From contig NZ_AP024563.1 of NCBI RefSeq assembly GCF_018409545.1, positions 1,318,755 to 1,382,754 of the forward strand: DNA of 64,000 bases, written 5' to 3'. This DNA comes from Allochromatium tepidum (lineage in GTDB: Bacteria > Pseudomonadota > Gammaproteobacteria > Chromatiales > Chromatiaceae). Shown here one piece after another: positions 1-64,000 of the stretch. The notes under the pieces were generated by a model. The model did no database searches and was not told the origin of the DNA. It worked only from the letters and a program-made list of their open reading frames with translations. A program made the position numbers and the translations under genes. Every line of letters starts with the position of its first letter. The first letter of the stretch is position 1.

Positions 1-1
1 G

Positions 2-256
2 GGCAAGAAGCGCACCCTTTACCTTGATGGTCGGGTTCCGCTTGAACGAATTTCGGACAAGGGCAAGCGGGAGCAGTTTCATGAATGGATGAAGAAATCC
101 GCACACGAGGTCGGTGTAGACCCCAAGGTATTCGCCACGCTGGACGGAACGGTCTTTGAAGTTCGGCAGGGCTATAAGAGCAAGGATTCGAAGCGCCAAA
201 ACGCCGACATTGCCAGAACTCGTTCTAAAAGCTCTTCTTACGCCGGAGGATCGATA
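2..256 (+). CDS. Partial upstream frame, probable restriction-modification partner or N-terminal extension
   Basis: The frame is open from the left edge of the window and runs without a stop into the methyltransferase that follows. It encodes a charged, Lys/Arg-rich segment containing FHEWMKKSAHEV and DGTVFEVRQGYKSKDSKRQ. It could be the end of a restriction endonuclease fused to the methyltransferase, or a linker upstream of an internal methyltransferase start at 257. I do not recognise a catalytic motif in the visible 85 codons. The start lies outside the window, so the choice between fused and separate proteins cannot be settled here. Confidence 0.4.
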
Positions 257-1495
257 ATGAGTTCACTTCCAGCGCGAGAACAGCTTCGACAGCGAGCTGA
301 ATACACCTATAAATTCAATGCAAAGACTGGTAGACATGGCTGGCTCAGGCTAACTCCAGCCTATTCTTTGAAGATCGTCGAAGAATTAGTGGTTGGTCAC
401 GCCAACGCCCAGCGGGTATTGGACCCGTTTTGCGGGACTGGGACAACAGCGCTCTGTGCTGCGTATCATGGTCATGAAGGCGTAACTACTGAAATTAATC
501 CATTCCTCGTCTGGCTTGCGCAAGCTAAGGTCGCCCGCTACTCGCCGTCAAGTATCATGGCGACACGAGACGCCTGCACGCAGGCGCTCGAACTGGTTGC
601 CGACTGCGCCGTCGAGCCGGTATCCGCTCCGCCCATATTTAATATTGAACGTTGGTGGAGTGCAGACACACTGCAATTCCTCCGTCTACTCCGCGCAGCG
701 ATTGAGCATGTAACACAACCCGATACTGCCGCGCGCAACTTGTTACTGGTGGCGTTCTGTCGCACGTTGATCGAGCAGTCAAACGCAGCTTTCAATCATC
801 AGTCGATGTCCTTTAAGGCCGATGAAGAGCCTGCCCTCCTGTTCCCTATTGATCGAAGGGCAGCATTCGAGGAGGACGTTCGGTTTGTGCTAAGCGGCGC
901 TAGTGAGAATCCTGCGGGCTCGGCCTCGGTCGTTCTTGCGGACTCGCGCTGGCTGAGCGAGGCGCTTTGTGGGCCCTTCGACTTGATCGTAACATCGCCG
1001 CCCTACGCCAATCGCATGTCCTACATTCGCGAGTTGCGACCATACATGTACTGGCTGGGTTTTCTCCAGAACGGTAGAGACGCGGGCGAACTTGATTGGA
1101 CGGCCATCGGTGGAACTTGGGGAATCGCAACAAGTCGGCTAACCGATTGGGAACGCCCAGAGTCACAGTTCATCAGCGAACATCTTACGGATGCCCTTCA
1201 CGCTATTTCGCATGCCGATAACAAGAACGGGGTATTGCTTGCCAAATATGTCGCTAAATACTTCGATGACATGTGGCTCCATTTTTCTACACTGCCAGAA
1301 CTACTCACGTCCGGCGCCGAGCTGCACTACATCGTTGGCAACTCGACTTTCTATGGCACACTTGTTTCGACTGAGCGTCTTTACGCGGAAATGCTGTCCG
1401 CATTGGGATTCTCGCGAGTTGAATGCCGGCCCATTCGCAAGCGGAATTCCAATAAGCAACTCGTCGAGTTCGATGTCGTGGCCCAATGGAAGTAA
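257..1495 (+). CDS. Site-specific DNA methyltransferase (N4-cytosine/N6-adenine type)
   Basis: Predicted to transfer a methyl group from S-adenosylmethionine to DNA bases. The SAM-binding motif I is visible as DPFCGTGTT, about 55 residues after the chosen start. The catalytic motif IV is TSPPYANRMSYIRE, about 190 residues further on, as in amino-methyltransferases of the SPPY type. The N-terminal stretch YKFNAKTGRHGWLRLTPAYS is typical of this family. I chose ATG 257 because GGAGGA lies 7 bases before it. The same frame is open upstream, so a longer fusion is possible. The gene ends 1 base before an attC-like hairpin and lies upstream of smg, where dprA is usually found, so I infer an acquired methylation or restriction-modification gene. 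Base composition looks less GC-rich than the neighbouring smg and topA. Confidence 0.8.
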   Translation: MSSLPAREQLRQRAEYTYKFNAKTGRHGWLRLTPAYSLKIVEELVVGHANAQRVLDPFCGTGTTALCAAYHGHEGVTTEINPFLVWLAQAKVARYSPSSIMATRDACTQALELVADCAVEPVSAPPIFNIERWWSADTLQFLRLLRAAIEHVTQPDTAARNLLLVAFCRTLIEQSNAAFNHQSMSFKADEEPALLFPIDRRAAFEEDVRFVLSGASENPAGSASVVLADSRWLSEALCGPFDLIVTSPPYANRMSYIRELRPYMYWLGFLQNGRDAGELDWTAIGGTWGIATSRLTDWERPESQFISEHLTDALHAISHADNKNGVLLAKYVAKYFDDMWLHFSTLPELLTSGAELHYIVGNSTFYGTLVSTERLYAEMLSALGFSRVECRPIRKRNSNKQLVEFDVVAQWK

Positions 1496-1496
1496 C

Positions 1497-1559
1497 GGCT
1501 AACAACCGGTTGCAGCGGACGGGCCGCTGCGCGGCCCGCCGCTGAACCGGAGCGTTGAC
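1497..1559 (+). other. attC-like recombination site (integron cassette end)
   Basis: Directly after the methyltransferase stop there is GGCTAAC at 1497, a long GC-rich imperfect hairpin, and GTTGAC at 1554-1559. Nested arms CGGTT, CAGCGG and CGGGCCGC pair with GCGGCCCG, CCGCTG and AACCG, leaving single unpaired G and A bases in the left arm. Such asymmetric extrahelical bases are a hallmark of attC hairpins. The outer core sites keep AAC/GTT but deviate from the RYYYAAC/GTTRRRY consensus. It could instead act as a terminator, although no T-tract follows. Confidence 0.55.
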
Positions 1560-1579
1560 ACCATCCATCGAGATTGCCG

Positions 1580-2056
1580 ATGAACGAGAACATGATCGAT
1601 GTATTGATCTATCTGTACGAGAATTACATGGATGGCGAGGAGCAGCCACCCGTCGAACAGAGCGATCTCGAGGACGAACTGAGCCAGGCCGGTTTCTCCC
1701 AGGGTGAGATCGACAAGGCGCTGCGCTGGCTCGACGAGCTGGCGCTCGGGGTCGAGGCGGCCCACGAGCATGGTCCCGTCGGCGGCTCGATCCGCGTCTA
1801 CAGCGAACGCGAATGTGAAAAGCTCGATCTGGAGGCGCGCGGCATGCTCATGTCGCTGGAACACAGCGGTATCCTCGATCCGCTCAGCCGCGAGCTGGTG
1901 ATCGACCGGCTGCTGGCGATCGACCATCCGCAGGTGCTGGTCGAGGAGGTCAAGTGGGTCGCGCTCCTGGTGCTCATGAACCGCCCAGGTTGCGAGGACG
2001 CCTTCGACCAGCTCGAAGAGATGCTCTACGCCGACGAGCCGGTCTATCTGCACTGA
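1580..2056 (+). CDS. smg: Smg family protein (DUF494)
   Basis: A 158-residue acidic protein of the Smg/DUF494 family, which in gammaproteobacteria usually sits in a dprA-smg-topA order. Its molecular role is not established. The start MNENMIDVLIYLYENYM and the family features DLEDELSQAGFSQGEIDKALRWL and the C-terminal EEVKWVALLVLMNRPGCED are clear. ATG 1580 is preferred over an upstream TTG at 1574. The gene lies 48 bases before topA on the same strand and probably shares its transcript. The usual upstream neighbour dprA is not in the window; a methyltransferase with an attC-like end takes its place. Confidence 0.9.
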   Translation: MNENMIDVLIYLYENYMDGEEQPPVEQSDLEDELSQAGFSQGEIDKALRWLDELALGVEAAHEHGPVGGSIRVYSERECEKLDLEARGMLMSLEHSGILDPLSRELVIDRLLAIDHPQVLVEEVKWVALLVLMNRPGCEDAFDQLEEMLYADEPVYLH

Positions 2057-2103
2057 ACGTCCGAACATTCACCATCCAAGTACAGGCCATCAGTCCGTCC
2101 CGC

Positions 2104-4413
2104 ATGAATCTCGTCATCGTCGAATCCCCCGCCAAGGCCAAGACCATCAAGAAGTACCTCGGACCCAGCTTCGAGGTCGTCGCCTCCTATGGCCATGTGC
2201 GCGATCTGGTGCCCAAGGAGGGCGCGGTCGATCCGGATCACGGCTTCGCGATGAAGTATCAGATCATCGAGCGCAACGAGAAGCACGTCCAGTCGATCGC
2301 CAAGAAGCTCAAGGACTGCGAGGCGCTCTATCTGGCCACCGACCCCGATCGCGAGGGTGAGGCCATCTCCTGGCACATCCACGAGCTGCTCAAGAGCCGG
2401 CGTCAGCTCGGCGACAAGCCGGTGCATCGCGTGGTCTTCAACGAGATCACCAAGCGCGCGGTCCAGGACGCCATCGCCAATCCGCGCGGGATCTCCTATG
2501 ACCTGGTCAACGCCCAGCAGGCGCGCCGGGCACTCGACTATCTGGTCGGCTTCAATCTCTCGCCGCTGCTGTGGAAGAAGATCCGGCGCGGACTCTCGGC
2601 CGGACGGGTGCAGAGTCCGGCACTGCGCCTGATCTGCGAGCGCGAGACCGAGATCGAGGCCTTCGTCCGGCGCGAGTACTGGACCATCGAGGCCGATACG
2701 GCCAAGGATGAACGCGCCTTCATCGCCCGACTCACCACCTTCGGCGGCGAGAAGGTCGAGCAGTTCACGATCACCGACGAGGCGCGCGCCACCGAGGTCA
2801 GGATTGCGCTGGAGAGCGCCGCCGGCGGAAAGCTCAGGGTCGAGCAGGTCGAGCGCAAGCAGCGCAAGCGCCAGCCGGCCCCGCCCTTCATCACCTCCAC
2901 GCTCCAGCAGGAAGCGGCGCGCAAGCTCGGTTTCACCGCCCAGCACACCATGCGCGTTGCCCAGCAGCTCTACGAGGGCGTGGACGTCGGTTCGGGCGCG
3001 GTCGGTCTCATCACCTACATGCGTACCGACTCGGTGAATCTGGCCCAGGAGGCCATCGCCGAGATCCGCGCCTATGTCGTCGAGCGCTATGGCGAAGCGG
3101 ATCTGCCGGACGCGCCGCGCCTATTCAAGACCAAGGCCAAGAACGCCCAGGAGGCCCACGAGGCGATCCGTCCGACCTCGATCCGGCGCGAGCCGTCGGC
3201 GGTCAAGGCCCATCTCACGGTCGAGCAGTTCAAGCTCTACGATCTGATCTGGAAGCGCACGCTCGCCTGTCAGATGGCCCATGCGCTCATCAACCAGGTC
3301 GCGGTCGACCTGAGCGCCGGCGCGGGCAACATCCTGCGCGCCACCGGCTCGATGGTGGTCGATCCCGGCTTCATGCGCGTCTATGTGGAAGGACGCGACG
3401 ACGCCAAGGGCGCCGCCGACGACGACGAGGACCGGATGCTCCCCGAAATGAAGGTCGGCGAGCTGGTCGACCTGATCGCCATCCGCCCCGAGCAGCATTT
3501 CACCGAGCCGCCGCCGCGCTACAGCGAGGCCACGCTCGTCAAGGCGCTCGAAGAATTCGGCATCGGCCGGCCCTCGACCTATGCCTCGATCATCTCCACG
3601 CTCCAGGATCGCGAATATGTGATCCTGGACAAGAAGCGCTTCGTGCCGACCGACGTCGGGCGCGTGGTCAACCGCTTCCTGACCGAGTATTTCACCTCTT
3701 ACGTCGACTACGACTTCACGGCGCGTCTGGAGGACGATCTGGATGCCGTCTCGCGCGGGGAGGAAGAGTGGGTTCCGTTGCTGGAGCGTTTCTGGCGCCC
3801 GTTCAAGGATCTGGTCGACCACACCCAGGAGCACGTCAAGCGCAGCGACGTGACCCAGGAGCGCATCGAGGAGACCTGTCCCAAATGCGGCGGTCCGCTC
3901 GCCATCCGGCTCGGGCGCAACGGGCGCTTCATCGGCTGCACCCAGTATCCCGAGTGCGACTACACCCGCGATCTCGACCCGAACAAGGCCGAACGCGAGG
4001 CGCCCGAGGTCGTCGAGGGCCGCTCCTGTCCGCTGTGCGGCTCGGCGCTGGAGATCAAGCGCGGACGCTACGGCAAGTTCATCGGTTGCAGCGCCTATCC
4101 GACCTGCAAGCACATCGAGCCGCTCGACAAACCCGAGGATACGGGCGTCATCTGTCCGAAGTGCAACAAGGGCACGCTCCAGAAGAAGAAATCGCGGCGC
4201 GGCAAGGTGTTCTATTCCTGCTCGACCTATCCCAAGTGCGACTATGCGCTCTGGGACGAGCCGCTCGCCGAACCCTGTCCGAGTTGCGGCTGGCCGGTGC
4301 TGACGCTCAAGATCACCAAGACCCAGGGTGCGGCCAAGGTCTGTCCGCAGAAGGAATGCGGCTATCGTGCGCCGGTCGAGGAGACGGACGCCGATTCGGG
4401 CACGGCGAACTGA
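2104..4413 (+). CDS. topA: DNA topoisomerase I
   Basis: Type IA topoisomerase that relaxes negative supercoils in the cytoplasm. The 769-residue protein begins with the TOPRIM domain (MNLVIVESPAKAKTIKKYLG; acidic ATDPDREGEAI near residue 80). It contains the active-site tyrosine in LITYMRTDSVN near residue 303. The C-terminus has successive four-cysteine zinc ribbons (CPKCGG...CTQYPEC, CPLCGS...CSAYPTC, CPKCNKG...CSTYPKC), then a degenerate CPSCGW unit. Length and domain order fit the gammaproteobacterial enzyme. ATG 2104 matches the family start; the same frame is open upstream to 1954, inside smg, which I treat as unused. Confidence 0.97.
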   Translation: MNLVIVESPAKAKTIKKYLGPSFEVVASYGHVRDLVPKEGAVDPDHGFAMKYQIIERNEKHVQSIAKKLKDCEALYLATDPDREGEAISWHIHELLKSRRQLGDKPVHRVVFNEITKRAVQDAIANPRGISYDLVNAQQARRALDYLVGFNLSPLLWKKIRRGLSAGRVQSPALRLICERETEIEAFVRREYWTIEADTAKDERAFIARLTTFGGEKVEQFTITDEARATEVRIALESAAGGKLRVEQVERKQRKRQPAPPFITSTLQQEAARKLGFTAQHTMRVAQQLYEGVDVGSGAVGLITYMRTDSVNLAQEAIAEIRAYVVERYGEADLPDAPRLFKTKAKNAQEAHEAIRPTSIRREPSAVKAHLTVEQFKLYDLIWKRTLACQMAHALINQVAVDLSAGAGNILRATGSMVVDPGFMRVYVEGRDDAKGAADDDEDRMLPEMKVGELVDLIAIRPEQHFTEPPPRYSEATLVKALEEFGIGRPSTYASIISTLQDREYVILDKKRFVPTDVGRVVNRFLTEYFTSYVDYDFTARLEDDLDAVSRGEEEWVPLLERFWRPFKDLVDHTQEHVKRSDVTQERIEETCPKCGGPLAIRLGRNGRFIGCTQYPECDYTRDLDPNKAEREAPEVVEGRSCPLCGSALEIKRGRYGKFIGCSAYPTCKHIEPLDKPEDTGVICPKCNKGTLQKKKSRRGKVFYSCSTYPKCDYALWDEPLAEPCPSCGWPVLTLKITKTQGAAKVCPQKECGYRAPVEETDADSGTAN

Positions 4414-4453
4414 GGCTCGAGCGTGCGCCGCCCACCTGATGGCGGGCGCCGGC

Positions 4454-5949
4454 TCAGCGATGCTGACGACTCTGGGCCAGGGTCAGTCCCAGGTTCGCCT
4501 GCTGGACGAAATGCTTGAAGTCCTCGAAGCTGTCGGGGTCGAGCGGGCGCCGGCTCAGGCCGCGGTCGGCCAGGAAGAGTCCGATACTCCGCTGACTGAT
4601 GATGATGGGCGCGACCATGAAGGGCACGATACCCATGATCGTCACCAGACCATCGGGGATGAGTCGCGGATCGCGCTCACGTTCGTCCGGCGTCACCAGA
4701 CGCGGAAGCTTGCGATCCAAGGTCTCGAACAGGATGTTTGTTCCGGTCGTCGGGCGCGCGAACTGGAAGGCCGCGATCGCCGTCTCGTCCGGCAGGCCGA
4801 GTGCGTGCTTGGCCTTGAGGCCGCGCCTGTCCGGCGTCATCAGGGCGAAGACCACGCGGTCCATCCCCACACCGCGATAGAGCCCCTCCAGAACCAGCTC
4901 CATGATGACGTTGAAGTCACAGCGCGCACTCTCGATGGCCGAGTTGAGTTCGCGCAGGATGCTCAGTTGCAGCCTGGAATCGGGGACCGGATGGGGCGGG
5001 GGCTGTGTCTCGCCGACCGGCGCGGCGTCCGGTTCGGTGGGCAGCGCATCGAGCAGACCGAGATACTCCTCGGGCAACGGGATCAGTCTGGCGGCGGACG
5101 CGGCGCCGCAGTCGTTGGCCATGCCGAAGGCGGCGGCGGCCTTGTCCTGGAGCAGCGTGCGGGCGTCGATCTCGGGAATGTCGACCAGCCGTGCGGCACG
5201 GCGGACCAGGCGATCCATCTCCTCTGAACGCCAGCCGTGCTCCTCGGCGCAGCGGGCGATCTGATGGCCCAGCATGACGGTCTGGATGCGCGGATCCTGG
5301 CGTGTCGGGTGGTCGATCGCCTCCTTCAGCAGATCGGTCAGACGCCACTCGTGGACCAGACGGCGACTGAGCTGGCTCAGACGAAATCCCAGCACCCGCT
5401 CCTGCGCGGTCTCCATGGTGATGCCCGGTTGCTTGGCCAGCTGCTCCACACGCTCGCAGTGCTCGTTGCCGAAGCACCAGAAGGCCAGCTCGCCGATGCG
5501 GTACAGCAGCGTGGCGATGAAAACCTCTTCGGGCGATTTATCACCTCGCTCAGCCGCCAGGGCGTGGCCTGGGTCGCGGCATGCATGGCATGGGCCAGTT
5601 CGCGTTCCAGACGCGCCTTCGCCGGTCCCTGGAGCAGGGTGTCGACCAGGGTCAGGGTCAGGCACATGTCCCGCACGGCATCGAAGCCGAGCACGATCAC
5701 GGCGCGCGTGACGGTGCTGATGGCCGTGGTGCTCGGGTTGTAGGCGATCGAGTTGGCCAGCTTCAGCAGGCGGGCGGTCAGCGAGGCGTCCTGCAGGACG
5801 ACGCTCGCCAGCGCCGAGGCCGGCGCCAGATCGTCTTCGGCGATCGAGAGGATGTGATGCACGGTCTGCTCGAAGATCGGCATCTTCTGATCACGAATGA
5901 CCTCGAGCCAGGCTTCCAAACCGCTTTTTTGGGATGGGTTGATACTCAA
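4454..5949 (-). pseudogene. HDOD-GAF signalling protein, frameshifted
   Basis: The N-terminal part, read from the 5949 side, is an HDOD domain (MPIFEQTVHHILSIAEDDL, then DASLTARLLKLANSIAYNPS and ITVLGF-like TRAVIVLGFDAVRDM). It breaks off near 5555-5572. The next frame continues the same domain (GDKSPEEVFIATLLYRIGELAFWCFG) and then has a GAF-like C-terminal half ending SRQHR. HDOD proteins are regulatory scaffolds related to HD phosphohydrolases and often work with cyclic-di-GMP circuits. One missing base in the GCC-ACG-CCC stretch would join the frames, so this is either a real single-base inactivation or a sequence error. The start is uncertain: TTG 5949 or ATG 5883. Confidence 0.75.
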
Positions 5950-6099
5950 GTGTGTACTAGCTCGATGAGGTCGTTGATACGCGCGTGGGGGAATCCATTC
6001 TAGACCAAGTCGAACCGAGCGGTAGACGACCCGATCGGGATCCGGACACACACCGCCATCGACCGGCGTGTCGGTCGTGACCCCACACCGGGCGCGTCA

Positions 6100-6735
6100 T
6101 CAGGGCATGATCTGGATCGGCGTGCCGTCCTTCACCAGGCTCCAGATCTCGTCCATATCGTCGTTCTGCACCGCGATGCAGCCCTGGGTCCAGTCGCGAC
6201 TGGCGTATTGCTGACGCATGCTCTCGGACTGGATGTAGTTGGGCAGGCCGTGGATCATGATCATGCCGCCCGGATTACTGTAGCCGAGCCGGCGGCTGAC
6301 GGCGCGATCCTTCTCGCTGGGATAGGAAATGTGGATCGATTTGTAGAAGTTGCTGTTGGGATTGCGCCAGTTGAGTTTGTAGCTGCCCTCGGGTGTGCGC
6401 TGGTCGCCCTCGCGATACTTGTGTCCGACCGGCGAGCCGCCGAGTGCGACGCGATATTGACGCACCACCTGGCCGCCGCTGAGCAGTTCGAGCCGACGCT
6501 GTGATTTCTTGACCACCACCTTGTCGACCGGCCCTGTGACCTTGGTCGTGGTCGGTGTTGGCGCCGTGGTGCAGCCATTCAGGCCGATGATTCCGGCCAG
6601 CGTCAAGGCCAGACCGAGGCCCGAGGCGGCGAAGCGGCCGGTTCGGGCGGCGGCGGGGCGGCGGTCGGCTTGGATGGAATCCGGCGTGGCTTCGGGAAGC
6701 GCGTTGGCTTGAGTGAGTGGCCTGTCGGCGTACAT
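6100..6735 (-). CDS. L,D-transpeptidase family lipoprotein (YkuD domain)
   Basis: A 211-residue envelope protein with a C-terminal YkuD catalytic domain. It has the invariant histidine in MIHGLPNYI and the cysteine signature DWTQGCIAV. Such enzymes make 3-3 cross-links in peptidoglycan or attach proteins to it. A hydrophobic segment (LALTLAGIIGLNGC) ending in a cysteine suggests a lipoprotein, although about 45 residues precede it, which is unusually long. An internal start nearer the signal segment is therefore possible. It is transcribed towards the HDOD gene with no shared operon partner evident. The alternative long frame reading up into rlmI is a shadow. Confidence 0.85.
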   Translation of the reverse strand: MYADRPLTQANALPEATPDSIQADRRPAAARTGRFAASGLGLALTLAGIIGLNGCTTAPTPTTTKVTGPVDKVVVKKSQRRLELLSGGQVVRQYRVALGGSPVGHKYREGDQRTPEGSYKLNWRNPNSNFYKSIHISYPSEKDRAVSRRLGYSNPGGMIMIHGLPNYIQSESMRQQYASRDWTQGCIAVQNDDMDEIWSLVKDGTPIQIMP

Positions 6736-6892
6736 GGTTCTGGATCTCTGGAAATGGCGTTCAAGGATTGGTCGAGTGGGCGGAGCGGCGCCGAAACGGG
6801 ATTTTAGTGAGCTTCTCGGCAAAAACCATCCCGCCCATGATGGAAGGCATATTCCGCGCCAAAATGAGACCGGCCGACTCCAGGGTGGTCCA

Positions 6893-8089
6893 TCAATACG
6901 CCGGCAGGGCGCGCAGGAACAGCGTCTTGAGATAGGCCGTCTCCTGGATCGCCGGATGGACCGGATGGTCCGGACCCTGCCGGCCGGTCTCCAGGAGTTG
7001 CAGCCGCCGTCCGGCGCGCTGCCCGGCCTGCTGCACCACGCGCTGGAAGCCGTCGCGTCCCATGTGGAAGGAACAGGACGAGGTGACGAGCAGCCCGCCG
7101 GGTTCCAGCAATTCGAGACCGAGCCGGTTGAGCCGCTGATAGGCGGCCGTGCCGTCCTTCTCGTCCTTGCGGCGCTTGATGAAGGCCGGCGGGTCGAGCA
7201 GCACGGTGTCGAAACGCCGGCCCTGATCGCGCAGTTCGCGCAGCACCTCGAAGGCATCGCCCTGGAGGGTGTGCATGCGCGCCGACAGGGCATTGCGCTC
7301 GGCATTGGCCTGGAGGCGCTCCAGAGCGTCGGCCGAGGTATCGACACAGGTCACGTCCGAGGCCCCGAGCGCGGCGGCACGCAGACCCCAGGCGCCGACA
7401 TAGCTACAGACATCCAGCACCCGCTCGCCGACGCCATAGCGGGCCAGACGTGCACGGTTCTCGGCCTGATCGAAGAACCAGCCGGTCTTCTGGCCCTGCG
7501 TCGGATCGATGGCGAACTCCAGTCCCTGCTCGGTCAGCACCCAGTCGCCGGACGGATCGCCCAGCACGCGCTCGACGCCCTGGTCCAATCCCTCCAGTTC
7601 GCGTACCGAGGTGTCGTTGCGCAGCACGATCTCGGTGGGGCGCAGCACCTGCTCCAATGCCGCCAGGATCTCGGCGCGCGCGCGTTCCATCCCGGCGGTG
7701 GTGATCTGGACGGCCAGCCGGTCGCCATAGCGATCGACGATCAGCCCCGGCAGTCCGTCGCTCTCGCCGAAGACGAGCCGGTAGAAGGGCGATGTGTAGA
7801 GGCGTTCGCGCAGGGCCAGCGCCTCGTGCAGACGCGCGAGCCAGAGCGCCGGACTCAGGGGATGCGACCGCTCGCGGCTGACGATCCGGGCACAGATCAG
7901 CGAGTGCGGATTGGCGTAGCCATGGCCGATCCAGCGTTCGCTCCGGCTCAGGATCTCGACCGGCTGACCGGGGGTGAGCGTCTTCAGTGGGGTGGCCTGG
8001 GTGTCGATCTCATTGCTGTAGATCCAGCAATGACCGGCGAGCAGGCGGCGTTCCTGGTCTTTGCGCAGGATGAGTGGCTGGGCGTGCAT
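6893..8089 (-). CDS. rlmI: 23S rRNA (cytosine-1962-C5)-methyltransferase-like, RlmI family
   Basis: A 398-residue SAM-dependent methyltransferase. The N-terminal PUA-like RNA-binding region covers roughly residues 1-75 (LILRKDQERRLLAGHCWIYS). The Rossmann methyltransferase domain follows, with QKTGWFFDQAENR, the SAM loop VLDVCSYVGAWGLRAA, the LLDPPAFIK catalytic box and the SSCSFHM cysteine motif. This set and order match RlmI/YccW, which methylates C1962 of 23S rRNA; the exact target is by family. The gene stands alone between the L,D-transpeptidase and the PPK2 kinase, both on the same strand but separated by about 90-160 bases. Confidence 0.92.
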   Translation of the reverse strand: MHAQPLILRKDQERRLLAGHCWIYSNEIDTQATPLKTLTPGQPVEILSRSERWIGHGYANPHSLICARIVSRERSHPLSPALWLARLHEALALRERLYTSPFYRLVFGESDGLPGLIVDRYGDRLAVQITTAGMERARAEILAALEQVLRPTEIVLRNDTSVRELEGLDQGVERVLGDPSGDWVLTEQGLEFAIDPTQGQKTGWFFDQAENRARLARYGVGERVLDVCSYVGAWGLRAAALGASDVTCVDTSADALERLQANAERNALSARMHTLQGDAFEVLRELRDQGRRFDTVLLDPPAFIKRRKDEKDGTAAYQRLNRLGLELLEPGGLLVTSSCSFHMGRDGFQRVVQQAGQRAGRRLQLLETGRQGPDHPVHPAIQETAYLKTLFLRALPAY

Positions 8090-8177
8090 GATGGGCGTCT
8101 CGATCCGATAGCGGGAGTTCGTCGTTGGCCGCCAAGACTAGCACCGAATGTCGGCGGCCCGAAGACCTTCGGATGCC

Positions 8178-9761
8178 TCAGCCGCTGCTGCCGCCATTCT
8201 TCACCGGCTTGCCGCCGGCCGGTTCGATGCGCTTGTCGCCGCAGGGCAGATAGCCCGCCATTGGGGCCGGCGGTCCCTTGAGCGCCTCGTTGAGCGCATC
8301 GCAGACGGTACGCAGCACCTTGATGCGCGCATAGGGCTTGTCGTTGCCCTCGACCAGGGTCCAGCCGGCATGGCGCGTGCTGGTGCGCACGATCATCTCG
8401 TTGACGGCCTCCTTGTACTGCGGCCACTTCTCGCGATTGCGCCAGTCTTCCTCGGTGATCTTGTAGCGTTTGTAGGGCACCGCCTCGCGGTCCTTGAAGC
8501 GCTTGAGCTGCTCGTCCTGACTGATCTGGATCCAGAATTTGACCAGCACGATGCCGCTGTCGACGAGCTGCTCCTCGAAGCGGTTGATCTCGGAATAGGC
8601 ACGACGCCACTCGGACACACCGGCGAAGCCCTCGACGCGCTCGACCAGCACCCGCCCGTACCAGGAGCGGTCGTAGATGGTCATGAGTCCGGCGCGCGGG
8701 ATGTGACGCCAGAAGCGCCACAGATAATGATGCGCCTTTTCCTCGTCGGTCGGCGCCGCGACCGGGATGGAGCGATAGAGCCGGGCGTCGACCGCCTGGG
8801 TGATGCGGCGGATGGCGCCGCCCTTGCCGCCGGCATCCATGCCCTCGAACACCAGCACGGTCGAACGCTGTTTGTTGTAGGCGTTCCAGGCCAGCTCGTT
8901 GAGTTCGGCCTGAAGCCGCTTGAGTTCGCTCTTGTAGTCTTCGCGCGGCAGGGCGAGTTCGAGATCGAGCTGATCGAGCAGGGTGATCTGAGCACTGTCG
9001 CTCTCGGGCAGTTTGGGACTGGTCGGGGTGCCGTTGGCCTCGCTCGCTCCGTGCTCGGCCAGACGCGAGCGGATGGCGTGCAGCAGCGTCTTGCCGACGG
9101 TCAGGTCGCGGTAGCGCCGGTCGCCGGCCTCGATCAGATACCAGGGCGCGCTGCCGCGGTCGGTATGCAGGATGACGCGCTCGGCGACCTGCTCGAAGGC
9201 GGCGTAGTGCTCGGAGAACTTGCTCTTCTCGGGCAGCATCTTCCAGCGGCTGCGATCGTCGCGCGAGAGTTCCTTGAGCCGCGCCTTCTGGTCGGCCTCG
9301 GACATGTGGAACCAGAACTTGACGATCAGCGCCCCGTCCTGGACCAGCATGCGTTCGAAGTCGACGATGCGGTTGAGTTCGCCGTCGAGTTCGGCGTCGC
9401 TGCACTGACCGCGAAAGCGATGCTCGATCGGGGTCTGGTACCAGCCGCCGAACAGGATCGAGATCTCGCCGCGCGGCGGCATGGCACGCCAGAAGCGCCA
9501 GTAGCGCGGACGCTCGCGTTCCTCGTCGGACTCGTTCCAGAAGGCGAAGGTCTGCACGCCGCGCGTGTCGAGCCACTCGTTGAGCCGGTTGACCACCTCA
9601 CCCTTGCCGGCGGCCTCCACGCCCGAGACCAGCACGATCACCGGGATGTTGGTGTACCTGAGCGCGCGCTGCACCTCCAGGAGCTGGGTGCGCAGTTCCT
9701 CCTGCTGCTCCTTGTAGTCCTGCTTGCTGACCGAGCGACCGACCTTCGTTGCCTCGAACAT
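8178..9761 (-). CDS. pap: Polyphosphate:AMP phosphotransferase (tandem PPK2)
   Basis: A 527-residue kinase built from two PPK2 domains, residues about 1-240 and 270-510. Each has a Walker A-like loop (GVEAAGKGE and GMDAGGKGG) and the family RYWRFWRAMP / HYLWRFWRHIP lid motif. Two-domain PPK2 enzymes phosphorylate AMP to ADP with polyphosphate as donor, linking polyphosphate stores to the adenylate pool. The length is right for this class and both domains keep the loop lysine. In the classical enzyme only the C-terminal domain is active; that cannot be judged here. It is monocistronic by spacing: 88 bases from rlmI and 96 from the TRAP permease gene. Confidence 0.93.
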   Translation of the reverse strand: MFEATKVGRSVSKQDYKEQQEELRTQLLEVQRALRYTNIPVIVLVSGVEAAGKGEVVNRLNEWLDTRGVQTFAFWNESDEERERPRYWRFWRAMPPRGEISILFGGWYQTPIEHRFRGQCSDAELDGELNRIVDFERMLVQDGALIVKFWFHMSEADQKARLKELSRDDRSRWKMLPEKSKFSEHYAAFEQVAERVILHTDRGSAPWYLIEAGDRRYRDLTVGKTLLHAIRSRLAEHGASEANGTPTSPKLPESDSAQITLLDQLDLELALPREDYKSELKRLQAELNELAWNAYNKQRSTVLVFEGMDAGGKGGAIRRITQAVDARLYRSIPVAAPTDEEKAHHYLWRFWRHIPRAGLMTIYDRSWYGRVLVERVEGFAGVSEWRRAYSEINRFEEQLVDSGIVLVKFWIQISQDEQLKRFKDREAVPYKRYKITEEDWRNREKWPQYKEAVNEMIVRTSTRHAGWTLVEGNDKPYARIKVLRTVCDALNEALKGPPAPMAGYLPCGDKRIEPAGGKPVKNGGSSG

Positions 9762-9857
9762 CTGTGGTGTCCTCTATGTGAGACTCGCGGCGATGACGCG
9801 GCGAGCTTGCCATATCGATCGGGTTTCTGTCTGCACGCCTGGGCCGGATTCCGAGGC

Positions 9858-11309
9858 TCAAGGACTCGAATCGCTCGGCGGCGGACCGAACAATCCATCG
9901 AAATCCCCGCTGTCGAGCAGACTGGAACCGCCGGTCTCGGGCAGGACGATCTCGGTCGGATCGCTCAGGGTCGTGGCGCCGTCCAGCCCCCAGCTCACCA
10001 GTTCGGGGAAGGCGATGATGAGGAACACCATGAAGAGCTGGATGCCCAGGAAGGGCACTGCGCCCCAGTAGAGGTCGGTCGTGCGCACGCTCGGCGGCGC
10101 GACCGAGCGCAGATAGAAGAGCGCGAAGCCGAACGGCGGATGCATGAAGCTGGTTTGCAGATTGACCCCGATCAGCACCCCGAACCACACCAGATCGATC
10201 CCGAGCTTCGCGGCCACGGGCGCCAGCAGCGGCAGGACGATGAAGGCGATCTCGAAGAAGTCGAGGAAGAACGCCAGCAGGAACACCAGCAGATTGACGA
10301 AGATCAGAAAGCCGAGCACGCCGCCCGGCAGCGAGGTCAGCAGATGCTCGACCCAGAGATCCCCGTCGACGGCGCGGAAGGTGAGACTGAAGACGCTCGC
10401 GCCGATCAGGATGAAGATGACGAAGCTGGTGATGCGCGCGGTCGAGGCCATGGACTCGGTGAGCATGTCGCGCTTGAGCCGACCCTTGAGACCGGCCAGG
10501 ATCAGGGCGCCGACCGCTCCCATGGCCCCGCCCTCGGTCGGGGTCGCCCAGCCGATGAAGATGGTTCCAAGCACCAGGAAGATCAGCGCCAGCGGCGGGA
10601 TGAGTGCCAGCACGATCCGTTTGGCCAGGGCGCGACCGTGCAGGGTGCGCGCCTCGGGCGGCAGGGCCGGCGCGCGCTCGGGCCGGATCTGCGTGTTGGC
10701 GAAGACATAGAGCGCATAGAGTCCGGTCAGCACCAGCCCCGGCAAGAGCGCGCCCTTGTACATGTCGCCCACCGAGCGCCCGAGCACGTCGGCCATCACG
10801 ATCAGCACCAGCGAGGGCGGGATGATCTGGGCCAGGGTGCCGCCGGCGGCGATGACGCCGGCGGCCAGTCGCGGATGATAGCCGTAGCGCAGCATGATCG
10901 GCAGCGAGATCAGCCCCATGGCGATCACGGTCGCGGCGACGACGCCGGTGGTCGCCGCCAGCAGCGCGCCGACGAAGACCACGGCATAGGCCAGCCCGCC
11001 GCGCACACTGCCGAAGATCTGACCCACGGTGTCGAGCAGTTCCTCGGCCAGTCCGCTGCGCTCCAGGATCAGCCCCATGAAGGTGAAGAAGGGCACCGCG
11101 AGCAGGATCTCGTTGCGCATGATGCCGAACACCCGGTCCGGCAGGGCTTGCAGCAGCGCCGGGGTGAGCATCCCGAGTTCGATCCCGATCCAGCCGAACA
11201 GCATCCCGACGGCGGCGAGCGAGAAGGCGACCGGATAGCCGATCAGCAGAAACAGCACCAGCGCGCAGAACATCACAGGCGCCATGTTGGCGGCGAGCCA
11301 GGCCGTCAT
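9858..11309 (-). CDS. dctM: TRAP transporter large permease (DctM type)
   Basis: A 483-residue, strongly hydrophobic integral membrane protein of the TRAP DctM family. It has the typical start AWLAANMAPVMFCALVLFLLIGYPVAF and conserved IPPS (AQIIPPSLVLIVMADV) and GWATPTEGGAMGA segments. It forms the translocation channel of a sodium-driven transporter for organic acids. The gene begins 1 base after dctQ ends, so the two are translationally linked. A periplasmic DctP binding protein is absent next to them, so the substrate cannot be inferred. Confidence 0.94.
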   Translation of the reverse strand: MTAWLAANMAPVMFCALVLFLLIGYPVAFSLAAVGMLFGWIGIELGMLTPALLQALPDRVFGIMRNEILLAVPFFTFMGLILERSGLAEELLDTVGQIFGSVRGGLAYAVVFVGALLAATTGVVAATVIAMGLISLPIMLRYGYHPRLAAGVIAAGGTLAQIIPPSLVLIVMADVLGRSVGDMYKGALLPGLVLTGLYALYVFANTQIRPERAPALPPEARTLHGRALAKRIVLALIPPLALIFLVLGTIFIGWATPTEGGAMGAVGALILAGLKGRLKRDMLTESMASTARITSFVIFILIGASVFSLTFRAVDGDLWVEHLLTSLPGGVLGFLIFVNLLVFLLAFFLDFFEIAFIVLPLLAPVAAKLGIDLVWFGVLIGVNLQTSFMHPPFGFALFYLRSVAPPSVRTTDLYWGAVPFLGIQLFMVFLIIAFPELVSWGLDGATTLSDPTEIVLPETGGSSLLDSGDFDGLFGPPPSDSSP

Positions 11310-11310
11310 C

Positions 11311-11847
11311 TCAGTGTCCTCCGGTCGTCGGTTCGGGCAGCGGGCGGCGGCCGGTCAGGGCGGCAAGTCCCTTGATGATCTCGGACACCCCTTGCAGGGC
11401 CAGCAGCGCGAAGCCGATCGGGATGGCCAGCTTCATCGGCCACCAGATCAGCCCGCCCGGATTGGACGAGGACTCGTTCTGCTGGAAGGCGATGAGGAAA
11501 TAGCTCCAGGCATCGATCACGATCAGCAGACAGACCGGCAGCAGGAACAGCAGTCCGCCCAGGATCTCGACCAGCACCCGACCGCGCGGCGGCAGCCGGT
11601 TGTAGAGGATGTCGACCCGCACATGCCCGCGTTCCTGGAGCGTCAGGGGCGCGTAGAACAGAAAGATCAGACCGAACATGAACCACTGCCCCTCGATCAT
11701 AGCGTTCGAGCCCCAGTCGAGGGTATAGCGCAGGGTGGCGGTCAGGGCGCTGAGCAGCGCGCTCAGCAGTACCAGCCAGAGTGTGAGCCGACCGGCACGA
11801 CGATTGAACCGGTCGATGAGGGCTGAGAAACCGAGCAGGAATTCCAT
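11311..11847 (-). CDS. dctQ: TRAP transporter small permease (DctQ type)
   Basis: A 178-residue membrane protein with four predicted helices (LTLWLVLLSALLSALTATLRY; WFMFGLIFLFYAPLTL; VLVEILGGLLFLLPVCLLIVIDA; MKLAIPIGFALLALQGVSE). This is the size and layout of DctQ, the small subunit that pairs with DctM. The segment QEFLLGF at the start and GHVRVDILYNRLPPRGR in the middle are typical. It precedes dctM in the usual order. No DctP gene lies upstream; the next gene there is a GGDEF regulator. Confidence 0.9.
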   Translation of the reverse strand: MEFLLGFSALIDRFNRRAGRLTLWLVLLSALLSALTATLRYTLDWGSNAMIEGQWFMFGLIFLFYAPLTLQERGHVRVDILYNRLPPRGRVLVEILGGLLFLLPVCLLIVIDAWSYFLIAFQQNESSSNPGGLIWWPMKLAIPIGFALLALQGVSEIIKGLAALTGRRPLPEPTTGGH

Positions 11848-11877
11848 GATTCGGTACGACTCCAGTGTCAGGAAGGA

Positions 11878-12791
<914 letters not shown>

Positions 12792-12792
<1 letters not shown>

Positions 12793-15413
12793 CAGGATTC
12801 CGGCTCGCGCAACAGGTGTGACAGACGGTCGATCTCGACCAAGGCCGTATCATAGTCGAAAGACTCGATCGCCACCCCGAGCCGGGACAGCGGATCGCCG
12901 GCATAGGGCGTATCACGGAGTGACTCCACGAGTCCATCCAGCCATGTCGAATCGACCAGGTCGTTGCGCTCGATCAGCCGTTTCAGACGTTCGAGCCGCT
13001 CCAGGATCGGCTGGAGCGACTCGGGCGACAGTCGGCCCGCCACGCCCGGAGCGCTCGTCTCGGCGTGTGCGGGAACCACCCAGCGCCGCAGCACCTCGAT
13101 CAGCGACTCGAGGACGATCGGCTTGCTCAGATGATCGTTCATCCCGGCCGCCAGACAGCGTTCGCGGTCCTCGGACAGGGCGGCGGCCGTTAGGGCGATG
13201 ATGGGCAGTCGCGGATGCCGGGCACGGATCGCACGGGTGGCGCTCAGACCGTCCATGACCGGCATCTGCACGTCCATCAGCACGGCATCGAAACAGTCGC
13301 GCTCCACGCATTCGACCGCTTGCCGACCATCGTCGGCGATCGTCACCAGACAGCCGATCCGTTCCAGCAGATCGCGCGCCACCTGTTGATTGGTCGCATT
13401 GTCCTCGACCAGCAGCAGACGCACCCCGCGCAGGGGAGCGGCCTCGGCGTCGAGATCCCGGGCCGGACGCTGTGCCTGGAGGGTGTAATCACCCACCAGA
13501 TCGACCATGGCGTCGAAGAGCGTCGAGGGCGTGATGGGTTTGGCCAGTAGACGGAGTCCGGCGTTCGCCCCGGATTCGGCGAGCAGCCGCTCGCGCTCAG
13601 TGACCGTCACCATCCAGATCGCCGGACAGGGCGGATCGCCGAAGGTCGGGGACGGCGGCTCGACAGCGCGTTCGGGGGGCCGGTCGAGCACCACCCAGTC
13701 GAAGGGCTCGCGCCGTCCCCCGGCCGCCGCCGACAGGATCGAGCGTGCCTGAGCCGGTGAACGCGCCTCGGCGATCTCCATGCCCCAGGCCTCCAGGATC
13801 GCGCGCGGGGCACGGCGCACCAGACAATCCTCGCCGACGATGAGGACGCGATGCCGACCGAGCGCGCGCGGCGGTGAACCGATGCGTTGCGGCTGGGACT
13901 CGGCGATGTGGAAATCGGCCGTGAAGCGAAACAGGCTGCCGACCCCGAACCGACTGCGGACGCGGATGTCGCCGCCCATGAGGCGCGCCAGCTGACGCGA
14001 GATCGACAGTCCCAGCCCGGTGCCGCCATAGCGGCGCGTGATGGAGCAATCGGCCTGGGTGAAGGACTGGAACAGACGCTCGACGCCGGCCGGATCCAGG
14101 CCGATACCGGTATCGCGCACACTGAAGGACAATCGGATCTGGCCGTCGCGTTCGCCGAGGGCGCGAATCCGTAATTCGATGAATCCGCGCTCGGTGAACT
14201 TCACGGCATTGCCGACCAGATTGTTCAGTACCTGTCCCAGACGCATGGGATCGCCGCGCAGAACCTGCGGGGTGCGCGGATCGAGATGATAGTAGAGCGC
14301 CAGCCCCTTGGACTCGGCGGCCAGCGAGAACAGTGCCGTGAGCTGATCGAGCACCGCCTCGATCCTGAAATCGACCGTGTCGAGCTGGATCTGACCGGCC
14401 TCGATCTTGGAATAGTCGAGCACGTCGTTGAGGATGCGCAGCAGGGCGTCGGAACCCTGGCGGATCTTGTTCATGTAGTCGCGCTGGCGCGAGTCGAGCC
14501 CGGAGTCGAGCAGCAGTTGGCCCAGGCCGATGATGGCGTTGAGCGGAGTGCGGATCTCGTGGCTCATGTTGGCCAGGAACTCGCTCTTGGCGCGATTGGC
14601 GACCTCGGCGGCCTCCATGGCCCGACGCATCGCCTCTTCCGTGGCCTTGCGCTCGGTCAGGTCGAGGATATGAACGACCATGTGGGATATCGCTCCCTGT
14701 TCGTCCCGCACGGCCGAGGCGCTCAGCATGACCGGAATGGGGTGTCCCCGACGATGCAGATAGCGCTTCTCGAACTGCACCCGATCGACGGCCCCCGAGA
14801 CGAGTTGATCCAGATAGACCAGATCGGCGGTCAGGTCGTCGGGATGCGAGATCGACTGGAAGTCCAGCGCCAGCAATTCGGACTCCGAGTAACCCAGGAT
14901 GCGGCACAGCACCTGATTGACTTGCAGCCAGTGTCCGTCGGGGGCGACCAGCGCCATCCCGTGCGGGGCGATCTCGAAGGCGGCGCGAAACTTGGCCTCG
15001 CTACGCCTGAGACGTTCCTCGGCCAGCCGCGACTCGGTGATGTCCCGATAGATGGCGTAGAACATGTGCCGCCCATCGACGGCCAGTACCTGCACCTGGA
15101 CATTGACATGACGGATGCTGCCATCCCGGCAGCGATGACGGGTCTCGAAGTCATCGTATCCATGCTGCAGCATGAACCGGATATGACGCTGAACATCCTC
15201 CGGATCCTCGTTCGCCTCGTAGTCGGCGATGCGCAGCCGCGCGAACTCCTCGGCGCTGTAGCCGAGCTGCTCGTGCGCGGCGCGATTGAAGTCGAGGGGC
15301 AACTGGGTCTCGGGGTCGATGATGACGATCCCCAGCGGGGCCAGCTCGAAGAGCGTGCGCAGGCGCGTCTCCGAGCTGGGTGTGCCGCTGTTGCCGTTGG
15401 AGTAGTCTTTCAC
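12792..15413 (-). CDS. Hybrid sensor histidine kinase (PAS-PAS-HisKA-HATPase-REC)
   Basis: An 873-residue cytoplasmic-looking kinase. Two PAS domains (about residues 20-140 and 145-265, each ending in a YRDITE or ILDLTE linker) precede a dimerisation/phosphoacceptor box [17 protein letters not shown] near residue 290. The ATPase domain has NAVKF, DTGIGLD and [11 protein letters not shown] degenerate receiver-like stretch is followed by a true receiver with [12 protein letters not shown], and a C-terminal extension that may be an HPt remnant. No transmembrane segment is visible, so PAS ligands such as redox or oxygen signals are plausible but not shown. It is coupled to the GGDEF response regulator downstream. 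Confidence 0.93.
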
Positions 15414-15447
15414 GGAGGGTCGACCTGAAGTGTCCTCGATGTGTCCT

Positions 15448-16344
15448 CTAGGAGTCCGTCAGCACGGCCCGGCAGGCGAAGGGCATCTCGGGTTCGGCGC
15501 GCTTGACCGATCCCTTGCCCCGCGCCTGACCGCTCAACACCTCGTCGCTCAGCCACCAGGCCAGATCCTCGCCGCAGCCGTCACCGGGCGGGACGGGCGC
15601 TTGAGCCTCGCAGCTCGGGCTGTCGGCGGGACAGGCCAGACGCACATGGAAGTGGGCGTCATGCTTCCACCAGGGCCGGACCTTGCGCAGCCAGGCGCGA
15701 TCGCCGCGCGCCCCCCGGCAGAGCTCCTGTTTGATCGCCGCGTTGACGAAGATGCGATCGACGCGCGGATGACGCGCCGCCGACTCGATCAGGGCGAACT
15801 GACTCGGCCCCCAATGTTGGCTGACCGTGCGTCCGCCCGGTGCGACCATACTGGGCGGATCGGAGCGGTTGTCCATCAGTTGCCGGGCCGCCGTCGGCGA
15901 ATTGGCCAGGGTGAACCAGATATCCACGTCCAGCCCGTTCTGATGACTGCGGTGCGAGGACGACATGAGTCCGCCGCGCGGCTGGCTGAGATCGCCGATC
16001 ATGACGAATTGACCGCCGCGCTGTTGCTGAGCGCGTCCCAGATCCTCGACGAAACGGATCAGATCCGGATGACCGTAATAGCGGTTGCGATAGCGGCGGA
16101 TGCTGACATAGCCGGGGCCGGTTTCCGGCAGCGTCTCGGCCCCGCCGATACAGCCGTTGGCCGCACTGCCGATGACTTCGGTCATACCGGACGACGGGCG
16201 CTGGACTTGACCCCAGGGCGTGGCGAAGACCGGCGCAGTCAGCAGGCACAGACCCAAAATCAGGCCGAGCCGTATTGCGAATGGCGCCTGTGATCGGGCG
16301 CGATGGCGAATCGAAACCGACATATCAGTGTTCTCCCCCATCAC
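15448..16344 (-). CDS. mepA: Penicillin-insensitive murein endopeptidase
   Basis: A periplasmic zinc metallopeptidase that cleaves D-Ala-meso-DAP cross-links in peptidoglycan. The signal peptide is [19 protein letters not shown]. Metal-binding motifs [17 protein letters not shown] and [15 protein letters not shown] are intact, and several cysteines typical of MepA are present ([16 protein letters not shown]). The first ATG at 16344 overlaps the ffh stop by ATGA, suggesting translational coupling. A second start MSVSIRH at 16323 gives a more usual signal peptide length and may be the true one. The length fits the family. Confidence 0.92.
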
Positions 16345-17768
16345 ATCGGAAAACCGCCGCCCGGCGGCATCCCGCCGGGAGGAAAGCCGCCGCCCGGAGG
16401 GAACCCACCCGGCGGCAGCATCCCCGGCGGCAGTCGCCCTTGGAGCGAGCGCATCATCTTGGCCATGCCGCCGCCCTTCATCTTCTTCATCATCTTCTGC
16501 ATCTGCATGAACTGCTTGAGCAACTGATTGACGTCCTGCACCTGGGTGCCCGAGCCGGCGGCGATACGACGCTTGCGCGACCCCTTGATGACGGCCGGAA
16601 ACCGGCGCTCGTGCGGCGTCATCGAATTGATGATGGCCACCAGCTTGCCCATCTCCTTGTCGCTGGCCTTGTTCTTGACGTGGTCCGGGATCTGGTTCAT
16701 GCCGGGGAGCTTCTCCATCAGGCTCATCATGCCCCCCATCCTGTTCATCTGCTCCAACTGCTCCTTGAAGTCGGCCAGATCGAAATCCTTGCCCTTCTTG
16801 AGCTTCTTGACCAGCTTCTCGGCCTGATCCTTGTCGACCTTGGCCTGGACCTCCTCGACCAGCGAGACCACGTCGCCCATGCCGAGGATACGTGAGGCCA
16901 CGCGGTCGGGATGGAAGGGCTCGAGCGCGGTGGTTCGCTCGCCGGTGCCGAGGAATTTGATCGGCTTGCCGGTGATCCGGCGGATCGAGAGCGCCGCGCC
17001 GCCGCGCGCGTCACCGTCGGTCTTGGTGAGGATGACACCGGTCAGGGGCAGGGCTTCGTCGAACGCCTTGGCCGTATTGGCCGCGTCCTGACCCGTCATG
17101 GAGTCGACCACGAACAGGGTCTCGACCGGCTTGATCGCCTGATGGATGCGCTTGATCTCGTCCATCATCTCGGCATCGACGTGCAGCCGACCGGCGGTGT
17201 CGACGATCAGCACGTCCTTGAAACGCTTGCGGGCGCTCTCGAGCGCGCGCTGGGCGATGTGGACCGGATCTTCGTCGCCCTGGCTGGGACAGAACTCGGC
17301 CCCGACCTCACCGGCGACGGTGCGCAACTGTTCGATGGCCGCCGGACGATAGACGTCGCAGCTGACCACCATCACGGATTTCTTCTGCTTCTCCTGCAAC
17401 CAGCGCGCGAGCTTGGCGACGCTGGTGGTCTTGCCCGAGCCCTGCAGACCGGCCATGAGGATGACCGCCGGCGGCTGGGCGGCCAGGTCCAGACGCTCAT
17501 TGGCCGCGCCCATGATCTTGACCAGTTCATCGTTGACGATCTTGATCAGCACCTGGCCGGGCGTCAGGCTCTTGGTCACGGCCTCGCCGAGCGCCTGCTC
17601 GCGGACGTCCTCGATGAACTGGCGCACCACCGGCAGCGCGACATCGGCCTCCAGGAGGGCCATGCGCACTTCGCGCAGGGTGTCCTTGATGTTGTCCTCG
17701 GTCAGACGGCCCTGACCGCGCAGATTGGTCAGGACCGTCTCGAAGCGATCCTGGAGATTTTGGAACAT
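16341..17768 (-). CDS. ffh: Signal recognition particle protein Ffh
   Basis: The GTPase subunit of the signal recognition particle, which binds 4.5S RNA and signal peptides and delivers ribosomes to FtsY. The 475-residue protein has the N domain (MFQNLQDRFETVLTNLRGQG), the G domain (AGLQGSGKTTSVAKLA, DTAGRLHVD, TKTDGDARGG) and the Met-rich M domain (ERRFPAVIKGSRKRRIAAGSG; FMQMQKMMKKMKGGGM). The C-terminus carries an unusual PPGG-rich tail (PPGGFPPGGGFPPGG). ATG 17768 is the family start. It overlaps mepA by ATGA. Confidence 0.96.
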   Translation of the reverse strand: MFQNLQDRFETVLTNLRGQGRLTEDNIKDTLREVRMALLEADVALPVVRQFIEDVREQALGEAVTKSLTPGQVLIKIVNDELVKIMGAANERLDLAAQPPAVILMAGLQGSGKTTSVAKLARWLQEKQKKSVMVVSCDVYRPAAIEQLRTVAGEVGAEFCPSQGDEDPVHIAQRALESARKRFKDVLIVDTAGRLHVDAEMMDEIKRIHQAIKPVETLFVVDSMTGQDAANTAKAFDEALPLTGVILTKTDGDARGGAALSIRRITGKPIKFLGTGERTTALEPFHPDRVASRILGMGDVVSLVEEVQAKVDKDQAEKLVKKLKKGKDFDLADFKEQLEQMNRMGGMMSLMEKLPGMNQIPDHVKNKASDKEMGKLVAIINSMTPHERRFPAVIKGSRKRRIAAGSGTQVQDVNQLLKQFMQMQKMMKKMKGGGMAKMMRSLQGRLPPGMLPPGGFPPGGGFPPGGMPPGGGFPM

Positions 17769-17851
17769 GATCGAACCTCGATCCGGGCGTCCCGCGCGAG
17801 ACACCCTGGGCTAGCGTGAGTGTGGATGGTCGACGGCGAATGTTGCCATCG

Positions 17852-17879
17852 GTTTACGACAGGACTTTGTGAGTATAAT
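17852..17879 (+). promoter_or_regulatory. Candidate sigma-70 promoter for ypjD
   Basis: A perfect -10 hexamer TATAAT at 17874-17879 is preceded, with 16-base spacing, by GTTTAC as a weak -35. It lies in the divergent gap between ffh and ypjD, about 74 bases before the ypjD start. Confidence 0.5.
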
Positions 17880-17952
17880 GCACGGCCATCATCGCCCGAT
17901 ACGACTAGGGACGACTTCCAGCCACCGTCATTCGAGCTTCAAGAACGCACCC

Positions 17953-18765
17953 ATGATCCACATCCTCCTTGCCTACGTCGCCACGCTCTGCTATCTGGCC
18001 TCGGCCGCCTTCATCGGCATCCGTCTGTTCCGCAAGGAGGGATGGATTCCGCCCCGCGCGCTCGCGATCGCCGTCGGTTTCGGCGGTCTGGTGCTGCACA
18101 GTTGGCTGCTCTGGAACGGCGTCTTCAGCCATGCCGGGATCAATCTCGGCTTCTATCACGCGCTGGCGCTCACCTCCTGGACCATCGTCGCGCTGCTCCT
18201 GGTCTCCAGCCTGACCAAGCCGGTCGACAATCTGGGGCTGATCCTGCTGCCGGCGGCGGCGCTGAGTCTGCTGCTGGAGGCGCACATGGCCGATGTCGGC
18301 TTCATGCGCGAATCGGCCGGCACGGCGCTCAAGATCCATGTGCTGGTGTCGATGCTGGCCTATAGCCTGCTGACGCTGGCGGCGGTGCAGGCGATCCTGC
18401 TGGCGGTGCAGGACCATCATCTGCGCAATCGGCATCCGACCGGGTTCGTGCGTACTCTGCCGCCGCTCCAGACCATGGAAAGTCTGCTGTTCGAGATGAT
18501 CACGGCCGGCTTCGTGCTGCTGACGCTGGCGCTGTTGAGCGGCTTTGCGTTCCTGGAGAACATGTTTGCGCAGCATCTGGTGCACAAGACCGTGCTCTCG
18601 GTGCTGGCTTGGCTGGTGTTCGGCGGGCTGCTGGTCGGGCGCTTCCGCAAGGGCTGGCGCGGACGCACGGCCATCGTCTGGACGCTCGGCGGCTTCGCGA
18701 TCCTGATCCTGGCCTACTTCGGCAGCAAGGCGGTGCTGCAATTCGTCTTGCAGAATGCGGGCTGA
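17953..18765 (+). CDS. ypjD: Inner membrane protein YpjD, cytochrome c assembly (CcsA/HemX-like) family
   Basis: A 270-residue membrane protein with about eight hydrophobic helices, starting MIHILLAYVATLCYLASAAF. It includes conserved histidines between helices (LVLHSWLLWNG, LGFYHALALTSW, LKIHVLVSMLAYSLL, QHLVHKTVLSVLAW). The arrangement matches the YpjD/HemX branch of the CcsA family, whose members are haem-handling membrane proteins; the precise role of YpjD is not settled. It lies divergently from ffh, a conserved gammaproteobacterial neighbourhood. Confidence 0.9.
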   Translation: MIHILLAYVATLCYLASAAFIGIRLFRKEGWIPPRALAIAVGFGGLVLHSWLLWNGVFSHAGINLGFYHALALTSWTIVALLLVSSLTKPVDNLGLILLPAAALSLLLEAHMADVGFMRESAGTALKIHVLVSMLAYSLLTLAAVQAILLAVQDHHLRNRHPTGFVRTLPPLQTMESLLFEMITAGFVLLTLALLSGFAFLENMFAQHLVHKTVLSVLAWLVFGGLLVGRFRKGWRGRTAIVWTLGGFAILILAYFGSKAVLQFVLQNAG

Positions 18766-18789
18766 GATTATTACAATGCCCTGCTTAAA

Positions 18790-18865
18790 GCGCCCTTAGC
18801 TCAGTCGGTAGAGCATCTGACTTTTAATCAGGTGGTCGCTGGTTCGAGTCCAGCAGGGCGCACCA
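18790..18865 (+). tRNA. tRNA-Lys (anticodon TTT)
   Basis: The 76-base sequence folds as a complete cloverleaf. The acceptor stem GCGCCCT pairs with AGGGCGC, the D-arm is TAGCTCAGTCGGTAGAGCA, the anticodon loop CTTTTAA has anticodon TTT, the T-arm is GCTGGTTCGAGTCCAGC, and the 3' CCA is encoded. A terminator follows 7 bases later. Confidence 0.97.
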
Positions 18866-18872
18866 TAATTGA

Positions 18873-18906
18873 AAAGCCCTTGACCGAATCGGCAAGGGCT
18901 TTTTCT
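18873..18906 (+). terminator. Rho-independent terminator of tRNA-Lys
   Basis: AAAGCCCTTG and CAAGGGCTTT form a 10-bp stem with a 10-base loop, followed by a T-rich tract. Confidence 0.9.
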
Positions 18907-18955
18907 TTTCGTGGCTCTTTCGATCGGGTAAGCAGACCGACTGCCTGCCTGCGAC

Positions 18956-19852
18956 TTGGCGACCGCTTTGCATCCAGCCGCCCGATTCTTCCTCTATCTG
19001 CTCGTCTGCCTGATGCTGGCAGCGCTACTCACGCCGGCGCTGATGGCTGCGGGCTGGATCGCGATCGAGCCGCATCGTGTCATGGGGCGGCTGGCCCAGT
19101 TGCTGATCCTGGTGGGACTCTGGCCATTCCTGCGCTGGCAGGGACTCGCCCGGCGCGAGGCGCTCGGCTACGGGCCGAGCTGGCTCGTCCTGAGGCGCTC
19201 GATCATCGGCGGCTGGGTGCTGGGCGTGTTGATCCTCGTGGCGCTGGTGCTCGCCCTGCTCGAACTGGAGATCCGTCTGCCTGATACCAGCCCGGATTCC
19301 TGGTCGCAGACGGCGCTGCGTGTCGCTCAGGCGCTGATCGGCGGTCTGTTGATCGGCGTTCTGGAGGAGACCTTCTTCCGTGGCGCCCTCTATTCGGCGA
19401 TCCGCCGACACAGCGGCGTCCGCTCGGCCATGATCTGGAGCGCCGCGCTCTATGCCGTGCTGCACTTCATGAAACCGGGCGAGCTGCCCGAGCCGGCGGC
19501 CTTCGACGGGCTGGGTGCGCTCCGGATGTTCGTCTATGTCTTCGTCGACCTCTTCCAGTGGAAGCATCTGGATTCACTGGCGGCGCTGTTCATGGTCGGG
19601 CTGCTGCTGGCCCTGGTGCGCGAGCGTACCGGGCACATCGGCTGGTGTATCGGGCTGCATGCCGGCTGGGTGCTGGTGATCCAGGTCAACCGCCGTCTGA
19701 CCGACGGCAACGACGACTCGCCGCTGTCGTTCCTGGTAGGCGACTATGACGGAACCATCGGCTGGCTCGCCGCGCTCTGGATCGGGCTGTTGATGGCGCT
19801 CTATTGGGCCGGTTCGGCCGGCCTTCGAGCTTGGCGCGCGAGATCGGGCTAG
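18956..19852 (+). CDS. CPBP family intramembrane metalloprotease
   Basis: A 298-residue multi-pass membrane protein with the CPBP (CAAX protease/bacteriocin-processing) signature. EETFFRGALYS (EExxxR) sits near residue 140, with further metal-ligand histidines in LYAVLHFMKP and GLHAGWVLVIQ. These proteases cut substrates within the membrane; no substrate can be deduced. Translation probably starts at TTG 18956 (LATALHPAARFFLYLL). It follows tRNA-Lys and its terminator and has no obvious partner gene. Confidence 0.85.
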   Translation: MATALHPAARFFLYLLVCLMLAALLTPALMAAGWIAIEPHRVMGRLAQLLILVGLWPFLRWQGLARREALGYGPSWLVLRRSIIGGWVLGVLILVALVLALLELEIRLPDTSPDSWSQTALRVAQALIGGLLIGVLEETFFRGALYSAIRRHSGVRSAMIWSAALYAVLHFMKPGELPEPAAFDGLGALRMFVYVFVDLFQWKHLDSLAALFMVGLLLALVRERTGHIGWCIGLHAGWVLVIQVNRRLTDGNDDSPLSFLVGDYDGTIGWLAALWIGLLMALYWAGSAGLRAWRARSG

Positions 19853-20343
19853 CGGCCGGCGTGCCGCCCGTCATTCGCGTCTTGGCGGACGAGTCTCTCA
19901 CGCAGCCAGCCGCGTACATCCCGGAGATGACGGCGGCTGACGACCGGCCTGTCGTCACAACCGGTCAGGAGTGCGCGTGTCGAGCCGTCGGGCTGCTTTT
20001 CGAGTCCGACCAGGCACGAGCGCGCGACCAGGGCGTTGCGGTGGATGCGCAGCAGCAGGTCAGGGAAGTCATGCTCGAAAGCGCACAGTGAACGGTCGAC
20101 GAGCAGGACGCCGTTCAGATGATGGACACACACATATTTCTGATCCGCTCGCAGATAGATGATGTCCGCGAGCGAGACCCGTTGATGCCGGCCGCGATAG
20201 TAGGCCCGGATCTCCAGCTCGCGTTCGCACGCGCCGGGAGGGCGTCCGTTCCGATCCTCCATCGAGTCGTCCGGCCCACTCGTGGAGGCCGACCAACAGG
20301 GTTCTTCTCTGTGTCTATCGCCTGCCGCATCTAGCGTCTTCAT
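19849..20343 (-). CDS. LytTR-type DNA-binding protein lacking a receiver domain
   Basis: A 164-residue protein whose residues about 45-150 form a LytTR DNA-binding domain: VSLADIIYLRADQKYVCVHH, LLVDRSLCAFEHDFPDLLLRIHRNALV, VSRRHLRDVRGWL. The domain resembles the C-terminal half of AlgR/LytR response regulators, but no receiver domain precedes it. The N-terminal 40 residues are low in structure. It may be a one-domain regulator or the remnant of an AlgR-type gene. The 3' end overlaps the CPBP protease gene by 4 bases on the opposite strand. Confidence 0.8.
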   Translation of the reverse strand: MKTLDAAGDRHREEPCWSASTSGPDDSMEDRNGRPPGACERELEIRAYYRGRHQRVSLADIIYLRADQKYVCVHHLNGVLLVDRSLCAFEHDFPDLLLRIHRNALVARSCLVGLEKQPDGSTRALLTGCDDRPVVSRRHLRDVRGWLRERLVRQDANDGRHAGR

Positions 20344-20563
20344 CCCAGCCTCCCGACCTCGAAATCCATGGCTCCGAGCACTTTCTTCGGTCGAAGTCTA
20401 AGCCTTTGCGGGTCTTCGGAATGTGAAACACTGCCGATTTTCGAGATTTCGTGCCGCCGCGGGACGTCCGAGTCGTCGACGGCCTGCGCAAGCGCGCCCA
20501 TCCGGCACGCAAGAGCCTGAAGAGGCGAGGATCGAAGGGGGCGGTGAGTGACGCGCGGCGCGG

Positions 20564-20998
20564 CCGCCGATCTTCGGCTGGGCGCTGGCGCTGCTCGAAC
20601 CCATCGCCATCGATCGCGGCAAGCCGGTCAACGCACTCAAGACGCTGTTGCGCGTGGGCAAGGAGCGGCTCGATCAGGGGGTGAGTGTGGTCATCTATCC
20701 GGAGGGGACGCGCCAACCGCCGGGTCAGGTCGGGCGTTTCAATGCCGGTGGCGCGCGTCTGGCCTGCCAGGCCGGGCGGCGCGTGCTGCCCATGGCCCAC
20801 AATGCCGGTGACTGCTGGCCGGCGCGCTCGCTGTTGCGCAAGCCGGGACGTATCCGGCTGGTGATCGGCGAGCCGATGGGTTGCGAGTCCGGCGTCGATG
20901 AGCTCAACGCGCGGGTCGAGCAGTGGATTCGCGAGACGGCAACCGCGCTCATGGCGCAGTCCGCGCGTGCCGGTTCGGAGCGTGAATCTCAGCGATAG
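20564..20998 (+). pseudogene. plsC: 1-acyl-glycerol-3-phosphate acyltransferase, 5'-truncated
   Basis: The open frame reads PPIFGWALALLEPIAIDR, then GVSVVIYPEGTRQPPGQVGRFNAGGARL and a normal PlsC C-terminus. The PEGTR acyl-acceptor motif is intact. The N-terminal third, including the catalytic HX4D motif and the membrane anchor, is missing, and no frame of the preceding 200 bases contains it. No ribosome-binding site is seen. I read it as a degraded or 5'-deleted plsC; the ATG-like start at 20648 would give an inactive 116-residue fragment. The preceding 220 bases hold nothing I can identify. Confidence 0.75.
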
Positions 20999-21828
20999 CC
21001 CAGCGTGACGCGATCCAGTCCGGCCAGATCCCGTCGCGTCTCGATCGCGTGCAGTCCGGCATTCGCGAGGATCCGGCGTACCGGCGCTCCCTGATCGAAG
21101 CCATGCTCGACGGCGAGCAGTCCGCCGGGGCGCAGGCAGCGTCCGGCGTCGGCGGCGATGGCGCGGATGGCGTCCAGGCCATCACCGCCCGGCGTGAGCG
21201 CCGAACGCGGCTCGAAGCGCGGATCGCCCCGGTCGAGATGGGGATCCTGTCCGGCGACATAGGGCGGGTTGCTGAGGATGGCGTCCAGACTGTTCGAGAT
21301 CAGGCCCATTAGCCAGTCCATCCGTAGACAATCGATCCGCTCCAGCCCCAGAAGGCGGAAATTGTCGCGAGCGACCGCGAGCGCCGCCGCCGAGCGGTCG
21401 GTGGCGATCAGCGACCAGCCGGGCCGTTCGCTCGCCACAGCCGCCGCGATGGCGCCGCTGCCGGTGCCGAGGTCCGCTACCCGCAACGGACGCCCGGCGT
21501 CGAGGCGATCGAGCGCGATCTCGACCAGGAGTTCGGTTTCGGGGCGGGGGATGAGGGTGTCGGGCGTGACCCTGAGTTCGAGCGTCCAGAAGCCCTGGCG
21601 ACCGCGAATGTAGGCGATCGGCTCACCGGCGAGCCGCCGCGCGAGCAGGGTCGCGAAGCGTTCGGTGCCGGCGGGATCGAGTACGCGCTCGGGCCAGGCG
21701 AGCAGCGAGGCGCGCGTCCAGCCCGTCGCCTCGGTGAGCAGCAACTCGGCCTCCAGTCGGGCGCTCGATTCCGGCAGGGCTTCGAGCGCCGAGGCGGCAC
21801 GATGCAGGATGTCGTCGGTACGGCTCAT
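20989..21828 (-). CDS. prmC: Release factor glutamine methyltransferase
   Basis: A 279-residue SAM-dependent enzyme that N5-methylates the GGQ glutamine of peptide chain release factors. The N-terminal helical domain is followed by the SAM loop VADLGTGSGAIAAAVA and the catalytic motif ILSNPPYVAGQDPHLD. The C-terminal LAVEHGFDQGAPVRRIL is also conserved. In many gammaproteobacteria prmC follows prfA; here it stands next to tRNA-fMet, and prfA is not in the window. Confidence 0.94.
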   Translation of the reverse strand: MSRTDDILHRAASALEALPESSARLEAELLLTEATGWTRASLLAWPERVLDPAGTERFATLLARRLAGEPIAYIRGRQGFWTLELRVTPDTLIPRPETELLVEIALDRLDAGRPLRVADLGTGSGAIAAAVASERPGWSLIATDRSAAALAVARDNFRLLGLERIDCLRMDWLMGLISNSLDAILSNPPYVAGQDPHLDRGDPRFEPRSALTPGGDGLDAIRAIAADAGRCLRPGGLLAVEHGFDQGAPVRRILANAGLHAIETRRDLAGLDRVTLGYR

Positions 21829-21870
21829 CTTGGGCAGGGGTCTTGCGCCCGAGCAGGCGCCGGAGACATG

Positions 21871-21903
21871 AAAAAAGGCTTAGAGAAAATCCTCTAAGCC
21901 TTA
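21871..21903 (-). terminator. Rho-independent terminator of tRNA-fMet
   Basis: On the minus strand AAGGCTTAGAG pairs with CTCTAAGCCTT around a short loop and is followed by TTTT. It lies 8 bases after the tRNA 3' end. Confidence 0.9.
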
Positions 21904-21910
21904 GTATGTT

Positions 21911-21987
<77 letters not shown>

Positions 21988-22081
21988 ACTGAGAGACGCA
22001 TGATAGCCATCCGGTCGGCAGGATGCAACCCCTGATCGCACATTTTTGTTATGAATTCGCTTCGAGGCATCGATCGACACC

Positions 22082-23536
22082 GTGAATCACCCCCAAACAT
22101 CCGGACTCGCTCCGAGCATTCTCTGGCTCAGACGTGATCTGCGCCTGGACGACAATCCGGCACTCGCCGCCGCCTTGAGCGATGGCGCGCCGATCGTTCC
22201 GGTCTACATCCAGGCCCCCGAGGAGGAAGCCCCCTGGGAGCCGGGCGCCGCGAGCCGCTGGTGGCTGCACTGGAGTCTGGGCGCGCTCGACGCGTCGCTG
22301 CGCGCGCGCGGCAACCGGCTCCGGATCCTGCGCGGCCCGAGTCTCGAGGCGCTGCGTCGTCTCGCCGCCGAGACCGGCGCGCGGGCGATCCATTGGAATC
22401 GTCTCTATGACCCGGCCACACGCGCACGCGACACGCGGATCAAGCAGACACTGCGCGCCGAGGGTCTGCGCTGTGAGAGTCACAAGGCGGCCCTGCTCTT
22501 CGAGCCCTGGGAGATCCTCAACGGGAGCGGTCAACCCTATCGCGTCTTCAGTGCCTTCTGGCGTGCCTGTGGCCGCTCGCTGCACCTCGAGCCGCCCTGT
22601 CCGGCCCCGGAGGTCATTCCAGGCCGGCCCGAGTCCGGCGAGACGCTTACGCTCGATGCCCTGGATCTTCTTCCGCGCATCGACTGGGATCAGGGTCTGC
22701 GCACGGCCTGGACACCGGGCGAGACCGCGGCCCTGGAACGCGCCCGCGCCTTCATCGACGAGCGTCTGCGCGACTATGGCGGGATGCGCGATCGTCCCGA
22801 CCGACCGGGCAGCTCGCGTCTGTCGCCCCATCTGCATTTCGGCGAGATCGGTCCGCGACGCCTGCTGAGCCTGATCGTCGCGGCGTTCGGCGACCCGACC
22901 CGAGGCGCGGCCGAACCCTATGTCCGCGAACTGGGCTGGCGCGAGTTCGCCCATCACCTGCTGCATCACTTTCCGGAGACGCCGACCGAACCCCTGGATG
23001 GGCGTTTCGGCGCCTTTCCCTGGGCCGAGGAGGATGTGGAGGGAGCCTTGCGTGCCTGGCAGCGGGGCCGCACCGGCATCCCGCTGGTCGATGCCGGGAT
23101 GCGCGAGCTGTGGCACACCGGCTGGATGCACAATCGCGTGCGGATGGTGGTCGCCTCGCTGCTGACCAAGAACCTGTTGGTCCCCTGGCAGGCCGGTGCG
23201 CGCTGGTTCTGGGACACCCTGGTCGACGCCGATCTGGCCGGCAACACGCTCGGCTGGCAGTGGACGGTCGGTTGCGGGGCCGATGCCGCGCCCTATTTCC
23301 GGATCTTCAATCCCGTGCTCCAGGGACAGCGCTTCGATCCGGACGGGGCCTATGTGCGCTTCTGGTGCCCGGAACTGGCGCGTCTGCCGGACAAGTATCT
23401 CCAGCAGCCCTGGACGGCGCCCGACACCGTTCTGAGCGCCGCCGGCGTTCGGCTCGGTGTCGACTATCCGCGTCCCATCGTCGATCTGGCGCGATCACGC
23501 GCACGGGCGCTGGCGGCCTGGGAGCGGATCAAATGA
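22082..23536 (+). CDS. phr: Deoxyribodipyrimidine photolyase
   Basis: A 484-residue FAD-dependent enzyme that repairs cyclobutane pyrimidine dimers using light. The N-terminal antenna domain starts SILWLRRDLRLDDNPALAAA. The C-terminal FAD domain has SRLSPHLHFGEIGPRRL, the tryptophan-rich ELGWREFAHHLLHHFP, WQRGRTGIPLVDAGMRELW, MHNRVRMVVASLLTKNL and the typical DADLAGNTLGWQWTVGCGAD. The start is GTG at 22082. It is convergent with fpr. Photolyase fits a light-exposed bacterium but is not diagnostic. Confidence 0.96.
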   Translation: MNHPQTSGLAPSILWLRRDLRLDDNPALAAALSDGAPIVPVYIQAPEEEAPWEPGAASRWWLHWSLGALDASLRARGNRLRILRGPSLEALRRLAAETGARAIHWNRLYDPATRARDTRIKQTLRAEGLRCESHKAALLFEPWEILNGSGQPYRVFSAFWRACGRSLHLEPPCPAPEVIPGRPESGETLTLDALDLLPRIDWDQGLRTAWTPGETAALERARAFIDERLRDYGGMRDRPDRPGSSRLSPHLHFGEIGPRRLLSLIVAAFGDPTRGAAEPYVRELGWREFAHHLLHHFPETPTEPLDGRFGAFPWAEEDVEGALRAWQRGRTGIPLVDAGMRELWHTGWMHNRVRMVVASLLTKNLLVPWQAGARWFWDTLVDADLAGNTLGWQWTVGCGADAAPYFRIFNPVLQGQRFDPDGAYVRFWCPELARLPDKYLQQPWTAPDTVLSAAGVRLGVDYPRPIVDLARSRARALAAWERIK

Positions 23537-23565
23537 CGGTGCGCGCCGGTGCGGCCATCAGGCCA

Positions 23566-24309
23566 TCAATGGTATTGCTCGGTGGTGTAGTGCCCCGGCG
23601 CCTGCCGCCGGTGCCGCACCAGTCCGCGCGCCTCCAGGATGACCTTGGCGTCCTTGATCATGGCCGAGTTGCCGCAGAGCATCACATGGCTGGTCGTCGA
23701 GTCGATGGTCAGACCGACGTGGCGCTCCAGCTCGCCGCCGGTCAGCAGATCCGTGATGCGACCGGACAGGGCCGTCGGCCAGGGTTCGCGACTGACGGCC
23801 GCCACGCGCGTGAAGCGTCCGGGATAACGACCGGCGATCTCGTCGAGCGTCTCACTGTAGGCCAGATCCGCGCCCTGACGCACGCCATGGACCAGGATCA
23901 CCCGCTCGAACAGCCGCCAGGGATCGGGCGAGCGCAGGATCGAGAGATAGACCCCGAGTCCGGTGCCCGTGGCCAGCATCCACAGATCCCGCGTCGGCTG
24001 GACGCTCTCCAGCGTGAAGATGCCGCTCGCGGTCGCCGTCAGCCAGACCCGGTCGCCCGGATTCAGCGCCGAGAGCGGCGGCGTCAGCGGACCCTGCGGC
24101 ACCTCGTTGAAGAAGATCTCGATCGGCTGCTCGCCGGGGGCGTTGACCAGCGAGTAGGGACGCCCCACGCGCTCGCCCTCGATGTCGAGTGCGACCTTGA
24201 TGTACTGGCCCGCCACGAAGTCCGTGATGGGCGCCTCGAATTGCAGACTGTAGAGTCCCTCGGTCCAGCGATGCTTGCCGACGACCCGTGCCTCGACCCA
24301 ATCTTTCAT
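23566..24309 (-). CDS. fpr: Ferredoxin/flavodoxin--NADP+ reductase
   Basis: A 247-residue FAD enzyme of the Fpr family that exchanges electrons between NADPH and ferredoxin or flavodoxin. The FAD-binding motif is GRPYSLVNAP; NADP-binding segments are LATGTGLGVYLSIL and the C-terminal MLCGNSAMIKDAKVIL. ATG 24309 gives the usual start MKDWVEARVVGKHRWTEGLY; the frame stays open upstream into the repeated leader but lacks homology there. The intergenic region up to 24454 presumably holds its promoter. Confidence 0.93.
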   Translation of the reverse strand: MKDWVEARVVGKHRWTEGLYSLQFEAPITDFVAGQYIKVALDIEGERVGRPYSLVNAPGEQPIEIFFNEVPQGPLTPPLSALNPGDRVWLTATASGIFTLESVQPTRDLWMLATGTGLGVYLSILRSPDPWRLFERVILVHGVRQGADLAYSETLDEIAGRYPGRFTRVAAVSREPWPTALSGRITDLLTGGELERHVGLTIDSTTSHVMLCGNSAMIKDAKVILEARGLVRHRRQAPGHYTTEQYH

Positions 24310-24454
24310 AGCCGTACTGCCTCGAATCTGTTCCGTATCGATTGAAGATGTGTGCGGATGGCTGAGATCCGCTCTCACACCATGATCGGTACGATCGGCG
24401 CCATTGCAATCCCGGCGCGATGCTCTACTTCTGTGAGCCAGACGAACCGTGATT

Positions 24455-24799
24455 GGAGCAAAAAACAGTTCTTGATTTTTTCTTGATTTTTTCTTCATTT
24501 TTCATCAGGATTTTCCACTGTAGATAGGTTATCTACAAGCGTGAAGGTTTCACGCTCCATGGTCAGGGTCAACGTCGAATCGCAAGGTTGTTCTCTGTTC
24601 AGGATGAACGCCGAGGCAATTTTTATGGCGCAAGCTGGGTTTCGACGGCCGACACGGCCCATGTTGCCGGTGTTGACCGGCCATTCGGTTGGGACTGCTC
24701 AACCCGGACTCCAGTTGCTCGCCCACCAGGGCGCTATCAACGGAGAGCGAATCACTTAAAAACCACCATAAGCAACTTTGTTTAGGTTTTTAGGAACAG
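24455..24799 (+). repeat. Repeated structured leader, copy A (upstream of glutathione peroxidase)
   Basis: 345 bp nearly identical to the inverted copy at 51220-51555, differing by a 9-bp duplication and a few substitutions, mostly transitions. It begins GGAGCAAAAAACAG and ends TTTTTAGGAACAG, with sharp boundaries and no matching terminal inverted repeats or evident target duplication. It contains five inverted repeats: TAGATA-ggt-TATCTA (24521-24535), GCGTGAA-ggt-TTCACGC (24539-24555), GCCGGT-gttg-ACCGGC (24666-24681), GGTTG-n8-CAACC (24687-24704) and AAAAACC-n20-GGTTTTT (24758-24791). The terminal AGGA is positioned as the ribosome-binding site of the next gene, whose ATG follows the repeat by 6 nt. 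Short overlapping frames inside are conserved but not convincing as genes. Confidence 0.85.
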
Positions 24800-24805
24800 T
24801 CATCG

Positions 24806-25351
24806 ATGAAATCATCCCTGCTGTTACTGGGTCTGGCGGCCATGAGCACCACGGCCGGCGCCGAGACCAAGGCTTGCTCGTCCCTGCTCGATCTCGAGGT
24901 CCGGCGTCTGGCCGGCGAGGAGGTCGTCAATCTCTGCGACGCCTATCAGGGGCAGGTGATCCTGGTGGTCAACACCGCCAGCAAATGCGGCTTCACCTCG
25001 CAGTACGAGGGATTGGAGCAGATCTATCGGACCTACAAGGATCGCGGCTTCGTGGTCCTGGGCTTTCCGTCCAACGACTTCGCCAACCAGGAGCCGGGCA
25101 GCGAACAGGAGATCCGGAAATTCTGTCGCATGACCTACTCGGTCGAATTCCCGATGTTCGAGAAGGTCAGCGTCAAAAAGGGACAGGCCGCGCCGCTGTT
25201 CGAACGCTTGGCGTTGGCCGGCGCGCCCTATCCCAAGTGGAACTTCTACAAATACCTGATCGACCGCGACGGCAACCTCGTCGATCACTACATCAGCACC
25301 ACCAAGCCCGACAGCGGCAAGGTCGTCAAGGCCATCGAGCGTTTGCTGTGA
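24806..25351 (+). CDS. Exported glutathione peroxidase-family protein
   Basis: A 181-residue thiol peroxidase of the glutathione peroxidase family with an N-terminal signal peptide (SSLLLLGLAAMSTTAGAE), so it should act in the periplasm. The catalytic cysteine is in VNTASKCGFTSQYEGLE, followed by GFPSNDFANQEPGS and the conserved PKWNFYKYLIDRDG with the active-site tryptophan and asparagine. Non-selenium members usually use thioredoxin-like donors, so the reductant is unknown. The ribosome-binding sequence AGGA comes from the end of the repeated leader just upstream. Its stop is 3 bases from the convergent PGPGW gene. Confidence 0.92.
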   Translation: MKSSLLLLGLAAMSTTAGAETKACSSLLDLEVRRLAGEEVVNLCDAYQGQVILVVNTASKCGFTSQYEGLEQIYRTYKDRGFVVLGFPSNDFANQEPGSEQEIRKFCRMTYSVEFPMFEKVSVKKGQAAPLFERLALAGAPYPKWNFYKYLIDRDGNLVDHYISTTKPDSGKVVKAIERLL

Positions 25352-25354
25352 GCG

Positions 25355-25804
25355 TCAGGGATCGGACGGCTCGGTCAGTGGCGTCGGTGCCTGGAGCGGC
25401 GGACGTCCTGCACGTCTCCGCAGCCAGTTGAAGGCGGCCATGACTCTGGGGTTGCGGGCGAGCCGACGCTCCAGCGCGAACTTGCCCGGAAAATCGCTGA
25501 GCACCAGCCCGACCAGGATCGTCAGCAGTCCCTGGCCGGGCAGTACCAGCATGAGGAGGCCGCAGAACACCAGCAGCCAGCCCACGACGTTCTTCGATAC
25601 CCGCAGTCCCAGATAGATCAGCGGATGAAAGCGTCTTAGACGACTCTGGCGGCGTGTGGTGTCGACGAAATAGTCCTCGGGCATGGCCGCCACCAGCACG
25701 GGCAGCGCCAGGATGGAGCCGATGAAGGTCAGCACCGAGGCGCCCGCCAACAGCAGCGTCAGCGCCTGATGGGATTCGATCCAGCTCAGGAGTGTGTCGA
25801 GCAT
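25355..25804 (-). CDS. PGPGW-family transmembrane protein
   Basis: A 149-residue membrane protein with a first helix pair (LTLLLAGASVLTFIGSILALPVLVAAMP) and a second hydrophobic block VVGWLLVFCGLLMLVLPGQGLLTILVGLVL. The VLPGQG core is the hallmark of the PGPGW membrane family, whose function is unknown. The C-terminus is basic and proline-rich. It is convergent with the peroxidase gene and 26 bases from folD on the same strand, so it may be cotranscribed with folD. Confidence 0.8.
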   Translation of the reverse strand: MLDTLLSWIESHQALTLLLAGASVLTFIGSILALPVLVAAMPEDYFVDTTRRQSRLRRFHPLIYLGLRVSKNVVGWLLVFCGLLMLVLPGQGLLTILVGLVLSDFPGKFALERRLARNPRVMAAFNWLRRRAGRPPLQAPTPLTEPSDP

Positions 25805-25830
25805 GACCCGGATCTAGCGTCGCCGACGGC

Positions 25831-26694
25831 TCAAGGCGCACCGTCCGCATGCAGCTCGGCCGCCTGGAGCGTGTTCTCCAGCAGGCTGGCGATGGTCATG
25901 GGACCGACCCCGCCCGGCACAGGCGTGATCCAGGACGCGCGCTCGGCACAGGTCGCGAAATCCACGTCGCCGACGAGTTTGCCCTCGGCGGTGCGATTGA
26001 TCCCGACGTCGATCACGATGGCGCCCTCCTTGATCCAGTCGCCCGGTACGAAGCCGGGCCGCCCGACGGCCGCGACCAGGATGTCGGCCCCCCGGACCTT
26101 ATCGGCCAGATCACGGGTGCGGCTGTGGCAGATCGTGACCGTGCAGCGCGCCGCGAGCAGTTCCAGCGCCATGGGCCGACCGACGATGTTGGACTGGCCG
26201 ATGATGACCGCGTCCAGACCGTCCGGCTTTTGGCCCGTGCGCGCCAGCATCGTCATCACCCCCTTGGGCGTACAGGGACGCAGTAGCGGCATACGCAGCA
26301 CCAGACGCCCGACGTTGTAGGGGTGGAAGCCGTCGACGTCCTTGGTCGGCGCGATGCGCTCGGTGACGGCCGTCTCATCGAGCTGTTCGGGCAGCGGCAG
26401 TTGGACCAGGATGCCGTCGATGGCCGGATCGGCGTTGAGCCGGTCGATCAGCGCCATCAGCTCGGCCTGGGACGTGTGCTCCGGCAGCTCGTGCAGTTCC
26501 GAATGGAACCCGACCTCGGCGCAGGCACGGCGCTTGTTGCGTACATAGACCTGGGAGGCCGGGTTCCGGCCCACCAGAACAACGGCCAGCCCCGGCGCCC
26601 GGCCACGGCCGGCGAGCATCGCGGCGGCGCGCTGTTGGATGGTCTGCTGAATATCGGCGGCGATGGCTTTGCCATCGAGTAGGGCGGCGCTCAT
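25831..26694 (-). CDS. folD: Bifunctional methylenetetrahydrofolate dehydrogenase/cyclohydrolase
   Basis: A 287-residue cytosolic enzyme that interconverts methylene-, methenyl- and 10-formyl-tetrahydrofolate using NADP. Conserved features are [20 protein letters not shown] with the catalytic lysine, [37 protein letters not shown], the NADP-binding [17 protein letters not shown] and [16 protein letters not shown]. Length and order are normal. It stands head to head with moeB across a 125-bp gap. Confidence 0.97.
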
Positions 26695-26819
26695 GTGATC
26701 GACGTGAATCCTGTTGAAAGATGGCCAAAGGCCGAGGGATGCATCATGATAGCGGCTCGCCGTCGACTGTAAACGCCAGCCCCTGATAGCACAAGGGGCT
26801 TAAATTTGGAATTGCTGCC

Positions 26820-27605
26820 ATGTTCCGCTCTGAGTTGACCGACGACGACCTGCTGCGCTATAGCCGCCAGATTCTGCTGCCCCAGTTCGGCATCGAAGGC
26901 CAGGAACGTCTGCGCGAATCCAGCGTGCTCGTGGTCGGACTCGGCGGACTCGGCTCGCCGGTGGCGCTTTATCTGGCGGCGGCTGGGGTCGGGCGGTTGC
27001 TCCTGGCCGACTTCGACCGCGTCGATCCGTCCAATCTGCAACGCCAGATCCTGCACAACACGGATCGCCTCGGTCGGACCAAGGCGGAATCGGCGCGGCA
27101 GACGCTCCGGGCGCTTAATCCGAGCGTCGAGCTCGTGACGGTCGAGACCTCGCTCACGCCCGAGACCCTGCCCGAACTGGTCGCCGACGTGGATCTGGTC
27201 GTCGATGGCTGCGATAACTTCGCCACCCGCTTTGCCGTCAACGCTGCCTGCCGGGCGGCGTGCGTCCCGCTGGTCTCGGGTGCCGCCATCCGCCTGGAAG
27301 GACAGGTGACGGCCTTCAGCGGTCAGCCGGGCGATCCCTGCTATCGCTGCCTCTATCCGGACGAAGGCACCATCGACGAAACCTGTACCGCCAATGGCGT
27401 GCTGGCGCCGCTGGTCGGGATCATCGGCAGTATCCAGGCCACCGAGGCGATCAAGATCCTGACCGGACTCGGCACCCCGCTGTTCGGACGCCTGCTCCTG
27501 CTCGACGCGGCGCGGATGGAGTGGCGCGAGGTCCGGTTGCGTCCCGATCCCGCCTGCCCGGTCTGTGCCGAATCCGCCGACTCCAGCGTTTCCGCCGCCC
27601 CCTGA
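26820..27605 (+). CDS. moeB: Molybdopterin-synthase adenylyltransferase / ThiF-like E1 enzyme
   Basis: A 261-residue E1-like enzyme that adenylates the C-terminus of a ubiquitin-like sulfur carrier (MoaD or ThiS). It has RYSRQILLPQFGIEGQ, the ATP-binding VLVVGLGGLGSPVALYLAAAGVG, LADFDRVDPSNLQRQILH and two CXXC zinc motifs (CYRC and CPVC). Without genetic context, MoeB and ThiF cannot be separated with certainty; the length favours MoeB. It is followed 10 bases later by a small membrane protein gene. Confidence 0.9.
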   Translation: MFRSELTDDDLLRYSRQILLPQFGIEGQERLRESSVLVVGLGGLGSPVALYLAAAGVGRLLLADFDRVDPSNLQRQILHNTDRLGRTKAESARQTLRALNPSVELVTVETSLTPETLPELVADVDLVVDGCDNFATRFAVNAACRAACVPLVSGAAIRLEGQVTAFSGQPGDPCYRCLYPDEGTIDETCTANGVLAPLVGIIGSIQATEAIKILTGLGTPLFGRLLLLDAARMEWREVRLRPDPACPVCAESADSSVSAAP

Positions 27606-27615
27606 GGAACCGACC

Positions 27616-28125
27616 GTGTCCATTCACTGCGACGTCAGCCCGACTGAGATCAAGCAGGCCAACATCCCGCACGAGTTGTTCCTCACCAATATGGTCGGCA
27701 ACCATATCCTGATGGCGGTGGCGCTCGGCGGGATCTTCGGCAGCGCCCCTTGGGCCATGCTGATCGTGCCGCTCGTCTCCTTCGCCATCCTCAGCTACAC
27801 GCTCCTTCGCGCACGCCGGTCGCGCCGCTACGATTCCTGGTATGTGATGTGTCACTGGCAGGTGTGCGCGCGCCGTAGCCGGATCTTCATGGCGATGCTC
27901 GGGCTGCTGCTGGTGGTGGCGGGGCTGGGCTCGCTGGGCTATGCCAATGGACTCATGATCAAGGAGGCCGCCATCGCGCTGGTGATCGGCATCGGTATCC
28001 TGCCGATGATGGTCACGCTCCTGGTGCTGGTCATGATCGAGTCCGACGCACTCTATCACGCCAATCAGGCCAAGCTACCGGCCTGGGTCGTCGCGCGTTT
28101 TCCACGTCCGTCCGGCGATCTTTGA
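27616..28125 (+). CDS. Hypothetical membrane protein
   Basis: A 169-residue protein with hydrophobic segments around HILMAVALGGIFG, WAMLIVPLVSFAILSYTLL, IFMAMLGLLLVVAGLGSLGYA and AALALVIGIGILPMMVTLLVLVMIE-like sequence, so about four membrane helices. An N-terminal cytosolic piece contains two histidines and a cysteine (IHCDVSPTEIKQANIPHE). The start is GTG 27616, preceded by GAGGAA overlapping the moeB stop. It probably shares a transcript with moeB. I do not recognise the family and assign no function. Confidence 0.75.
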   Translation: MSIHCDVSPTEIKQANIPHELFLTNMVGNHILMAVALGGIFGSAPWAMLIVPLVSFAILSYTLLRARRSRRYDSWYVMCHWQVCARRSRIFMAMLGLLLVVAGLGSLGYANGLMIKEAAIALVIGIGILPMMVTLLVLVMIESDALYHANQAKLPAWVVARFPRPSGDL

Positions 28126-28164
28126 TCTTTGATGCCGTTTGGTTTCGAGCGCGCTCTCCGGTAA

Positions 28165-28935
<771 letters not shown>

Positions 28936-29024
28936 AGTCTTCAGGGCCGGGACTCGATGGACATTTGGTCCAATCACTGATCGAACATCCACAATGATTC
29001 GCCTATTCGCGGGAGTAACGCAGA

Positions 29025-29879
29025 ATGTCTGACTCTGAAGAAAAAAAACCGGCTCGTTCCGGTCTCGGCTGGTTTCCGAAGCTCATCCTCTGGGCGGCGG
29101 TCATCGGCTTTGGCTATGTCTATCTCAGTTCGGTCGATCGCGAGGGCGGCGGCACCACAGCTTCGTCCATGCTCGACTCGATCGCCAAGCTGAGCCCGGT
29201 CTCGCTGTCGTCGCTGCCGGGCTTCTCCGACAAGGACGAGTCCGCCGCCGAGTCGACCGAAACGGCCCAGGCGGACGCCGCGCCCAAGACCGAAGCCCCA
29301 GCCAAGCCGATCGCCCAGACCGAATCGTCCTCCAAGCCCACTGAATCGACCGAGACGCCAAAGGTCGCCGAGGCCCCCAAGCCCGCGCCCCAGCCGCCGG
29401 TCAGCTATGCCGCCGCCGCCCTGAAGGCGCCCGCCGAACCCAAGTCCGCTCCGTCGACCCCGGCGCCGGCCGAGACCGCGAAGCCGGCTCCGGCCCCGGT
29501 CGCCCCTGCTGTTTCGTCGCCCGTCGAACAGCCAGCCTCAGCTCCGGTTGCAGCGGCCCCCAAGGCGCCGGCTGCGGCTCAACCCGAGCCGATGTCGCCG
29601 CCGCCCGCCATGTCTGCTCCGAGCGAGCGTGCCCCCATGACGCGGATGCCGGCCAACGAATGGGCCGCTCAGCGTGAGCAGCAACGCGCCGAGATGATGG
29701 CTCAGTACGAAGCCATGCGTCGCGAGGCCGACGAGCGGATGCGCCAGTACTGGGGCCGGATGCGTGAGGTCATGCCCATGCCGGCGATGCCTTACGGCCA
29801 TCCGGGTTATGCCCCAGGCTACGCGCCCGGTTATGCACCGGGCTATGCGCCTGGCGTCTATGGCCCTCCGGTGCGCTGA
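29025..29879 (+). CDS. Membrane-anchored Ala/Pro-rich protein with C-terminal PGYA repeats
   Basis: A 284-residue low-complexity protein. A single membrane helix (LILWAAVIGFGYVYLSS) at residues about 18-36 is followed by a long Ala/Pro/Glu/Lys-rich region of about 170 residues. Next comes a charged Met/Arg/Glu stretch (AAQREQQRAEMMAQYEAMRREADERM, likely helical). The tail has tandem PGYA units (HPGYAPGYAPGYAPGYA). The long linker suggests a protein reaching across the periplasm. I recognise no family. A RBS-like GGGAG lies 9 bases before ATG 29025. Confidence 0.65.
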   Translation: MSDSEEKKPARSGLGWFPKLILWAAVIGFGYVYLSSVDREGGGTTASSMLDSIAKLSPVSLSSLPGFSDKDESAAESTETAQADAAPKTEAPAKPIAQTESSSKPTESTETPKVAEAPKPAPQPPVSYAAAALKAPAEPKSAPSTPAPAETAKPAPAPVAPAVSSPVEQPASAPVAAAPKAPAAAQPEPMSPPPAMSAPSERAPMTRMPANEWAAQREQQRAEMMAQYEAMRREADERMRQYWGRMREVMPMPAMPYGHPGYAPGYAPGYAPGYAPGVYGPPVR

Positions 29880-30008
29880 TTCGACTGCTTCACCGTGGTG
29901 CCCGCCCTGGGCGCCCGGTGACGTCGGCAGGCCGCAACCGCCTGTCGAGGCATGGCACGATCCCCGGCTTCGAGCCTGCGTGAACGTGCCGTTTCCTCGA
30001 CGTGCGCC

Positions 30009-30037
30009 TTGAAATCGCCTGAATTGGGGTGTATAGT
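30009..30037 (+). promoter_or_regulatory. Strong sigma-70 promoter for the rimP-nusA-infB operon
   Basis: TTGAAA (30009-30014) and TATAGT (30032-30037) are separated by 17 bases, close to the ideal consensus and spacing. It lies 174 bases before the rimP start. Confidence 0.75.
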
Positions 30038-30089
30038 TTCGCTTCTTAAGGAACAGGCGGATCCGGTAACACAGAATCGTCGTCATGAG

Positions 30090-30109
30090 ACCCCGTTACG
30101 GGGTTTTTT
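30090..30109 (+). terminator. Leader terminator 1 upstream of rimP
   Basis: ACCCCG-tta-CGGGGT followed by six Ts is a compact intrinsic terminator about 53 bases after the promoter -10 box and 100 bases before rimP. Because it lies between the promoter and the operon it is a candidate attenuator. Confidence 0.75.
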
Positions 30110-30168
30110 ATCGCTCGCGAAAAACGGCGCCGATCAGCCGTCCGGACGGCTTGGGCAGGGTTATGAAG

Positions 30169-30192
30169 TTGGGCCTATGGCCCAATTTTTGT
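30169..30192 (+). terminator. Leader terminator 2 upstream of rimP
   Basis: TTGGGCC-tat-GGCCCAA followed by TTTTTG forms a second intrinsic terminator ending about 20 bases before the rimP start. A perfect palindrome GCCGTCCGGACGGC lies just upstream at 30137-30150 and could take part in alternative folding. Confidence 0.75.
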
Positions 30193-30210
30193 TTCTACGG
30201 GGCGCACAGT

Positions 30211-30687
30211 ATGCAACCGGCCGATAGCCAACTCACACTTCTGGCACGACGTGTCGTCGAGCCTCTGGGCTACGAGCTGGTTGGCGTCGAGTATTTTCAA
30301 AAGGGCGGCGGAGCCACGCTGCGGGTCTACATCGACCACGAGCGCGGCATCACCCTGGACGACTGCACGGCGGTCAGCCATCAGTTGAGCGGCGTACTGG
30401 ATGTCGAGGATCCGATCTCGGATCAGTACGACCTGGAAGTCTCCTCGCCCGGCCTGGATCGCCCCCTGGTGTTCCCCGAACATTTCGAGCGCTTCGCCGG
30501 AAGCCGTGTCCGTGTGCGTCTGAGCGAGAAGGTCGAGGGACGGCGCAAGCTGGAAGGCGTCCTCCTGGGACTGGCGCCGGGCGGCATCGCACTGCGCGCC
30601 GAGGAGCGCGACTGGGAGATCCCCTTGACGAGCATCGACTCGGCCCGTCTGATCCCCGACTTCCGGGCGCGCCCGGATTCGCACTGA
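30211..30687 (+). CDS. rimP: Ribosome maturation factor RimP
   Basis: A 158-residue factor needed for maturation of the 30S subunit. It begins [23 protein letters not shown], has the conserved [16 protein letters not shown] and the family signature [14 protein letters not shown]. It is the first gene of the rimP-nusA-infB-rbfA-truB operon. ATG 30211 is chosen; a weak purine-rich GGGGCGC lies upstream. Two intrinsic terminators in the leader suggest that expression is attenuated. Confidence 0.96.
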
Positions 30688-30736
30688 CACCCGTCGTTTT
30701 TCACTCTGGCCGCAGTTCAAGCTGGATATTGGTGGA

Positions 30737-32236
30737 ATGAGCAAAGAGATCCTGAATGTCGTTGAAGCCGTCTCCAACGAGAAGGACGTCCCCGAAGGCG
30801 TGATCTTCGAGGCGATCGAGGCGGCGCTCGCCTCGGCGACCCGCAAGAAGCATGGCGGCGAGATCGACGTGCGCGTGTCCATCGATCGCAAGACCGGCAA
30901 CTATCGCTCCTTCCGGCGCTGGGAGATCGTCCCCGATCCCGAAAGCGGCATGCTGGAGGCGCCGTCGCGCCAGATCACCGCCTCGGCGGCGGCCATCCTG
31001 GAGCCGGATCTGAACATCGGCGATTTCATGGAGGAAGAGATCGAATCCGAATTCTTCGGCCGTATCGCCGCCCAGACCGCCAAGCAGGTCATCTTGCAGA
31101 AGGTGCGCGATGCCGAGCGCGCCAAGATCGTCGACGCCTTCGCCGCGCGCCGGGGTCAGCTCGTCACCGGCATCGTCAAGAAGGCCGAACGCGGCACCAT
31201 CCTGCTCGATCTGGGCAACAACGCTGAGGCGCTCATCCCGCGCGATCACGTCATCCCACGCGAATCCGTGCGTCCGGGCGATCGTCTGCGCGGCTATCTC
31301 TATGATGTGCGTTCAGAGCCGAAAGGACCGCAGCTCTTCGTCAGCCGTACCGCGCCCGAGCTCCTGATCGAACTCTTCAAGCTCGAAGTGCCCGAGGTCG
31401 GCGAGGGGCTGATCGAGATCCTGGGCGCGGCGCGCGATCCGGGCGTGCGCGCCAAGATCGCGGTGCGCACCCGCGACCCGCGCATCGATCCGGTCGGAGC
31501 CTGTGTCGGCATGCGCGGCTCGCGCGTGCAGGCCGTCTCCAACGAACTCAACGGCGAGCGCGTCGACATCATCCTCTGGGACGAGAACCCGGCGCAGTTC
31601 GTCATCAATGCCATGTCGCCGGCGGACGTCGTCTCCATCGTCATCGACGAGGAGGCGCGCAGCATGGATGTCGCCGTCAAGGAAGAGAATCTGGCCCAGG
31701 CCATCGGCCGTTTCGGTCAGAACGTCCGGCTCGCGACCCAGCTCAGCGGCTGGGAGCTGAACGTCATGAACGAGAAGGACGCCGCCGCCAAGAGCGAGCA
31801 GGAAGCGCGCCGTTCGGCACAGGTGTTCATGGATCAGTTGGGCATCGACGAGGGGCTGGCCATGCTCCTGGTCGAGGAAGGTTTTTCGAGCGTCGACGAA
31901 GTGGCCTATGTGCCGCTGGAGGAGATGCGCGCCATCGATGAGCTCGACGAAGAGACCATCGAGCTACTGCGCGAGCGCGCCAGCGACGTCCTGGTCACGC
32001 GCGCCATCGCCACCGAGGAAGTCGACGAAGTGGGTGGGCTGAGTCTGTCGGCGCTGGAGGGCATGGACGAGACACTCGTCGCGGTGCTCGCCGAGCGCGG
32101 TATCGAGACCCTGGACGATCTCGCCGACCTGGCGGTCGACGACCTCATGGAGATCGAGGGCATGGACGAAGAGCGGGCCGCCCGTTTGATCATGCAGGCG
32201 CGCGAGCCGATGTTCGCGAATGCCCCAGAGGAATAG
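30737..32236 (+). CDS. nusA: Transcription termination/antitermination protein NusA
   Basis: A 499-residue RNA polymerase-binding factor. It has the N-terminal polymerase-binding domain ([20 protein letters not shown]), an S1 domain ([22 protein letters not shown]), two KH domains ([26 protein letters not shown] and [19 protein letters not shown]) and two acidic C-terminal repeats ([15 protein letters not shown] and [15 protein letters not shown]), as in E. coli. NusA commonly regulates its own operon through leader terminators, which fits the hairpins found before rimP. Confidence 0.98.
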
Positions 32237-32255
32237 AGGTACAAAGGGTCAGTCC

Positions 32256-35021
32256 ATGAGTGAAGTCACGGTCAAGCAACTCGCCTCAACGGTCGGCATT
32301 CCGGTCGAGCGACTCCTAACCCAGTTGAAGGACGCCGGTATCAGCGCCGGTGATGCGGATTTCAAGCTGACGGAGCAGGAAAAGGTCCAACTGCTCGCCT
32401 ATCTGCGCCGCAGTCACGGCAAGGGCGAGGCCGACGGCGGCCCCGATCAGGTCACGATCAAGCGCAAGTCGGTCAGCGAACTGCGTGTTCCGCCGGCGGC
32501 CGCGCCGCGTAGCAATACGCCGAATTCGCGTCCGGCTCCGGCGGGGCGCGGCGGCGGCAAGACGGTGAGCGTCGAAGTCCGACGCAAGCGCACCTATGTC
32601 AAGCGCGTCGACGAGCCAGGTACAGGCGGCACGCCTGCACCGAAGCGGCAATCCAATGATCGCAGCCGCGCCGGACGCGAGCGCGCGGCGGCCACCAGCG
32701 CCGTGATCGATGAGTCACGGCGGCGCGCGGCTCTGGAAGCGATGCGCGCCGAGCAGGAAGCGCGTCGTCTCGCCGACCAGGAAGAGCAGGAGCGCCGCGC
32801 CCGCGAGGAAGAAGCGCGTCTAGAGGAAGAGCGCCGTCAGGCCGCCGAGGCACGCCGTCGCGCCGAGGAAGAAGCACGCCGGCAGGCCGAGCGCGAGGCC
32901 GCCGAGCTTCAGGCGCGCGGTGTGACCGAAGACGTCGACGTCGAGGTGACGGCTGAGGCCGACGAAGCCCAGGCCGAGACCGAGACGCCCGCGCGTCGCG
33001 CCGAAGCGGCCAAGCCGAAGAAGACCGCGAAGAAGGTCTTCGAGCCGGTCGAGAAAGAGAAGGAAAAAGACCGTCCGGCCAAGAAGGTCGGGCGCAAGGA
33101 GGCCGCACCGGTGCGTGTCCGTGATATCGCGGTCGCCGGACGTGGCGAGTATGAAGACATCGACGGTCCCGGCGGCGGTCGCGGTCCGCGTCGGCGCAAG
33201 AAGTCCTCCAAGCCGCAGCTCCAGGACAAGCATGCCTTCCAGAAGCCCACGGCCCCGGTCGTGCGTGAGGTCGAGATCCCGGAGGCCATCACGGTCGCCG
33301 AGCTGGCCAATCGTATGTCGGTCAAGGCATCCGTGGTCGTCAAGGAGCTGTTCAAGCAGGGCATGATGGTCACCATCAACCAGAACCTCGATCGCGACAC
33401 GGCGATCCTGGTGGTCGAGGAGATGGGCCACAAGGCCGTCGTCGCCGACGAGCGCGACGCCGAAGGCACGCTGCTCGACGAGATGCAGGAGCAGGAGGGC
33501 CAGTTCGAGGCCCTGCCGCGTCCGCCCGTCGTCACCATCATGGGCCACGTCGACCACGGCAAGACCTCGCTGCTCGACTACATCCGCCGCACCCGTGTGG
33601 CTTCGGGCGAGGCCGGCGGCATCACGCAACACATCGGCGCCTATCACGTCGAGACCGACAAGGGCACGGTGTCCTTCCTCGACACCCCAGGTCACGCAGC
33701 CTTCTCGGCCATGCGTGCGCGTGGCGCCAAGGTGACGGACATCGTCATCCTGGTGGTCGCGGCCGACGACGGCGTCATGCCGCAGACGGTCGAGGCGATC
33801 CAGCATGCGCGCGCCGCCGGCGTGCCGCTGATCGTGGCCATCAACAAGATGGACAAGCCCGAGGCCAACCCCGACAAGGTGATGCAGGAACTCACCAAGT
33901 ACGAGGTGCTGACCGAGGAATGGGGCGGCGACACCATGATGGTCAAGGTCTCGGCCAAGGCCGGTCTCGGTATCGACGAGCTGCTCGACGCCATCCTGCT
34001 CCAGGCCGAGGTGCTCGAACTCAAGGCTCCGGTCGAGGGTCCGGCGCGCGGCGCCATCGTCGAATCCAGTCTCGACAAGGGACGCGGTCCGGTGGCGACG
34101 GTGCTGGTGCAGTCCGGCACGCTCCGGCGCGGTGACATCATCGTCTCGGGTGGTGAATACGGTCGTGTGCGCGCCATGTTCGACGAGTCGGGCGCGCCGG
34201 TCGAATCGGCCGGTCCCTCGATCCCGGTGCAGGTGCTGGGTCTGTCGGGCACGCCGAACGCCGGTGACGACGTCATCACGGTCAGCGACGAGCGTCGTGC
34301 CCGTGAGGTCGCCGAGTTCCGCGCCGCCCGGTCGCGTCAGAGCCGTTTCGACGAGCAGCGCGGCGTGAGTCTCGACCAGCTCTTCACCCAGCTCAAGGAC
34401 GGCGAGCAGAAGGCGGTCAACCTCATCCTCAAGGCCGATGTGCAGGGCAGTCTGGAAGCACTGCGCGAGAGTCTGCTCAAGCTCACCAACGACGAGGTCA
34501 AGGTCGCCATCGTCGCCTCGGGCGTGGGCGGGATCACCGAATCCGACGCCAACCTGGCCGTCACCTCGAATGCGATCCTGCTCGGCTTCAACGTCCGTGC
34601 CGATGCCGCTGCGCGTCGCGTGGTCGAGGAAAAGGGTCTGGATCTGCGTTACTACAGCATCATCTACGAGCTGATCGACGAGGTGAAGCAGGCGATCTCG
34701 GGTCTCTTGAGTCCGATCGTCACCGAGGAGATCATCGGCCTCGCGGAAGTGCGCGATGTGTTCCGGTCCTCGAAGTTCGGTGCGGTGGCCGGTTGTATGG
34801 TGGTCGAGGGCGTCATCAAGCGTAACAACCCGATCCGCGTGCTGCGCAACAATGTCGTGGTCTACGAGGGCGCGCTCGAATCGCTGCGTCGCTTCAAGGA
34901 CGACGTGGCCGAGGTCAAGCACGGCATGGAATGCGGTATCGGCGTGAAGAACTACAACGACGTGCAGCCCGGCGACCAGATCGAGGTCTTCGAGCGTACC
35001 GAGAAGGCCCGTGTCCTGTGA
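32256..35021 (+). CDS. infB: Translation initiation factor IF-2
   Basis: A 921-residue GTPase that brings initiator tRNA to the 30S subunit. The N-terminal IF2-N module ([23 protein letters not shown]) is followed by a long charged Ala/Arg/Glu coiled region at residues about 110-300, a second IF2-N module and the G domain. G motifs are [26 protein letters not shown] and NKMD. ATG 32256 is used; internal starts that yield IF2-beta and -gamma elsewhere were not examined. It overlaps rbfA by GTGA. Confidence 0.98.
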
Positions 35022-35401
35022 ACGAACGTGAATTCGACCGCACCGAGCGTATCGGCGCCGAGATGAAGCGCGCACTGGCGGTGCTGGTGCGCGATCAGGT
35101 CAAGGATCCGCGTCTGGCCAACATCACGGTGCACGAGGTGCGGGTGACGCGCGATCTGGCCCATGCCAAGGTCTATTTCACCTGCTTCCCCAGCGACGAG
35201 GACACGCAGGCGCAGGAGCGGTTGCTCAACAAGCAGCTCGCCGGTTTCCTGCGCCATGCGCTGGCGCAAGAGGTGCGGTTGCGGGCCATGCCGCAACTGC
35301 ACTTCATCCACGACGAATCGATCGCAAAGGGCGAGCATCTGTCGAGCCTGATCGAACAGGCCGTCGCTCAGGAGCGGCCCGCGACTGAAGAGGAGCACTG
35401 A
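35018..35401 (+). CDS. rbfA: Ribosome-binding factor A
   Basis: A 127-residue KH-like protein that binds the 30S subunit late in assembly and helps 16S rRNA 5'-end processing. Family features are [41 protein letters not shown] and [25 protein letters not shown]. It starts at GTG 35018, overlapping the infB stop (GTGA), so it is translationally coupled. Confidence 0.96.
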
Positions 35402-35405
35402 GATC

Positions 35406-36323
35406 ATGGGACGCCGCCGTAATTCGGGACGCCCCGTGACCGGGATCCTGCTGTTGGACAAGCCGCTGGGCCTGTCTTCGAACGAGGCCCTGCAACGGGT
35501 CAAGCGCTATTATCGCGCCGCCAAGGCGGGGCATACCGGGAGTCTGGACCCCTTGGCGACCGGGCTGCTGCCCTGTTGTCTGGGCGATTCGACCAAGTTT
35601 TCGGCCTTCCTGCTGGATGCCGACAAACGCTATCGGGTGCGTGTGCGTCTGGGCGAGACCACGGCCACGGGCGATGCCGAAGGCGAGGTGCTGGAGCGCG
35701 CGCCGGTCGACGGCGTGACCGAGGTGCGTCTGCGCGAGGTGCTGTCAGGCTTCCTTGGTCCCATCGATCAGTTGCCGCCCATGTATTCGGCGGTCAAGCA
35801 TCAGGGGCAGCGGCTCTATGAGCTGGCGCGTCAGGGTCTGGAAGTCGAGCGCCAGACGCGCCGTATCGAGATCCATGCGCTCGAACTGCTGTCGATGGAA
35901 CTGCCCGAGATCGAACTCGACGTGCACTGTTCCAAGGGCACCTATGTTCGTACCCTAGCCGAGGACATCGGTCGCGAACTCGGCTGCGGCGCCCATGTGA
36001 GCGCCCTGCGTCGGACCGGCGTCGGCCACTATGCCGAGCCGGATGTGACCTTCGTCACCGGCGAGCAGATCGCCGCACTGGCCGAAGCCGAGGATTTCGC
36101 CGCGCTCGACGCCCTGCTGCTGCCGCTCGACAGCGCGCTCGGGCACTGTCCGGCACTGAAGCTCTCGGCGGATACGGCCTTCTATCTCGGGCAGGGACAG
36201 GCGGTGCTGGTGCCCCAGGCGCCGACCGAGGGTCTGGTCCGGCTCTACGACCCTTCATCGCATTTCCTGGGTGTCGGCGAGATCCGCGACGACGGGAAAG
36301 TCCAGCCCAAGCGTTTGATTTGA
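35406..36323 (+). CDS. truB: tRNA pseudouridine-55 synthase
   Basis: A 305-residue enzyme that converts U55 of the tRNA T-loop to pseudouridine. The catalytic aspartate is in [14 protein letters not shown], with [17 protein letters not shown] at the N-terminus, [18 protein letters not shown] and [17 protein letters not shown]. The C-terminal PUA-like portion is present. It follows rbfA by 4 bases in the conserved operon. Confidence 0.97.
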
Positions 36324-36451
36324 TTCGTTCGGTTCCATGTTCGACCTGATGGAAACATCCCTGAAGTCATTGTTGGGGATGATCGCGACGGGATGACCCG
36401 TCCGACGCAGGTCTTTATTTTCGTGCTTCAACCATTTCGAGGAGATTTCCA

Positions 36452-36721
36452 ATGACAATGACCGCTGCCGACAAGAAGAAGGTCGTCGACGAATACGCGC
36501 GCAGCGAGCGCGACACCGGCTCGCCCGAGGTGCAGGTCGCGCTGCTGACCGCACGCATCCAGCAGTTGACCGACCACTTCAAGGAGCACACCCACGACCA
36601 TCACTCGCGTCGTGGCCTGGTACGCATGGTCAATTCGCGGCGTAAACTGCTCGACTATCTCAAGCGCAAGGATCTGGACCGCTATCGCGATCTGATCGCG
36701 CGCCTGGGTCTGCGTCGCTAA
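36452..36721 (+). CDS. rpsO: 30S ribosomal protein S15
   Basis: An 89-residue primary 16S rRNA-binding protein of normal length, with [22 protein letters not shown] and [22 protein letters not shown] strong ribosome-binding site GAGGAG lies 8 bases before ATG 36452. S15 represses its own mRNA in E. coli; the 128-base leader between truB and rpsO may hold such a site, but I cannot identify the pseudoknot by eye. Confidence 0.98.
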
Positions 36722-36929
36722 GTCTCCGCGTCGCACCCCGGCGAACGGGTGGTCGGCCGCCGGTCGCTCGTTCGTCCGCTCCCGGTGCGTCCAGCGCGAC
36801 GCGCGGCGAACCGACACCCTCCGCGCGGCCATCTCCGTTCGCACCGGCCCGAGCCGCAGGTTTGGAGTGCCCAGGGTCCGTCGCGCCGGCGGCCCAAACA
36901 CCCGAGCCAAACATCCAGAGGATTTATCT

Positions 36930-39029
36930 GTGATTCCCACCCCCATCGTTAAAGAGTTCCAATTCGGCAAGCAGACCGTCAGGCTGGAAACCGGCGAGAT
37001 CGCGCGCCAGGCCGATGGTGCCGTCCTGATCGACATGGACGACACCGTGGTCCTCGTGACGGTCGTGGTCGACAAGCGGCCGGGCGCGGAGCGCGACTTC
37101 CTGCCCCTGACGGTCGAGTATCAGGAAAAGACCTATGCCGCCGGACGCATCCCAGGCGGCTTTTTTCGGCGCGAGGGCCGTCCGAGCGAGGGCGAGATCC
37201 TCACAGCGCGTCTGATCGACCGTCCGATCCGCCCGCTGTTCGCCAAGGGTTTCTGCAACGAGGTGCAGATCATCGCCACCGTCAAGTCGCTGAACCCTTC
37301 GGTCAATCCCGAGGTTCCGGCGCTGATCGGTGCGTCCGCCGCGCTCGCGCTCTCGGGCGTACCCTTCAACGGCCCGATCGCCGCCGCGCGCGTCGGCTAC
37401 AAGAACGGTGAATACATCCTCAATCCAGCGGTGATCGGCCTGGGGCCGGACTCGGATCTGGATCTGGTGGTCGCCGGGACGGACAAGGCCGTGCTCATGG
37501 TCGAGTCCGAGGCGCGTGGGCTATCGGAAGACGTCATGCTCGGCGCGGTGCTCTTCGGGCACGAGCAGATGCAGGTCGCGATCCAGGCGATCCGCGAGCT
37601 GGCCGCCGTGGCCGGCAAGCCGGCGATGGACTGGACGCCGCATGTCATCGATCCGGCGCTGACCGAGCAGGTGCGCGCGGCCGGTGGCGAGGCGATTGCC
37701 GCCGCCTACCGCATCAAGGAAAAGCAGGCGCGTTATACCGCGCTCGGTACGGCGCGCACCGCCATCATCGAACAACTGTGCGCCGTCGAGACGCCCGCCT
37801 GGACCGAAGCTCAGGTCAAGGCGGCCATCGAGGCACTGGAGTCGACCACGGTGCGCGAGTCGATCCTGGCCGGCGAGCCGCGCATCGACGGGCGCGACAC
37901 CAAGACCGTGCGTCCGATCACCATCCGCACCGGCGTGCTGCCGCGCACCCACGGCTCGGCGCTCTTCACGCGCGGCGAGACCCAGGCGATGGTCATCACC
38001 ACGCTCGGTACCGAGCGCGACTCGCAGATCATCGATGCGCTGGAAGGCGAGCGGCGTGAGCACTTCATGCTGCATTACAACTTCCCGCCCTTCTGCGTCG
38101 GCGAGATCGGCCGTGTCGGCAGCCCCAAGCGGCGCGAGATCGGTCACGGACGTCTGGCCAAGCGTGGCGTGCTGGCGGTGATGCCGAGCATCGAAGAGTT
38201 CCCCTATTCGGTGCGCGTGGTCTCCGAGATCACCGAGTCCAACGGCTCCAGCTCGATGGCCAGCGTCTGCGGCACCAGTCTGGCGCTGATGGACGCGGGC
38301 GTGCCGATCAAGGCGCCGGTCGCCGGTGTCGCCATGGGTCTGATCAAGGAAGGCGAGCGCTTCGCGGTCCTCACCGACATCATGGGTGACGAAGACCACC
38401 TGGGCGACATGGACTTCAAGGTGGCGGGTACCGCCACCGGCATCAATGCGCTCCAGATGGACATCAAGATCGAGGGCATCACGCGCGAGATCATGGAGAT
38501 CGCCTTGGCTCAGGCCAAGGAAGGACGGCTGCATATCCTCGGCGAGATGAACAAGGTCATCGACTCGCATCGCGTCGAGATGTCCGAGCACGCCCCGCGC
38601 ATCATCGAGATGAAGATCCATCCCGAGAAGATCCGCGACGTCATCGGCAAGGGCGGCTCGGTCATCCGCGCCATCACCGAGGAGACGGGTGCGACCATCG
38701 ACATCAACGACGATGGCGTGGTCAAGATCTTCTCCGTGGTCAAGGCCGCCGGCGAGGAGGCCAAGCGCCGCATCCGTCTGATCACCGCCGATGTCGAGGT
38801 GGGCAAGGTCTACGAGGGCAAGGTCGCGCGTCTGATGGACTTCGGCGCCTTCGTCACCATCCTGCCCGGACGCGATGGGTTGGTGCACATCTCGCAGATC
38901 TGCGAGGAGCGCGTGCAGTCGGTCAGCGACAAGCTCAAGGAAGGCGACGTGGTGCGCGTCAAGGTGCTGGAGGTCGATAAGCAGGGCCGTATCCGTCTGA
39001 GCATGAAGGCGGTCGAACCGGGCGAATAA
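36930..39029 (+). CDS. pnp: Polyribonucleotide nucleotidyltransferase
   Basis: A 699-residue phosphorolytic 3'-5' exoribonuclease, part of the RNA degradosome in relatives. Two RNase PH domains are visible ([22 protein letters not shown] and [19 protein letters not shown] with GIAMGLI-like [10 protein letters not shown]). They are followed by a KH domain ([21 protein letters not shown]) and an S1 domain ([27 protein letters not shown]). The start is GTG 36930 with AGAGGA 8 bases upstream. It lies in the conserved rpsO-pnp order, and a terminator follows. Confidence 0.97.
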
Positions 39030-39084
39030 GACCGGCCGTACCAGTGCCGAGCGTCGGCCCGTCGGGTCGACGCCGAACGATCCG

Positions 39085-39120
39085 AACCGCGTATCGAGTC
39101 TTCATGCGCGGTTTGTTTTT
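39085..39120 (+). terminator. Rho-independent terminator after pnp
   Basis: AACCGCG and CGCGGTT pair across a 15-base loop and are followed by TGTTTTTT. It closes the rimP-pnp cluster. Confidence 0.75.
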
Positions 39121-39168
39121 TGCTTGGTAACTTGGTGCAACAGGCCATGTCGTGGGAGCCGGGACACC

Positions 39169-40644
39169 ATGCTGAGACAATTCCAAGCCGTTGGCGCCAG
39201 TGGGTCGGACGCTCGCGCGGAGCGTCCGGCCACGCCCTATCACGAGTTCTATCGCGACGACTTCCAGCCGCGCGAGCACTATGTCCCGCTGTGGGAGCAC
39301 ATCCAGCGTGCCGGCCAGCGCGGACTGGCCCTCAAGGCACGCGAGGCCCATCTGGCGCTCCATAACGAAGGGGTCACGTTCACCCTGTATTCGGATCAGG
39401 AGCCGGGGATCGAACGGGTTCGGCCCTTCGATATCCTGCCGCGTCTGGTGACGGCCGGGGAATGGACGCCGATCGAGGCCGGTCTCAAGCAGCGCATCCG
39501 CGCGCTCGACCGCTTCATCCACGATGTCTATCACGAGCAGTCCATCCTCAAGGACGGCGTGGTGCCGCCCGAACTCATCTATCGCGGCCGTGATCTCTGT
39601 CGCGACATCCTCGACGTCGACCCGCCGGGCGGTGTCTACATCCATATCAGCGGCGTCGACCTGATCCGTGACGAGAGCGGGCGCTATCTGGTGCTGGAGG
39701 ACAATCTGCGCACCCCGTCCGGCGTCTCCTACATGATCGAGAACCGGCTGATCGAGCGCCGTATCCTGCCCGAGTTCTTCCAGCGCTATCGGGTGCGGCC
39801 GGTCGAGCACTATCCCGAGCGGCTGCTCCAGCGGCTCAGACGGCTCTCGCCGCGCGGCGCGGCGGACGCCGTGGTGGTGGTCCTGACCCCAGGGATCTTC
39901 AACTCCGCCTATTTCGAGCACAGTTTCCTCGCCCGCGAGATGGGCGTGGAGCTGGCCGAGGGGCGCGATCTGGTCTGTCGCAACGATCGGGTCTATCTCA
40001 AGACCACGCTCGGACTGCGTCAGGTCGACGTCATCTACCGGCGTCTCGACGACGATTATCTGGACCCGCTGGTCTTCCGGCCCGACTCGCTGCTCGGGGT
40101 GCCGGGGATCATCCGCGCCTGGCGGGCCGGCAACGTGGCCCTGGTCAATGCCCCAGGCACCGGGATCGCCGACGACAAGGCGGTCTATGCCCATGTGTCC
40201 GACATCATCCGCTACTATCTGGGCGAGGAGCCGATCCTGCCGAGCGTGCCGACCTATCAGATGACCGATCCGCAGGACCGCGACTATGTGCTCGACAACC
40301 TGGAGCGCATGGTGATCAAGGCCGTCTCCGAGTCGGGCGGGCACGAGATGCTGATGGGACCGACCTCGACGGCCGGCCAGCGCGACGACTTCACGCGCCG
40401 CATCCAGGCCGATCCGCGCCGCTACATCGCCCAGCCCGTGATCCAGCTCTCGCGCCACATCTGCTGTCTGGACGGCGAGCTGGAATCGCGTCATCTGGAT
40501 CTGCGCCCCTTCGTGCTCCACGGCGGCGACGAGATCGAGGTCATCCCCGGCGGTCTGACCCGCGTGGCCCTGACCAAGGGGTCGCTGGTGGTCAATTCCT
40601 CGCAGGGCGGGGGCAGCAAGGACACCTGGGTACTGGCCGACTGA
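39169..40644 (+). CDS. Circularly permuted ATP-grasp family protein (COG2308 type)
   Basis: A 491-residue protein of the circularly permuted ATP-grasp type. It has YHEFYRDDFQPREHY near the N-terminus, FDILPRLVTAGEWTPIEAGLKQRIRALDRFIHDVYHEQ, ILKDGVVPPELI, LVLEDNLRTPSGVSYMIENR and a C-terminal LPSRHICCLDGELESRHLDLRPF-like region. These proteins are normally encoded with an alpha-E protein and often a transglutaminase-like protein, and are thought to modify peptides or make peptide bonds. The activity is unproven. It is followed 8 bases later by an alpha-E gene that is broken here, so the pathway is probably impaired. ATG 39169 is the chosen start. Confidence 0.88.
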   Translation: MLRQFQAVGASGSDARAERPATPYHEFYRDDFQPREHYVPLWEHIQRAGQRGLALKAREAHLALHNEGVTFTLYSDQEPGIERVRPFDILPRLVTAGEWTPIEAGLKQRIRALDRFIHDVYHEQSILKDGVVPPELIYRGRDLCRDILDVDPPGGVYIHISGVDLIRDESGRYLVLEDNLRTPSGVSYMIENRLIERRILPEFFQRYRVRPVEHYPERLLQRLRRLSPRGAADAVVVVLTPGIFNSAYFEHSFLAREMGVELAEGRDLVCRNDRVYLKTTLGLRQVDVIYRRLDDDYLDPLVFRPDSLLGVPGIIRAWRAGNVALVNAPGTGIADDKAVYAHVSDIIRYYLGEEPILPSVPTYQMTDPQDRDYVLDNLERMVIKAVSESGGHEMLMGPTSTAGQRDDFTRRIQADPRRYIAQPVIQLSRHICCLDGELESRHLDLRPFVLHGGDEIEVIPGGLTRVALTKGSLVVNSSQGGGSKDTWVLAD

Positions 40645-40652
40645 CGGGAGCC

Positions 40653-41053
40653 ATGCGGATGCTGAGTCGAATCGCCGAATCGCTCTACTGGATGGCCCCC
40701 CATCTGGAACGGGCCGACAACACCGCGCGGGTGCTGGACATCAATGTCGTCCACCGGCTGGCGGCCGAGGAGGGACTGACCGAGGAGGGTCAATGGCTGC
40801 CGCTGCTGACCATCCTGGGCGCCGACGACCGCTATGCCGAGACCTACCCGGACGGTCGGGTGAGTGTGCCGCGCGTCATCCGGTTGCTGACCCAGGCCGA
40901 GACCAATCCCGGCAGCATCCTCAACTGTCTGCGTCTGGCGCGCGAGAGGACATCATCGCCCAGGGGTTGCATGAGTATCTGGATGTCTTCCTGACCGCCT
41001 TGCCGGATCTGAGCGACGCCCTGACGCGGGATTATTTCAATCACGAGGTGTGA
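40653..41053 (+). pseudogene. Alpha-E domain protein, internally deleted
   Basis: The first 98 codons read as a normal alpha-E (DUF403) protein: MLSRIAESLYWMAPHLERADNTARVLD and then LTQAETNPGSILNCLRLARE. Family members are about 310 residues. Here the frame breaks at about 40946, and the neighbouring frame resumes with DIIAQGLHEYLDVFLTALPD and ends DALTRDYFNHEV, which looks like the natural C-terminus. About 180 codons seem to have been lost with a change of frame. Its intact partner, the ATP-grasp gene, lies directly upstream. Confidence 0.8.
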
Positions 41054-41105
41054 TGGGGCTGGGCGTGATGCACGCTCATGGTGCACGAAGTCGCTGGAAA
41101 CCGGG

Positions 41106-41528
41106 TCAATGCTCGACTTTGGACGCGCGCGTCAATTCGGCGAAGCGCACGCCGCGCAGTCCGCCGATCTCCAGACTGAGCCGTTCGATCTCGGCGGGCA
41201 TCCCGCGGATGATGATGGTCTCCAGACAGTTATGATGGTCCAGATGGACATGGGTCGTGGCCACCACATGGATGTACTGACGATGCTGGATGTCCAGGAT
41301 CTGCTGGGTCAGCTCGCGCTGATGATGGTCGTAGACGATGGTCAGCACCCCGGCGACCTCGGTGTCGCCGCGCTCCCAGGTCTCCTCGACGATCCGTTCA
41401 CGGATCAGGTCGCGTACCAGTTCGGAGCGCGAGGCATAGCCCTTGTTCACCAGACGCCGATCGAGCTCGTCGAGCAGCGTCTTGGGGAGCGAGACGGTGA
41501 AGCGGATGGTTGACTCGGTGCTCGACAT
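41106..41528 (-). CDS. nikR: Nickel-responsive transcriptional regulator NikR
   Basis: A 140-residue ribbon-helix-helix repressor. The N-terminal DNA-binding part is [21 protein letters not shown] with [14 protein letters not shown]. The C-terminal ACT-like domain carries the high-affinity nickel ligands in [18 protein letters not shown] (His, His, Cys) plus an upstream histidine in [10 protein letters not shown]. It should repress nickel uptake when nickel is plentiful. The only nickel transporter in the window, nikKMLQO, is about 7 kb away across the integron remnant and has a candidate operator at 52372-52400. Confidence 0.96.
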
Positions 41529-41615
41529 CGGCGGGTCCGGGGCGTTGATCCAGGACGAAGGATACCAGTCCGGACACGGCCCTTGAACCCGGATGTCGGT
41601 TCATGACCGATCGCG

Positions 41616-41789
41616 TCAGCGGTTCGACTGCGCCAGCGTTTGGTGGGTCTCGGTCCCGGTGGTCCGGACCTCGGCCGTTGGCGTGCGTGCCGGCGCGGTC
41701 GTCGAGTGACCGTCGGCAGTTGCCAGAACCGCTGTCTGCACGCCACCGACCAGAACGGCAATCGCGGCGAGAATTCCAAGAGCGCCCAT
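41616..41789 (-). CDS. Small exported or membrane-anchored peptide
   Basis: A 57-residue ORF begins MGALGILAAIAVLVGGVQTA, a good signal or anchor sequence. It continues with a polar Thr/Ala-rich tail (STTAPARTPTAEVRTTGTETHQTL). The ribosome-binding site GGAG lies 8 bases before the ATG. Upstream is an AT-rich stretch with TTGAAA and TATTAT spaced 16 bases apart, in an otherwise GC-rich region. The family is unknown. It is divergent from the HerA-like gene and follows nikR on the minus strand. Confidence 0.55.
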   Translation of the reverse strand: MGALGILAAIAVLVGGVQTAVLATADGHSTTAPARTPTAEVRTTGTETHQTLAQSNR

Positions 41790-41834
41790 GATACGACTCC
41801 TACAGGGTGGTTGTTTGTGTTAGTTTTATAATAT

Positions 41835-41870
41835 AAGAATATTCTAATTTTTCAAGCCCAAAAACGTCCG
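41835..41870 (-). promoter_or_regulatory. AT-rich divergent promoter region with palindrome
   Basis: The minus strand shows TTGAAA-n16-TATTAT facing the small ORF, overlapping the palindrome AGAATATTCT. The AT-rich patch stands out between the small ORF and herA. A regulator binding the palindrome is possible but not identified. Confidence 0.45.
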
Positions 41871-41952
41871 AGCCGTTCGTTGGGGCGAGACGTGTCGGTG
41901 CCAAGCGCGCGATAATCGGTCATAGTCCAAGTCAAATGGAATCCAGTCGCCA

Positions 41953-43638
41953 ATGTCCACGCCAGATCCCACGCTCATCGGCCGCGTCATCGACATCCAG
42001 GGCGGACGCCTGATCGCCACGCTCTTTCCGTCCGAGGACGGTTTCCCCTCAGCCAAGACGCTGGAAGACGAGTCGCTCCCGGTCGGCCAGTTGGGGAGCC
42101 TGGTGGAGGTCCGGGACCGGGCCGGACACATCCTCGCCGAGATCGCGCGCAGCCACGAAAAGGCCGTCGGTACGCGCACCGTCCAGGGCGAGGCCAACGC
42201 GACTCCGCGTCAGGTCACGGTGCGCGAGCGGCGGCTGGAGCTGACCGCGCTCGGCGAGATCAACGGCGACGGCCGGCTCGAACCCGGCGTGAGCCGCTAT
42301 CCGGTGGTCGGCGCGACCGTGCATCTGATTCCCACCTCGCGCTTGGCGATCCTGCTGGCGCGCAAGACTCAGGTCGCGCTGGAACTGGGCCGGCTGTCGG
42401 TGCGTTCGGCACTCAAGGCGACCTTGGAACCCACAGCCCTGTTCGGGCGCCATCTGGCCATCCTCGGCCAGTCAGGCTCGGGTAAGTCCTGGACGCTCTC
42501 CAGTCTGATGCAGCGCGTGGTCAAGACCATGCCGCACTCGCACATCGTCCTGCTCGACCTGCATGGCGAATACGGCTGGAAACGCCCCGACGGCACGACC
42601 GAAGGCATCTTTCCGCCCGGCACGGCGCGCTATCTCGACGCGCGCGAGCTGGAGATCCCCTATTGGCTGCTGACCTATTCGGAGCTGGTCGATCTCTTCA
42701 TCGACCGCGCGGACGTCAATGCCTCGCTCCAGATCGCCTTTCTGCGCGAGACCGTCTATGCCCTGCGCAAGCAGTCCAATCAGCACGCCGGGATCGATCG
42801 GCTCTCGGTCGACTCGCCGGTCTATTTCCCGATCGACGAGCTGTATCAGCGCTTCAAGAAGGCCAACGAGGAGAAGCTGGAGTTCGGCAAGGTCAAGGGA
42901 CCGCTGTTCGGCGCCTTCGACGACTTCCTGGTGCGCTTCCTCTCGCTCTACAACGACGGGCGCTACGACTTCTTCATGCATCCGCGCAAGAACAAGAGTT
43001 CGGCCAGTCTGGAGGGGCTGTTGCGCGACTTCGTCGGGCTGGGCGAGCCCAAGCGTCAGGTGACGGTGATCGACCTCAGTCCGGTCCCGGTCGATCTGCG
43101 CCCGGTGATCTCGGCCCAGATCGGCCGGCTGGCCTATGAGTTCAATTACTGGAATCCGCGTCGGCACGAATTTCCGCTGCTGCTGGTGTGCGAGGAGGCG
43201 CATCAGTACATCCCGCGCGAGTCCGACACCCGCTTCGTCGGGACGCGCCGGTCGATGGAGCGTATCGCCAAGGAGGGGCGCAAGTACGGCGTCACGCTCT
43301 GCATCGTCAGCCAGCGTCCGACCGAGCTGTCGGAGACCGTGCTGGCGCAGTGCGGCAACTATCTCTGTCTGCGCATCTCCAACGCCGACGACCAGGAGTA
43401 CGTGCGTCGTCTACTGCCCGAGGGGGCAAAGAATCTCGCCGACCGGCTCGCCTCGCTGCGTCGCGGTGAAGTCCTGGCGGTGGGCGATGCCGCGCTGCTG
43501 CCCACGCGCATCCAGGTCGACCGTCCCGATCCGCCGCCTTCGAGCAGTGACGCGCCCTTCTCCCAGAGCTGGATGCAGGGACCGGAGGATCTGGACGTCA
43601 ACGACATCATCGATCGCTGGTGGCGGCAGGTGCGGTGA
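41953..43638 (+). CDS. HerA-type helicase/translocase ATPase (DUF87)
   Basis: A 561-residue ATPase. The N-terminal HAS-barrel-like region (LIGRVIDIQGGRLIATLFP) is followed by the RecA-like core with Walker A LGQSGSGKSWTLSSLM, the sensor-like HIVLLDLHGEYGW, Walker B LLLVCEEAHQYIPRE and the arginine-bearing ERIAKEGRKYGVTLCIVSQRP. HerA proteins are hexameric DNA translocases that work with NurA nucleases or in defence systems. No NurA, SIR2 or other effector lies beside it, so the role is open. The overlapping gene downstream starts in its stop codon (GTGA). Confidence 0.88.
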   Translation: MSTPDPTLIGRVIDIQGGRLIATLFPSEDGFPSAKTLEDESLPVGQLGSLVEVRDRAGHILAEIARSHEKAVGTRTVQGEANATPRQVTVRERRLELTALGEINGDGRLEPGVSRYPVVGATVHLIPTSRLAILLARKTQVALELGRLSVRSALKATLEPTALFGRHLAILGQSGSGKSWTLSSLMQRVVKTMPHSHIVLLDLHGEYGWKRPDGTTEGIFPPGTARYLDARELEIPYWLLTYSELVDLFIDRADVNASLQIAFLRETVYALRKQSNQHAGIDRLSVDSPVYFPIDELYQRFKKANEEKLEFGKVKGPLFGAFDDFLVRFLSLYNDGRYDFFMHPRKNKSSASLEGLLRDFVGLGEPKRQVTVIDLSPVPVDLRPVISAQIGRLAYEFNYWNPRRHEFPLLLVCEEAHQYIPRESDTRFVGTRRSMERIAKEGRKYGVTLCIVSQRPTELSETVLAQCGNYLCLRISNADDQEYVRRLLPEGAKNLADRLASLRRGEVLAVGDAALLPTRIQVDRPDPPPSSSDAPFSQSWMQGPEDLDVNDIIDRWWRQVR

Positions 43639-44168
43639 GCGGTGCCGTGAACAACGAAAACGGCCGTCGTCGGGTCCGGCTCCGGGTGGGGCTGGGGGCG
43701 GCTCTGGGATTCGGCGCGATCCTCATCATCGTCCGGGCTGTCTGGCCGGTGCTGTATCCGCCTGTGTCGCAGGTCGCGTCGCTCGATCCGCGCTGCGATC
43801 TGCGGGCCGGACCCTGTGAGTCGCGTTTCGGCGGCGGTGGCCGGGTGCGCTTCGGGATCGAGCCGCGGACCCTTCCGGTGGCCGCGCCGCTGCGGCTCGA
43901 AGTCGAACTCTCGGGACTGGCGGCCGAAGCGGTCGAGGTCGATTTCGTCGGCGTCGAGATGTACATGGGCTTCAACCGCGTAGCGCTGGAATCGCTCGGC
44001 GATGGGCGCTATGCCGGGCATGGCATGATTCCGGTCTGTACGAGTGGGCGTATGACCTGGGAGGCGCGCGTGCTGATCCACACCCCGGATGGATTGCTGG
44101 CCGCGCCCTTTCGGTTCGAGAGTGCGCCGCAGGTGCTGCTGCAAGGGTTCCTCCAAACGCGACGGTAG
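43635..44168 (+). CDS. Hypothetical single-pass membrane protein, C-terminus replaced at the integron junction
   Basis: From GTG 43635 (overlapping the herA stop) the product is about 177 residues. It has one N-terminal helix (VGLGAALGFGAILIIVRAVWPVLYPP) and an exported beta-rich domain with CDLRAGPCESRF and DFVGVEMYMGFNRVALESLG ... CTSGRMTWEARVLI, including three cysteines. This resembles unnamed conserved gammaproteobacterial proteins. After FRFES (about 44125) the frame runs into the antisense of the truncated integrase gene, so the last dozen residues are foreign and the natural end is lost. Function unknown. Confidence 0.65.
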   Translation: MSGAVNNENGRRRVRLRVGLGAALGFGAILIIVRAVWPVLYPPVSQVASLDPRCDLRAGPCESRFGGGGRVRFGIEPRTLPVAAPLRLEVELSGLAAEAVEVDFVGVEMYMGFNRVALESLGDGRYAGHGMIPVCTSGRMTWEARVLIHTPDGLLAAPFRFESAPQVLLQGFLQTRR

Positions 44169-44807
44169 CGGCACCACCCGATCTTTCTGTCCCTTGCCGT
44201 CGCGCACGACGATTTGATGATAGTGGAAGTCGATATCCTGCACGCGGAGCCGCACGCACTCCATCAACCGCATTCCGGTGCCATACAGTAGCGCGGCCAT
44301 CAAGTGTGGAGTTCCCGCGAGGCCGGCCAACAGTCGTCCGACCTCCGAGCGTTCCAGCACGACGGGTAGTCGCTTCGGTCGCTTGGCGCGAGCGAAATCC
44401 CCAAGCGCGTCCAATGACTGTCCAAGCACCTGTTTGTACAGAAACACCAGGGCGTTCAATGCCTGGCTCTGGGTGCTGGCCGAGACCTGACCACGCACCG
44501 CCGGGTCTTCGAGAAAATCCCGGAGGCGGTCGGCGCCGACCTCGCTTGGATCGCGGTGATCGCAAAACAGAATGAAGCGGCACACCCAGGCTTCATACGC
44601 CTGCTCGGTGCGGATCGAATAGTGTCGGCGCCGGATTTCCGCTACCAGACTCAGACGCTTGTCTGGGAAGGCCGCCAGATACGCCTCCGCGCGGCGGACA
44701 TGCCACCGAAGCGCGTTTTCCTTGACGCCGGACTGACGGGCTCTGGCAATGAAGTGGTCCCAAAAACGCTCCTTGGCGGCGTTTTCTGTTGCTTGATGTT
44801 CAGGCAT
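44126..44807 (-). pseudogene. intI: Integron integrase, 3'-truncated
   Basis: The protein reads MPEHQATENAAKERFWDHFI, then a SAM-like N-terminal domain (YSIRTEQAYEAWVCRFILFC). The start of the tyrosine-recombinase core follows: PVVLERSEVGRLLAGLAG, LLYGTGMRLMECVRLRVQDID (first catalytic arginine) and GKGQKDRVVPLPSRLEEPLQQHL. These are integron-integrase signatures. The homology stops at HLRR near 44126-44131. The HxxR and tyrosine boxes and the IntI-specific insert are missing, so it cannot be active. It is divergent from an attI-like region and cassettes, the standard integron layout. Confidence 0.9.
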
Positions 44808-44968
44808 GTGCTATGAACTGGATTCACAGACAGAGCGTGTGGATTCGGTTTAGCGTTGCTTGGGCGGTTTGACCTAGCCTTGCGAGTTAGGCAGAGTCTA
44901 TGCTAACGGTGCTAGGCGGAATCTGTCTAGCACGCCGGACCAACATTCTGTCTATTTAACTGTTGGGC
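44808..44968 (+). other. attI-like recombination region of the integron
   Basis: The 160 bases between the intI start and the first cassette end in the core site GTTGGGC (44962-44968), exactly complementary to the GCCCAAC that opens the next attC. A second GTTAGGC core-like site is at 44886-44892. The interval contains short CTAGGC/CTAGC repeats that may be integrase-binding sites. No obvious Pc promoter was recognised. Confidence 0.65.
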
Positions 44969-44987
44969 GCCATAGGACCCCCAGACA

Positions 44988-45506
44988 ATGGAGGAGATCT
45001 TCTCGTATCAGTTCCACTCCGAGTCTACGGTCCGCCTGATCTTCGGTGGTCTAACCGTTGTCGGAGTTGGTCTTGGAACCTTGTTTTGGATCGATTTCCG
45101 CAGGCGTTCTTCCCGGTCGTGGCGTATCGCAGGCGTGCTTGTCATGATTGCCGGGTTGCTACTTGGAGCGATCTTCGGCTACCGGGCGACCCAGCCGGAG
45201 TACTTCAAAAGACTTGCGGCAGACAATGATGGGTTGGCTCTTGAATACTACCTCTTCAGCGAGGACGTCTTTCTTCGCTGGGATACCGTCAACAGCATTA
45301 CTGTCCGAGAGAACCGCTTGATTGTCGACGGTGGTGCGCTAGGGACATATCGTAGCTCGGTCGTGTACCGCGGCGATCAGGACAGATTGCTGGGTGTGCT
45401 CGCATGCTTCTTGCCCGAAGGTGGCCCTCAAGAGCATGGTGGAGCCGCTCAGTGCCAAACCGCCCAACAAGAGCATGCAGCGGACGGCGCTTCGCGCCGC
45501 CGCTGA
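44988..45506 (+). CDS. Integron cassette 1 protein, membrane-associated hypothetical
   Basis: A 172-residue protein begins MEEIFSYQFHSESTVRLIFG and has two membrane helices (LIFGGLTVVGVGLGTLFWI and IAGVLVMIAGLLLGAIFGY). A soluble domain containing EYYLFSEDVFLRWDTVNSITV and a Gly/Gln-rich end read through into the attC site. The gene starts 20 bases after the attI core and faces away from intI, as cassette genes do. GGAG-like purines overlap the start only weakly. The family is not recognised; a pleckstrin-like or membrane-stress role cannot be supported. Confidence 0.75.
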   Translation: MEEIFSYQFHSESTVRLIFGGLTVVGVGLGTLFWIDFRRRSSRSWRIAGVLVMIAGLLLGAIFGYRATQPEYFKRLAADNDGLALEYYLFSEDVFLRWDTVNSITVRENRLIVDGGALGTYRSSVVYRGDQDRLLGVLACFLPEGGPQEHGGAAQCQTAQQEHAADGASRRR

Positions 45507-45521
45507 TGTTGAACGTTAGGC
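45462..45521 (+). other. attC site of cassette 1
   Basis: GCCCAAC (45462-45468) and GTTAGGC (45515-45521) match the attC cores RYYYAAC and GTTRRRY. Between them CAGCGGaCGGCGC and GCGCCGCCGCTG form a hairpin with an unpaired A, the usual extrahelical base. Confidence 0.9.
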
Positions 45522-45539
45522 AGCAACAATGGGGGCAAT

Positions 45540-46105
45540 ATGAAAAGAAATCTGATCGCGGCAACTGTTGGTATAGTTTTTTCCTTGATTCATTTTCAAG
45601 CTAATTCGGAAACCTATAGCGCACAGCATGAACAAGTGAAACAACATTTCCTAAGCAATGAAGAGAAAACAACAAAAGATGCAATCTGGACCGCAAGCGA
45701 TATATTCAAGGTTGGTGTAATCGACGATGGAAGTCGAAGAGACGGATACGCGGATTATGTATGCCAAGTGCTTTATGACTACGGCTTCAAAGGGAAAAAG
45801 GTTCCTGATTAGTTACGAAGCTCAGCACATTCACGCTTACTGTAATTCATTGTTTTTATGAAATTATTTTCAGCCATCTGAGTTTGTGCCAGGTACGCTG
45901 GTCGTCTGCGCTGACTTGGAGGCCGCGCTTAGGTGGTCAGAGATTGACCGGGCAAGAGAAAACAAAAACTTGGCCTGAGAGTTCTCGCACCGCAGTGCTG
46001 AGCTTCGTAACTAATCAGGAAAAGGTTTGGGTCCAGGTTGTTGATATTGTAAAGCTCTCTCGAAACGGAAAGTGGGTTAAATTGGGTGAGTCACGATGCC
46101 AGTAG
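45540..46105 (+). pseudogene. Integron cassette 2 gene, small exported protein, interrupted by a MITE
   Basis: The 5' part encodes a signal peptide (LIAATVGIVFSLIHFQANSE) and a mature region ending VCQVLYDYGFKGKKV, then stops within inserted DNA. The 3' part, after the insertion, reads WVQVVDIVKLSRNGKWVKLGESRCQ to a stop at 46105. Removing the 216-bp element plus one 8-bp duplication joins the two in frame to a 113-residue protein. The family is unknown. Its normal stop lies 1 base before the next attC core site, as expected for a cassette gene. Confidence 0.85.
45804..46019. mobile_element. MITE-like element 1 (216 bp, 25-bp perfect terminal inverted repeats)
   Basis: CCTGATTAGTTACGAAGCTC... 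at 45804-45828 is repeated perfectly inverted at 45995-46019. Both ends are flanked by the 8-bp direct duplication AAAAGGTT (45796-45803 and 46020-46027). The interior has no transposase. It must have been moved in trans by an IS making 8-bp duplications; the family is not identified. Confidence 0.92.
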
Positions 46106-46106
46106 C

Positions 46107-46203
46107 GCCTAACAAGTCGCTCAAGCCGACCCAGCGCGGCCAGCGCCGTGGGTAAAATCAAGCGTCGTGCCGCGCGCTGGTCGGCTTACCTTAGTCGTTA
46201 TCG
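46107..46203 (+). other. attC site of cassette 2
   Basis: GCCTAAC (46107-46113) opens a 97-bp imperfect inverted repeat. CAAGCCGACC and GGTCGGCTTACC-like arms flank a long loop arm CAGCGCGG/CCGCGCGCTG, and it closes at GTTATCG (46197-46203). The AAC/GTT core triplets are kept, though the right core deviates from GTTRRRY. Confidence 0.8.
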
Positions 46204-46260
46204 CGCTGAGCAAAGCTCGGCGTATCTTGCAGGGTGAAAGCCCCTGTCGGGTAAGGGCTA

Positions 46261-46952
46261 GTACCGCGCACTTGGAGTTTTCGGGATAATCGCCCATCAC
46301 TCTCCCACGGTCTGATTGTGAGTTGCTCCCCATGGCCCGTCCTGCCCCGTTGATTGAACTGCCCCCTGAACCATGCACCGTCCTGAAAGGTCCGGCGCGA
46401 AGCCGCGAAACGGCCCACAGCCTGGTGCAGCGGGCGCAGATCGTGCGGCGTGCCGCCGAGGAGAACGCAGCAAAGCGATTGGACAGGCGCTGGGACTCAA
46501 TGAAGACGCGGTCGGGCCGTGGCGACGGCGTTGGGTCGAGGCCCAGGAGCGGCTCGCCGCTCTGACGGGCCCGCGTCTGGTGGCGGCGATCAAGGAGGTG
46601 CTGTCCGACCGCCCGCGTTGCGGCGCCCCGGGTGAGTTCACGCCTGAGAAAACCGGGATCCTCCAGAGCATGGCCTCCCGGGCCGCCTTTCTCCAGGATC
46701 CCCCCCATCGCATCCGCTTTGTTTATACCCCCAAGCCCTGTTCCCGGCTCAATCAGGTCGAGATCCGGTTCGGTATCCTCACCCGTCGGTTGCTCAAGCG
46801 CGGGCGCTTCGCCTCCACCGACGACCTCAAGCAACGGCTCCTTGAGTTCATCGATTTCTTCAACCAGACCCTCGCCAAGCCGTTTCGCCGGACCTACATC
46901 GGCAAGCCGCTGATGGAATAAAATTGTCCAGTCAACTTAAGGTGCGAAGTAC
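46261..46952 (+). mobile_element. IS630-family element, internally deleted
   Basis: The ends GTACCGCGCAC and GTGCGAAGTAC are imperfect terminal inverted repeats flanked by TA dinucleotides (46259-46260, 46953-46954), the IS630 target. Inside, a start at 46335 encodes RETAHSLVQRAQIVRRAAEE (helix-turn-helix). A frameshift follows to KAIGQALGLNEDAVGPWRRRW, then there is a jump to the C-terminal VYTPKPCSRLNQVEIRFGIL and FIDFFNQTLAKPFRRTYIGKPL ending at 46921. The central catalytic part is missing, so the element is dead. At 692 bp it is much shorter than a full IS630. Confidence 0.85.
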
Positions 46953-47544
46953 TAGGCCACCGAGTCCGGAATGATCAGGGGAATCGGGGTGCGTACATCC
47001 TTGCGATAGATCCGAAAATCGCTGTCCAGGGTCAGCACTGGGCTGGTGTCGAACGACTGGGCCATGATGACCAGGCAGGCATCCGCCAGCGACATGGGCA
47101 CATCGGCATACTTGTGCATCAGGGTCGCCACCTATTCCATCTCGGCGGCCAGGGTGAAGGGCAGTGCGACCAGTCCAATCCGGCACTGTCGTAGTACCCA
47201 TTCGGGATCGCCACCCGCGCGCTGCACCAGGAAACAGGCTTCCGAGATGACGGCCTCGCAGGTCAGGAGCGGTGGCGTGATGGTGGCTAACTGCCGACGG
47301 GTCCAGTCATGCCCCACTGGTCGCGGGCATTGAGTAAGGCGACCAGCCCTTTTAAGGTGCAAAAATACAACATTTATAATCAATAAGTTGCAGAGCACGA
47401 CCTGACTCAGTTAGCGCAATGCGCGCCCTATTGATGCTGTAAGTCGCTGAAAGATTTGCAACTTTTTCGAACACTTTATGAGCACCTTAAAAGGGCTGGT
47501 AAGGCGACTAACGGGCCTGTATCCAGGATAACCTGCCGCTTCAT
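46952..47544 (-). pseudogene. VapC-type PIN-domain toxin, broken by MITE, frameshift and stop
   Basis: The N-terminus MKRQVILDTGPLVAL carries the first PIN aspartate. It is cut by a 157-bp MITE (47343-47499) at codon 13. Downstream the frame resumes LNARDQW, then shifts by two bases in TGGGGCATG and continues HDWTRRQLATITPPLLTCEAVISE. A TAG after AAEME is followed by VATLMHKYADVPMSLADACLVIMAQ and VLTLDSDFRIYRKD, the normal PIN C-terminus. PIN toxins are ribonucleases. Three independent lesions show long-standing loss. The start overlaps the antitoxin stop by ATGA. Confidence 0.88.
47343..47499. mobile_element. MITE-like element 2 (157 bp, 18-bp perfect terminal inverted repeats)
   Basis: CCAGCCCTTTTAAGGTGC at 47343-47360 is exactly inverted at 47482-47499. 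The flanking 8-bp duplication is TAAGGCGA (47335-47342 and 47500-47507). The AT-rich interior has no gene. The ends differ from MITE 1, so a different IS moved it, though both duplicate 8 bp. Confidence 0.9.
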
Positions 47545-47786
47545 ACGCCGTAGTCCTGGAGATGGCGCGGGTTTGTGGACAAATCCGCCGGTGCGTCTTG
47601 GAGACATCCGACCAAGCCGCCGTTCTGAGCCAGTTCCAGGCAGGAGGCTGGGGCACCAGCGTGGCTGGCTGATGGGCTGGACTGAGTATGGCGGGTTTCG
47701 AGGAACTCGATGAAGTCCAGCACCTCGCGCTGTATGTTCGGGGGGAGGCGTTGGGTGTGAAGGTGGATTTGCTCTAGGATGGTCAT
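47541..47786 (-). CDS. VapB-like antitoxin (DUF2281)
   Basis: An 81-residue protein: MTILEQIHLHTQRLPPNIQREVLDFIEFLE, a linker, then GGLVGCLQDAPADLSTNPRH and DYGV. This is the DUF2281 antitoxin pattern, with an N-terminal dimerisation/DNA-binding part and a C-terminal toxin-binding tail. It ends in ATGA overlapping the PIN toxin start. With the toxin destroyed it is an orphan, although it looks intact. Confidence 0.82.
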   Translation of the reverse strand: MTILEQIHLHTQRLPPNIQREVLDFIEFLETRHTQSSPSASHAGAPASCLELAQNGGLVGCLQDAPADLSTNPRHLQDYGV

Positions 47787-48389
47787 CGTGTGTTTCTCTA
47801 TCCAGGCGGATCAGGAGTGATACTTTAGCCGGAACGCGATACTCCGGTACGCCGGAGGATTTCATTTTCGTACTTGAACTGCCACCCGTGATGATGCATC
47901 ACGCGAAATCGTCCCGGCGCTTGCGAGCACAAATCGATTAGCCTTCCGCGTTTGTGTATCTGAGGTCTGCCAGAAAAGCGTGCTGCCGTTCTGATCCATC
48001 TCTAGGATCACATAGCTTCCGATCTGGAGCATCAGTCCAAGGTGATCAGACGTCGCTCCAACCCCTGCGGAAAACTCACCAAAACTCGACTTTGGCCATT
48101 TTTAGCCCTGGTGGGAGGGCAGAGCGACGCCTCAACCGATGGTGATAGAGTGGATGGCTGTAGCGGCAGATGACCAGAGACGCTATCGTCTGATGTCGAT
48201 CCAAATGCCCGTGATGCCCGCTCATGAGCCATCCGCCGTACCTGAATTGTATCGATTTTGCAGCCGTTTGCCTGCCTGTTTACAAACCGACATGGGATCT
48301 AGGTGCCAGTGTTACTGGCGGGATGGCTTGTAATGGACGCCGGCTCGGGATCGCTTAAACCAGAGCCGCATTTGAACCGCAAGGAAGGC
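47787..48389. other. 603-bp region without a confident gene
   Basis: This lies between the antitoxin and nikO and is less GC-rich than its surroundings. A short minus-strand frame at 47862-48032 (56 codons, starting MLQIGSYVILEMDQNGST) has protein-like composition, but I cannot identify it and see no clear ribosome-binding site; it may be a gene fragment. The rest, 48040-48389, shows nothing I can support. Confidence 0.5.
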
Positions 48390-49178
48390 TCAGTGCGGAT
48401 GTCTGTGTTCCAGGCCGGTGTGTGGACCGATCAGTTCGTCCGCTGAGTGCGGATGGCTGTGTCGATGCGCATGGGCATGGCTGTGCAGGATGGCGTCCAC
48501 GAGCCGGCCCTCGACGAGCCGGACCGCCCGTGTCGCCAGTCGCGCCAGGAACGGCCAGTCGTGCGAGACCAGGATCATGGCCTGTTCCAGTCCATCCAGA
48601 TGGGCGATGAGCCGCTCGGCGGTCGCCTCGTCCAGGCCGTTGGTCGGCTCGTCGAGCAGCAGCACCTCGGGACGCATCGCCAGCACGGTCGCGAGCGCGA
48701 CCAGTCGTTTCTCGCCCGCCGACAACCGGTAGGTGATGCGCTCGGCGAAGTCGGCGAGTCCCAGATGTTCGAGCGTCTCCAGGGCGTCGGTGCGCGCCTG
48801 TTCGGGCGAGCGACCCAGGTTCAGGGGACCGAAGGCGACGTCCTCCAGCACCGTCGGGCAAAAGAGCTGATCGTCCGAGTCCTGGAACAGCAGTCCGACT
48901 CGTGCTCGTACTTGGTGGAAGTCGCGCTCGCCGGCGCGTTCGCACCCGAAGGCGAGGATCCGGCCCGCACTGGGACGCTTGAGTCCGACCAGCAGATGCA
49001 GGAGCGTCGTCTTGCCCGCGCCGTTGGAGCCGATCAGGGCGACCCGATCGCCTGGATCGAGCCTGAAGTCCAGTTCGCGCAGGACGGTTCGGTCGTGATA
49101 GTCGAAACGGACTCGTTGCAGCTCGATCAGAGGCGTCGTCATGGAAGGCGGATGGCGGTGATGAGGGTGGTTGCGCAA
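48390..49178 (-). CDS. nikO: Nickel/cobalt ECF transporter ATPase subunit
   Basis: A 262-residue ABC ATPase of the energy-coupling-factor type. It has Walker A IGSNGAGKTTLLHLLVG, a Q-loop FQDSDDQLF, the signature YRLSAGEKRLVALA, Walker B VLLLDEPTNGLDE and the switch histidine LVSHD. The C-terminus is histidine-rich (HSHAHAHRHSHPH), supporting a transition-metal role. It is the last gene of nikKMLQO, beginning 7 bases after nikQ. Nickel rather than cobalt is favoured by the NikK/NikL partners and nearby nikR. Confidence 0.92.
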   Translation of the reverse strand: MRNHPHHRHPPSMTTPLIELQRVRFDYHDRTVLRELDFRLDPGDRVALIGSNGAGKTTLLHLLVGLKRPSAGRILAFGCERAGERDFHQVRARVGLLFQDSDDQLFCPTVLEDVAFGPLNLGRSPEQARTDALETLEHLGLADFAERITYRLSAGEKRLVALATVLAMRPEVLLLDEPTNGLDEATAERLIAHLDGLEQAMILVSHDWPFLARLATRAVRLVEGRLVDAILHSHAHAHRHSHPHSADELIGPHTGLEHRHPH

Positions 49179-49185
49179 GCGGCCA

Positions 49186-49959
49186 TCATACGCCCGGCAG
49201 GCCCAAGCCGTGATCCAGCCAAGCCAAAGCGCCCAGCAGTGTCATCAGACCGAGCGCGGCGAGCGTGTCGCCCGGCTGCCAGTGCGGTGTGTCGAGCCGA
49301 TACAGCCGCCCCCGAAAGCCGCGACAGCGCATGGCGTCCATCAGACGCTCGGCGCGCGCGAGACTGCGCACCAGCAACATTCCCATCAGCCAGCCATAGG
49401 CGCGCCAGGTGTGACGGTCGGTACGCGGCACGAAGGCGCGTGCGCGCATGGCCTGACGCAGCCGGATGAACTCGGCGTGGATGAGATGGATCTGGCGGAC
49501 CGTCATCAACAGCAGATGCGTCAGCTTGTCCGGCACGCCGAGCCGTCCCAGTGCCTGACCGAGCGCCACGGGTTCGAGCGTCCCGACCAGGGCCATGAGC
49601 GCGAGCACCACGGCATTGGCCTTGAGCAGGATCATCAGGGCCAGATCACGCCCGACCGTGCTCGCGCGCAGTGGGCCGAGTTCGAACCAGGACGCACCCG
49701 GCGTGGTGAAGGGCAGGGTCAGCAGCACGATGAGCATGAAGCCTTCCAGGGCCGGCAGACGCCGGACCAGATCGCGTGCCTTCAGTCCGGCGGCAAGTGC
49801 CAGACCGAGCGCCAGCCCCAGGGCCGTCGTCGTGCTGCCGGGATGATCGAGTCCGACCGTGATCAGTGCGAAGGCGAGCGCCGCACCGACACGCAGACGC
49901 GGATCGCGTGCGACCATCCAACCCGAACCGGCGAGATTGGGGATGGGCGCAGCGGTCAC
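49186..49959 (-). CDS. nikQ: Nickel/cobalt ECF transporter transmembrane subunit
   Basis: A 257-residue CbiQ-family coupling membrane protein with about five hydrophobic segments. It has the typical cytosolic helices DLVRRLPALEGF and SLARAERLMDAMRCRGFRGRL, the latter carrying the A-R-G motif that contacts the ATPase. It couples NikO to the substrate-binding NikM. It overlaps nikL by ATGA and precedes nikO by 7 bases. Confidence 0.9.
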   Translation of the reverse strand: MTAAPIPNLAGSGWMVARDPRLRVGAALAFALITVGLDHPGSTTTALGLALGLALAAGLKARDLVRRLPALEGFMLIVLLTLPFTTPGASWFELGPLRASTVGRDLALMILLKANAVVLALMALVGTLEPVALGQALGRLGVPDKLTHLLLMTVRQIHLIHAEFIRLRQAMRARAFVPRTDRHTWRAYGWLMGMLLVRSLARAERLMDAMRCRGFRGRLYRLDTPHWQPGDTLAALGLMTLLGALAWLDHGLGLPGV

Positions 49960-50600
49960 GCGCGCTCGCCCGCGCGACGACTACGCCACCAGAGGGCCAG
50001 TCCGGTCAGGCCCAGGATGTAGCCGATCCCACCCAGGATATCCTGGAAGCGGACACGCTCCTCGAGGGCATTCAATCGCTCGGCGAGCGGGTGCGTCTGA
50101 CGGGCCAGTGCCTGCTCGATGGCACCGATCAGCACCGGGTCGAAGGTTTGGTGAGCGACTGAGTCATGGTCGAGCGGAACCTGTGGTGCGGGGATGTCCG
50201 CCGGCGGCTGAGTCCGAGTCGGAGGCGGCCCCGAGTCTTCACCCGGACTGTCTGCGGGCGGGGTGGTGGTCGGCGAAAACGCGCCTTGCAGTGTCTCACC
50301 CGCGATCGTCCATTGGGCGCCGTGCCCATCCCCCGTGCGTGCGACCAGCCGATGCTCGACCGGCGCGAGTGCGCGATAGGCGAAGCTCCCGTCGTCCGCC
50401 GGTGTCAATTCGGCGAGCACGCGGCCCTCGCTGTCCTGGACCTCGACCCTGGCACCGCCCGCCCCGGCACCGCCGACGAAATAGGCCCGGCCCCGAATCC
50501 AGTCGCCCTCGGTTTGGGCGAAGACCTTGAGCTTGTGAGCCAGGGCCGGTTGGCTCATCAGCGCCAGGAGCAGCAACCAGACGGAAGATGTTCTAGACAT
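49956..50600 (-). CDS. nikL: NikL/CbiL-type accessory subunit of nickel ECF transporter
   Basis: A 214-residue protein with a signal peptide (SSVWLLLLALMSQPALA) ending before HKLKVFAQTEGDWIRGRAYF. The periplasmic beta-sandwich segment contains ARVEVQDSEGRVLAELTPADDGSFAYRA. A proline-rich linker and a C-terminal membrane helix (ILGGIGYILGLTGLALWW) follow. This is the NikL layout. The mature N-terminal AHK may help bind metal. ATG 50600 is used; it overlaps the nikM stop, and its own stop overlaps nikQ. Confidence 0.85.
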   Translation of the reverse strand: MSRTSSVWLLLLALMSQPALAHKLKVFAQTEGDWIRGRAYFVGGAGAGGARVEVQDSEGRVLAELTPADDGSFAYRALAPVEHRLVARTGDGHGAQWTIAGETLQGAFSPTTTPPADSPGEDSGPPPTRTQPPADIPAPQVPLDHDSVAHQTFDPVLIGAIEQALARQTHPLAERLNALEERVRFQDILGGIGYILGLTGLALWWRSRRAGERA

Positions 50601-51213
50601 GCGTGCTCGCTCCAGTCGACAGCCTCTCGGGCGCAACCCGTTGCAGAAAACCGACGATGGTGGCCGTCACCAGTCCCTCGACCAGGGCCAGTGGCGGATA
50701 GGTCAACAGCAGCACCTGAGCCGCCGGTCGGAAGGGTTCGCCACTCAGGGCCAGGGTCGCGGCCACCAGCCCACCCGTCAGCATCACCCCCAGGAAGCCG
50801 GCCGCGAAGCCGATCCAGGCCCGACGCGCCGGACGCACACGCCCCAGCGCCGGAGCCAGTACCCAGGCGCAGACGAGCGCCGGCAGCGCCATGTTCAGGG
50901 TATTGACGCCCAGCACCAGCGGTCCGCCGAAGCCGAAGAAGGCCGCCTGGAGCGCGAGCGCGACCAGGATCGCCGGCACTGCCGTCCAGCCGAGCAGCAG
51001 TCCCATGAGCCCATTGAGCAGCAGATGGACGCTGGTCGGCCCGAGCGGGACACTGATGAGCGAGGAGACGAAGAACGCCGCCGAGAGCACGGCGGCGCGG
51101 GGCAGATGATCATAGTCGAGCCGGCGCAGTGCCACGGTCAGCAGACCGACCGACACCAGCCCGCCGGTGATCAGGACGGGCGCCGTGAGCACGCCATCGG
51201 GGATATGGGCCAA
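50593..51213 (-). CDS. nikM: Nickel/cobalt ECF transporter substrate-binding subunit (CbiM/NikM)
   Basis: A 206-residue integral membrane protein that binds the metal ion. It starts with the family-defining AHIPDGVLTAPVLI, whose N-terminal amine and histidine are metal ligands in characterised members, and has about six helices including TSVHLLLNGLMGLLLGW with a conserved histidine and asparagine. The start codon is TTG at 51213, unusual for this operon. Its ribosome-binding AGGA lies in the repeated leader, which ends 6 nt upstream. nikK is upstream, beyond the repeat. Confidence 0.92.
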   Translation of the reverse strand: MAHIPDGVLTAPVLITGGLVSVGLLTVALRRLDYDHLPRAAVLSAAFFVSSLISVPLGPTSVHLLLNGLMGLLLGWTAVPAILVALALQAAFFGFGGPLVLGVNTLNMALPALVCAWVLAPALGRVRPARRAWIGFAAGFLGVMLTGGLVAATLALSGEPFRPAAQVLLLTYPPLALVEGLVTATIVGFLQRVAPERLSTGASTHV

Positions 51214-51219
51214 GCGTCG

Positions 51220-51555
51220 CTGTTCCTAAAAACCTAAACAAAGTTGCTTATGGTGGTTTTTAAGTGATTCGCTCTCCGTTGATAGCGCCCTGGTGGGCGA
51301 GCAACTGGAGTCCGGGTTGAGCAGTCCCAACCGAATAGCCGGTCAACACCGGCAACATGGGCCGTGTCAGCCGTCGAAACCCAGCTTGCGCCATAAAAAT
51401 TGCCTCGGCGTTCATCCTGAACAGAGAACAACCTTGCGATTCGACGTTGACCCTGACCATGGGGCGTGAAACCTTCACGCTTGTAGATAACCTATCTACA
51501 GTGAAAAATTCTGATGAAAAATGAAGAAAAAAAATCAAGAACTGTTTTTTGCTCC
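51220..51555 (-). repeat. Repeated structured leader, copy B (between nikK and nikM)
   Basis: 336 bp, inverted relative to copy A at 24455-24799 and nearly identical to it, lacking a 9-bp CTTGATTTT-type duplication. All five inverted repeats seen in copy A are kept. On the minus strand it runs GGAGCAAAAAACAG to TTTTTAGGAACAG and ends 6 nt before the nikM start codon, as copy A does before the peroxidase gene. It fills almost the whole 357-bp gap between nikK and nikM, separating genes that usually adjoin. Confidence 0.85.
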
Positions 51556-51570
51556 GCCGTTCCGGTCGGC

Positions 51571-52344
51571 TTATTTCATGTCGCGCGTATGGACCCAGAT
51601 GAGCGCACCGGCCTCGACCGGAACCTCCTCGCCCTCCGGATTCTTCATCGGCCGTTCGCCTTCCAGCAGCGCGGCGAAGCCCCACCAGCCCGCGCGCGGC
51701 ATGGCATAGGCGAAGACACCCTGCGCATCGGCCTTGACGACCTGGGTGACGAAGGCATCGGCCGGGGCCGTCACTGAGCCGTCGTTACGCCACTCGACCT
51801 CGACCTCGGCGAAGGGTACGGGCCGGCCGTTGCGCTTGACGACACCGCGGAAGAGATTGCCGGTCCAGAGCCCATAGGGCCGGGTCAGGGGCGTGATCTC
51901 GACCGGGAAGCCGACCTCGGCGTCCCAGCCCTCGCCGCCGCCGAAGCCGTCGACCACGACCTTGGTGTAATGCACGATCATGAGTCCTTCCGCCGCTTCC
52001 CAATACGGGGCGGGTTCGACGAAGAAGACATGATCGCCGGGTTGCCGGATCCGGTAGCGCGCACTATAGGCCGGTTGGTCGTCCTGGGTGCGTGGCGTCA
52101 GGCTCGCCAGCAGATCCTCGCGCCCGGCCGGCGTCAGGACGCCGAACTGGACCGGCCGGCCCATGGCCATGGCCGGGCCGCGTTCCATCGGATGGGTGAA
52201 GGTCAGATCCAGGGTGATTTCGCTCGCGCTCGGATCCGTCACCAGATCCATGGACGGAATGAGCTCCTGGAAATGGGCCTGAGCACCCAGGGTGCCGAAG
52301 AGCGTGAGCCATGCGAGACGGCGGAGCGGACTGAGGTGTCGCAT
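51571..52344 (-). CDS. nikK: NikK-type periplasmic component of nickel transporter (DUF4198)
   Basis: A 257-residue exported protein: signal peptide [22 protein letters not shown], with mature N-terminal histidine. It is followed by beta-strand-rich DUF4198 sequence ([70 protein letters not shown]). DUF4198 proteins are the K components of NikKMLQO systems. It is the first gene of the operon, preceded by a NikR-like palindrome. A 357-bp interval, mostly the repeated leader, separates it from nikM. Confidence 0.85.
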
Positions 52345-52371
52345 GAGTGATCGCCCGGATGCTGTCGATGG

Positions 52372-52400
52372 AGTATGAAGGGATTTTGATTCTTCACACT
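52372..52400 (-). promoter_or_regulatory. Candidate NikR operator upstream of nikK
   Basis: AGTATGAAG and CTTCACACT form inverted 9-base arms (one mismatch) with an 11-base spacer, 28 bases before the nikK start. It contains GTATGA and TCACAC spaced 15 bases, close to the known GTATGA-n16-TCATAC NikR site. Confidence 0.6.
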
Positions 52401-52429
52401 TCAGACTGTCAAGCCGGCCTCGTCATCCG

Positions 52430-52792
52430 TCATCCAAGATCCGAGAGCGTCGAGCTGTTTCCCTGACCCGCCTCGATCGCGATACGCCGGCGCAACTGAT
52501 CGATCTGGTCGCCGAGGTCACGGAGTACGCCGATTTGCTCGCGCAGATAGTCGACCTCTTCTTGCATTTGCATGAGGCGCATACTGCCCTGGGCACGCTC
52601 ACGGCGGTTGCGCAGTTCGGCGAGCGCCTCCTTCAGTTCCTTCGAGCCCGGATCCTTGCGCACGAATGGCTGGGAGACGGGCGTCTTGGCACGATCGAGC
52701 GTCGAATCGGATTTCTTGCCATAGACGCGATCGAGGATGGCATCCAGGTCGCTATCGAAATGAGCACTGGTCTTCTGGAACTGTTTGGCCAT
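52430..52792 (-). CDS. Small hypothetical coiled-coil protein
   Basis: From ATG 52792 the product has 120 residues: MAKQFQKTSAHFDSDLDAIL, a basic middle, and a C-terminal predicted coiled coil (LKEALAELRNRRERAQGSMR and QEEVDYLREQIGVLRDLGDQ). No signal or membrane segment is seen. The longer frame from 52858 has no better start. It lies between nikK and the SPOR gene, all on the minus strand. Family not recognised. Confidence 0.6.
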   Translation of the reverse strand: MAKQFQKTSAHFDSDLDAILDRVYGKKSDSTLDRAKTPVSQPFVRKDPGSKELKEALAELRNRRERAQGSMRLMQMQEEVDYLREQIGVLRDLGDQIDQLRRRIAIEAGQGNSSTLSDLG

Positions 52793-52909
52793 GGCTGAGA
52801 TCCCTGACGCGATGAGTCTCGATCGTTGTGGATGGCGAGTATAGCCGTGGACCGGCACCCAAAACCGAGAGCAGGTCCGCGAAATCGTCGTTCGTCCAGG
52901 CCGACGTGT

Positions 52910-54334
52910 TCAGCTTCCGAGTCGCCGGACCTCGATGAGTTCCGTGTCTGCCCTGAGCTTGCGAATCCAGATGTTCAGATTGGCCAGTCCAGGCGGCAAT
53001 CTGGCGACGACGGCCTCAGCCGCTTCTCGGGTCTCGTGCAGACTGTGGATCAGGACGAACCAGGGGCGCCCCTGATAGGTCTCCTGACGATAGTAATAGA
53101 CCACCGGCAGGACATGGTTCGCAGCGAAGCGTTCGAGGGCTTCCAGGCTGTTAAAACCGATCAACTGCACCGTGAAGGGCCGATCTCCGACCTGGACCGA
53201 ATCGGTTGCGAGCGAGCGGGGTTTCCGGCCGTCCGTGTCCGTGCCTCCGGTCTCCGTCTCGGCGGCGGGCGTAGCCTCCGGGACCGGCGCCGGTTCGGGA
53301 TCGACGGTTCCCTGATCCGGCATGGAGTCGATCTCCGGCTCGGCGGACGGAGCCGATTCGGCATCGTCCGGTAGCGCGTCCTGTACGCCGGACTCCGGCT
53401 CGGAGTCGTCGAGCGCGGGCATATCGGCGGCCTGTTCCAGGTCGGTCCGGGGTTCGGTTGCGGATTCGCCGTCGCCTTCGCCGGACGGTTCGCTTGGAGT
53501 CGTGGTCGGCGCCGATGGCGCGGTTCCAGCGTCGGAGTCGGACGCGGGCTCCAGCGCAGATTCCGGCTCTATGGAGACCGGGATCTCCGGCTGAGGCTGA
53601 GGGGATGAGTCTGGTGCCGATTCCGGCTCGGGGGGCGGTTCAGGTGCGGATTCAGGCTCGGGTTCCGGCGCTGTCTCGGCTCGCTTCACCGAGGCGGGCC
53701 GAGGTTCGGGCTCGAGGTGCAGGTCGAGATCCAACGGGGCTGTCGTGGCCTCCTCGCTGAGACGTTCGATGGACTTGGAGATCCCGGCCAGGGCCGCCGA
53801 CAGTCGATCGAGTTGGGCGCGTGTCTGCGGATCGGGTTCGCCCCGCGACGAGGCGTCGATCTGTTCCAGGGTCTTCCTCAAATCGGTCATCTGTGTCTCG
53901 AACGCCTCCTGCGTGGCGTTGAGCTTGAACAGGAAGGAGACCAGCGTGCCCGCAACCAGGAGGCTGAACAGCAGGAGCAGCATCGCCATGAGTGAGCCAT
54001 GGCGCTTCAGTCGCTCATCGAGCTCGTCGCGCTGGGTCTGGAGCGTGCGCTGCAGGCGCGTGGCGGCGTGACGCCGGTCGTCGTCGACATCGCCGATGCG
54101 CGCGATCAGCGAGACCTCGAGCTTCTGGACGTCCTGACGGTACTGATTGAGACTGGCCACGATCCGGGAGATCTGGGTGGCCTGCGCCTTGAGATAGCGC
54201 TGGAGCACCTCGCCGGCATTCGTGGAGCGCTCGGGACCGCCCGTGGCCTGGGCGGAATCGGTGGCGCCGTCCGTGCCGGTCGTCGCGGCGGTCTGGATCG
54301 ATGAATCCGGCTGGGCCGTCTCTGTCTTGTCCAT
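52910..54334 (-). CDS. SPOR-domain inner membrane protein with acidic low-complexity linker
   Basis: A 474-residue protein. The cytosolic part includes a coiled coil (LKAQATQISRIVASLNQYRQ). A single membrane helix (LMAMLLLLFSLLVAGTLVSFLF) is near residue 140, followed by a second coiled stretch. An approximately 190-residue Pro/Glu/Ser/Ala linker precedes a C-terminal SPOR-like domain (FTVQLIGFNSLEALERFAAN and GRPWFVLIHSLHETREAAE). SPOR domains bind denuded peptidoglycan at the septum, so a division or wall role is inferred. This resembles DamX-like proteins. Frame extension beyond 54334 is a shadow. Confidence 0.8.
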   Translation of the reverse strand: MDKTETAQPDSSIQTAATTGTDGATDSAQATGGPERSTNAGEVLQRYLKAQATQISRIVASLNQYRQDVQKLEVSLIARIGDVDDDRRHAATRLQRTLQTQRDELDERLKRHGSLMAMLLLLFSLLVAGTLVSFLFKLNATQEAFETQMTDLRKTLEQIDASSRGEPDPQTRAQLDRLSAALAGISKSIERLSEEATTAPLDLDLHLEPEPRPASVKRAETAPEPEPESAPEPPPEPESAPDSSPQPQPEIPVSIEPESALEPASDSDAGTAPSAPTTTPSEPSGEGDGESATEPRTDLEQAADMPALDDSEPESGVQDALPDDAESAPSAEPEIDSMPDQGTVDPEPAPVPEATPAAETETGGTDTDGRKPRSLATDSVQVGDRPFTVQLIGFNSLEALERFAANHVLPVVYYYRQETYQGRPWFVLIHSLHETREAAEAVVARLPPGLANLNIWIRKLRADTELIEVRRLGS

Positions 54335-54444
54335 TGAACGCGTCTCGTCGCTGTAAACCCTGTCGATGCAAGATGAACCACAGTAGCCCCGAACTCTAGA
54401 GCAGTCCGTTCGGGAGTGCAAACCAGGTCGCCGGATTGTTTCGC

Positions 54445-55275
54445 TCATGGTCCGCGTTGACCGGTCACGGCACGCAGCGCCGCGCGGGCACGATTGCTGG
54501 GCACGGCGAAGCCGATACCGACATTGCCGCCGGTCGGTCCGATCAGGGCGGTATTGATGCCCACGACCTCGCCGGCCAGATTGACGAGCGGACCGCCGGA
54601 GTTGCCCGGATTGATCGAGGCATCGGTCTGGATCAGCTTGCCGAGCCGGCTGCCGCCGACACCACTGCGCCCGACCGCGCTGACGATCCCCAGTGTGGCC
54701 GTCTGGCCCAGTCCGAAGGGATTGCCGATGGCGACCACGAAGTCCCCGACCTCGAGCCGGTCCGAGTCGCCGAGCGGAAGCGGACGGATGGCGACCGGTG
54801 GGATCTCCAGGATGGCCAGGTCCGAGCCGCTGTCTGAGCCGAGGCGGCGGGCCTCGAAGGTGCGCCTGTCCTTGAGCGTGACCTGGATGCGCGTGGCGTC
54901 CTTGAGCAGATGCTCGTTGGTCATGACATAGCCGCGCGCGGCGTCGACGATGACGCCCGAGCCCTGACTGCGACGCCGTTCGGACGGATCGATCTCGGGG
55001 ATGGGCAGCCCCATGCGGTCGAGGAAGTGTCTGAAGTCGGGATCGTTGAGAAAGGGGTGTTCCTCGCGCGGGATGCGCGAGTCGACCGTGATGTTGACGA
55101 CGGCCGGCGTCACCTGACGCAGCAGTGGCGCGAGCGTGGGATAGCCCTGGGAGCCGGGGATCGGGACGCCCTTGACCAGACTGGTCGGATCGAACCCCGT
55201 CGACGAGGGGCTGGTCGCGCAGGCGGCGAGCAGCGAGCCGGTCAGCAGCAGCGACGCCCACTGGAGCGCGTGCAT
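54445..55275 (-). CDS. DegP/DegQ-like trypsin-fold lipoprotein protease without PDZ domain
   Basis: A 276-residue envelope protein. The lipoprotein signal LLLTGSLLAAC ends in a lipobox cysteine. The serine-protease domain has the histidine in VMTNEHLLKDA, aspartate in SDLAILEIPP and serine in INPGNSGGPLVN. The usual PDZ domains are absent and the protein ends soon after the protease core. It is therefore a compact HtrA-family member, possibly for quality control at the membrane. The alternative longer start at 55494 reads across an unlikely region. Confidence 0.88.
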   Translation of the reverse strand: MHALQWASLLLTGSLLAACATSPSSTGFDPTSLVKGVPIPGSQGYPTLAPLLRQVTPAVVNITVDSRIPREEHPFLNDPDFRHFLDRMGLPIPEIDPSERRRSQGSGVIVDAARGYVMTNEHLLKDATRIQVTLKDRRTFEARRLGSDSGSDLAILEIPPVAIRPLPLGDSDRLEVGDFVVAIGNPFGLGQTATLGIVSAVGRSGVGGSRLGKLIQTDASINPGNSGGPLVNLAGEVVGINTALIGPTGGNVGIGFAVPSNRARAALRAVTGQRGP

Positions 55276-55342
55276 GGGTCGGTGAGCGATGTGCAAGGTC
55301 GGAGGCGGATGACCTGGAGCGACTGACATCGGCGAGTGTCGC

Positions 55343-56533
55343 TCAGCGCGCCAGTTGGCCGGCGACCCGGCGTCTGAGGTCATAGGCCACGGGTTGCTCG
55401 ATGAGCAGGGCGAACGGTTCCCAGGCACCGCCGCGCCGGACATAGCCGGCATAGCTGCTGATGCCGCGCAGGGTGCCGGTCTTGGCGCGGACATTGGGAT
55501 CGTCGTCCTGCTGGGGCATCAGGTCGCGATAGGGCGCGAAGGCGTCGAGCAGTTCGACGAGCTGGCGCGCGCTCAGCCGGTTGGCGCGCGACAGGCCGGC
55601 GCCGTCGTCGATCTTAAATCCGCTCCAGCCGAAACGGCGCTGGGCGAAGTCGGTCATGGCGCGTTTGGCCTGGGCCATGCCGATCCGGCCCTGTCCGTCC
55701 GGCGCGGCCAGACGCAGGAAGAGGGCGTTGGCGACGAAGTTGCTGGAGTACTTGAGCATGGGCGCGACCATTTCGGCCAGGGTACGGCTGTTGGCGTGGC
55801 GCAGGAGGCGCTTGGCGTCGCTCGGCGTGGAGGCGATCCGTTGCTGGTCGCCGACGTCGATGCCGGCGGCCCGGAGTTTGGCGGCCAGCAGTTCGCCGAA
55901 ATAGCGCAGGGCGATCTCGCGTTCGCGCAGGTTGATGCGCTGCTTGCCGGCCGGTCCCGAGCGGCCGAGACGTTCGCCGGTGGCGGTCAGGGGCGTCTGC
56001 GGCTCGGCGCTGCGGATGCGCTCGCCCTCGCGGATCAGATTGAGGGTGTTGAAGTTCGCCGCCAGGGCCGTGACCGGGGCGTCGTAGGGGTTGCTCGACG
56101 ACGAGCGTCCGGCGATCTCGACGTCCGGATCGAAGAGGCTGTCGTCGAGACCGATCCCGGCGACCCGGCGCACGCCCTGCCGTTTGAGCGCCGCGACCAG
56201 ACGGTCGAGTTCCTCGGAGACCAGATAGGGATCGGCGGACCCCTTGATCCAGAGCCGGCCGGAGGCGTCCTGGAAGACGTCGGTGTGGAAGCGATGGTCG
56301 CGTCCCCAGGTCTCCAGCGCCGCGTAGGCGGTCAGGATCTTCATGGTCGAGGCCGGGATGCGCGCGGTTTCGGCCTGATAGGCGATCCGGTCCTGCCCGC
56401 GCTCCTTGACCAGCAGACTGGCCTGCGGGAGCGAGCGCACCTGAGCGACCGGATCCTGGGCCAGGACCGTGTGCGCGAAACCGAGCCAGAGCGCGGCGAT
56501 GAGTAGGAGCCGGGAAGAGCGATGGGCGATCAT
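55343..56533 (-). CDS. dacB: D-alanyl-D-alanine carboxypeptidase/endopeptidase (PBP4 family)
   Basis: A 396-residue periplasmic penicillin-binding protein with signal peptide SSRLLLIAALWLGFAHTVLA. Active-site motifs are SxxK in IPASTMKILTAYA, SxN in LKYSSNFVANALF and KTG in VRAKTGTLRGISSYAG. PBP4 enzymes trim or cleave peptidoglycan cross-links. ATG 56533 fits the signal peptide; the longer frame to 56707 adds an unlikely N-terminus. The gene starts about 106 bases downstream of bioD. Confidence 0.93.
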   Translation of the reverse strand: MIAHRSSRLLLIAALWLGFAHTVLAQDPVAQVRSLPQASLLVKERGQDRIAYQAETARIPASTMKILTAYAALETWGRDHRFHTDVFQDASGRLWIKGSADPYLVSEELDRLVAALKRQGVRRVAGIGLDDSLFDPDVEIAGRSSSSNPYDAPVTALAANFNTLNLIREGERIRSAEPQTPLTATGERLGRSGPAGKQRINLREREIALRYFGELLAAKLRAAGIDVGDQQRIASTPSDAKRLLRHANSRTLAEMVAPMLKYSSNFVANALFLRLAAPDGQGRIGMAQAKRAMTDFAQRRFGWSGFKIDDGAGLSRANRLSARQLVELLDAFAPYRDLMPQQDDDPNVRAKTGTLRGISSYAGYVRRGGAWEPFALLIEQPVAYDLRRRVAGQLAR

Positions 56534-56639
56534 CGGAGCTGTGATGTTCGGTTGATGGACGCCGGACAGCATACCGCAATCCCGGACTCGAACCATATCC
56601 GTAATGACCGGCCCCGAATGCCGGGCGTTTTCACCGTCT

Positions 56640-57308
56640 TCAGCGATCCAGCGGCAGACAGGCGGCGATGGTCTGTGCATCCGGCGCGTCCATCCAGGGG
56701 ACGACACCGAGACAGGGGGCCTGAATCAGCATCTGGAGCGTCTCCAGATTGGCTTCCAGTGCGAGCATGTCCGGGTCGACCTGATTGGCGATCCAGCCGG
56801 CCAGCTCCGGGCCGCTCGACCGGATCGACTCGGCCGTCAGCAGGGCATGATTGAGACAGCCGAGCTTGAGTCCGACCACCAGGATCACCGGCAGATCCAG
56901 CGCGCGCGGGATGTCGCCGACGAAGCACTCAGGCCCCAGAGGTACGCGCCAGCCGCCGACGCCCTCGACCAGCACCCAGTCGGCCTGTCTTGTCAGCTCG
57001 GTGTGCGCCGCGCGGATGCGGTCGAGTTCGATCGAGATCCCGACCTCTACGGCGGCCAGATGCGGGGCGATCGGTCGCGCGAAGGCATAGGGATTGACGA
57101 GCGCATAGGGAACTGTGAACGTGCCCTGGGCCTGGATGCGCTCGGCATCCGCGTTGCGCAGTCCCTGTGGATGTTGATTGCAGCCGCTCGCGACCGGCTT
57201 CATGCCCAGCACCCGGTGTCCGCGTGCCTGCAGGGCGGCCATGAGTCCGAGCGTGATCTCGGTCTTGCCGCAGCCGGTATCCGTGCCTGTGATGAAGAAT
57301 CCGCTCAT
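56640..57308 (-). CDS. bioD: ATP-dependent dethiobiotin synthetase
   Basis: A 222-residue enzyme that closes the ureido ring of dethiobiotin from diaminopelargonic acid, CO2 and ATP. The P-loop FFITGTDTGCGKTEITLGL is intact, with MKPVASGCNQHPQGLRN, VEGVGGWRVPLG and VVGLKLGCLNHALLT. It overlaps the bioC stop by 4 bases and is the last gene of the bioB-F-H-C-D cluster. bioA is not in the window, so the diaminopelargonate step must be encoded elsewhere. Confidence 0.96.
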   Translation of the reverse strand: MSGFFITGTDTGCGKTEITLGLMAALQARGHRVLGMKPVASGCNQHPQGLRNADAERIQAQGTFTVPYALVNPYAFARPIAPHLAAVEVGISIELDRIRAAHTELTRQADWVLVEGVGGWRVPLGPECFVGDIPRALDLPVILVVGLKLGCLNHALLTAESIRSSGPELAGWIANQVDPDMLALEANLETLQMLIQAPCLGVVPWMDAPDAQTIAACLPLDR

Positions 57309-58216
57309 GGTTCGACCGCCCGGCGGCGTCCGCCGATGGCTGAGACGGGGATGGCGACTTCGCCGCCGGCCGGCCTGTGTTCGGCCGGCTCGGGTGCCCA
57401 GGCGTGCCCATAGAGCACCTCATAGCTGGCCGGCAGGCGACCGTCGCGCCTGTGGGTCTCATAGGCGTCGGCGAGTGCGGCCAGTCGCGCGCGTCCGGTC
57501 AGGGCGCGTGGACGGGCGTCGGTGGCATTGCGTGCGCCGAGTGTCTTGAGATCGCGCATCAGACCCTGGACATCGTCATAGGTCAGGGTCAGACGATCGG
57601 CGTCCATCACCGGATCGGCGAAGCGCGCGCGCACCAGGGCATCGCCGATGTCGTGCATGTCCGGGAAGGGGCTGACATGGGAGTGTTGGTCGACCTGACT
57701 CCAGGCTGTGCGCAGTTCCTTGAGCGTGTCCGGGCCGAAGGTGGTGAAGAGCAGCAGTCCGCCCGGACGCAGTACCCGTCGGCATTCGCCGAAGGTGCGC
57801 TCGAGGTCGTTGCACCACTGGAGCGCGGCATTGGAGACGATCAGATCCACCGCGCCGTCGGCCAGCGGCAGCGATTCGGCATCGGCGCAGACGCACAGCG
57901 GCCGACGCCGCCAGCTTCCGCGTCGGCGCGCCTGGAGCAGCATCCCGTGGGCGAAGTCCAGCGCCAGCACGCGCGCCTTGGGATAGCGGCGGGCGAGCGG
58001 GTCGATCGCGTAGCCGGTGCCGGCGCCGAGGTCGAGAATCCGTTGGGGCGCGAGTCGAATGTAGTCGAGCCGTCCGAGCATCCGGTCGGCGATCTCGCGC
58101 TGGAGCACGGCGACGCGGTCGTAGTCGGCGGCGGCGCGTTCGAAGCTGAGCCGGGCGCGGGTCTTGTCGATCGGGTGCATGGTGGTGGTTTTGGGGGCCG
58201 GCGTTGTGATGTTCAA
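57305..58216 (-). CDS. bioC: Malonyl-ACP O-methyltransferase
   Basis: The SAM-dependent methyltransferase that protects malonyl-ACP at the start of biotin synthesis. It has RARLSFERAAADYDRVAVLQREIADRM, the SAM loop ILDLGAGTGYAIDPLARRYP, DLIVSNAALQWCNDL and LLFTTFGPDTLKELR. Starts are TTG 58216, overlapping the bioH stop (TTGA), or ATG 58180; the second is closer to the family length. It lies between bioH and bioD with overlaps on both sides. Confidence 0.94.
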   Translation of the reverse strand: MNITTPAPKTTTMHPIDKTRARLSFERAAADYDRVAVLQREIADRMLGRLDYIRLAPQRILDLGAGTGYAIDPLARRYPKARVLALDFAHGMLLQARRRGSWRRRPLCVCADAESLPLADGAVDLIVSNAALQWCNDLERTFGECRRVLRPGGLLLFTTFGPDTLKELRTAWSQVDQHSHVSPFPDMHDIGDALVRARFADPVMDADRLTLTYDDVQGLMRDLKTLGARNATDARPRALTGRARLAALADAYETHRRDGRLPASYEVLYGHAWAPEPAEHRPAGGEVAIPVSAIGGRRRAVEP

Positions 58217-58998
58217 AGGGCGTCAAGAAAGGTGCGGATGGCCCGAGCGGTTTCGTGGGGATGCGAGATGTGGGGCGCATGGGCCGCGCCCGCGATGGTC
58301 TCGACCCGCGCCTCGGGCATCAGCCGTTCGATGCGTTCGGCGACCCGTGCCGGGACCAGGGTGTCGTGTTGGCCGAAGAGCCAGAGCGTCGGGCAGCGGA
58401 TGTCGGGGAGCTGGGGGCGCAGGTCTTCCTCTCGCAACAGATCCAGGCCCAGGGCGAGTGCGGCGGGCTTGGGTTCGGGACGCGCGGCCAGTTCATGCTT
58501 GAGCGTGCGCAGAGTCTCGCGTGCGCTGTCGCTGCCGCGCGTTTGCAGGGCCAGGAAGCGGTTCAGGGTGCCGCTCGGGTCGGCGAGCAGGCTGTCGTGG
58601 AACTGCGCCAGGGTCGCTTCGGGCATGGCGGGCGTCCAGTCGGTCGCCTGGGTGAAGCGCGGGGTGGCGGTCAGGAGGACCAGTCCGGCGACGCGCTTGG
58701 GGGCGTGCAGGGCGGCGGCCAGGGCGATGAGTCCGCCCAGCGACCAGCCGACCCAGACGGCGCGTTCGGGGGCGGCGTCCAGGCAGGCTTCGGCCCAGCC
58801 CCAGAGAGAGTCGCGTCCGGTGGGGAAGGGGCTGTCGCCATGTCCGGGCAGGTCGATGCGGTGTTGGGTCAGGTCGTTCCAGGTGGGTTCTGGGACGCCG
58901 TTCCAGATGGCCGAGTTCATACCCCAGCCGTGGAGCAGGACCAGTTCAGTGGTGGTTTCAGGGGCTGGAGTGTGCGGGGGAGCGGATTGGTTCGACAT
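58213..58998 (-). CDS. bioH: Pimeloyl-ACP methyl ester carboxylesterase
   Basis: A 261-residue alpha/beta hydrolase that releases pimeloyl-ACP from its methyl ester. It has LVLLHGWGMNSAIW, the nucleophile elbow GWSLGGLIALAAAL, LWLFGQHDTLVP (aspartate) and GAAHAPHISHP (histidine). ATG 58998 is chosen; the frame above it runs into a large inverted repeat. It is coupled to bioC. Confidence 0.93.
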   Translation of the reverse strand: MSNQSAPPHTPAPETTTELVLLHGWGMNSAIWNGVPEPTWNDLTQHRIDLPGHGDSPFPTGRDSLWGWAEACLDAAPERAVWVGWSLGGLIALAAALHAPKRVAGLVLLTATPRFTQATDWTPAMPEATLAQFHDSLLADPSGTLNRFLALQTRGSDSARETLRTLKHELAARPEPKPAALALGLDLLREEDLRPQLPDIRCPTLWLFGQHDTLVPARVAERIERLMPEARVETIAGAAHAPHISHPHETARAIRTFLDAL

Positions 58999-59038
58999 CG
59001 GTTGTGGTTTCGGTATGGTTGCTTGACTCGGTAGGTGG

Positions 59039-59144
59039 GTGGTTCGGGGCGCCGTCGTCGGGAGGGCGCCGTGAATCCGTCTCTGGAGGCTTGACGACCG
59101 CATCCATGCGGTCGACACCCCCCGCCGACGGCGCCCCGAACCAC
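59039..59144. repeat. Large nested inverted repeat between bioF and bioH
   Basis: Arms GTGGTTCGGGGCGCCGTCG (59039-59057) and CGACGGCGCCCCGAACCAC (59126-59144) are perfectly complementary and extend inward with two mismatches to about 28 bases. An inner perfect hairpin GACCGCAT-cc-ATGCGGTC lies at 59097-59114. No T-tract and no clear target duplication are seen. Transcribed within the bio cluster, it would fold into a very stable structure. Confidence 0.85.
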
Positions 59145-59182
59145 TCGTTGACCGTATCACGGGCGGCTGGGCGTTGGTTCGG

Positions 59183-60361
59183 TCAGGTCGGTAGTCTGGC
59201 CAGGGCCGCGAGCAGTCGGTCGATGTCGTCGGCGGTGTGGGCGGCTGAGAGCGTGACGCGGAGCCGAGATGTGCCTTCGGGAACCGTTGGGGGGCGGATG
59301 GCTGTGACCAGGAGGCCGGCCGCTTCGAGCGCGGCGCTCCAGGCCAGTGCCTGTTCGGCGCTGCCGGCCAGGATCGGCTGGATGGGTGTGGGTGAGTCCA
59401 TCAGGTTCAGTCCGATTCGGGTCGCTCCGGTGCGAAAGCGCTCGATCCACTCGGCGAGCCGTTCGCGCCGCCAGTGTTCGCGTCGGGTGATGGCGAGACT
59501 GGTGAGCGTGGCTTCGGCCAGGGCTGGTGGAGTGGCCGTGGTGTAGATGTAACTGCGCGCGCTCTGGATCAGGGTCTCGATCAGTTCCTCGGAGCCGGCG
59601 ACGAAAGCGCCGAAGGTGCCGAAGGCCTTGCCGAGCGTGCCCATCAGGATCGGCACGTCTTCGGGGCCGAGCCCGAAGTGATCCGGTGAGCCGCGTCCTT
59701 CGTGTCCCAGCACCCCCAGTCCGTGCGCGTCGTCGACCATCAGCCAGGCGCCGGAGTCACGCGCGATGGCGGCCAGCTCGGGCAATGGGGCCGGATCGCC
59801 GTCCATGCTGAAGACGCCGTCGGTGACGATGAGCCGCGCGGGGTCGCCGGCGATCAGGCGTTTGAGCGCCTGGGCGTCGGCGTGCGGATAGCGGCGCAGT
59901 CGGGCGCGTGACAGCAGGGCGCCGTCGAGTAGCGAGGCATGATTGAGCCGGTCCTCGAACACTGTGTCGTTCCGTCCGGCCAGGGCGCTGATGACGCCCA
60001 GATTGGCCATGTAGCCGGTCGAGAAGAGGAGGGCGCGCGGACGGCCGGTGAACTCGGCCAGCGCTTCTTCCAGTGCCTGATGCGCGCGGCTGTGACCGTT
60101 GACCAGATGCGCCGCGCCGCTGCCCACGCCCCAGCGTTCGGCCCCGTCGCGCAGGGCGGCGATCACCTTTGGGTGATTGGCCAAGCCCAGATAGTCGTTG
60201 CCGCAGAAGCTCAGCATCGGTCGGCCGTCGACCCGCGCCTGGGGTTGCTGTGGGCTGTCCTGGAGCCGGCGGCGGCGATAGAGCGACTGGGCCTTGAGCG
60301 CGTCGAGTCGCGGGCGCAGTTCGGTCTCGGGGTTGGGGCGGCTGGACGGCGGTCGCTCCAT
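59183..60361 (-). CDS. bioF: 8-amino-7-oxononanoate synthase
   Basis: A 392-residue PLP enzyme that condenses pimeloyl-ACP with alanine. It has [54 protein letters not shown] and the PLP lysine in [18 protein letters not shown]. Length and order are normal. It begins 10 bases after bioB ends. Its stop is followed by a 184-bp gap containing the large inverted repeat before bioH. Confidence 0.96.
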
Positions 60362-60371
60362 GTCTCGTGCC

Positions 60372-61415
60372 TCAGAGCCGGATCTTGTGCTCAGTGGTCT
60401 TGTGACAGGCGCCCGGCTCGGTGCGTTCGGCCTCGACCTGCTCGAAGCTCAGACCCAGACGCTCGAACAGTCGACGGTCGCGGTCGGACTCGGCATTGGG
60501 TGCGGTCAGTAGCCGCTCGCCGTAGAAGATCGAGTTGGCGCCGGCCAGAAAGCAGAGCGCCTGCAACTCGTCGCTCATCTCGCTGCGACCGGCGGACAGT
60601 CGGACATGCGAACGCGGCATGATGAGGCGCGCCGCCGCGACCACGCGCACGAACTCGAAGGGATCGAGCGCGTCGACGCCGAACAGCGGCGTGCCCTCGA
60701 CCTGGACCAGCAGATTGATGGGGACGGATTCGGGATGCGCCGGCAGGTTGGCGAGCTGGCGTAACATGGAGGCGCGGTCGCGGCGCGATTCGCCCATGCC
60801 GAGGATGCCGCCGCTACAGGTCTTGAGTCCGACCGCGCGGATGTGTTCCAAGGTGTCGAGCCGATCCTGATAGGTGCGGGTGCTGATGACCTGACCGTAG
60901 AACTCGGGCGAGGTGTCGAGGTTGTGGTTGTAATAGTCGAGTCCGGCGTCCTTGAGCCGGCGCGCCTGTTCGGCGGTCAGCATGCCGAGGGTGACGCAGG
61001 TCTCCAGTCCGAGCGCGTGGATACCCTCGACCATGGCGATCACCTGTTCGAGATGGCGATCGGTCGGGTTGCGCCAGGCCGCACCCATGCAGAAACGGGT
61101 CGCACCCTGGGCCTTGGCGGCGCGCGCGGCGTCCAGCACGGTGTCGAGCGGCAGGATGCGCTCAGGTTCGACGTCCGTTGCATGGCGCGCGCTCTGGCCG
61201 CAATAGCCGCAATCCTCGGGACAGGCGCCGGTCTTGATGCTCAGCAGGGTGCTGACCTGGATGGTATTGGGATCGAAGTGGGCGCGATGGATGCTCTGAG
61301 CCGTGAACAGCAGATCGTTGAACGGCCGGTCGAGGATCGCTTCAATCTCGTCGAGCGACCAATCGTGACGGAGTGCGGTCTGTGACTGGAAGGCGGTGGT
61401 CTGGATCTGTGACAT
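60372..61415 (-). CDS. bioB: Biotin synthase
   Basis: A 347-residue radical-SAM enzyme that inserts sulfur into dethiobiotin. The 4Fe-4S cysteines are in [16 protein letters not shown]. Further family motifs are [11 protein letters not shown]-like [32 protein letters not shown] and SAGRSEM. ATG 61415 is the family start. It is the first gene of the bioB-F-H-C-D cluster; no BirA-type operator was recognised upstream. Confidence 0.97.
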
Positions 61416-61573
61416 GGGCGGAAGGAACCGGATGTGGCCTCGAAATCGGTCGTGACGAAGCGATAAAAGGCCCATTACTCTAAAGGGCTTGTTTGACTTG
61501 TCAACTGATTTTGGCTCTCAGGGTTTACAACTCAAGCCGCCGACATCGGCTCCGCTGGTGTGCGAATGGCGTC

Positions 61574-62311
61574 ATGATCGAGGGGGAGAGTGCCGTGTGG
61601 AAACTCGGTTTGGGGGGCGATCGCCGTCTGCTCGACGTCCTGTTCCCGCCAACCTGTCTGCTTTGCGGCGCACCCGGCGAGGCGGGCCGCGATCTCTGCG
61701 CCGGTTGCGCGCTGGATCTGCCCTACAACCTCCGCGCCTGTGCCCGGTGCGCGCGTCCCTTCCCGGTTCCGCTGCCGGATGGGGCGATCTGCGGCGATTG
61801 CGAGCGCCGTCCGCCGCCGTTCGAAGTCTGTCTGACGGCCTTTCGCTATGAGGGTGCGGTGCCCTTCCTGATCACGGGCGCCAAGTTCCGAGGACGGCTC
61901 AATGCCGCGCGGCTGCTGGGTCAGTGTCTGGCCGAGCATGTACGTGAGTCGGCGGACGACCGGCTCGAGGCTCTGGTCCCGGTGCCGCTGCATCCGCGAC
62001 GCCAGCGCACACGCGGCTACAACCAGGCCCTGGAGATCGCGCGCGTCACGGGTCGCGAGCTGTCCATTCCGATCGAGCCGCGTCTCGTCGCCCGCACCCT
62101 GGCCACGCCGCCCCAGGTCGGACTGACGGCGCGCGCCCGGCGGCGCAACATCCGGGGCGCCTTCAAGGCGATGGAAGATCTCAAGGGACGGTATCTGGCC
62201 ATCGTCGATGATGTGATGACGACCGGCGGCACGGTCTCCGAACTGAGTCAGGTGTTGATCGACGCCGGTGCCGCGCGGGTCGATGTCTGGGCCGTGGCGC
62301 GGACGCTCTAA
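61574..62311 (+). CDS. comF: ComF family protein (phosphoribosyltransferase fold)
   Basis: A 245-residue protein of the ComF/GntX family. The N-terminal zinc finger has four-cysteine clusters (CLLCGAPGEAGRDLCAGC; CARCARPF; CGDC). The C-terminal type I phosphoribosyltransferase fold has RTRGYNQALEIAR and the PRPP loop LAIVDDVMTTGGTV. In competent bacteria it helps DNA uptake. ATG 61574 is chosen over upstream codons. Its stop codon TAA spans the target TA and first base of an inserted IS5-family element, so its original end may have differed slightly. Confidence 0.9.
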   Translation: MIEGESAVWKLGLGGDRRLLDVLFPPTCLLCGAPGEAGRDLCAGCALDLPYNLRACARCARPFPVPLPDGAICGDCERRPPPFEVCLTAFRYEGAVPFLITGAKFRGRLNAARLLGQCLAEHVRESADDRLEALVPVPLHPRRQRTRGYNQALEIARVTGRELSIPIEPRLVARTLATPPQVGLTARARRRNIRGAFKAMEDLKGRYLAIVDDVMTTGGTVSELSQVLIDAGAARVDVWAVARTL

Positions 62312-63218
62312 GAGCCTATCCCAAAAGGTGATATTCTCGGCTGAAGTTTTCTCGATCAAAGGAGTCAGAACGACGATGAGCTTGGCGGTTCAAGACGATG
62401 GTTGGCGGTTATCCGACGCCCTGTGGGCGCAGCTCAAACCCCTGTTGCCCGTGTACCAGCCGCCGTCCCATCCGCTGGGCTGCCATCGGCGCCGGATCGA
62501 GGATCGGGTGGTGATGGAGGGGATCTTGTTTGTATTGCGCACCGGCTGTCAATGGAATGCGCTCAACGCCACCGGGATCTGTTCGAGCAGCACGGCGCAT
62601 CGACGGTTTCTGGAGTGGGTGGAGGCCGGGGTGTTCGCGCGCTTCCGGCAGGCCGGTGTGCTCAAATACGATGAACTCCAAGGGATCGACTGGTCGTGGC
62701 TGTCGCTGGATGGGACGATGACCAAGGCGCCGCCGGCGGGGTCAAAAAACGGGGCGCAACCCGACGGATCGCGGCACACAGGGTGTCAAGCGCAGCCTGT
62801 TGACGGAAGGCGCCGGCCTTCCCCTGGCGGTAGCCATCGACGGGGCCAACCGCCACGACATGAAGCTCACGCGCACGACCTTGGAGGGGATCATCGTCCC
62901 CCGTCCCGCCCCCACGCCCGAGAGACCACAGGGCCTGTGCCTGGATGCCGGCTATGACTATGACGAGGTCCGGACGATCGCTGCGGAGTTGGGGTTCACG
63001 CCCCACATTCGCCAGCGGGGTGAGGAAGCCGAGGCCGTCGTGCGTCACCCCGACTTCAAGCCCCGGCGCTGGGTGGTGGAGCGCACACATAGCTGGATGA
63101 ATCGCTTCCGTCGCCTGTTGGTGCGCTGGGAGAAGCGCGATGACACCTACTTGGCCATGGTCCATCTGGCGCTCGGGATCATCACTTGGCGGGCTACCGG
63201 CCTTTTGGGATAGGCTCT
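62311..63218 (+). mobile_element. IS5-family insertion sequence (908 bp)
   Basis: Perfect 18-bp terminal inverted repeats AGAGCCTATCCCAAAAGG (62311-62328, inverted at 63201-63218) are flanked by TA on both sides (62309-62310, 63219-63220). Two overlapping frames encode a DDE transposase and fill the element; the second stops inside the right repeat. Length and organisation fit the two-frame groups of IS5. Confidence 0.93.
62376..63213 (+). CDS. IS5-family transposase, two frames joined at an A6 run
   Basis: Frame 1 from ATG 62376 (AAAGGAG upstream) encodes LSDALWAQLKPLLPVYQPPS, VVMEGILFVLRTGCQWNALN and the first catalytic aspartate in SLDGTMTKAPPAGSKN. At TCAAAAAACGGGG (62742-62754) the homologous protein passes to the +1 frame (TGRNPTDRGTQGVKRSLLTE). 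It continues with VAIDGANRHDMKL (second Asp) and RRWVVERTHSWMNRFRRLLVRW (catalytic Glu). Similar IS5 relatives make a fused protein by slippage or frameshifting at an A-run; a single-base indel inactivating this copy is the alternative. Confidence 0.88.
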
Positions 63219-63220
63219 TA

Positions 63221-63375
63221 AAGATGGTGACGCGCAGCAGGCGCACCAGTCCTTCGGCGCGCTCGGCATAGCGTCCGATCCAGAACAGATTGTCGGCCAC
63301 CCGGCTGGAGACGGCGCTCTCCTGGACCACGGCCGGGGTGATCTCGGAGAGCGGGAGCAGGGTCTGTTCACCCGA
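63221..63375 (-). pseudogene. Fragment of an alpha-E domain protein
   Basis: On the minus strand the frame reads GEQTLLPLSEITPAVVQESA then SRVADNLFWIGRYAERAEGL and VRLLRVTIFK, which is the start of an alpha-E domain as found in the large ATP-grasp/alpha-E fusion proteins. It is cut on one side by the IS5-family element and on the other near 63375, where IS982-like sequence begins. It differs from the alpha-E gene at 40653, so a second alpha-E locus existed nearby. Confidence 0.75.
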
Positions 63376-63490
63376 TGTGCGACTTTTTAACGGCCTGTGT
63401 GGATGCTTGACGTCTGGTTGGAGCGACAAGGCCGTCTGAACTACGCTGAGAAGAGGGTCCACTCACCTCAGAGGCGTTCGGGAGGCGGCC

Positions 63491-63890
63491 ATGTCGCTGG
63501 AAGACTTTATCATCGTGGTGTATGGCTGGATAGACGATCAACTCAAGGAGTGGTTGGGACCGACAAGGCACCTGCGTCAGCGTGGGTTTGCCCCCCAGCT
63601 CAGTGATAGCGAGGCGATCACGCCGGTGGTCGTCGGCGAGTTTCTCGGTTATGACACCGACGTGGGAATCTGGGCGTATTTCCGCCAACACTAGGCGGCC
63701 GGGTTTCCGGGGCTGAGGTCGCGCAGCGGTTTTGCACGCCAAGCGGCCAACCTCCGGGTGGCCACGCAAGCGCTTCGGGAGCGTTTGAGCCGTGACTTGG
63801 GGGCCATGGACGATCCGGTGCATCTCGTTGACGGCTTTCCGGTGCCCGTCTGTGTGATCACCCGCGCGCGACGCTGTCATGCGGTTGCAT
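63491..63890 (+). pseudogene. IS982-family transposase, stop-containing and truncated
   Basis: The frame begins MSLEDFIIVVYGWIDDQLKE and continues RGFAPQLSDSEAITPVVVGE and GIWAYFRQH. It is interrupted by TAG at 63692 (expected Tyr) and goes on in the same frame AAGFPGLRSRSGF, ARQAANLRVATQAL, DDPVHLVDGFPVPVC. The C-terminal half is missing beyond about 63890. IS982 transposases are about 290 residues, so this is a decayed N-terminal half. Confidence 0.85.
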
Positions 63891-63920
63891 TTTTTTACGT
63901 CAAAGTGCATTTGGCACGAG

Positions 63921-63981
63921 CTAGTCTTCTCGTTGACTAGACTTCTTTCAGTTCCGTCAGTCTAGACAACGAGCGCTCTAG
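63921..63981. repeat. Imperfect inverted repeat at the right window edge
   Basis: CTAGTCTTCTCGTTGACTAGAC and GTCTAGACAACGAGCGCTCTAG are inverted arms with 17 of 22 matches, separated by 17 bases. It lies just after the truncated IS982 sequence and may be the end of another element running out of the window. Confidence 0.55.
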
Positions 63982-64000
63982 TAAAATCCAACCATCACGG

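Follow-up and report, generated by a model that had tools for sequence, protein, structure and literature searches.

Insertion of a 216-bp MITE with IS1595-type ends into an integron cassette gene of Allochromatium tepidum

An integron cassette gene of Allochromatium tepidum was found to be interrupted by a 216-bp MITE. The element lies in a stretch of 64,000 nucleotides (contig NZ_AP024563.1, forward strand, positions 1,318,755 to 1,382,754), which is called the window. The MITE is non-autonomous; it was very probably moved in trans by a resident insertion sequence (IS) of the IS1595 family, and one of its jumps ended in the cassette gene. The event is a real, precise and fairly recent insertion, of known kinds. 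Insertion boundaries, target-site duplications, further copies, the partner IS, hybrid elements and intact relatives of the interrupted gene were all seen directly.

Structure of the insertion

The site comprises the following features.

45796-45803, plus strand: target-site duplication AAAAGGTT, left copy
45804-46019, plus strand (orientation arbitrary): MITE, 216 bp, one of five full copies in the genome
45804-45828, plus strand: left terminal inverted repeat, 25 bp, from repeat search
45995-46019, minus strand: right terminal inverted repeat, 25 bp, fully complementary to the left one, from repeat search
46020-46027, plus strand: target-site duplication AAAAGGTT, right copy

The initial annotation had described a 216-bp element whose 25-bp inverted ends are perfect and which is bracketed by an 8-bp duplication, and this was confirmed to the base (45804-46019). 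Complementarity of the terminal repeats is 25/25; the 27-nt arms returned by the inverted-repeat search consist of the 25-bp repeat and the two adjoining duplication bases at either side. A search of the window with the 25-mer of the MITE end, allowing ≤3 mismatches, gave two sites, both of them the MITE ends, and at least two matches were obtained in 0/100 shuffles. The chance of a matching 8-bp pair at the given spot is 1.5e-5.

With 216 bp the element falls into the MITE size range of 50-500 bp. It lacks a transposase gene: its longest open run in six-frame translation is ~70 codons, and the 315-aa transposase of the IS would not fit. Short length, absence of a transposase, 25/25 ends, duplications, near-identical copies and IS-like ends bear out its designation as a MITE. 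Precise insertion is likewise supported, by the boundaries with the perfect AAAAGGTT duplication and by uninterrupted relatives of the gene. The description as fairly recent fits the perfect ends and duplication, the open state of both gene halves and the single private base that separates this copy from the others. The earlier interpretation is supported.

The repeats might instead ordinarily belong to the gene itself, or form a selected RNA hairpin, e.g., a terminator. Folded as a single strand, the whole MITE indeed forms a strong structure (z = -6.5), as expected of a hairpin, but a perfect 25-bp inverted repeat gives such folding by itself. Rfam matches up to E 1 were absent from 43000-48000, and no terminator-like site was found in 45500-46300. 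Furthermore, near-identical copies of the MITE occur elsewhere, flanked by different 8-bp duplications, and the repeat is absent from eight relatives of the gene, by which a gene part or hairpin is already refuted. We regard this explanation as extremely improbable.

The MITE interior contains a protein-like open stretch of 38 codons (window 45862-45978) ending in EFVPGTLVVCADLEAALRWSEIDRARENKNLA and a stop. A working gene was rejected here, as the frame is broken by indels in the Thiocystis copy described below; the stretch is perhaps the tail of a captured gene. Another open frame (45884-46105; TTG start, 73 aa) crosses the right MITE end and coincides, by chance or not, with the frame of the cut-off 3' part of the cassette gene.

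The interrupted gene and its relatives

Two parts of the gene were recognized on either side of the element.

45540-45812, plus strand: 5' part of the cassette gene, 90-aa ORF, from the ORF list, profile and alignments
46022-46105, plus strand: 3' part of the cassette gene (KVWVQVVDIVKLSRNGKWVKLGESRCQ, stop), without a start, from profile positions 86-114 (E 1.8e-7) and alignments

The final codons of the 90-aa ORF (P, D, stop) are supplied by the MITE. The reading frame leading into the left duplication (...KGKKV) continues past the right one as (K)VWVQVVDIVKLSRNGKWVKLGESRCQ, open from 46022 and with its stop at 46103-46105. Removing the MITE plus one duplication would, as had been proposed from the letters, rejoin KGKKV to the downstream (K)VWVQVVDIVKLSRNGKWVKLGESRCQ. 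The restored protein of 113 residues put forward at the same time has a counterpart of equal length in L079 (113 aa), an uninterrupted homologue from another genome of this taxonomic family. Judged by eye, the N-terminus of the gene product is signal-peptide-like.

The proposed search for uninterrupted homologues was carried out. Eight distinct relatives pass through the insertion point uninterrupted, and 0/8 end at KKVPD. They comprise L079 and L080 from genomes of the same taxonomic family, L081, L082 and L083 from viral contigs (the L084 protein is identical to that of L083), L085 from an Enterobacter kobei plasmid, L086 from a Syntrophotalea plasmid and L108, which is ORF33 of Mannheimia phage PHL101. 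With L079 as query, the junction was crossed in one piece by 7/7 other relatives, whereas the window locus (L001) aligned in two pieces, query 1-88 and 86-113, that lie 215 bases apart; their overlap (query 86-88) lies within the duplicated target site. An alignment over L079 query 13-113 was also obtained for ten records of Mannheimia phages, among which some phages are represented twice. A family profile of six sequences, with the N-terminal part of the window's protein included as a row and its C-terminal part not, gave two pieces in the own genome, positions 3-90 (E 2.0e-41) and 86-114 (E 1.8e-7), and no third. The cassette protein was found in 3/146 family genomes, own genome included; in the class sample the profile matched 1/369 genomes, namely the own one.

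Three relatives were tested for family membership, and the gene product belongs to phrog_7191, a family of unknown function with members on phage, plasmid and cassette. On E. kobei plasmid pEkFL23_IncU (L085 7265-7855) a relative is fused behind a zinc ribbon and located among resistance cassettes, with ere(A) on one side and qnrVC4 on the other. ORF33 of the Peduoviridae phage PHL101 (L108 2977-3306) is a relative with 57% identity located directly downstream of genes annotated as CI-like repressor and DNA ligase. Such a phage position is a frequent home of accessory lysogeny genes.

The structure of the L081 relative was predicted with a mean pLDDT of 76.3 (3 sequences), and in this model the break coincides with the beginning of strand 87-93. 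Truncation would cost the protein two of its four predicted strands and a short helix, together with the second of the cysteines conserved in the alignments of relatives. A structure search of the PDB with the model gave no match at E ≤ 0.001; the best one, 4jm1 with an alpha-lytic protease prodomain-like fold, had E 0.011, above the threshold, and a TM-score of 0.56 by query, followed by FliF ring domains, and no function was derived from these. A sequence search of PDB chains gave a chance-level match alone (E 0.48). Insertion after codon 88 would add a stop two residues on (KKV-PD-stop) and cut off the last 25 codons. Because of the early stop and the loss of these codons with their strands, helix and cysteine, the interrupted gene is very probably dead, and the truncated protein would not work.

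The integron cassette

The gene is embedded in a short cassette array.

44121-44642, minus strand: intI stretch, match to the integron integrase model (positions 7-180 of 315)
44988-45506, plus strand: first-cassette ORF, 172 aa, no Pfam family above cut-off
45462-45521, plus strand: attC of the preceding cassette (GCCCAAC ... GTTAGGC), from folding, boxes from the sequence
46107-46203, plus strand: attC of the interrupted cassette (GCCTAAC ... GTT), one long hairpin, from folding, boxes from the sequence

That the interrupted gene is an integron cassette gene was borne out by its organization, one ORF followed by attC and bounded by GTT cleavage sites. It also ends 1 base before attC, as annotated (stop 46103-46105, attC from 46107). 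The interrupted cassette begins at cleavage point 45516 of the preceding attC, and the GCCTAAC of its own attC is complementary to GTTAGGC at the cassette start (45515-45521). Folding with RNA parameters gave hairpins of -37.1 (bottom strand) and -33.8 kcal/mol (top strand) for the preceding attC, folded as 45460-45521, and of -43.8 and -40.4 kcal/mol, respectively, for that of the interrupted cassette. The intact L079 gene is preceded by GTTAGGC and followed by GCCTAAC and hence also looks like a cassette. The attC and the boundaries of the interrupted cassette are untouched by the MITE.

The local intI looks like a remnant, because only model positions 7-180 of 315 were matched; the C-terminal part was not found there, and an intact integrase beside the array is absent. 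A full-length integron integrase is encoded elsewhere in the genome (C1:114840-115742; L100, G000; 340.8 bits) and might act in trans on the cassettes of the window. Downstream of the last attC, at 46373-46921, a partial DDE_3-type transposase was detected with 25.3 bits, short of the 28.6 required by Pfam.

Copies of the MITE

Five full copies of the MITE are spread over two contigs: the one in the window, C1:408915, C1:2364895, C2:30417 and C2:175142. Position 35 is T in the window copy and C in the other four, and no further difference was found. Perfect 8-bp duplications (AAAAGGTT, AAATTATT and TCTAATTT) flank 3/5 of them. The two others, C1:408915 with TTGATTTT/AAGACTTA and C2:175142 with TAAGAATT/TAATTTTT, lack matching flanks, which suggests rearrangement or adjacent deletion at these copies (L002 1505-1720, L005 1503-1718). 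At C1:1588682-1589940, an IS has split a sixth copy, whose outer duplication is TATCACTT.

Thiocystis violacea DSM 207, which we take to belong to the same family as the source genome, Chromatiaceae, carries a 218-bp relative with 89% identity (L087 7206-7423, duplication TGCGAACA) and, at 3979, an end fragment of a second MITE. Absent from 7 other genomes of the genus, the MITE was detected in 2/210 family genomes, own included, with ≤3 candidate places scored per genome. Plasmids gave no match at E 0.01. The exact end pattern was not found in viral contigs and had one match in genome contigs with the own genome left out, again in Thiocystis.

The partner insertion sequence

The initial annotation had proposed to find the autonomous IS by its 25-bp end sequence. 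This search was run and led to a resident 1035-bp IS of the IS1595 family, present in 12 copies with 99.3-100% identity. Its 315-aa transposase contains PF12762 (DDE_Tnp_IS1595, E 1.7e-32) and PF12760 (Zn_ribbon_IS1595, E 3.7e-18) and scores 208.9 bits against NF033547 (cut-off 75). The family was assigned by the DDE_Tnp_IS1595 domain together with the Zn-ribbon that is expected of members outside the IS1016 group, both of which were found. The 14 matches to PF12762 in the genome correspond to the 12 IS copies and two decayed pieces; another intact IS1595-type transposase was not found in the genome.

The right end of the IS is identical to the MITE ends at 23/25 positions and the left end at 19/23; both MITE ends are thus closer to the right end than to the left one. 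Allowing ≤2 mismatches, 30 end sites were found, assigned from coordinates as 14 of MITE type (six copies with two ends each plus one per hybrid), 12 of IS right-end type and four older relics; the IS left ends are too divergent to be counted in this search. A backwards control of the search gave 0 sites. No match to the resident IS was obtained for the interior of the MITE (positions 26-191). An origin of the MITE by internal deletion of this IS was rejected on these unmatched positions; the interior therefore derives from a different element, one not seen here.

Of the 12 IS copies, 7 are immediately bordered on both sides by a perfect 8-bp duplication: the one in the split MITE, C1:2385921, C1:1958154, C1:1956828, C1:2042476, C1:976350 and C2:82991. 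Two copies form a composite unit with one shared outer duplication, TTGTGTTT, two belong to the hybrids A and B described below, each of which has a duplication around the whole unit, and copy C2:70517 has an irregular poly-T flank. At one place, 291 bp lie between two IS copies, each with a duplication of its own (AACATTTA, AATATTCA). This IS-291 bp-IS unit occurs at two places (L040/L041; C1:2067565-2069925 and C1:1956828-1959188), one of them flanked by TTGTGTTT; since it recurs with this outer duplication, it has moved as a composite transposon. A second MITE-like product is the 225-bp, internally deleted relic of an older IS relative at C1:2436121-2436345 (L048 1501-1725), at which matching 8-bp flanks are absent.

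Target choice was analyzed with 14 duplications, six from units with a MITE end and eight from an IS or composite unit. The irregular copy C2:70517, the two duplication-less MITEs and TGCGAACA of Thiocystis (50% A+T) were left out. The mean A+T content was 77%, a value reached in 0/10000 sets of random 8-mers from the window with its 65% G+C. The excess is partly regional, because the surroundings of the insertion sites, scored over 100 bases each side at 8 sites, already have 42-59% A+T.

Hybrids of MITE and IS

The split copy carries the IS at MITE positions 45-52, with the inner duplication CATTGTTT. Two further elements combine parts of both. Hybrid A (C1:2074067-2075153, 1087 bp) consists of the left 52 bp of the MITE (positions 1-52) and the whole IS and is flanked by the duplication AAGATATA; it shares with the split copy a private T at MITE position 31. 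Hybrid B (C2:43337-44543, 1207 bp) consists of the whole IS and the right 172 bp of the MITE (positions 45-216), with the duplication TAAATCTT. Read directly, these sequences suggest jumps in which an end of the MITE was paired with an end of the IS. Because two hybrids with mixed ends each own an 8-bp duplication, the IS transposase very probably uses MITE ends, and the MITE would very probably have been mobilized in trans by the resident IS.

Alternatively, the split MITE::IS unit was moved by its MITE ends, and one side was then deleted between neighboring ends. The right ends of IS and MITE in the split copy face the same way, lie 172 bp apart and are identical in their last 16 bp, which fits hybrid A. 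For hybrid B, however, the deletion would have to be exact with just 8 bases shared, which is strained, and the route requires two separate deletions and still has MITE ends making the jump. We consider it rather unlikely; it bears on the hybrids, not on the identity of the MITE. By either reading, the hybrids and the split copy place the use of MITE ends after the arrival of the IS.

The latter point also bears on the assumption that the MITE was moved by a different transposase, since lost, and that its ends resemble those of the resident IS by common ancestry. This would be in line with an interior that no part of the IS matches, and with T. violacea, where the MITE is 89% identical, yet just three weak IS pieces (67% identity) were found. 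Against it, MITE ends moved after the present IS had arrived, and this IS is the only intact source of an IS1595-type transposase found in the genome. A lost enzyme is hence improbable, and we infer that the resident transposase moved the copy in the window.

Mobilization by the resident IS would then proceed as follows. The IS1595 transposase would recognize the two identical 25-bp ends of the MITE and join them to staggered, A+T-rich target DNA, so that an 8-bp duplication would result. One such jump would have hit the one-gene integron cassette after codon 88, just before attC.

Discussion

The insertion is a clean case of a known kind of event, which the hybrids lift slightly above routine. 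It documents the loss of a cassette gene with attC kept in place; for cassette biology, one member of phrog_7191 has been broken. The hybrids are the strongest part of the finding and constitute a natural record of end exchange. Insertion of an IS into its own partner MITE may create mixed-end hybrids that keep transposing, a proposal to which we give an even chance. If true, an IS could renew or change its terminal repeats through such end exchange, and a MITE could become autonomous again by the same route. With MITE, partner IS and hybrids in one genome, natural substrates are at hand for testing the end choice of an IS1595 transposase.

The resident IS resembles the IS1595 family in its Zn_ribbon_IS1595 and DDE_Tnp_IS1595 domains, its 8-bp A+T-rich duplications, its multiple copies and its composite moves. 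One paper lists ISPna2, ISH4, IS1595, ISSod11, ISNwi and ISNha5 as the Zn-ribbon-bearing groups and gives 8 bp for the duplications, size only (PMC8101967); 8-bp A+T-rich duplications of IS1595 members are mentioned in two others (PMC12561309, PMC7835479). Particular to the resident IS are its 1035 bp and two unlike ends (19/23 left and 23/25 right as compared to the MITE end).

Bacterial MITEs with an IS partner share with the present element a size <500 bp, absence of a transposase, inverted ends, duplications, near-identical copies and IS-like ends. One of them, MITEPye1, was assigned to IS1182-type ISs through its ends (PMC11578231). The present MITE differs in that an IS-split copy and two hybrids tie it to its IS beyond end similarity.

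Searches of open-licence papers gave no earlier description of a cassette gene interrupted by an IS1595-type MITE. Integrons that are flanked and moved by MITEs are known (PMC10969869, PMC3934969, PMC13367494). The 439-bp Acinetobacter MITE and the Tn3-related integron mobilization unit (IMU) are, like the present element, MITEs associated with an integron. The Acinetobacter MITE and the IMU, the latter with Tn3-type ends, flank and move whole integrons, whereas here a single MITE with IS1595-type ends lies within a cassette gene, beside a broken integrase gene.
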